26,143 nucleotides of DNA from a virus (IMGVR_UViG_3300024520_000435:1-26143), one strand, 5' to 3'; positions 1-26,143 are shown, counted from the stretch's first letter. Made by a program: numbers and translations. Notes: generated by a model from the letters alone, not told the origin.

Positions 1-371
1 TGGGGTCTGGCAATTCTCGCTATGAGATTTTAATGGGTTTAGGGGTGCGTCCGACCGTAGTGCCCAGGTTGACTGTTGCAGATGGGATTGAGGCTGTAAG
101 GGCGTCGATCCCAAGGTGTTATTTCGACCGCGGCAACTGTTCTGACGGGCTCAAGGCTCTCAGGCATTACCATCGCCAGTTTTCTGACAGGACGGGGGAT
201 TGGAAAGACCGGCCTAACCATGATTGGAGTTCCCACTCCTGCGATTCATTTCGTTATTTGTGTGTTGGTTTGCGTGATGATGATGGTGATGTTTTATCTG
301 TTGCCGCTCGCACCGGCCGGTTACCTGGGGGCGGTCAGGTTGTGACGCCGCCGGATCACACTTTTGGCTGA
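1..371 (+). CDS. Terminase large subunit, C-terminal fragment (5' end outside window)
   Basis: This is the end of the phage DNA-packaging motor ATPase/nuclease, which cuts concatemers and drives DNA into the prohead. The frame is open from base 3 without a start codon, so the gene begins left of the window; an internal ATG at 33 is not the real start. The visible part carries the usual terminase C-terminal pattern: a GIEAVR segment, then RCYFDRGNCSDGLKALRHY, then HDWSSHSCDSFRYL. By family knowledge, the Asp before SFRYL is the last acidic residue of the RNase H-like nuclease site. The ATPase domain cannot be judged here. The stop (369-371) overlaps the presumed TTG start of the next gene. Confidence 0.9.
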   Translation, partial: GSGNSRYEILMGLGVRPTVVPRLTVADGIEAVRASIPRCYFDRGNCSDGLKALRHYHRQFSDRTGDWKDRPNHDWSSHSCDSFRYLCVGLRDDDGDVLSVAARTGRLPGGGQVVTPPDHTFG

Positions 372-999
372 GTTGGTGCCGGCGGTCTATGGGGATGTCG
401 TTTTCATTGCGCGGAATATGCGTGATCTGGATGTCGAGGAGATTATGCCGCTGATTTGGTCTGGTAAGGCCGAGGATTTGGCGGCGATGTCCTGTACTGC
501 TGGCGGCATTGCTACTGTTGCGCTTTCTGATGGTTGTCCGGTTTCGGCATATGGCGCTTTTCTGTCACGCCCGTTGATGTGGACTGTCTGGATGTTTGCC
601 ACCGATCGGTGGTCTGAGGTTGCGTTGGCCGTGACGAAGGACATCAAGCGGCGGATGATGCCACAGATGATCGATGACGGCGCCGTGCGTTGCGATTGCT
701 GGTCGATGGATGGGCATGACATAGCCCACAGGTGGTTGGAATCGTTAGGTGCTATCCGCGAGGCGTCTGTCGAGGATTATGGACCGTCGCGGAAGACGTA
801 TCATTGTTATTCATGGACGCGTTCCCGTCTGGAGCGCGATGGAGATTTTAATCATGTGTTTCGGACCCTTCGCTCCAAAAGCTCCAAAGCCTCCACCGCT
901 CCCGCTCCCGCCAGAGCCGCCCCCGACGCGGGACGATCCGGTGGTGAATCAAGAGGCCACGGCAAAACGCAAACGGAAATTGTCAGCCAAGGGGCGTAG
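364..999 (+). CDS. T7 gp13-like / DUF2833 protein with GNAT-like fold
   Basis: The first 160 or so residues look like the phage DUF2833 family (T7 gp13 type, GNAT-like). Supporting motifs are an SAYGAF strand, WTVWMFATDRW, the helix DIKRRMMPQMIDDGA and WSMDGHDIAHRWLESLGA. In T7 the equivalent is needed for virion morphogenesis but is not a major particle component; an enzymatic role is unproven. The TTG start at 364 is chosen because it keeps the first strand (VVFIARNMRD). TTG 373, GTG 376 and ATG 418 are alternatives, and no strong ribosome site precedes any of them. The last 48 or so residues are Ala/Ser/Arg-rich and lie over the next gene in another frame, so they look like a read-through extension rather than part of the fold. 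Confidence 0.75.
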   Translation: MAELVPAVYGDVVFIARNMRDLDVEEIMPLIWSGKAEDLAAMSCTAGGIATVALSDGCPVSAYGAFLSRPLMWTVWMFATDRWSEVALAVTKDIKRRMMPQMIDDGAVRCDCWSMDGHDIAHRWLESLGAIREASVEDYGPSRKTYHCYSWTRSRLERDGDFNHVFRTLRSKSSKASTAPAPARAAPDAGRSGGESRGHGKTQTEIVSQGA

Positions 1000-1075
1000 T
1001 TCCACCATCCTTACCGGCTCTCTGGGTGATACGTCCGCGGCCGATGTCGGCAAGAAAACTTTGTTAGGCGCTTGA
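854..1075 (+). CDS. Small conserved phage protein, proline-rich N-terminus
   Basis: This is a 73-residue protein. It starts MCFGPFAPKAPK, followed by a run rich in Pro (about residues 8-24), the DDP motif, a basic stretch (AKRKRKLSAKGR), and the ending STILTGSLGDTS...KKTLLGA. Very similar short proteins with a Pro-rich start, a KGRSSTILTG-type core and a KKTLLG end sit beside the portal gene in many podoviruses; their role is unknown. The ATG at 854 is preceded by GGAG at 841-844 with good spacing, so I choose it over the in-frame codons at 749 and 839. It overlaps the end of the upstream gp13-like gene by 146 bases. Confidence is high that it is a gene, low on function. Confidence 0.8.
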   Translation: MCFGPFAPKAPKPPPLPLPPEPPPTRDDPVVNQEATAKRKRKLSAKGRSSTILTGSLGDTSAADVGKKTLLGA

Positions 1076-1078
1076 AAG

Positions 1079-1285
1079 TTGTGTACTCCCGGTATTCAGC
1101 GCATGACCCAACAGCCTGGCGTCAAGTCGCCTCTTTCTTCTCTGGGTAATCGTCTGGATCAGGCGCAGCGCCTCGCTGCCTCGACCACTGGCGGTGGCAC
1201 GTTCCAGGGCAGAACGGTTCTACAGGGCGTCCCGCGTAATAGCGGTGTCGATGCTATACGCAAGACAACGTTCACGGGGGTCTGA
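1079..1285 (+). CDS. Small phage protein of unknown function
   Basis: This 68-residue ORF lies between two well-supported genes and has a Gly/Thr/Arg-rich, probably disordered sequence (for example TTGGGTFQGRTVLQGV). I do not recognise a family. A TTG start at 1079 gives an MC- start like the gene before it, with AGGCG at 1067-1071 as a weak ribosome site. An ATG at 1103 is the alternative and would give 60 residues. Its stop TGA (1283-1285) shares its last base with the portal start, a TGATG junction typical of translational coupling. Its position suggests a virion or head-assembly accessory role, but that is inference from neighbours only. Confidence 0.6.
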   Translation: MCTPGIQRMTQQPGVKSPLSSLGNRLDQAQRLAASTTGGGTFQGRTVLQGVPRNSGVDAIRKTTFTGV

Positions 1286-2907
1286 TGGAAAACGGATTAA
1301 TCTTCAAGCGTTTCGAGCTTTTACAGCGCAGCCGCGGCACATGGGAATCTCACTGGGAAGAGATCGCAGAACGTGTTTTGCCGCGTAGTGCTGTTTTCAC
1401 CGGTCAGAGGGAAGCCGGCGACAAGCGCACGGCCAAGTTATTTGACGCCACTGCTTCTCTGGCGTTGGAGCGTTTTGCCGCGGCCGTCGAGAGTTTGCTG
1501 ACCCCCCGCGGCGCCCGGTGGCATACGTTGCGGACCTCGAACCAGGCTTTGAACCGTGACAATGATGTGCGGCTGTATTTCGACCAGGTCGAACAAGCCA
1601 TGTTTGCACATCGGTATTCACCGAAAGCGAACTTCGCGTCCCAGGTCCATGAGGGGTACATGTCTCTTGGCGCCTTTGGCACTGCCGGTTTGTTTATCGA
1701 TGAGGCGCCGGTGCGCGGCGCAATCTACCGGTCGGTCCATCTTGCCGACCTGTTTATCGCTGAAAATGAACACGGCATGATTGACACCGTTTACCGGCGA
1801 TTTGAAACGTCGGCGCGGAATGTGGACAAGATGTTCCCCGAGGGGGACTTTTCTGACGACTTCAAGAAGACCCTGAAGGACAAGCCCGATCAGAATGTCA
1901 GGCTGTTGCATGTTGTGATGCCTCGCGGAGATCGCGACCCGATGCGCCGTGATCGGAAAAATGCGGTATTCTTTTCAGGTTATTTCGAGATCAAATCAAA
2001 GCACCTGATTGAAGAAGGCGGATTCGCGACCAACCCTTACATCGTCAGCAGGTATAATTCAGGACCACGCGAGATTTTTGGCAGATCGCCGGCAATGACG
2101 ATCCTGCCTGATATCAAGATGATCAACGAGATGTCGAAGACGGTCATTCGCGCTGGTCAGAAAGTTGTCGATCCTCCTTTGCTGGTGGCCGATGAGGGCG
2201 TCATGTTCCCCATCAATACCAATTCCGGCGCCGTTACGTTTGCCCGGTTGGATGGCCGTAATCAGCCACCTGTCCAACCGCTGTTCACCGGTGCCCGTGT
2301 CGATATCGGTTTGGACATGATGGATCAGCGGCGCAAGGTGATCAACGATGCCTTCCTGGTAACGCTGTTCCAGATACTGGTCGAGACGCCGACGATGACG
2401 GCTACAGAGGTTTTGCAGCGCGCCCAGGAAAAAGGTGCCTTGCTTGCTCCCACCATCGGCCGGCAGCAGACCGAGATGCTGGGTCCGTTGATCGAGCGCG
2501 AGTTCGACATCCTGGACAAGCAGGGTTTGTTGCCTCCGCTCCCCGGCGTTCTGGCCGAGGCCGGCGGGGAATATGAGGTCGAATATGTCTCGCCATTAAG
2601 CCGCGCCATGAAGGCCGAGGAAGGCGTCGGCATCTTGCGGACCCTGGAGATGGTTCAGCCGATCGCGGCTGTCGATCCAAACGTCATGGATAATTTCGAC
2701 ACCGATGAGATCACGCGCACCCTGGCCGACACCAATGGGGCGCCCCAGCGCATCTTGCGGAATGAGGATGAGATCGCGGCGATGCGCGATGCTCGTAATC
2801 AGCAGCAGCAAATGCAGCAGATGGTCGATAACGCCGGTCCTGCCGCCGATGCGGCCCAGACTATTTCCGAGATGGCGGCAGCGGGGCAGCTACCGCCACC
2901 GCAATAA
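1285..2907 (+). CDS. Portal / head-to-tail connecting protein (T7 gp8-like)
   Basis: This protein forms the ring at the unique capsid vertex through which DNA is packaged and later ejected. At 540 residues it is close to T7 gp8. The N-terminal region (FKRFELLQRSRGTWESHWEE, then LFDATASLALERFAAAVESL and LTPRGARWHTL) is the classic start of the podoviral head-tail connector family. A gatekeeping GAFGTAGLFIDE segment follows at about residue 130, and YNSGPREIFGRSPAM occurs in the middle. The C-terminus is Gln-rich (about residues 505-512) and ends in a Pro-rich tail. The start ATG overlaps the upstream stop by one base. It lies between the packaging and scaffold genes, as expected. Confidence 0.93.
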   Translation: MENGLIFKRFELLQRSRGTWESHWEEIAERVLPRSAVFTGQREAGDKRTAKLFDATASLALERFAAAVESLLTPRGARWHTLRTSNQALNRDNDVRLYFDQVEQAMFAHRYSPKANFASQVHEGYMSLGAFGTAGLFIDEAPVRGAIYRSVHLADLFIAENEHGMIDTVYRRFETSARNVDKMFPEGDFSDDFKKTLKDKPDQNVRLLHVVMPRGDRDPMRRDRKNAVFFSGYFEIKSKHLIEEGGFATNPYIVSRYNSGPREIFGRSPAMTILPDIKMINEMSKTVIRAGQKVVDPPLLVADEGVMFPINTNSGAVTFARLDGRNQPPVQPLFTGARVDIGLDMMDQRRKVINDAFLVTLFQILVETPTMTATEVLQRAQEKGALLAPTIGRQQTEMLGPLIEREFDILDKQGLLPPLPGVLAEAGGEYEVEYVSPLSRAMKAEEGVGILRTLEMVQPIAAVDPNVMDNFDTDEITRTLADTNGAPQRILRNEDEIAAMRDARNQQQQMQQMVDNAGPAADAAQTISEMAAAGQLPPPQ

Positions 2908-2925
2908 CTGTAACCAGGGGGAGCG

Positions 2926-3195
2926 ATGGCCCAAGAACAGAATAAGGTCCAATCTGAGATATTACAGGCGTATCGGGATATCTTCCTACATACGCCACAG
3001 GGTCAGATAATTCTCAGGGATTTGATGAAAGTTTGCGGTCTGTATGCGATGACCGGGGTGCGACCAGACGCTGAACTCCAGCACATGGAGGGAGGTCGAG
3101 ACATGGTGCGCCGGATCATAACTATTCTGGCTCTGGATGAGGAGCAAATTACCGCTTTCACACTTGGCATAAAGGAAGATATAGCAGATGGCTGA
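2926..3195 (+). CDS. Bbp19-like phage protein
   Basis: This 89-residue protein resembles the family named after Bordetella phage BPP-1 Bbp19. It has a helix leading to FLHTPQGQIILRDL (residues 20-33), a central cysteine-containing helix, and EGGRDMVRRIITIL (residues 55-68). Family members usually lie between portal and scaffold or capsid genes, as here. A virion-assembly role is suspected but I know of no firm function. A strong ribosome site (GGGGAG) sits just before ATG 2926. Its last 8 bases overlap the start of the scaffold gene, which suggests coupled translation. Confidence 0.8.
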   Translation: MAQEQNKVQSEILQAYRDIFLHTPQGQIILRDLMKVCGLYAMTGVRPDAELQHMEGGRDMVRRIITILALDEEQITAFTLGIKEDIADG

Positions 3196-3991
3196 CGAAG
3201 CAGAAGGGTCCGTTTTGACGGGCAACCCGGAAGGCTCCACCGATTGGACTGACGGGCTCGATGATTACAAGGAAGTTATTGACGCAAAGGGATGGCAGTC
3301 CAACGCAGACCTGATGAAATCATATGTCAATTTGGAGAAAGCTGTAGGCGCCGATAAGGTGGTGTTGCCGGCAGAGGATAGCGATCTGGGTGAATGGGAT
3401 GGCTGGGAAAAGCTGGGCACCCCGAAAGAGGCGGCTGATTACAATCTGGCGGCGCCCGAGGGTTTCGACCAGTATGACCAGGGACTATCTGATTGGTTTC
3501 GCGAAGCCGCCCACGGTGCGAAACTGCCGGCCTCACAGGCTCAGAAATTACACGACAGTTTTGTCGAACGGATGATGGGCACCTATAATGAACAGGTGGC
3601 CGGCGCGCAGGACCAGAACGCCAAATGGGAAGCCGAATTGAAGACAGAATATGGCACCGCTTTTGATGAGCGTGTTGCTACGGCCCGCACTGCCATGCGG
3701 GAATTCGGTACACCCGAATTGGGGCAGATTATTGAGGCCGCGGGGCTGGGTTCCAATCCAGACCTGGTAAGAGCCTTCGCCAAGATCGGTATGCAGTTAG
3801 GCACCGGACCCCAGTTCAAGGACGTTGAGGGTGCCGGCAGATTCGGAACAACGCCGGAAATGGCGAGAGAACAGATTGCGGAGATCAGGGCCAACCCGGC
3901 TCTGATGGATTCCGCACACCCAGAAAACAAGGTGCTGAACGAAAGGTTGACGCGCCTTACGGAATTGGCTTTCGGCACTGATACCGTATAG
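3188..3991 (+). CDS. Capsid assembly scaffolding protein (T7 gp9-like)
   Basis: The scaffold guides capsid subunits into a prohead and is then lost. The 267-residue sequence is acidic and helical, as scaffolds are. It contains the recurrent pattern KGWQSNADLMKSYVNLEKAVG, then PEDSDLGEWD-type acidic sequence, then WEKLGTPKEAADYNL, and a C-terminal helix around NKVLNERLTRLTELAFG that is a candidate capsid-binding region. The gene starts within the last 8 bases of the Bbp19-like gene, with AAGGAAG about 11 bases upstream, and it directly precedes the capsid leader. Family placement rests on sequence pattern plus position. Confidence 0.85.
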   Translation: MADEAEGSVLTGNPEGSTDWTDGLDDYKEVIDAKGWQSNADLMKSYVNLEKAVGADKVVLPAEDSDLGEWDGWEKLGTPKEAADYNLAAPEGFDQYDQGLSDWFREAAHGAKLPASQAQKLHDSFVERMMGTYNEQVAGAQDQNAKWEAELKTEYGTAFDERVATARTAMREFGTPELGQIIEAAGLGSNPDLVRAFAKIGMQLGTGPQFKDVEGAGRFGTTPEMAREQIAEIRANPALMDSAHPENKVLNERLTRLTELAFGTDTV

Positions 3992-4103
3992 CCAAAGCTG
4001 GATAACCTTTTCGGCCCAGCGAAGAAGGTAGCGGAAGCTACGCGGGGTCCGTTCACCGGGCAACCCTTTCACCTTAATCTCAACTAACGCAGAGGAGTAC
4101 ACC
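3992..4103 (+). promoter_or_regulatory. Structured leader upstream of the major capsid gene
   Basis: This 112-base non-coding gap is one of the largest in the rightward block. It holds a hairpin with a 5-bp stem (GTAGC 4028-4032, GCTAC 4037-4041) closed by a GGAA loop of GNRA type. A second foldable element runs from GGGT (4045-4048) to ACCC (4063-4066), with an inner CCG/CGG pairing, followed by a weak pyrimidine run. A strong ribosome site (AGAGGAG, 4091-4097) leads into the capsid ATG. It may be a partial terminator, an RNA-processing or stability element, or a 5' leader boosting capsid synthesis. I see no convincing sigma70 promoter. Confidence 0.4.
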
Positions 4104-4985
4104 ATGAGTGTGCAAATCACGACCGCGTTTGTCGAGCAATATAAGGGTAATGTCGAACATCTGGTTCAGCAGAAAAGTTCGCGCCTTCGTAGCAATGTCT
4201 CGGTCGAGACTGTTACTGGCAAGAACGCTTTCTTTGAACAGGTCGGCGTAACCTCCGCTCGCGTTCGCACAACGAGACATGCCGATACGCCGAGAATGGA
4301 CACACCCCATTCCAGGCGTCGGGTCTCTCTGGTAGACTACGATTGGGCTGACCTCATCGATGATGAGGATCGTGTCCGAATGTTGATTGACCCCTCCGGT
4401 CCCTATGCCATGGCGGCGAGTTCCGCTATGGGAAGGGCCATGGATGAGGCAATCATCGACGCTGCTGACGGCACTGCCTACACGGGCGTGGCCGGCGGCA
4501 CTTCGACCAGCTATGACAGCAGCAACACAGTTGATGTTCAGGTTGGTATCAGCCCCGCGGCTGACACCGGTCTTAATGTCGGCAAGTTGCGCGCTGCCAA
4601 GCAAATCCTCGACGCCAACGAAGCCGAGGACGAAGGTCGCACTTGCGTCATCAATGCGAAGCAACTCCAGAATCTTCTGGGCGAAACCGAGGTTACTAGC
4701 AGCGATTATGCTGTCGTAAAAGCTCTCGTCCACGGTGAAGTTAGTACTTTTCTGGGTTTTGATTTCGTGAGAACTGAGCTAATCGAGACTGACAGTAACA
4801 GCGACCACAAAGTGCTGTTCTGGCAAAATTCGGGCATGAAGCTTGCTATCGGAAGTGAGCCCGCTGTCAAGATTAGTGAGCGTAGTGACAAAAACTACGC
4901 GACTCAGGTCTTTTACTCCATGTCCATCGGTGCAACCCGTATGCAAGAAAAGCTTATCGGTTACATCGAATGTGACCCAACCTGA
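4104..4985 (+). CDS. Major capsid protein
   Basis: This 293-residue protein forms the icosahedral shell. It begins with SVQITTAFVEQYKGNVEHLVQQ and continues with SRLRSNV and RHADTPRMDTPHSRRRVSL, followed by DWADLIDDEDRVRMLIDP. This series is typical of the podoviral capsid family that includes BPP-1 Bbp17 (Phage_capsid_2 type); by family knowledge the fold is HK97-like. The end has the expected GATRMQEKLIGYIEC. A strong ribosome site precedes the ATG, in keeping with high expression. The scaffold lies before it and a putative decoration protein after it. A 217-residue antisense ORF over this gene is a shadow. Confidence 0.9.
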   Translation: MSVQITTAFVEQYKGNVEHLVQQKSSRLRSNVSVETVTGKNAFFEQVGVTSARVRTTRHADTPRMDTPHSRRRVSLVDYDWADLIDDEDRVRMLIDPSGPYAMAASSAMGRAMDEAIIDAADGTAYTGVAGGTSTSYDSSNTVDVQVGISPAADTGLNVGKLRAAKQILDANEAEDEGRTCVINAKQLQNLLGETEVTSSDYAVVKALVHGEVSTFLGFDFVRTELIETDSNSDHKVLFWQNSGMKLAIGSEPAVKISERSDKNYATQVFYSMSIGATRMQEKLIGYIECDPT

Positions 4986-4999
4986 AGGAGGGCTGAAAA

Positions 5000-5494
5000 A
5001 TGGCTGTTACAACTCAAAATTCGACTGAGTATGCCAATACCGTCGCCGTCCCGGTTGTCAACAACAACACCACTGAGGATCATGGCAGGATACGGATCAT
5101 GTTTTTCACTTGCTTACAGGATGGCGCCGGCGATGCGACATCGTCTGTTGTCTTGGGCAAGCTCCCGCCAGGGAGGGTTCGTGTGTTGGCATCTCTTTCC
5201 AGAGCCTATGTTAACTGGACCACTGGTTCAGCGACTTTGGACCTGGGTTGGGATGCGTACACCGCAATGGATGGATCGACCACCGCGGCCGATGCAGACG
5301 GTCTCATCAACGGACTCAGCGTTGACACTGTTGGATTCCAGACGTTGGAAGGCGCCATCGCGGCCAACCTTCTAACCGGCGGAACCTATGTGTTTGAATC
5401 CAAAGATGGGGTCAAAATACGCGCCACCTCGCAAGACACGGCCATCGCCACCGGCGATGACCTTGTCGGCTATCTGGCGTATGTACTTGACTGA
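5000..5494 (+). CDS. Putative capsid decoration / structural protein
   Basis: This 164-residue protein is rich in beta-prone residues. Recognisable stretches are MAVTTQNSTEYANTVAVPVV, VVLGKLPPGRVRVLASLSR and ATLDLGWDAYTAMDG. Short beta-rich proteins with the LPPGRVRV-type pattern follow the major capsid gene in many marine podoviruses and are usually annotated as structural. BPP-1 has a cement protein (Bbp16) at the equivalent place, though I cannot claim homology to it by eye. GGAGG lies before the start, and a strong terminator hairpin follows the stop, so this gene ends the head-expression block. Function is inferred mainly from position and composition. Confidence 0.6.
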   Translation: MAVTTQNSTEYANTVAVPVVNNNTTEDHGRIRIMFFTCLQDGAGDATSSVVLGKLPPGRVRVLASLSRAYVNWTTGSATLDLGWDAYTAMDGSTTAADADGLINGLSVDTVGFQTLEGAIAANLLTGGTYVFESKDGVKIRATSQDTAIATGDDLVGYLAYVLD

Positions 5495-5498
5495 GTTT

Positions 5499-5526
5499 GG
5501 GAGGGGGTTAGCGCCCCCTCCTTTCT
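5499..5526 (+). terminator. Rho-independent terminator after the head genes
   Basis: An 8-bp GC-rich stem (GGAGGGGG 5500-5507 with CCCCCTCC 5514-5521) closes a six-base loop and is followed by TTTCTCTTTCT. It begins just after the stop at 5492-5494. The T-rich tail is interrupted by C, so termination may be partial, letting some transcription continue into the tail genes. No promoter is evident between here and the next start at 5554. Confidence 0.75.
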
Positions 5527-5553
5527 CTTTCTCACGGTTACGAGAGGTTCCCG

Positions 5554-6108
5554 ATGGCAACAACATTTGTTGAGATTGCCAACCGCGCGATCACGTTCCT
5601 GGGTGGCGCCACTATCACCGCGCTGACGGACGACACCAAAGAAGGTCGCGCCTGTAATCGCTTATACGAGCAAACGCGCGACCAGTGTCTGCGTGACTAC
5701 CCCTGGAATTTCGCTATCAAACGTGTACAGATCGCAGCGAACACCATTTCGCCGGTGTTTGAATATACCAATGCATTTGATTGGCCGTCTGACTGTCTCC
5801 GAATCATCGAGGTCGATACCACCGAGGAGTGGGCTGTCGAGGGGCGGCAAATTGTTTCTGACGCATCGGCGCCGCTGGATGTGGTCTATCTGCATCAGGT
5901 CACTGATGCCAATCTGTTCGACGCCCTGTTTATCGAGGCTTACGCTCTGCGCCTGGCCGCTGATATTGCATATGATATTACAGCATCTCAGACTGTTGCC
6001 CAAAACGCCGAAACTAAATATATGGCGAAGCTTCAACAAGCGCGGTTGGTCGATGCCCAGGAAAGCTTGCCGGCCAGTGAACTATCATGGCTTGAGGTGA
6101 GGAACTAG
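5554..6108 (+). CDS. Tail tubular protein A (T7 gp11-like adaptor)
   Basis: This head-tail adaptor sits between portal and nozzle. The 184-residue sequence shows the family signature: an N-terminal helix (FVEIANRAITFLGGATITAL), GRACNRLYEQTRDQCLRDYPWNFAIKR, then YTNAFDWPSDCLRIIEV. The RxxYPWNFA pattern is the clearest marker. The C-terminal region is helical (DALFIEAYALRLAADIAYDIT). T7 gp11 is of similar size (about 196 residues). GAGAGG precedes the ATG. The stop is immediately followed by the start of the nozzle gene at 6109, so the two adjoining tail proteins are co-expressed. Confidence 0.9.
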   Translation: MATTFVEIANRAITFLGGATITALTDDTKEGRACNRLYEQTRDQCLRDYPWNFAIKRVQIAANTISPVFEYTNAFDWPSDCLRIIEVDTTEEWAVEGRQIVSDASAPLDVVYLHQVTDANLFDALFIEAYALRLAADIAYDITASQTVAQNAETKYMAKLQQARLVDAQESLPASELSWLEVRN

Positions 6109-9003
6109 ATGGCCCGCGTCAGCATAATCAACACTAATTTTACGGCTGGCGAGTTGTCTGAGGATTTGTTCGGACGTGTCGATATTACGAAATATAACAA
6201 TGGTGCGGCCACGCTTGAGAATTTCATCGTCCAGCCCCATGGCGGTATCACGCGACGGTCGGGTTCGCGGTTCGTCAAAGAGGTCAAGACCAGCGCCAAC
6301 GCAACCCGGCTGTTTCCGTTTGAGTTCTCGACCACCCAGGCGTATGTGATTGAGTTCGGGAATCTCTATATGAGATTTTACAAAAATCAGGGTGCGATCC
6401 TTGAGGCGACCAAAGCGATTTCCGGCGCAACCGCCGCCAACCCTGTGGTGATTACGTCAAATAGTCATGGTTATTTAGACGGGGATGAGGTCTATATAAC
6501 CGCCATCGTTGGTATGACTGAACTCAACGGCAAATACTATGTAATCAAGAACAAGACCACTAACACGTTTGAATTGACCGATGTCGATTCCACCAACATC
6601 AACGGGTCAGCTTATACGGCTTATTCCAGTGCCGGCACGGTTGCCAGGGTTTACACGGTCACCACCACATTTTTAACAGCCGATATCCCCGACCTGCAAT
6701 TTGCTCAGTCAGCCGATGTCCTTTATGTGGCACACCCGTCTTACACGCCGCGCAAAATTTCTCGAACGGCGCATACTAGCTGGACGATCTCGGACATCGT
6801 ATTCACTGATGGACCGTATATCGAGGAGAACATAACGACCACCACCATGACGCCTGGCGCTGCTACCGGCTCCGGTGTGACATTTACGGCATCTGCCGCT
6901 ACCGGTATTAATGGTGGCGACGGGTTCCAGACCACTGACGTTGGTCGTTTGATCACTGTCGGGCATCAGGCAACGGCCTGGGCGGCATCGACCGCATATG
7001 CACTCAAGGCGATTGCCCGTAATTCCGGCAATGTTTATCAATGTATCAAAGCCGGCACATCAGAAGGTTCCGGCGGTCCTTCATCAGAGGGTGATGAGAT
7101 TGTCGATAACACCGTGACCTGGAAATTTCTCAGGGACGGCGGCATCCAGTGGGGTTATGGCACGATCGCATCGAGGGCATCGACCACGGTGATCACGGTA
7201 GATATTACAGAGGCCTTGGGCGGTACAACGGCCGAAACCAAGTGGAAACTTGGTGCCTGGTCCGACACCACCGGATACCCCGCGACAACGGCATTTTACG
7301 AACAGCGACTTTTCTGGGCCGGATCAACCGATAAGCCGCAAACATTGTGGGGGTCCAAATCCGGTGATTACGAGAACCATACACCAGGCACCTTGGATAA
7401 CGATCCTGTTATCTACACCCTGGCTACTGACCAGGTGAACGTCATCAGATGGCTATCTCCCGGCAAAATCATGGCGATCGGCACTGCTGGTGGCGAGTTT
7501 ACCATTTCCGGTTCGACCGCATCGGATCCGTTAACGCCGACAAATGTTCGAGTTGTACGGGAAGGCACCCGCGGTTCAGACAAGCATACGCCTTTGCGGA
7601 TTGACAATATTGTTCTGTTTATCCAGCGCCAACAGCGGAAGATCAGGGAATTCGCTTATCTCTTTGAACAGGATTCTTTCAATTCTCCAGATTTGACAAT
7701 TTTATCTAACCAGGTGGGTAAGGGCGGTATCACCGAGATCGCCTACCAGCAGGAGCCCTCGACGGTTGTCTGGGGTGTTCGCGCTGACGGCCAGTTGGTC
7801 GGTATGACCTACCTGCGCGACCAGCAGGTCATCGCCTGGCATCGGCATAAGCTCGGCGGTTCTTTTGGTTCGACTGCTCATGGCGTGGTCGAGAGTTTGT
7901 CAGTCATCCCCGGTTCCGGGGAGGACGAACTTTGGATGATCGTCAAGCGCACAGTTAATAATATTACCAGGAGATATGTCGAGTTCATCGAAAGCCAGTT
8001 CGATGTTGATGAAAGCATGGTCAAGTCCGATGCATTCTACGTTGACAGCGGATTGACTTTAGATAGCCCTGTGACGATTTCCGCCGCCACCAAGGCAAAG
8101 CCGATTGTGATTACCGCATCGGCCCATGGATTTAGCGACGGCGATCTGGTGGATGTTGTCGATGTGGGTGGCATGGATGAGATCAACGACAATCGATACC
8201 GGGTAATCGAGAAGACCACTAACACGTTCGAGATCATGGCGACTGCCGGCAAGCCGGTGTCTGGCGCCACAAGGGCAAACCCAGGCAGCATCAAGGTCGT
8301 CGCGCACGGCCTCACAACCGGCAATGAGGTTGGATTCTTGGATGTCGCGGGGATGACTCAACTAAACGGGAACGGTTACACGGTTACGAAAGTCGACGCC
8401 GATAATTTCACGATTGGGGTGGATACCTCTGCCTATTCTGCATACACCAGCGGCGGTCTGGTTTATCTCAATACGGACGGCGCGGCGTTTACCACCTATA
8501 CCAGCGGCGGGAAGGTGCGACAGGCGGTTGCTTCTGTCACCGGTCTTGATCATCTGGAGGGTGAAACTGTTTCTTCTTTGGGCAACGGTTCGGTTTATGC
8601 GAACCAGGCGGTTTCGTCTGGCGCCATCTCTTCGATCTCCCCGGAGGTCAGCAAGGTGCATATCGGGCTTGGTTCGACGGCGACAGTGAAGACCTTGCGA
8701 CCGGAAGCAGGTTCGGTCGATGGTGTTGCCCAGGGAAAGACCAAGCGTATTTTTGATACGACGATCCGCTTCAAGCAAACTCTCGGCGCAAAAGTCGGGC
8801 CGAATACCACCGACCTTGATGAGATCAATTTCCGAGGTGGCTCCGACCCGATGGATAGTTCGCCACCGCTGTTCTCAGGTGACAAAACGCTGACCTTCCG
8901 AGGTGGATGGGAAACGGAAGGGCAAATCGTGATAGTGCAGGATCAGCCCCTGCCCTCTCACATCACGGCAATTATGACGCGCCTCGTAACTAATGATGGG
9001 TGA
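6109..9003 (+). CDS. Tail tubular protein B / tail nozzle (T7 gp12-like) with inserted repeat domains
   Basis: This protein forms the tip of the short tail. The N-terminus (NTNFTAGELSEDLFGRVDITKY, then GGITRRSGSRFVKEV and RLFPFEFSTTQAYVIEFG) is typical of the podoviral nozzle family. WSPG-like and QRQQRKIREFAY segments occur in the centre, and the C-terminus contains TIRFKQTLGAKVG. At 964 residues it is longer than T7 gp12 (about 794). The extra length fits three copies of a beta domain resembling the E1_FCCH repeat (about residues 102-185, 652-708 and 714-785). A CBM-like module (about 289-345) begins AWAASTAYALKAIARNSGNV and ends near NTVTWKF. These inserts probably face outward and could touch the host surface, which is inference. 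Confidence 0.88.
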   Translation: MARVSIINTNFTAGELSEDLFGRVDITKYNNGAATLENFIVQPHGGITRRSGSRFVKEVKTSANATRLFPFEFSTTQAYVIEFGNLYMRFYKNQGAILEATKAISGATAANPVVITSNSHGYLDGDEVYITAIVGMTELNGKYYVIKNKTTNTFELTDVDSTNINGSAYTAYSSAGTVARVYTVTTTFLTADIPDLQFAQSADVLYVAHPSYTPRKISRTAHTSWTISDIVFTDGPYIEENITTTTMTPGAATGSGVTFTASAATGINGGDGFQTTDVGRLITVGHQATAWAASTAYALKAIARNSGNVYQCIKAGTSEGSGGPSSEGDEIVDNTVTWKFLRDGGIQWGYGTIASRASTTVITVDITEALGGTTAETKWKLGAWSDTTGYPATTAFYEQRLFWAGSTDKPQTLWGSKSGDYENHTPGTLDNDPVIYTLATDQVNVIRWLSPGKIMAIGTAGGEFTISGSTASDPLTPTNVRVVREGTRGSDKHTPLRIDNIVLFIQRQQRKIREFAYLFEQDSFNSPDLTILSNQVGKGGITEIAYQQEPSTVVWGVRADGQLVGMTYLRDQQVIAWHRHKLGGSFGSTAHGVVESLSVIPGSGEDELWMIVKRTVNNITRRYVEFIESQFDVDESMVKSDAFYVDSGLTLDSPVTISAATKAKPIVITASAHGFSDGDLVDVVDVGGMDEINDNRYRVIEKTTNTFEIMATAGKPVSGATRANPGSIKVVAHGLTTGNEVGFLDVAGMTQLNGNGYTVTKVDADNFTIGVDTSAYSAYTSGGLVYLNTDGAAFTTYTSGGKVRQAVASVTGLDHLEGETVSSLGNGSVYANQAVSSGAISSISPEVSKVHIGLGSTATVKTLRPEAGSVDGVAQGKTKRIFDTTIRFKQTLGAKVGPNTTDLDEINFRGGSDPMDSSPPLFSGDKTLTFRGGWETEGQIVIVQDQPLPSHITAIMTRLVTNDG

Positions 9004-9008
9004 ATGAA

Positions 9009-9725
9009 ATGTGTTGGTTTCTGGCGGCTGCGCCGGCTTTGGCGGGAGGAACCGCCGCGGCGGGAACCGCGGCTGCTGCTGCGGCAGCGGGAACCGCGGC
9101 TGCTGCTTCGTCAGCCATTCTTGTCGGGACGGCCGGAGCGGGCGCGGCCGGTATCGGGTTTGGCGTCATGGGCACTGCTGGAAGCGCGGCGCTCGCCTCT
9201 GCCGGCACGGCTGGGTTATTCGGTGCCGGCGGTGTATTTAGTCTGGGCACCACATTAAGCACTCTGGGGCAAATCGGTTCCGTCGCCATGAAGTTGGCAA
9301 GTTCCGCCCAGGGTTCCGCTTATGCCGAATATCAAGCCGGGATGGCCGGGTATCGCGCTCGAATAGATGAGAATAACGCTCTGGCAGCGAGGTATAAATC
9401 TGCCCATGACGCCGCTATGTTTGAGAGTAGGTTCAACCTGGCAACGTCTGGGCAAGGTCCGAGTTACGCCACGTCTGGCGTTGTGATCAACCAGGATACG
9501 CCGTTAGAGGTTGCCTCTGCGACCTATACAGAGGGGCAGTTGGAAAAGCTGGCTATCCTTTACGGAGGGAACGTTGCCGCCACTGCATCTGAACAGGGCG
9601 CCGCGGCCGAGAGAGCCGCATCTGAAGCATACAAAAGTCGAGCAGAAAGCTCCAGAACTGTTGGCGCCATTGGTGCCGGCACTTCTCTGATGGCCGGTGC
9701 ATACCGCGCCGGGGCGTTTGCTTAA
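9009..9725 (+). CDS. Internal virion protein, gp14-like, Ala/Gly-rich
   Basis: This is the first of the ejection-protein group, in the position of T7 gp14. I choose ATG 9009 (MCWFLAAAP...) because MC starts are usual for this type of protein and GGGTGA lies just before. A GTG at 9000 in the same frame would add three residues and overlap the nozzle stop. Residues 5-100 are Ala/Gly-rich and hydrophobic, possibly membrane-inserting after ejection, which is how gp14 is thought to reach the outer membrane. The rest is helical: YAEYQAGMAGYRARIDENNALAARY, then ESRFNLATSGQGPSYATSGVV, an arrangement seen in related proteins. The gene shares its last base with the start of the next. Confidence 0.75.
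   Translation: MCWFLAAAPALAGGTAAAGTAAAAAAAGTAAAASSAILVGTAGAGAAGIGFGVMGTAGSAALASAGTAGLFGAGGVFSLGTTLSTLGQIGSVAMKLASSAQGSAYAEYQAGMAGYRARIDENNALAARYKSAHDAAMFESRFNLATSGQGPSYATSGVVINQDTPLEVASATYTEGQLEKLAILYGGNVAATASEQGAAAERAASEAYKSRAESSRTVGAIGAGTSLMAGAYRAGAFA
9060..9107 (+). repeat. 27-bp period repeat coding the Ala/Gly-rich segment
   Basis: A 21-base sequence at 9060-9080 recurs exactly at 9087-9107, a 27-base (nine-codon) period. It codes for repeated AGTAAAA units in the gp14-like protein. A degenerate third copy may lie just upstream (about 9040-9060). The unit is high in GC and in frame, so gain or loss of a copy would leave the protein readable. Confidence 0.8.
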
Positions 9726-11416
9726 TGGCTGTCATTCCCACTTACACGCGACAAGCGAGCATTCCCGGAACTACGGGTGTCCCTGCCCCTCCGATGGTGC
9801 CCATCGATAATCAGGTTGCCCAGGCTGGTTTGAATTTCTTCCAGCAGATGGGTAAAATTGGTGTTAATTTAGAGGAATCCCAGCAAGCCAGCGAATTAAC
9901 GGCCGCGACCGTCAACGCACAGTTGCGGCTAAGTGGGCTTGAAACGGAATTAAAATCGCAACCCGGTATCGACGCGTTGAGCGGGTTCGGCGGTCGCGCG
10001 ACTGAGATTTATAACGATATCACGAAGACGATGCATCCGAAGGTGCGGAAGGCGTTTGACAGTAAGTGGGCTCTGCTTTCCGGGAAGTCGCAAATTTCCA
10101 TCCAGGGTACTGCGACCAAGCGCGCTTATTCCGAGATGTTGGGTGATCTTCATACTAACCTGGATTCGTTGGTGCGGGGCACCTTTGGTGGTAATCCTGT
10201 TGACTCTGATATGGCGATGTCTACTGGCCTGTTTGCCATCGACCTTGCTATATCAAGGCACATCATTAAGGCTGACGCCGGCGCAAAACTGAAAATCAAG
10301 TTTGCTGGGGATATCGCAAAGAATGGTATCTCGGCTTGGGTCAATACCACCGAAAAAGAGAACCTAATGAGTGTCTATGACCAGATGCGTATTGGTAAAT
10401 TCACAGGAGGAACCTCGAAGGAAAATAAGAGGAACGCCGTTAACTGGGCTCAGTTGGGGGAACTGGAGAAGGAGGCGGTTCGCCAGCGATTGGCTACAGA
10501 GATGAGAAGCATTCAAGCCCGACAGGATAAGGAAGATCGCGATGCAGAAAGGGGAAAAAAGGAAAAACAGGAAGGGGTTTACGGTAACATTGCCAATCGT
10601 ATCCAAGCCGTCGCTATTGGTGAGGTAGAACGTACACAACTTCCCACGTTGGCAGAAATAGATGCGGCGAGGAAGGCGCGAGAGATTGACGGCGATCAGG
10701 CGAAGGCGCTTGGCGCGATGATAGTTGGTCTGCATGAAGTGGAGACAGAAGGACCAACTCTTCTTGAATTACAGGATAGTATTTATGAGATTTCTGCTAT
10801 GCCTGAAGGTGACAAAAAGATAGCCGAGATAACCGCTATCAAAAACAGGATGGTTGTGTTGTCCGCTGGGGGGAAGCTCGAAATATCTCATGCCACTGGG
10901 CTGAATAATCTGATAGCAAGTGTTAAAGATAAGGGGTTCAAAAATTCAGCCCGTGTACGCGCTCGGACTTCGTTGAAACGTATGCTTGGTGCTACTGATC
11001 CTGAGTTTTCGATTCCAGGGTTTAAGCAGGACCGCGGGGCTGCGCGTAGAATCCAGAGTTTTCTGAACGAATATGAAGAGCGGGTTGAAGGCCCAAAGGG
11101 GGAAGACCCTTGGGATTTACATGATGAGATGGTTGAGAGGGCACAGATCGAGATACCAGACGTGAAAAGTATTCCCAGACCGATACTGGGATCGGCGTTG
11201 CCGCTTGATCAGTGGACAACTGAACATGCTGTACAAGCCGAAGAAGCTCTGGTGAAAGGATTGGCAGATAATAAAATAAGTAAGGCCGCTTATAACGCAT
11301 CAATGGGTTATGTTCAGGCCATTAACGCTAATTTAGCTCAAAGAGCGTTGTATGAATCGATGAAGAAAAAGAGGGATGAAAAGAAATCTGAAGCAGACCG
11401 GAGGCGTAAAAAGTGA
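9725..11416 (+). CDS. Putative internal virion protein (gp15 position)
   Basis: This 563-residue, largely helical protein begins with a Pro-rich stretch (MAVIPTYTRQASIPGTTGVPAPP), common in podoviral ejection proteins. It is then dominated by charged helices such as LNFFQQMGKIGVNLEESQQASELTAAT. The last 20 residues are very basic (KKKRDEKKSEADRRRKK) and could bind nucleic acid or an acidic partner. I see no transglycosylase motif. It sits where T7 encodes gp15, between the gp14-like protein and the giant ejection proteins, and its stop overlaps the next GTG start. The assignment is by position, composition and N-terminal pattern, not by a definite domain. Confidence 0.65.
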   Translation: MAVIPTYTRQASIPGTTGVPAPPMVPIDNQVAQAGLNFFQQMGKIGVNLEESQQASELTAATVNAQLRLSGLETELKSQPGIDALSGFGGRATEIYNDITKTMHPKVRKAFDSKWALLSGKSQISIQGTATKRAYSEMLGDLHTNLDSLVRGTFGGNPVDSDMAMSTGLFAIDLAISRHIIKADAGAKLKIKFAGDIAKNGISAWVNTTEKENLMSVYDQMRIGKFTGGTSKENKRNAVNWAQLGELEKEAVRQRLATEMRSIQARQDKEDRDAERGKKEKQEGVYGNIANRIQAVAIGEVERTQLPTLAEIDAARKAREIDGDQAKALGAMIVGLHEVETEGPTLLELQDSIYEISAMPEGDKKIAEITAIKNRMVVLSAGGKLEISHATGLNNLIASVKDKGFKNSARVRARTSLKRMLGATDPEFSIPGFKQDRGAARRIQSFLNEYEERVEGPKGEDPWDLHDEMVERAQIEIPDVKSIPRPILGSALPLDQWTTEHAVQAEEALVKGLADNKISKAAYNASMGYVQAINANLAQRALYESMKKKRDEKKSEADRRRKK

Positions 11417-14400
11417 TTAAACCGATTAATTTGTATGCACCGGTTATCAAAGCTTCGCCGGAACCAACGGTGTCCGCGGATGCACATGCTGACCTGGCAA
11501 ACGCCGATAATAGATCAACTCTGGGGGGCAGTGTAGCGGATTGGGAGGGAGTGAGGTACGAAGATTGGGGTAATTCTGAAGTCCAGAATATTGATGCGCG
11601 ATCTGATGATTTCTCGGTGCAATACCTAGCCACCAGGAGAGACGCCAACGCGCCATCATCGGCAGCGTGGAAAGGTGCGATCAATGCTGGGATGGACCCT
11701 GGAGATGTTGTCCTGGACCGGCCTTTCTTTGACGCCATCGAAACCCGTACCGATGGGAAAAATATATTCAAAGTCGGTGTTGATAATGATAACCCTGAGA
11801 ATAGCGTGGTGCTTTCTGTTCTTGAAGGTGGTGAGGGCGATGGCACCCCGGTGAACGGTGAAGGCGACGACCCCTTAGAGGGAGGTGAAGGCGATGACAC
11901 CTTAGAGGGTGGTGAAGGTGAAGGTGACGACAATAACGTGGTGAGTTCCGTTCTTGAAGTTCTTGGGGATGTGGGCACCGGATTAGCCAAGGGCGTTCTT
12001 ATGGGGGCAAGGGACGCTGGTAAGGAACTAGGTGACACTTTTACCGGTGGTTTTTGGTCTTCGACCATTGTTCCTTGGATGCGTGAAAACATTCCTGGAC
12101 TTGCTGAACTTGATGCCGCCGGGCAGCAGGTGAAACCGGAGGGGGGTGTGCAAAAAGCCGTTGCCGGTTTTGCGGCTCCCATGGCCCAGGTCATTATGCC
12201 TGGCGCCTTGTTCACCAAGGCGTTTCGCGTTGCAGGATATGGCCGTATTCTTGCCGAGACACTGGGATATAGTGCCGCCGAAGTCGTGGCGATTGCTCCC
12301 AAAGATATGACCCTAATGGAGTTGGGGTTGCAGTTGATCGATGATGACCCCGACATGCAGTCCGCTATTGAAAAGGCTTTCGCGGCCCAAGAGTCCGAGA
12401 GTGACTTTATGACACGGATCAAGAATATGCCGCGCAGGGTGCTTGAAGGCGGTGGCATTGGTATCGTAACTGAACGCATGTTCCAGGCTGTCGGTATGGC
12501 ATATCGCTTTATGAAGAATAGCCCGGCTTACAAAAGAGCCGCTGGCAGGATGGCTGAAGGCAAATCACCTGTTCCAGTGGGAATGAGTATTGAGGATGTT
12601 GGCCGTCCCACGATGCGGGAGACGCTTGCTGGGGCTGGGAAGAAACTTAATGAAGATGAGATACTCACGCTTATCAACGATGTTGGAACGAATATCCTGG
12701 AAACCAGCATAAATAAAACCGGCGTGTCCGCTGTTAGGGTGGTCGATAGGTTCGGTACTCAAAAGAAAGAACGGAAAACATTTAAGGCGGGGGCAACTGA
12801 ACAAGAGGTGCGTGATTGGCTTGGTGGTGTAGAGCCGGCGTCTACTCTAACTCAGACGGGGATTCTTGAAAGGGTGGCTACCACTGTGGCGGAGCGTGAT
12901 TTCGGCAAAGCCTTTATGCAGAAGTTTAACGCCCAATTTAACCCCAAGACAGGTTTTATGAAAGCTAAGCTGGTCGGTGGTGCATTCACGACATCGAAGA
13001 CCGGCAAGATCGTGTTTAAACCTAAGTTCCAACAGCCGGCGTACGCATTCCATATCCCGCCTGGGAAGCTGTCCAAAGAGAAGTGGGCAGAACGATTAGC
13101 GTCTCGCACGGTCGATCGCGTCACAGATATCGTGGCGAGGGCTCAAGGCGGTGATCAGGCGGCCAAGGACATTATTTCTGAGGCCCGGTGGTATCGCGCA
13201 ATGCGGGTACGTTTGCGCCGAGAGTTCGGCGGTATTGGTGACGTGTTCGCGGATACCCTGGGTGCCACGTCTGCACAGACCGGCGTTAAGACGAACTGGG
13301 AGAATTCCATCGAGATCATGCGCCGGTTCTCCCGTGGTGAATTCGATGAGGAATTGGCAGCATTCGCGGCACGGTCTGATGAAGGTTTGCCCATGGGCTC
13401 GTCTACGCTTCACCAGTTAGACAAGGTTGGCGAATTCCCGTTAATCAGGAGTGCCGCCGGTTCACTGTTCAACGCGAATAGCCCAGCGGCCACTGGTGCG
13501 CTGCTTGGTCTGTTCAGAACCATTAAGGAAGGCCGATCGCCCAAGACGCCAAACTTTACCGGCAACCTGATTGGCTATTCTAATGACGCGACCATCGATG
13601 TCTGGGCAGCTAGGTTCCTTAGGAACATTGCCGGCAAACCGTATATCCCCCCTGGGGCAGAGAAGGCGGTCGGTGGTAAGCACCTGGCAGGGTCTACCCA
13701 GGCAGACCCCAAGATCGGTGGTGAATTCGGTTTTGGTCAGGATGTTTTTGCCCAAGCGGCTGAGGAAATCAATAATAGCGGCCTGATCAAGAATTACGAT
13801 GTTGACTTGGGTGACCTGGGCGCTGATGACTTACAGGCTGTTGTATGGTTCATGGAGAAGGAGAAGTGGACCAAGAATGGATGGACCACCAAGACGGGTG
13901 AGGGCGGCTCCCTGGACTTTGAGGCGTCTCTGGCGGGCGCCCCAGATGCTGACAGGGTCAGCGAACTCCGAAGTATCATCAATACACAGGGCCATTCAGC
14001 AGAGGCCAAGGCTCTGGCCCAGCAAGAATTGGATAGCCTCAAGACGCCGCTTGAGCGGTTTGTGCTTGGTGTATCCGGTGAGCGTCCTGGGAATGTTCCC
14101 AGTAATGTAAAGCAAGCAGAGATAGCCGCGGAATTCGATGATGTCGTTAGGGGAGATGCCAGCGTCATCACCTATAAATTAACGAATACGATCGGTCGCT
14201 TTATGAAAACTGACGAGCGCGCCTTGGATGCTGAGTTCGTAGTCCGTAGCGACTTTAACCCAGCACCCCTGGAGCGCCGGCTGATCGAGCAAGGTAAGGC
14301 TTTGGACCAGGATGCCGTCTTCATATCGAAGGTGGTAGAACCGGGAGCGAAGAACGCCAGACCGGGCATGGAGATTTACTTCACTAAGGGAGAAAGCGCG

Positions 14401-14865
14401 GATTTCGCCAGGGAACTATCCGATGAACTGGCTCAACGCGGCATCGATGGTTTCACGTTTATAACGGATGCCAGACAGGCTGACCGTGTTAATGTCCAGG
14501 CAGTTGCTGGTGGCGCGGACACGGGGACGCTGACAGGCATTAGGATGCAATATATCCCTGAATTTGACGATGCCGCCACCCCAGAGCGTATGATCCAGAT
14601 GGAAGACCTGTTCTGGGAACTGCATGAAAAATATGCTAAGAAAGGTGGTGTTTCTGTGGCAAATGCGGTACATTACGACACTAAGGTAATTTTCAAGGGA
14701 GATTATGATGTCCACCTTGCAGGAACAACTGGTTCGGGTAAAGGAACGTTTGGGACCGGACAGTCTGTCGGCTCGGGCGCTACAAAATCAAATAGCGGCG
14801 CAGGAACAGGGAGTGTCAGCGCAGGAGCAATACCTAACGGGCAGCGTCAAGGGGCTCGGAACTAA
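11413..14865 (+). CDS. Large ejection / polyvalent-type virion protein with RTX-like repeats
   Basis: This 1150-residue protein starts at GTG 11413 (GTGA overlap with the previous stop). Near residues 139-174 there are four nine-residue acidic units, two of which fit the RTX calcium-binding pattern. A Gly/Ala-rich hydrophobic part follows (about 185-290). Around 588-800 is a conserved phage domain: WYRAMRVRLRREFGGIGDVF, ADTLGATSAQTGV, NFTGNLIGYSNDATIDVWAA. I recall this pattern from marine phage virion proteins (DUF7178-like), function unknown. The C-terminal part (DFNPAPLERRLIEQG, DGFTFITDAR) could be another enzyme-like domain, which I cannot name. The final 55 or so residues are Gly/Ser/Thr-rich and lie over the small gene at 14705. 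No lysozyme motif was seen. Confidence 0.7.
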   Translation: MIKPINLYAPVIKASPEPTVSADAHADLANADNRSTLGGSVADWEGVRYEDWGNSEVQNIDARSDDFSVQYLATRRDANAPSSAAWKGAINAGMDPGDVVLDRPFFDAIETRTDGKNIFKVGVDNDNPENSVVLSVLEGGEGDGTPVNGEGDDPLEGGEGDDTLEGGEGEGDDNNVVSSVLEVLGDVGTGLAKGVLMGARDAGKELGDTFTGGFWSSTIVPWMRENIPGLAELDAAGQQVKPEGGVQKAVAGFAAPMAQVIMPGALFTKAFRVAGYGRILAETLGYSAAEVVAIAPKDMTLMELGLQLIDDDPDMQSAIEKAFAAQESESDFMTRIKNMPRRVLEGGGIGIVTERMFQAVGMAYRFMKNSPAYKRAAGRMAEGKSPVPVGMSIEDVGRPTMRETLAGAGKKLNEDEILTLINDVGTNILETSINKTGVSAVRVVDRFGTQKKERKTFKAGATEQEVRDWLGGVEPASTLTQTGILERVATTVAERDFGKAFMQKFNAQFNPKTGFMKAKLVGGAFTTSKTGKIVFKPKFQQPAYAFHIPPGKLSKEKWAERLASRTVDRVTDIVARAQGGDQAAKDIISEARWYRAMRVRLRREFGGIGDVFADTLGATSAQTGVKTNWENSIEIMRRFSRGEFDEELAAFAARSDEGLPMGSSTLHQLDKVGEFPLIRSAAGSLFNANSPAATGALLGLFRTIKEGRSPKTPNFTGNLIGYSNDATIDVWAARFLRNIAGKPYIPPGAEKAVGGKHLAGSTQADPKIGGEFGFGQDVFAQAAEEINNSGLIKNYDVDLGDLGADDLQAVVWFMEKEKWTKNGWTTKTGEGGSLDFEASLAGAPDADRVSELRSIINTQGHSAEAKALAQQELDSLKTPLERFVLGVSGERPGNVPSNVKQAEIAAEFDDVVRGDASVITYKLTNTIGRFMKTDERALDAEFVVRSDFNPAPLERRLIEQGKALDQDAVFISKVVEPGAKNARPGMEIYFTKGESADFARELSDELAQRGIDGFTFITDARQADRVNVQAVAGGADTGTLTGIRMQYIPEFDDAATPERMIQMEDLFWELHEKYAKKGGVSVANAVHYDTKVIFKGDYDVHLAGTTGSGKGTFGTGQSVGSGATKSNSGAGTGSVSAGAIPNGQRQGARN
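11827..11934 (+). repeat. Four tandem 27-bp units coding RTX-type nonapeptides
   Basis: The translation has an exact nine-residue period: GGEGDGTPV, NGEGDDPLE, GGEGDDTLE, GGEGEGDDN. Units 2 and 3 fit the RTX consensus GGxGxDxLx, and units 1 and 4 are degenerate. The period is preserved at the DNA level as 27 bases. Confidence 0.75.
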
Positions 14866-14884
14866 TGGCAATAAATCCCCTTGA
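14705..14884 (+). CDS. Small overprinted gene between two ejection-protein genes
   Basis: This 59-residue ORF begins ATGATG at 14705 (second start 14708), with a strong AAGGGAG ribosome site at 14694-14700. It reads MMSTLQEQLVRVKERLGPDS, then a SARALQNQIAAQEQG helix, then SAQEQYLTGSV. It therefore looks like a short amphipathic helical-hairpin protein, similar in style to other tiny phage virion-region proteins, though I cannot name a family. It uses a third frame: 161 bases lie inside the end of the upstream 1150-residue gene and the last 20 inside the start of the downstream one. The upstream protein becomes Gly/Ser low-complexity exactly where this gene begins, which supports this frame being the constrained one. 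A terminator hairpin follows its stop. Confidence 0.65.
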   Translation: MMSTLQEQLVRVKERLGPDSLSARALQNQIAAQEQGVSAQEQYLTGSVKGLGTNGNKSP

Positions 14885-17699
14885 TCTAGTCACATCTCCC
14901 GATCAAGCCCCGGTCCCCCAGCCGGGGTTTTTTGATGGGCAATTACCGTTAGTCCAGCAACCGGACCCGCCGGGTGCCGATGCGGTTCCGCAAGAAGAGA
15001 TGCAGATCGCTGGCTGGGGTAAGGCCGTTGGGGGTATTCTCAATGCCAGAAAGATACTCAAGGAACACAAGGCCAAAGGTGAGGTTGACATCGAGGGAGA
15101 GGCCGTCCCCTTTGAACGCTCAACACCGAAGGAACAAGACCCTAACAAGATAGTAGACTCTGATAGCGATCCGTTGACCCTGGAACAGGCCAGCGAGATT
15201 GACCCCTCGACGGCGAAAGTTGTGGAGACGCCGGAAGGTGCGACGGCGGCGGTGGTCAGCATCGATGCGGCCGCGGTAGCCGAGGCAACTGCCAAATATC
15301 AGAAGTTCACCACCGATACACCGTTTTCGGCTTTGGATGATTTCAACCCTGCAAACCTGACAAATGAGCAAGACATTCTTGCGGTCATTGCGGCTCACAG
15401 CGAGGTGTACCGTAAGAGTATCGATGACAAGACGGGTGAGGTTATCACCCATGAAGTTACACGGCACATGGCTGACCTTGTTGGCGCGTCTCAGGGGCGT
15501 CTGATAAAGAAGTTGCTGGGTGGCGAAATACTCCACGGCAAGAAGCCCGGCGAGGTTGCCGCGAATATGCTGGCGGCTCGCGACCTATTGCTTGCGTCAG
15601 CACAGGAAAGCGACCGGCTGGCTAAGTTGGTATTCAGCGGTGACGTTACAGCCCTTGCCAAGGCCGGGTTTCAAACCGCCGAGGAAGCGGGTGTTGCCAT
15701 GGAGCGTCAGTTCGCATTGAATGCAGCTATCCATGCCCAGGTCAAAGGCGCACAGACCGAGATCGCCAGGACTTTGTCGGCCCATAGTATCCCCGCAAGG
15801 GGTGCGGCATTGCGGCAACAGGCAATAGGGGACGTTCTTACCAAGGCTGGCGGCAATGCCACCCCTCAAGAACGTGCATTCATGTATCTATCCATGGAAG
15901 ACCCGATCAAACAGGCTGATTTCCTTCGCAAGACCAAGACCGCCAAAACCTTTGACGCCTTTTACGAAGCCTGGATCAATGCTCTGTTGTCCAGCCCCGT
16001 TACCCATGTCGTTAATTTGGTGGGCAATATGTTGTTTGGGGCCGGGCAGGTTCCGATACGCACGATGGCGGCGATGATGGGACACATGAGACGCCGGGTT
16101 ACCGGGGCCACCGATGGTGTCCATCTGGGTGAAGACGCAGCCTTGATGATGGGTTCGTTCTTTTCATCCTGGGACGCGGTTAAACTCGCCGGCAAGGCTT
16201 TCAAAGACCCCGCCGGTGAAGCTGTCACCAAAATGGAGCCGGGCAAGAAGTACCGGGTCAATGCATTCTCAGCCGAAGCCCTCCAAGCCGGTGGTATCTT
16301 GGGCAGGGCGATCGACTTTGCTGGTAGCATGGCGACCATGGGAAGGATGTCCACCCGCTTGCTGGCCGCGGGTGATGTCCTTTTTAAGGCACGGGCGCAG
16401 CAAGCACACATTTACGCAGAGGCATTCCGTAGCGCCACAAGGGAAGGCATAACGGACCCGACCCTATTCGCTGAAGCTGTCGCGGATAACATTGCCAACC
16501 CGTCAGTCCTGGTACAGGAAGGCGCCCAAGATTTCGGGCGTATGATTACGTTCCAAAGCACACTGGGTGAACAAGGGAAAAACCTGCAAGGGCTGGCATC
16601 ACATGCGTTGATCCGATGGTTCATCCCTTTCCTCAAGACACCCATGAATATTATCAGCCGGGCCTGGGATCACACCCCCTTTGCGATGTTTAGCCAGGAC
16701 TATAGAAAGGCTATTGCAATGGGTGGTGAACATGCTGACCTGGCACGGGCACGGGTGGCGATGGGGACAACCACCATGGGTGCTGTAGCCGTGGCGGCTA
16801 ATGCCGGTTACATCACTGGTGGTGGGCCGTCCAACATCAAGTTACGCAAGAACCTGGAGCGCCAGGGGTGGCGCCCGTACTCTATCCGCATCGGTGACAC
16901 CTATTACTCATTCAAGCGTGTCGAGCCTTTTGCGACTGTCATGGGTTTGGCGGCTGATCTGGTGGAGATCGGCGGTAACGCCAAGAACCAGGAAAGTGTA
17001 GCAACCGCCGCCGCTGCATTGGGGATGGCATTTTCAAAGAACGTCACATCCAAGACGTGGATGACAGGCATGTCTAACTTATTGGAAGCGATAGAGAACC
17101 CTGACCGGTACGGTCCCAAGGTCATAGAGGGGTTCATCAGGTCCATGATCCCGCGAGGGGTAGCACAGTTCGAGAGGGTAGGCGACCCAGAACACCGGTA
17201 TGTGCGGACCTTGATGGACGCGATTAAACAAGACGTGCCTGGTTGGTCTAGTTCTCTACCGGCCAACCTCAATATCTGGGGTGAGCCCATTGTCTACCAG
17301 AGCGGTGGTTTTATAACAGGGATGATCAATCCGTTCTATGCATCGGAGTTCAAGCCCAACGATCTCGACAAAGAACTGGACCGCTTGAAAATAGGGTTCT
17401 CTCCCCCACCAGAGACTATCCCCAACACCGGGGGGCAGCTTATGTTTGATCCTTGGGAGTATCACGATTTTGCGGAACGCGCCGGTCAGATCGCCAAGGC
17501 TCGCATAGAAAAGGTGATAACCTCCAGGGAGTACAAAGACAGCAACGATCTGATAAAAGAGATGCGTATCCGAAGAACCTATGACTCTGCCAAGACTGCT
17601 GCCTGGGGGTGGCTGGTAACGCAGTCAAAGCATAAGGACACTATGATTGACTTAATGAAAGAAGTGACAACGGACCGCGTTAAGGAGATGACAGAATGA
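14865..17699 (+). CDS. Giant ejection protein with LPD38-type domain
   Basis: This 944-residue protein is encoded with the other ejection proteins. The C-terminal two thirds match, by eye, the large polyvalent-protein-associated domain family (LPD38) found in podoviral virion proteins. Markers are WINALLSSPVTHVVNLVGN (about 370), SHALIRWFIPFLKTPMNIIS (about 579), YSIRIGDTYYSFKRVEPFA (about 672) and DRYGPKVIEGFIRSMIPRG (about 747). Several segments are hydrophobic, in keeping with membrane insertion during DNA delivery. The N-terminal 130 residues are Pro/acidic and probably flexible. The start ATG overlaps the previous stop by one base. A terminator-like hairpin lies within codons 14-23. Its stop overlaps the tail-fibre start (ATGA). 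A T7 gp16-like role is inferred. Confidence 0.78.
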   Translation: MAINPLDLVTSPDQAPVPQPGFFDGQLPLVQQPDPPGADAVPQEEMQIAGWGKAVGGILNARKILKEHKAKGEVDIEGEAVPFERSTPKEQDPNKIVDSDSDPLTLEQASEIDPSTAKVVETPEGATAAVVSIDAAAVAEATAKYQKFTTDTPFSALDDFNPANLTNEQDILAVIAAHSEVYRKSIDDKTGEVITHEVTRHMADLVGASQGRLIKKLLGGEILHGKKPGEVAANMLAARDLLLASAQESDRLAKLVFSGDVTALAKAGFQTAEEAGVAMERQFALNAAIHAQVKGAQTEIARTLSAHSIPARGAALRQQAIGDVLTKAGGNATPQERAFMYLSMEDPIKQADFLRKTKTAKTFDAFYEAWINALLSSPVTHVVNLVGNMLFGAGQVPIRTMAAMMGHMRRRVTGATDGVHLGEDAALMMGSFFSSWDAVKLAGKAFKDPAGEAVTKMEPGKKYRVNAFSAEALQAGGILGRAIDFAGSMATMGRMSTRLLAAGDVLFKARAQQAHIYAEAFRSATREGITDPTLFAEAVADNIANPSVLVQEGAQDFGRMITFQSTLGEQGKNLQGLASHALIRWFIPFLKTPMNIISRAWDHTPFAMFSQDYRKAIAMGGEHADLARARVAMGTTTMGAVAVAANAGYITGGGPSNIKLRKNLERQGWRPYSIRIGDTYYSFKRVEPFATVMGLAADLVEIGGNAKNQESVATAAAALGMAFSKNVTSKTWMTGMSNLLEAIENPDRYGPKVIEGFIRSMIPRGVAQFERVGDPEHRYVRTLMDAIKQDVPGWSSSLPANLNIWGEPIVYQSGGFITGMINPFYASEFKPNDLDKELDRLKIGFSPPPETIPNTGGQLMFDPWEYHDFAERAGQIAKARIEKVITSREYKDSNDLIKEMRIRRTYDSAKTAAWGWLVTQSKHKDTMIDLMKEVTTDRVKEMTE
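14904..14933 (+). terminator. Intragenic rho-independent terminator candidate
   Basis: A six-bp GC stem (CCCCGG 14908-14913 with CCGGGG 14922-14927) encloses an eight-base loop and is followed at once by six T (14928-14933). Flanking A and T bases can extend the stem. It lies 20 bases after the stop of the small gene at 14705-14884 but inside the first 25 codons of the next large gene, where it codes PDQAPVPQPGFF. In form it is as good as the terminator at 5500. Confidence 0.6.
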
Positions 17700-20086
17700 G
17701 CGTTTCAGCCACAACCACATCAGTCAGCTATACGGGCGACGGCAGCGTCACGTCCTTCGCGGTGACCTTCGCGTTCCAGGGCACTGGTTCAGCATCCGAG
17801 TTGACCGTTGTCGAGCGGACTATCGCTACCGGTGTCGAGGTAACGAAGTCCTATACCAGCCATTACACGGTCACCGGTGGGTCAGGTTCTACCGGTACGG
17901 TAATCGCCGCATCGGCGCCGGCATCCACGGTCCAGTGGCACATCAGGCGGAATACCACCACCACCCAAACCACCGATTATGTAACCAACGACCCGTTCGC
18001 CGCGAACACCATCGAAACTGATCTCGACCGGTTGGCGATGTCAGGGCAGGAACGTGATGGTGACATCGCGCAGAGTTTTAAATTCCCCGATACCTACACT
18101 GGTGGCGCGTCAACCACATTCCCAGAACCTGTCGCAGATGCCTACGTTTTATTCAATTCAGCCGGCGATGCCCTGACGACATCGACCACATCAGCCGGGC
18201 AACATCTAGGCTCGAATGGTACTGTTTCGCTTCCATACTATTCCTTCAGCGACGACCCCAACATCGGCATGTGGCGCGTAGGAGCCGACCAGCTAGGTTG
18301 GTCGGTCAACGGCGTCAAGGGGCTTGATCTGTCCACCACGGGTCTAACCGTCACCGGTGAACTCGACGCCGCGACGCTGGATATCTCAGGTAACGCAGAT
18401 ATCGACGGGACTACAAATCTCGATGCTGTGGATATTGATGGGAATGTTCAGCTAGACGGGACTCTCAGCGTAGGTGTCGACGACACGGGCTTCGACGTAA
18501 AATTCTTTGGAGCTACGTCGGGTCGGTACATGCTCTGGGATGAGAGTGCCGACAATTTACTTTTCTCAGACAATGCTAAAACTGTTTGGGGACAGCCCGG
18601 CAATGATCTTCAAATTTATCACAATGGCTCGAACTCCTACATAAAAGATGTTGGAGAGGGCGCTTTATACATCGATGGTTCGTCTAATGTGAATATCAGA
18701 ATGGGTGACGACGGCGGTGAAACCGCAATCCAGTGCATCGATGATGGTGCCGTTAGTCTCTATTACAACAACAGTGAGAAAATAGCCACCGCCAGCACAG
18801 GCGTTACCATAACCGGCGTGGCAACAGCAACAACTTTTGAGCCAGATGGTGATACATCGGCTGACGACAACGCAGCTATCGGTTATACCAGCACGGAAGG
18901 CTTAATACTTACGGGTCAAGGATCGACTAATGACGTTACCATTAAGAATGACGCTGATGTTGAGGTCATAGGTATTCCCACAGGTACGACGGATGTTCAG
19001 ATTTCCACGACCACGGCTGGAACTGGTGTAACTTCCAAGAATAAGATCACGTTGCAGGGAATCACGGGTAACCCCAATCCCAACGGATTGATACAATTCG
19101 TAACCGCCGATAACGGCGAGAGTGGCAAGCGTTGGGGTATGTATACGAATGCAGTCAACACGGCTGACTTCATCCTTGGATATGCCGCTTCAGGAACATT
19201 CGCCTCGGTTTTCGAGGCTCAAACGGACCTAAGTGTTGACTTTAAGGGTGCAGTTAATATCGCTGGTGCAGCAGGTCTGGCATCATTGACCCTCACTACT
19301 GATCTTTCTGTCGCTAATGGCGGCACCGGTGCTTCAACATTTGCTGCCGATGGAGTGTTATACGGAGCCGGAACAGGTGCCGTAGCTGCAACGGCTGTTG
19401 GAACGGATGGGCATGTTCTTACAAGCAATGGCTCTGGATCAGCACCGGCCTTTGCGGCGGTAGTCGGTGGAATCGTATCGACGCAAGTCTTCACCTCCAG
19501 CGGGACATGGACACGGCCGAGCGGCATTCGCACCGTCCTCGTTAAAGTCGTTGGCGGCGGTGGCGGCGGCGGGGGGGTTTCTAATACCTCTGGTGTTTTT
19601 GCTTCCGGCGGTGGTGGGTCCGGTGGATATGCTTACGAATTGATTGATGTCTCCAGCACCTCGTCTGCGACGGTCACGATTGGCGCTGGTGGCGCTGGTG
19701 GCGCGGCGGGGAATAACGCTGGAGCGACCGGGGCGACGTCCTCGTTTGCCGCACTTGTAACTGCCACTGGCGGCGTCGGTGGCGGAACTGGAGGCACGAC
19801 TGCTGGAGTACCGGGATTGGGCGGTGCCGGTGGTACAGGAGCGGGTGGAGATTATAACGGGACCGGCTTCCCCGGACACTTAGCTGAGATAAGTGCAAGC
19901 CATCCACGGGGCGGCACCGGTGGCGGTGAGGGCGGCGGGGTTGCTGCCAATTCCTATACATCTGACGGGGTCGCGGCAATAGCTAATACCGGTGGCGGCG
20001 GTTCTGGCGGGCAGGATCAGGGTACAACGGCTCGCGCTGGTGGCGCTGGCGGCAGTGGGCACCTTATTGTCTGGGAGTACAGCTAA
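17696..20086 (+). CDS. Tail fibre with T7-type N-terminal domain and glycine-rich tip
   Basis: This is the host-recognition fibre, 796 residues. Residues 1-145 match the T7 tail-fibre N-terminal domain that joins the fibre to the tail: SVSYTGDGSVTSFAVTFAF, then HYTVTGG, VQWHIRRNTTTTQTTDY and TDLDRLAMSGQERD. The shaft has common fibre repeats (SFSDDPNIGMWRVG; VANGGTGASTF near 540). From about 589 the tip begins VFTSSGTWTRPSGIRTVLVK, then VVGGGGGGGG. It continues as a Gly-rich domain of the sort that forms polyglycine-helix receptor-binding tips. A run of seven G lies at 19571-19577. The start overlaps the upstream stop, with TAAGGAG in front. The chaperone gene follows immediately. Confidence 0.88.
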   Translation: MSVSATTTSVSYTGDGSVTSFAVTFAFQGTGSASELTVVERTIATGVEVTKSYTSHYTVTGGSGSTGTVIAASAPASTVQWHIRRNTTTTQTTDYVTNDPFAANTIETDLDRLAMSGQERDGDIAQSFKFPDTYTGGASTTFPEPVADAYVLFNSAGDALTTSTTSAGQHLGSNGTVSLPYYSFSDDPNIGMWRVGADQLGWSVNGVKGLDLSTTGLTVTGELDAATLDISGNADIDGTTNLDAVDIDGNVQLDGTLSVGVDDTGFDVKFFGATSGRYMLWDESADNLLFSDNAKTVWGQPGNDLQIYHNGSNSYIKDVGEGALYIDGSSNVNIRMGDDGGETAIQCIDDGAVSLYYNNSEKIATASTGVTITGVATATTFEPDGDTSADDNAAIGYTSTEGLILTGQGSTNDVTIKNDADVEVIGIPTGTTDVQISTTTAGTGVTSKNKITLQGITGNPNPNGLIQFVTADNGESGKRWGMYTNAVNTADFILGYAASGTFASVFEAQTDLSVDFKGAVNIAGAAGLASLTLTTDLSVANGGTGASTFAADGVLYGAGTGAVAATAVGTDGHVLTSNGSGSAPAFAAVVGGIVSTQVFTSSGTWTRPSGIRTVLVKVVGGGGGGGGVSNTSGVFASGGGGSGGYAYELIDVSSTSSATVTIGAGGAGGAAGNNAGATGATSSFAALVTATGGVGGGTGGTTAGVPGLGGAGGTGAGGDYNGTGFPGHLAEISASHPRGGTGGGEGGGVAANSYTSDGVAAIANTGGGGSGGQDQGTTARAGGAGGSGHLIVWEYS

Positions 20087-20425
20087 ATGAAAAAGGCACT
20101 CATCCAAGGGACCAGAATCTGCGAGATCGTAGAAGATGGCGCGGAATTCGAAGTCCATTCATCGCTGGAATGGGTCGATGTCGCTGACAACACGACGACC
20201 GCCGACACCTGGGTTGATGACGCGGTTGTTGCGTTTACAGTGTCGGCAAAAACAATGTCAGATTTACGGGTGCAGAGAGACGCCCTGCTTGTCCAATCGG
20301 ATTGGACACAGGTTGCCGATGCACCGGGCGACACGGCGGCGTGGGCTACATATCGCCAGACGCTGCGTGATCTGCCAGCCAATACGGCTGATCCTGATAA
20401 CCCAACATGGCCGACGCAACCATGA
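20087..20425 (+). CDS. Tail fibre assembly chaperone-like protein
   Basis: This 112-residue protein starts at the base after the fibre stop. The C-terminal half has the well-known pattern of phage tail-fibre assembly chaperones: LRVQRDALLVQSDWTQVADA, then WATYRQTLRDLP and a final NPTWPTQP. Related proteins help fibres fold or trimerise and are usually encoded directly downstream, as here. The N-terminal half (residues 1-45) is a small beta-rich region matched to the individual fibre. Its stop overlaps the next ATG (ATGA at 20422-20425). Confidence 0.85.
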   Translation: MKKALIQGTRICEIVEDGAEFEVHSSLEWVDVADNTTTADTWVDDAVVAFTVSAKTMSDLRVQRDALLVQSDWTQVADAPGDTAAWATYRQTLRDLPANTADPDNPTWPTQP

Positions 20426-20586
20426 ACGACCACGTCAAATCCGTATTTGATATATCTTCGTTTGCTGTCGTTGGTGCGACTTTAGTGGAATGGCTCCCAG
20501 CCGTCGCAGCCCTGCTTAGTATTGTATGGTCACTAATCCGCCTGTGGGAGACGGCGACGGTGAAGAGATGGTTCAAAAGACACTAG
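20422..20586 (+). CDS. Small membrane protein, holin candidate
   Basis: This 54-residue ORF begins MNDHVKSVFDISSFAVVGAT and has a hydrophobic span, EWLPAVAALLSIVWSLIRLW (residues 23-42). It ends with the basic tail TVKRWFKRH. The layout (short polar N-terminus, WLP..AA..SIVW..IR.WET motif, basic C-terminus) resembles small phage proteins annotated as class II/III holins in marine phages. A holin lets endolysin cross the inner membrane. The start overlaps the chaperone stop, and the end overlaps the next gene by 19 bases. Four kilobases and several other small membrane proteins separate it from the endolysin, so which one is the true holin is open. Confidence 0.65.
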   Translation: MNDHVKSVFDISSFAVVGATLVEWLPAVAALLSIVWSLIRLWETATVKRWFKRH

Positions 20587-21212
20587 GCATAGCCGTAGCA
20601 GTGGCTCTGCTATGTGTTTTGATCCCCGCCCATGCGACTGACACCGTCACAACGAACACTACGGTTGGAAATACGGTGAGCACCTCGTCAAATACCGTGT
20701 CATCCAGTTCCAACACGGTGTCGAGTAGTTCCAACACGGTGTCGTCCAACACCACGGGAACCAACTCCACCAACAGCACAGTTATCGACAAGGCAACGAC
20801 TGCGGCCACTGCCAGCAGCCCATCGGTGATTGTCAATAATTCTGATGTTTGTGTGACGGGAGTTTCAGGTGCCGTGCAAACATCTCTGTTTGGTGTGTCT
20901 GGTGGGGGCACTGTCAGGGACAAAAACTGCGAAATCCTGAAGCTCAGTCGCACCTTGTATGGTGCCGGGCTGAAAGTGGCGGCGGTATCTCTCCTGTGTC
21001 AGGACGCCCGCGTGTTCGATGCCATGATGTCGGCGGGAACGCCGTGCCCGTATGAGGGTAAGATTGGAACACAAGCCAGAGTTAGTTGGATTGGAAATCC
21101 GAATGAAGCGCCAGACGGGACCAAGCTGCGGCGGGATGCCCGCAGGAAGGCGGAAGCTGTCGAAGAAACCCACCAGGAAACCCTCGACAATCCTGACGGG
21201 TATCCAGGATGA
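20568..21212 (+). CDS. Exported protein with Ser/Asn/Thr repeats, unknown function
   Basis: This 214-residue protein has a clear signal peptide (KTLGIAVAVALLCVLIPAHA, likely cleaved after A23). A linker of three SSSNTVS-type heptapeptides follows, then a conserved-looking domain with paired cysteines: DVCVTGVSGAVQTSLFGVSG, then RDKNCEILKLSRTLYGAGLK, SLLCQDARVFDAMMSAGTPC and PYEGKIG. The four cysteines suggest disulphides in the periplasm. I recall similar domains in marine phage genomes, always of unknown function. I choose ATG 20568, which gives the signal peptide at the true N-terminus; an upstream ATG at 20526 would put 14 polar residues before it. The stop overlaps the start of the next exported protein (ATGA). 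Confidence 0.75.
   Translation: MVQKTLGIAVAVALLCVLIPAHATDTVTTNTTVGNTVSTSSNTVSSSSNTVSSSSNTVSSNTTGTNSTNSTVIDKATTAATASSPSVIVNNSDVCVTGVSGAVQTSLFGVSGGGTVRDKNCEILKLSRTLYGAGLKVAAVSLLCQDARVFDAMMSAGTPCPYEGKIGTQARVSWIGNPNEAPDGTKLRRDARRKAEAVEETHQETLDNPDGYPG
20679..20741 (+). repeat. Three tandem 21-bp units in the exported protein gene
   Basis: The units code STSSNTV, SSSSNTV and SSSSNTV. An 18-base stretch is identical at 20706-20723 and 20727-20744, a 21-base period. The result is a flexible hydroxyl-rich linker after the signal peptide. Confidence 0.8.
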
Positions 21213-22654
21213 AGGCAATTCCCCTCCTGATCCTGACCTGTTTGTTCTGCCCCCCGGCTTCTGCTGTTGAGCTCACAACCGACAACCTTGTGCCGGGGAT
21301 AGCTGAGTTTACGGCATCGGGCGGCACGTCATTCGGCACCGGTTCCGGGTGCAGTAGTGGGGCGTATTGTACGTCCGGCACCAACGAGGGTGGCGGCACC
21401 TACACGTCCAACTTCGATGTGCCTCTGACCGAGGCTGAAGTGCGATTAGGATTTACCCTGAATTCAGCGATCACGATCAGCAGTCATTCGAGCAATGCCC
21501 AGCTTTCCACTTGCTCTAACGGCGTCCTGCAATCCGGCGACTGCCGGGATATATTCCGACTCACGGTAACGCTTCAGGATGCTGGAACGGCGGTTGAGAC
21601 CTTTGTGCATCAGGAGGAAATGGACTTTGCGGGTCTTCAGGATTTCACTTTCACGGATGTCGTCGCGGCCAATAATTATGGTGTGCTGACAGGTATATAC
21701 GAACTGTTTGGGATCGATGCCGGGTTCCCGGTAGGGTTCTACGGGCCACAGTTTAGCAGCCCCAGCTTGACAATTGATTATCAGACCGCGTTTGTTCAGG
21801 AAGAGGTGGACGCTACTATTTCCACTCAGATCGAGACCCAGACGCAGGAAGTCGTGCAAGCGTCTGTGGCTCCTATTGCGCCGCCGGTAGCCCCGCCGCC
21901 ACTGGTGGAGCCTATCGCCGCCCTCGCGACATTTGATATTGTCACCACATCAGCCCCGCCGCCAGATGTGCCGCCTGTTGTGGTGGTGGATATCCCTGTT
22001 GCTACAGAGACTTTGGCCCCTGTCAGTTCGCCCTCTGCCGCTGCCCCGGCACCTCCCGAAGCGCCAACGGCCCCCGTGATCGAGCCGATAGCAACAGTTT
22101 CTGAAACGCAGCAAACGCAAGAATCGCAAGCGGAAGCCCAGATTGAAGCGGCGGTAGAAGCCCCGGCCCCTGAACCCGTCGCGGAAGCCCCGGCCCCCGA
22201 GCCTGAAGTTGCCGAAGCGGCAGTTGAACCTGAACCCACCGAAGCAGAACCCGAAGCCGAGGCCGCTGAAGAACCAGCACCGAAAGCGGCGAGCAAATCA
22301 ACAGCGCGACGGAAGGTAGTAGTAGCGACCACGGCATTGCCGAAGGTTTCCGTGGCGACGGTTTCGGTCCCGGTTACCCCGGCGATAGCTGCACAGGCCG
22401 TGGTAGACGCCATCGCCCCATCCCAGAAATATGGCTCTGCCGCCCAGACAGTGACGCTGATTGCAATGGGAGTAATCGCGCAGAACCGGGGGCTGTTTAA
22501 GGGTCCGGGTATCCCTGATGCGGCGACCGGGTTTTTCTCGACATCTACCATTCCAGACGGCCCGTCGATGATCGACCGAATGACGAATTACCGCTTCAGC
22601 GGGCAAGCTAACGGCGTCCATAATGAACTGATCGAAAGCCAGTGGAACAGGTAA
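21209..22654 (+). CDS. Exported protein with TonB-like Pro/Glu/Ala linker
   Basis: This 481-residue protein has three parts. A signal peptide (MKAIPLLILTCLFCPPASA, cleavage after A19) comes first. A globular beta-rich domain follows (about 20-200), with cysteine pairs, a GFTLNSAITISSHSSNAQL stretch, CRDIFRLTVTLQDAG and GIDAGFPVGFYGPQFSSPSL. A long linker (about 205-390) is packed with Pro, Ala, Val and Glu (for example APAPEPVAEAPAPEPEVAEA), like the periplasm-spanning part of TonB. The C-terminal part (about 390-481) is helical and ends IDRMTNYRFSGQANGVHNEL. I do not recognise a named family. Its start overlaps the upstream exported gene, and the next gene, a membrane-anchored coiled coil, begins immediately after its stop, so the three probably act together at the envelope. 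That is inference. Confidence 0.75.
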   Translation: MKAIPLLILTCLFCPPASAVELTTDNLVPGIAEFTASGGTSFGTGSGCSSGAYCTSGTNEGGGTYTSNFDVPLTEAEVRLGFTLNSAITISSHSSNAQLSTCSNGVLQSGDCRDIFRLTVTLQDAGTAVETFVHQEEMDFAGLQDFTFTDVVAANNYGVLTGIYELFGIDAGFPVGFYGPQFSSPSLTIDYQTAFVQEEVDATISTQIETQTQEVVQASVAPIAPPVAPPPLVEPIAALATFDIVTTSAPPPDVPPVVVVDIPVATETLAPVSSPSAAAPAPPEAPTAPVIEPIATVSETQQTQESQAEAQIEAAVEAPAPEPVAEAPAPEPEVAEAAVEPEPTEAEPEAEAAEEPAPKAASKSTARRKVVVATTALPKVSVATVSVPVTPAIAAQAVVDAIAPSQKYGSAAQTVTLIAMGVIAQNRGLFKGPGIPDAATGFFSTSTIPDGPSMIDRMTNYRFSGQANGVHNELIESQWNR

Positions 22655-23251
22655 ATGGCAGAGGTCGAATATAAAGGAATAAAAATAGGCGGGAGCAAGC
22701 TGCTGTTGCTCTTACCATTAATCGGGACATTGGGCTCCATCGCATGGGGCGGCATGGAAGCGTACACGCGTTGGCAAAAGATGGAAGCAAAGATTGAGGG
22801 TTTCGTGTCGCCTGATCTGAGCGGCTTCGACAAGCGGCTGGCAGTGCAGAGCAAGACGGTGGATGAGATCAGGAAAGAGATGAAGTCGGTGCGTCTTCGT
22901 GTCGCTGAAATCCAGCAGCTGACACGCGGCCTGCACGATGACGTCAGGGGCGATCTCGCGAAAACGTACAAGCAGATCAGTGGAGTGGATCGCCGGTCCA
23001 GATCGGCAGACGCAGACACGCGGGCGGCGATGAGACAGGCAGAGAAACTCATACGTTCCATCATAGCGAGTTCTTCTGACAGACTAGACGCCAAGGTGAA
23101 TAGTGCCGCCAGTACGTTCGACGCCAAGACAAGCAGCGCCGTGACACGGTTCGACGCCAAGATCAACGGCATCGAGGCTCGACTAAATACACACACACAG
23201 AAATTAGACCGCCGCCTAAGAGATGCCCTCAACAATCCGTTGCTCAAATGA
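22655..23251 (+). CDS. Membrane-anchored coiled-coil protein
   Basis: This 198-residue protein starts MAEVEYKGIKIGG, followed by one hydrophobic segment (SKLLLLLPLIGTLGSIAWGG, about residues 14-33). The remainder is a long charged helix with coiled-coil character. Near the end, three eleven-residue units beginning LDAK or FDAK (residues 144-177) give a hendecad pattern, typical of right-handed coiled coils. Short basic-start membrane proteins with the EYKGIKIGGSK opening recur in marine phage genomes, without a known role. It follows the exported-protein gene with no gap, and its stop overlaps the next start. Possible roles are an envelope tether, a spanin-like element or a superinfection factor. 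Confidence 0.7.
   Translation: MAEVEYKGIKIGGSKLLLLLPLIGTLGSIAWGGMEAYTRWQKMEAKIEGFVSPDLSGFDKRLAVQSKTVDEIRKEMKSVRLRVAEIQQLTRGLHDDVRGDLAKTYKQISGVDRRSRSADADTRAAMRQAEKLIRSIIASSSDRLDAKVNSAASTFDAKTSSAVTRFDAKINGIEARLNTHTQKLDRRLRDALNNPLLK
23084..23185 (+). repeat. 33-bp period hendecad repeat
   Basis: Three units of eleven codons begin at 23084, 23117 and 23150, coding LDAKVNSAAST, FDAKTSSAVTR and FDAKINGIEAR. The 12 bases coding FDAK are identical in units 2 and 3, which suggests duplication within the coiled coil. Confidence 0.75.
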
Positions 23252-23421
23252 ATACACCGGAGGAAATCGCCGCTCGGAAATGGGCGCTGGAAGCTGAGAT
23301 CGATCTCTTGAAACGTCGGCTGCTACCTCACGGAACCGGGTCGATACATACCACGTTATTCATACTTGGCAAGCGCATAGAGGAACTTGAACAGCTTCTC
23401 GAAGAATCGGAAAGGAAGTGA
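23248..23421 (+). CDS. Small helical phage protein of unknown function
   Basis: This 57-residue ORF overlaps the previous stop by four bases (ATGA). It reads as two charged helices (PEEIAARKWALEAEIDLLKRR and IEELEQLLEESERK) around a conserved-looking turn, LLPHGTGSIHTTLFILGKR. The second helix has good coiled-coil spacing. I recall similar small proteins in phage structural or lysis regions, but no function. No transmembrane segment is present. The next gene starts two bases after its stop, so it is part of the same coupled series. Confidence 0.7.
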   Translation: MNTPEEIAARKWALEAEIDLLKRRLLPHGTGSIHTTLFILGKRIEELEQLLEESERK

Positions 23422-23422
23422 C

Positions 23423-23737
23423 ATGGCACAGAAAAAGCTAGAGGCCGACTCCACATTAGCTAACGAGCTTGATCTCGACGGCGACGGCATTGTCAGTGAT
23501 GTCGAGCTGGCGGCGTCTGAAGCCTTGGCGAGACATGAGAAAGCGGATGCCCAGCGTCAGATGGCCTGGGTGGCAATGGGGTCGATGTTGTTCTTCACCG
23601 TCGCCGTGTTTCTGCCCATTTTCCCGGATGCTCGGATCAAAGCTCTGGCTGACCTCTTTGGCCTGTTTTACATAGGACAGGCGGGCGTTGTCGGAGCGTA
23701 TATGGGAATGACCGCCTACATGACGAAGAAGAAGTGA
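23423..23737 (+). CDS. Two-TM small protein with EF-hand loop, holin-like
   Basis: This 104-residue protein has an N-terminal perfect EF-hand loop: D17, D19, D21, G22, V24 and E28 occupy the canonical positions in DLDGDGIVSDVE. Two hydrophobic segments follow (about 47-67, WVAMGSMLFFTVAVFLPIF; and about 76-97), and a basic end TKKK. This resembles small membrane proteins of marine phages annotated as putative holins. Calcium binding would be unusual for a holin and is predicted only from the loop. I choose ATG 23423 with GGAAG in front; an in-frame upstream ATG at 23387 lies inside the preceding gene. Its stop overlaps the next start (TGATG). Confidence 0.7.
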   Translation: MAQKKLEADSTLANELDLDGDGIVSDVELAASEALARHEKADAQRQMAWVAMGSMLFFTVAVFLPIFPDARIKALADLFGLFYIGQAGVVGAYMGMTAYMTKKK

Positions 23738-23814
23738 TGCTTTCCCTCACCATGGGCGAAACCCTGATCATCGGGCTGGTCATTGTCCTGATCATAATTT
23801 TGTTGAGAAAATGA
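23737..23814 (+). CDS. Single-TM microprotein
   Basis: This 25-residue ORF reads MLSLTMGETL followed by an almost uninterrupted hydrophobic stretch of Ile, Leu and Val (residues 10-23) and ends in RK. It begins in a TGATG overlap with the upstream stop, the junction style of this operon. Its stop coincides with an in-frame ATG of the next ORF. A short membrane helix with a basic end is what a tiny holin, antiholin or regulator would look like, but so short an ORF can arise by chance. The overlap and the composition are the only support. Confidence 0.45.
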   Translation: MLSLTMGETLIIGLVIVLIIILLRK

Positions 23815-23888
23815 CAAGATATCGGGATACTCGGCACCGGGGCAGAACTAAATTGATACCCCGACAACCACCATCCAGGAGAGAAGAA

Positions 23889-24050
23889 ATGAAATGGATA
23901 TTAACTCGAATAGCGGAACCGTCATCCTGGGCGGCGCTTGGCATCGTTGTGATTGGTGTTGGTGCCCTCATTGGCGAGCCGATCATTGTCCTCGCCGCCA
24001 TTGTCGCAGCCGTGGTCGCGTTTGTCCTGAAGGAAAAAGGCGTCCTGTAG
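23889..24050 (+). CDS. Small two-TM protein, holin/antiholin candidate
   Basis: This 53-residue protein starts MKWILTRIAEPSSWAALGIV, carries two hydrophobic segments (about 13-28, ALGIVVIGVGALIG; about 31-46, PIIVLAAIVAAVVAFV) and ends KEKGVL. The TRIAEPSSWA opening resembles small phage membrane proteins annotated as holins. A strong ribosome site (AGGAGAG, 23877-23883) fixes ATG 23889 as the main start. The frame is open upstream to an ATG at 23811 that would overlap the microprotein stop and add 26 mostly basic residues. The stop is directly followed by the i-spanin GTG start. Confidence 0.65.
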   Translation: MKWILTRIAEPSSWAALGIVVIGVGALIGEPIIVLAAIVAAVVAFVLKEKGVL

Positions 24051-24440
24051 GTGCTGAAAATCTACCTCCTGATCATAGTCCTTGGCCTTGTGGGCGGCGT
24101 AGGATATGGCGGGTGGTATTATTACAAGGACACGCAGGAGCGGATTCGCATTCTGACCGAGAACTCGGCCAAGCTGGAAATGGCAAAGAAGGTGCAGGAT
24201 CAGACGATTGACACGCTTAAGGCAGACGCAAATAAGTACCGCAAGCTCAACAAGAGTCTGTCGCTGAATTTACAGAAATCGCATGACTACAAGAACAAGC
24301 TGATTGGCAAACTAAGACGCCATGATTTAAGTCGCCTTTCTCAGTCTAAACCCAAACTCGTGGAGGGAAAGATTAATCGTGGGACTAAGCTTTTATTCCA
24401 GGGCTTTGAGTCTGACACTGCTCTGCCTGTTACTAAGTAG
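24051..24440 (+). CDS. i-spanin (Rz-like inner membrane spanin subunit)
   Basis: Spanins join inner and outer membranes at the end of lysis. This 129-residue protein has the i-spanin build: an N-terminal membrane anchor (residues 3-24, IYLLIIVLGLVGGVGYGGWY) and a long periplasmic coiled coil (about 27-90). A terminal region follows with HDLSRLSQSKPKLVEGKINR, a common ending in phage Rz-type proteins. It starts at GTG 24051 immediately after the upstream TAG. The start of the lipoprotein gene lies within its last 62 bases in another frame, the usual Rz/Rz1 overlap. Confidence 0.85.
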   Translation: MLKIYLLIIVLGLVGGVGYGGWYYYKDTQERIRILTENSAKLEMAKKVQDQTIDTLKADANKYRKLNKSLSLNLQKSHDYKNKLIGKLRRHDLSRLSQSKPKLVEGKINRGTKLLFQGFESDTALPVTK

Positions 24441-24771
24441 TTGCAGTTCGTGGCCCAAGCTTAGACAGATCGAGGTCAAGACCGTACAGGTGGATCGTGT
24501 GATCCCGATACAGGCGCGACCTCAACCGGTGAAGCTGCATGATATTACCTGGTTCGTGGTCACTGACCAGAACTTCAAGGAGTTCAAGAAGAGGTACACG
24601 AAGCTGACGGGGACGTTTTTATTTTATGCCATATCGGTCCGGGATTATGAGGCACTCGCGTTGAATCTCGCCTCTATCCGCCGCTACATCTTGGCGCAAA
24701 AGGCGCTGATCTCGTACTATGAGGACGCTGCGCGTCCCCGGCCTAAGAATAAGAAAGAGGTGAAGAAATGA
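24379..24771 (+). CDS. o-spanin-like outer membrane lipoprotein
   Basis: This 130-residue ORF begins at GTG 24379 with GGAGGGA upstream, inside the end of the i-spanin gene. Its signal sequence ends in a lipobox (LSSC, with C22 as the lipidated residue and Ser at +2, consistent with outer membrane targeting). The mature part starts with a short polar/Pro segment (VIPIQARPQPVKL), then a folded-looking region (ITWFVVTDQNFKEFKKRYTK, FYAISVRDYEALALNLASIR). Classical Rz1 proteins are much shorter and Pro-rich, so this is an extended version, a type I recall from marine phages. Its stop overlaps the endolysin start. The spanin role is inferred from lipobox, overlap and neighbour. Confidence 0.78.
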   Translation: MGLSFYSRALSLTLLCLLLSSCSSWPKLRQIEVKTVQVDRVIPIQARPQPVKLHDITWFVVTDQNFKEFKKRYTKLTGTFLFYAISVRDYEALALNLASIRRYILAQKALISYYEDAARPRPKNKKEVKK

Positions 24772-25211
24772 TTGAGCAATTACGCAGAGAGCTTGAGGCT
24801 GATGAAGGTTCCGGGGGCGGGAGGATTTATGAAGATCATCTCGGCTTAAAGACATGTGGCGTGGGACATTTGATTAGACCTGATGACCCCGAATATGATC
24901 AGCCTGTCGGAACCCCGATTTCAGAAGAACGTGTCGCGGAATTGTTTGCCAAGGATATCGGCTGGACCATCACCGATTGCTACAAGCTGTTACCTGGTTT
25001 CGGTGACCTGGAAGAAGAGCTCCAACTCGTAATCTGCAACATGACCTATAATATGGGACTGAATCGAATGGGAAAATTCGTCCTCTTCCTCGCTGCCGTC
25101 GAGGCCGGCGATATGAACGAGGCCGCAAACCAGATGTACGATTCCAAGTGGGCGAGGCAGCTTCCCGAAAGGAGCGGGCGCCTAATTGCGAGAGTACGGG
25201 CGCTGGCATAA
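24768..25211 (+). CDS. Endolysin, T4-type lysozyme (GH24 muramidase)
   Basis: It cleaves the sugar backbone of peptidoglycan. The 147-residue length is close to T4 lysozyme (164). The catalytic triad is visible: E13 (in ADEGS), D23 (YEDHLG) and T29 (KTCGVGHL), matching T4 E11, D20 and T26. The DEG to GHL spacing is one residue longer than in T4, in a Gly-rich stretch. A second recognisable part is LQLVICNMTYNMGLNRMGKF and then QMYDSKWARQLPERSGRL. The N-terminus is not hydrophobic, so it is a soluble cytoplasmic endolysin that needs a holin. The start overlaps the lipoprotein stop (ATGA). It is the last gene of the rightward block. Confidence 0.92.
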   Translation: MIEQLRRELEADEGSGGGRIYEDHLGLKTCGVGHLIRPDDPEYDQPVGTPISEERVAELFAKDIGWTITDCYKLLPGFGDLEEELQLVICNMTYNMGLNRMGKFVLFLAAVEAGDMNEAANQMYDSKWARQLPERSGRLIARVRALA

Positions 25212-25238
25212 AAAAAAGCCCTCCGCTAAAGGGAGGGC
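25210..25238 (-). terminator. Rho-independent terminator for the leftward operon
   Basis: On the minus strand a seven-bp stem (GCCCTCC, GGAGGGC; plus-strand 25218-25224 and 25232-25238) is followed by eight T (plus-strand A run 25210-25217). On the plus strand no T tract follows, so it works clearly only for leftward transcripts. Its T tract overlaps the endolysin stop. Confidence 0.8.
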
Positions 25239-25255
25239 CAGTTTCAGGGAGGTCA

Positions 25256-25417
25256 TCACCAACGACCATAACTTATCTCGGATGGGATGAATATGCATTC
25301 ATTCGACCTCCATGTCTTATCCGGGAGATAGGTCACCTGCCCGCATCCCACCGCCAGTTCTGCGAAGACGATAGAGATGAGAATTCCAATTGTCACGATG
25401 ATGATGAATTTAATCAT
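25256..25417 (-). CDS. Small exported or membrane-anchored protein
   Basis: This 53-residue leftward ORF starts at 25417 inside the stop of the LexA-like gene (ATGA overlap) and ends in two tandem stops. Residues 1-19 are a hydrophobic signal or anchor (MIKFIIIVTIGILISIVFA). The rest is short and polar, with two cysteines (C25, C41), LPDKTW and CIFIPSEISYGRW. A G-rich ribosome site precedes the start. I do not recognise it; superinfection exclusion or envelope modification would fit so small an exported phage protein but there is no direct evidence. It is the last gene before the leftward terminator. Confidence 0.6.
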   Translation of the reverse strand: MIKFIIIVTIGILISIVFAELAVGCGQVTYLPDKTWRSNECIFIPSEISYGRW

Positions 25418-25800
25418 CCCCCATCCCCCACCAATGACTTGAGATTAGCAAACGCGGCGGCAACACCGGGCGCCCGGTCCTTGACCTCCTTGCTGTTTGC
25501 GTCAGTTTCGTAAGCCTGGCGGTAATCTGTCTGCAAGCTGACGAAAGCGGTGGCCGCGTCCCGTATCTGACGCAGCGTTCCCCCCTCCTCCTCGACCACC
25601 ACAATCCCCCTCTCGACACCGTACTCGCGGATGATATGTCCGCGGTCCTCAAGGATATTGAGGAAGGTGAAAAGCTGACCCTTCGACGCGATATCAAGGC
25701 CATCACGCATGTCCGTAAAGGATGGCGCGATACCATTCTCATCAATGAAACCCTTGATGAACTGGAGGACTTGGTTTTGCCGGCGGGAAAGTGTCTTCAT
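25414..25800 (-). CDS. LexA-like winged-helix DNA-binding protein without protease domain
   Basis: Residues 1-70 follow the LexA DNA-binding domain closely. The start LSRRQNQVLQFIKGFIDENG corresponds to LexA LTARQQEVFDLI. APSFTDMRDGLDIASKGQLF then covers the recognition-helix region, and LEDRGHIIREYGVERGIVVV matches the wing and RGI end. LexA continues with an S24 protease domain. Here only about 55 further residues follow (acidic, then a helix with ATAFVSLQTDYRQAY), with no autocleavage or catalytic motif. It is probably a constitutive DNA-binding regulator, perhaps mimicking or competing with host LexA. Translation is coupled on both sides by ATGA overlaps. Confidence 0.82.
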   Translation of the reverse strand: MKTLSRRQNQVLQFIKGFIDENGIAPSFTDMRDGLDIASKGQLFTFLNILEDRGHIIREYGVERGIVVVEEEGGTLRQIRDAATAFVSLQTDYRQAYETDANSKEVKDRAPGVAAAFANLKSLVGDGG

Positions 25801-26123
25801 AATACTTCCCCCTTGCGGATTGCCCTGCGCGCCACCTCGGCATTAGCGTAGGCAAGGGCACATCTAAGTGTGCAAAAGTTTCCGTATTTTACTTTATAGC
25901 TCTCGCCGTCCCAGAGAGTGGCGGTGCCGCCGGCTTCTCTCACGACTCTGAGATTTCCCTCATACGGAATCTTGATTACATCTTCGACCCAGTGATCTAT
26001 CGGGCGCACCCAATCAGCCGTCCTCGGGTCCACCTCTTGTCGGGGGTTCACGCGCCTGGTTGTGGTGTGTGAACTGTAATCGCGTGGACCCCGCTTGCCG
26101 CAATATTCGCAATGAGATGTCAT
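25797..26123 (-). CDS. Zn-binding protein with CxxC...CxxxC
   Basis: This 108-residue protein has C5 and C8 (HCEYCGKRGPRDYSSH) at the N-terminus and C84 and C88 (GNFCTLRCALAYAN) near the C-terminus. These four probably bind one zinc in a treble-clef-like site, as in small phage and MYM-type zinc proteins. The middle (about 25-75) is basic to mixed with no clear motif. The start at 26123 is preceded, on its strand, by AAGGGC and a G-rich stretch; any promoter lies beyond the right edge. It is the first visible gene of the leftward operon, its stop overlapping the LexA-like start. Role unknown; DNA or protein binding is possible. Confidence 0.65.
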   Translation of the reverse strand: MTSHCEYCGKRGPRDYSSHTTTRRVNPRQEVDPRTADWVRPIDHWVEDVIKIPYEGNLRVVREAGGTATLWDGESYKVKYGNFCTLRCALAYANAEVARRAIRKGEVL

Positions 26124-26143
26124 GCCCTTATTCCCCCGGATTC

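Follow-up and report, generated by a model that had tools for sequence, protein, structure and literature searches.

A conserved three-gene module encoding a candidate periplasm-spanning complex in diverse aquatic phages

Three adjoining genes, here called A, B, and C, form one module in a 26,143-base virus record of a T7-like phage (the whole stretch analysed, hereafter the window) and in other aquatic phages, where they encode an exported pair of proteins and a membrane-anchored third. As the trio travels together in very different marine and freshwater viruses, it looks like one envelope machine, and, at a probability of roughly 40%, we read A, B, and C as a periplasm-spanning complex that acts late, beside the lysis genes. 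The module itself is observed, whereas the mutual binding of its proteins, their final location, ligands, timing, and outcome are what we infer below.

Results

Gene layout in the window

The window holds a T7-like gene set (head-tail adaptor, protease, major head protein, tail tube proteins, and internal virion proteins) and, upstream of the module, a tail fibre and a fibre-assembly-type protein. The three reading frames are open and intact, lie on the + strand in one tight run (Table 1), and carry the signals that the earlier note had read in them, i.e., export signals in A and B and a transmembrane (TM) segment in C, all called from sequence and hydropathy. The translational coupling and gapless order claimed there also stand: the A stop and B start share ATGA at 21209-21212, the B TAA (22652-22654) is followed immediately by the C ATG at 22655 so that B and C abut, and C shares a further ATGA (23248-23251) with the next ORF. 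Mechanically, the A reading frame opens at 20526, and its start is placed at the ATG at 20568, which yields the signal peptide MVQKTLGIAVAVALLCVLIPAHA followed by TD.

Around the module, the small protein that overlaps A is probably holin-like, judging from size and position, with no PHROG family and a sub-threshold Pfam match only. Downstream of C and before the spanins, a 57-aa coil and small TM proteins are found among the ORFs, together with an EF-hand-like protein that often occupies this place (homologues in 59 loci and in roseophage CRP-207). The lysozyme-type ORF matches tail-lysozyme families nearly as well as phrog_7 and is assigned to lysis because it is placed after the spanin pair. 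Lipobox scanning of the window returned the o-spanin and an antisense ORF (25256-25417). The spanin family profiles of PHROG and Pfam match the ORFs at 24051 and 24379 and none of A, B, and C, and no Pfam match to the three lies above cut-off; with spanins and an endolysin found separately, the proposal that A, B, and C are neither spanin nor endolysin is borne out. A two-component spanin is likewise ruled out, since A-B-C lacks a lipobox and the window has its own spanin pair, so that no lysis step there is obviously short of a protein.

Table 1. Positions of the module, its parts, and neighbouring genes in the window
Feature	Position	Strand	Basis
Putative holin-like protein, 59 aa, one TM, directly upstream of and overlapping A	20407..20586	+	ORF and sequence
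Gene A, exported protein, 214 aa	20568..21212	+	Signal peptide, N/S/T-rich stretch, helical 4-Cys domain
A conserved domain, about residues 95-185, Cys 95, 121, 144, 160	20850..21122	+	A alignment
Gene B, exported protein, 481 aa	21209..22654	+	Signal peptide, beta-sandwich, linker, C-terminal domain
B N-terminal predicted beta-sandwich, residues 20-193 (about 174), Cys 48, 54, 102, 112	21266..21787	+	AlphaFold
B linker, 200 aa	21788..22387	+	21.5% Ala, 17.5% Pro, 14.5% Val, 13% Glu
B C-terminal domain, residues 394-481	22388..22651	+	HMM
Gene C, 198 aa, one N-terminal TM and long helix	22655..23251	+	Sequence, hydropathy, C-family alignment
C motif PDLSGFDKR just after the TM	22811..22837	+	C-family alignment; also in large-phage C proteins
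C C-terminal NPL motif, residues 194-196	23234..23242	+	Kept across A loci
EF-hand-like motif and 2-TM protein	23423..23737	+	phrog_27150, PHROG annotation unknown function
i-spanin (Rz-like)	24051..24440	+	phrog_739, E 5e-12
o-spanin lipoprotein (Rz1-like), overlaps i-spanin	24379..24771	+	phrog_812, E 8e-13; lipobox
Lysozyme-type endolysin	24768..25211	+	phrog_7 endolysin, E 1e-12

Co-occurrence and distribution of the trio

Loci were gathered separately with A, with B, with C, with an A alignment, and from named phages. Among 78 non-redundant A loci (i.e., those with at least 4.2 kb downstream, close copies removed), 76 have a downstream TM gene that ends in NPL or NPM within its last 14 residues and the other two have NPI, as against NPL/NPM in 5 of 956 TM-like antisense ORFs; this A-first collection favours A proteins like the query, and contigs from the same environment may stay related beyond the redundancy filter. 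At least 68 of the 78 have an exported protein, of B type or another, next after A, and the remainder include loci where the start falls outside the distance cut-off (e.g., L121) or where B is replaced (Roseobacter phage CRP-810). Starting from C instead, A was found upstream in 12 of 12 usable loci and B in 11 of them. The earlier note had set its module against genes that occur independently in relatives; what we find is the trio kept in order across unrelated phages.

Named carriers comprise phages of Pelagibacter (HTVC115P, HTVC023P, HTVC033P, HTVC202P, Baldr, and the T4-like Mosig), a Votkovvirus (Autographiviridae), the Roseobacter phages CRP-207 and CRP-810, and Manatee Spring genomes. 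These span T7-like, HMO-2011-type (HTVC033P being a member of that group; PMC9038755), siphovirus-like (HTVC202P has siphovirus-type tail genes), and T4-like phages, and the module is also carried by viral contigs of 200-352 kb. With phage architectures this different, common inheritance of the entire region is unlikely. The A family has more than 170 ORFs in the collected loci, and a search with the A alignment confirmed at least 589 stretches, which makes the family far larger than our sample. Nine contigs with the module came from a genome collection of metagenome bins or single cells; a cellular origin was rejected on one of them (L135), which has many genes of the phage clusters seen in the viral loci.

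Genomic context varies. The claim that the genes lie between fibre and lysis genes is true of the window and does not hold generally: in HTVC202P and Baldr the module adjoins terminase, and in Mosig it adjoins a GTA-type 3-TM holin and nucleotide-metabolism genes, away from tail genes. Elsewhere, a holin-like relative adjoins it in the Manatee Spring genome ctXG6705, a lysozyme lies upstream in HTVC033P, and 29 of 63 non-redundant loci have a lysis-type neighbour that could be recognised. A simple lipobox scan returned no credible o-spanin in HTVC202P, Baldr, or the Votkovvirus genome; the module as a general spanin replacement in pelagiphages was rejected, since the window has both module and spanins. 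The place after fibre genes in the window would suit one or more of A, B, and C being components of the virus particle, a reading that we consider very improbable given that Sec-type signals (A and B) and a TM (C) would remove these proteins from the cytoplasm, where virions are assembled, and that the module lies away from tail genes in Mosig, HTVC202P, and Baldr.

Protein A, a conserved four-cysteine domain with a variable repeat stretch

The description of A and B as cysteine-rich was overstated, each having four mature cysteines, while the cysteines themselves are highly conserved (88-100% in the respective families, and 98-100% for the four of the A domain in 176 sequences). AlphaFold, for which the alignments of this analysis were shallow (21 and 32 sequences), predicts with confidence a helical domain at about residues 121-205 of A (pLDDT about 84-97 from residue 121 onward) and disorder N-terminal to that. 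The fold has no relatives in the PDB, nor has the sequence; its significant matches are among viral proteins, mostly unnamed, and include one from a Votkovvirus genome that also carries an A gene. Pfam gave no family match to A even at E up to 1, and PHROG links A to one family only, phrog_20531, itself of unknown function, whose profile matches the conserved cysteine domain of A in the window (E 5e-13), Mosig (4e-13), and HTVC115P (4.5e-12). In its Achromobacter phage JWAlpha representative (gene 25), a signal peptide and low-complexity stretch likewise accompany a related 4-Cys domain, but the gene lies in the JWAlpha early region with no recognisable B or C; the A domain is thus not confined to the module. 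In roseophages, a small lipoprotein directly upstream of A has the cysteine core of A, so the domain type is also made in a lipid-anchored form.

The asparagine/serine/threonine repeats of A are almost absent in many members and dominate on the 200-352 kb contigs, where A reaches 375-512 aa and is mostly repeats, on some for hundreds of residues; the cysteine domain is constant throughout. Repeats of such length, together with the curli genes of HTVC023P-type pelagiphages and myophages, which have moved between viral families (PMC9599517), might suggest a surface fibre or secretion module for adhesion or aggregation, and both systems are exported multi-gene envelope cassettes common to unrelated marine phage families. 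We nevertheless hold this the least probable of the alternatives weighed, and rejected curli identity, for the module has no CsgG-like pore (no CsgG or CsgF homologue was noticed beside it) and the repeats are not constant. A, B, and C are also different proteins from those of curli and occur in very large phage contigs and a roseophage group.

Protein B, a putative sugar-binding fold on a long linker

The modelled N-terminal domain of B has the galactose-binding-like jelly-roll fold in Foldseek, with best matches to the sugar-recognising domain of Fbs1 (E 3e-6) and the family-16 carbohydrate-binding module 2zew (E 1.9e-4); identities are 10-17%, and ephrin-receptor and birnavirus capsid domains are also among the matches. 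Pfam CBM_4_9 matched a relative weakly, below cut-off. The model thus supports a sugar-binding-type fold, one that is also found in domains binding no sugar. By sequence, B has no PDB relatives.

A Pro/Ala/Glu-rich linker of some 180 residues had been described and is present, at a slightly greater length of 200 aa (114-290 aa in relatives), with mostly low pLDDT. Its likeness to TonB is architectural, lying in a long Pro-rich stretch of periplasm-spanning length; the order of parts is reversed and the C-terminal domain is different. A membrane anchor lies at the N-terminus of TonB; B instead begins with a cleavable-type signal, keeps no such anchor, and ends in a domain that has no Pfam match, so identification of B as a TonB was rejected. 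The C-terminal domain of B matches the B-type C-terminus of the large-phage contigs at 97% probability (profile-profile), and the homology indicates that the B position is truly common to both. The N-terminal part is less constant, since the B_N profile fails on it in many loci that keep A, C, and often the B C-terminal domain. By eye, the N-terminal domain looks different in the large-phage B proteins L160, L178, and L196, for which Pfam has no family.

The frequent failure of the B_N profile is what would be expected if the N-terminal part were matched to the glycan of each host, and with the sugar-binding-type fold predicted for B and the place after fibre genes in the window, it might indicate receptor control. 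The glycan domain of B, presented through A and C, would then cover or titrate the receptor that the phage itself uses, so that superinfection is blocked or progeny do not adhere to debris once the cell has lysed. Phage T5 Llp is the model for such a role. We regard this as unlikely, as A-B-C has no outer-membrane exporter or lipobox and surface exposure before lysis would go unexplained, masking needs no inner-membrane rod of the kind C would form, and terminase or nucleotide genes adjoin the module in other phages.

Protein C, a membrane-anchored helix with a fixed tip

C has a single hydrophobic segment (about residues 15-32), beyond which its sequence shows a 3.6-residue hydrophobic periodicity reached by 3 of 1000 shuffles. 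The window protein ends in ALNNPLLK, and the NPL end is kept throughout a family whose members vary widely in length (74 to 224 aa), which is how a docking tip should behave. Purifying selection is indicated for all three genes (dN/dS about 0.12 for A and about 0.11 for B against L018, and 0.19 for C against L047), values computed only where synonymous sites were not saturated.

Against Pfam at E up to 1, C gave weak sub-threshold hits only, including XhlA (E 0.55). In profile comparison, C resembles i-spanins from the same phages in the TM, across 28 columns. C has the layout of an i-spanin, i.e., an N-terminal TM and a periplasmic coiled coil, with homology limited to those 28 columns; a common origin of the two was rejected, as an iterated C HMM drew in i-spanins and the profile comparison left the TM stretch only. 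The parallel to the spanins of lambda (Rz/Rz1) is one of plan, with an N-in TM, a helical rod in the periplasm, a partner translated alongside, and a place that is often near lysis genes. The module differs in that it lacks the o-spanin lipobox, the A and B signals being of the signal peptidase I type, and in that B brings a beta-sandwich and a 200-aa linker.

A second parallel is the T4 pair of holin T and antiholin RI, in which RI, exported to the periplasm with a signal peptide that can be cleaved, binds T (PMC8385771). The topologies match, C having a large periplasmic domain behind one TM and A being a helical cysteine protein with a signal peptide, and in Mosig and ctXG6705 the module has a holin or holin-like gene next to it. 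On this basis, the trio could be a lysis gate in which C is a one-TM holin or holin partner, A a periplasmic antiholin-like sensor, and B a reporter of outer-envelope events. We think this quite unlikely: at E up to 1 neither A nor C matches a T or RI family in Pfam, the weak hits of C including no T-type holin; holins of other types are encoded nearby in module phages, so C is not needed as one; C is a long helical rod; and the T4 pair has no counterpart of the third protein, B.

Parts that hold and parts that change

The three genes do not vary alike. Both CRP-207 and CRP-810 keep A and C around a middle protein that is exported and helical but unrelated to B; this persistence of A with C where B is replaced points to the A-C pair as the core. 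Divergence of A tracks that of B (Mantel r 0.55-0.69), and C is out of step with A (r 0.21), values that partly reflect phage kinship. In L047, C is 95% identical to that of the window, compared with 55% for A and 49% for B, an exchange of C alone that fits recognition by short, constant motifs and not by an extensive interface.

Discussion

Our preferred reading is that A, B, and C would make up a single complex that the phage builds in the periplasm of its Gram-negative host, most likely late and together with the lysis genes. The TM helix would hold C in the inner membrane with the helical rod pointing outward, and the NPL tip of C would dock on the disulfide-held helical domain of A, the putative hub. 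B may be fixed to A and C via its conserved C-terminal domain, so that the long, stiff linker would present the beta-sandwich to an envelope glycan, either peptidoglycan or lipopolysaccharide. Thus assembled, the complex might link the inner membrane with the wall or the outer membrane and, working alongside the holin, endolysin, and spanins, help to time envelope breakdown or bring it to completion. With neither an outer-membrane exporter nor a lipobox, the three proteins should stay periplasmic until lysis, and, given the lysis-type neighbours (including the Mosig holin), our best guess is that they act late, in breaking down the envelope or in setting when this happens. Receptor control and the lysis gate are the main rivals of this reading.

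Some observations run against the late-lysis reading. A lysis-type neighbour was recognised in fewer than half of the loci (29 of 63), and terminase lies beside the module in HTVC202P and Baldr. The spanin pair of the window leaves no obvious gap in lysis for the module to fill. The likeness of C to i-spanins is confined to the TM, and C is out of step with A and exchanged alone in L047.

No description of the trio was found in the papers searched (open-access full text), and neither Pfam, PHROGs, the PDB, nor those papers explain A or C. We call the trio new on the strength of this absence and of the failed tests of membership in known families. That it represents a new class of trans-envelope machine in podo-, sipho-, myo-, and very large aquatic phages, with C as rod, A as hub, a universal NPL tip, and a changeable glycan-binding arm in B, is a proposal to which we would give somewhat less than even odds.

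Conclusions

The carriers of the module include cultured phages of Pelagibacter, the ocean's most abundant bacteria, and of Roseobacter, as well as contigs of 200-352 kb. Existing phage-host pairs allow testing, for which the cysteines of A and the NPL tip of C are precise points of mutation. Kept across such different virions, the trio should serve a frequent envelope need in small aquatic Gram-negative hosts.

Recombination and variation within the module

Between the relative locus L047 and the window, C, the one-transmembrane rod, retains 95% identity, but the value falls to just 55% for the exported protein A and 49% for the exported protein B, a contrast in sequence identity which indicates that the module has recombined internally. 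On contigs of 200-352 kb (L186, L195, and L190), N/S/T repeats of the NNNNVNSGTMTY type span hundreds of residues in A, whose reading frame shares ~65 bases with that of B. B of L179, L216, and L160 carries a cysteine-bearing repeat (unit of ~19 residues, CPGYAQAYLNQQC...) after its N-terminal domain and before the linker. Roseophages CRP-207 and CRP-810, as well as ct7L0027, encode small lipoproteins of 71-86 aa immediately 5' of A; in the two roseophages these also contain A's cysteine core.

Coordinates of module variants and neighboring features
Feature	Locus	Position	Strand	Detail
C compared	L047	6001-6597
C compared	window	22655-23251
Repeat-rich A	L186	4269-5396
Repeat-rich A	L195	3867-5405
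Repeat-rich A	L190	4089-5396
B with cysteine repeat	L179	1800-3887
B with cysteine repeat	L216	5425-7077
B with cysteine repeat	L160	5563-7608
Lipoprotein 5' of A	L129	1725-1940		71-86 aa
Lipoprotein 5' of A	L130	7561-7821		71-86 aa
Lipoprotein 5' of A	L131	886-1101		71-86 aa
EF-hand-like protein	window	23423-23737		phrog_27150
Antisense ORF	window	25256-25417	minus	after endolysin

Neighboring genes

A simple lipobox scan found no credible o-spanin in three complete, module-bearing genomes (L217, L218, and L219; HTVC202P, Baldr, and MedDCM-S28). The window's short antisense ORF has a lipobox-like N-terminus, and six of the collected loci contain homologues. Beside C in many of 59 collected loci, and also in CRP-207, lies a small protein with two transmembrane segments and an EF-hand-like motif (DLDGDGIVSDVEL); its PHROG family has no assigned function, and it is possibly a calcium-sensing holin.
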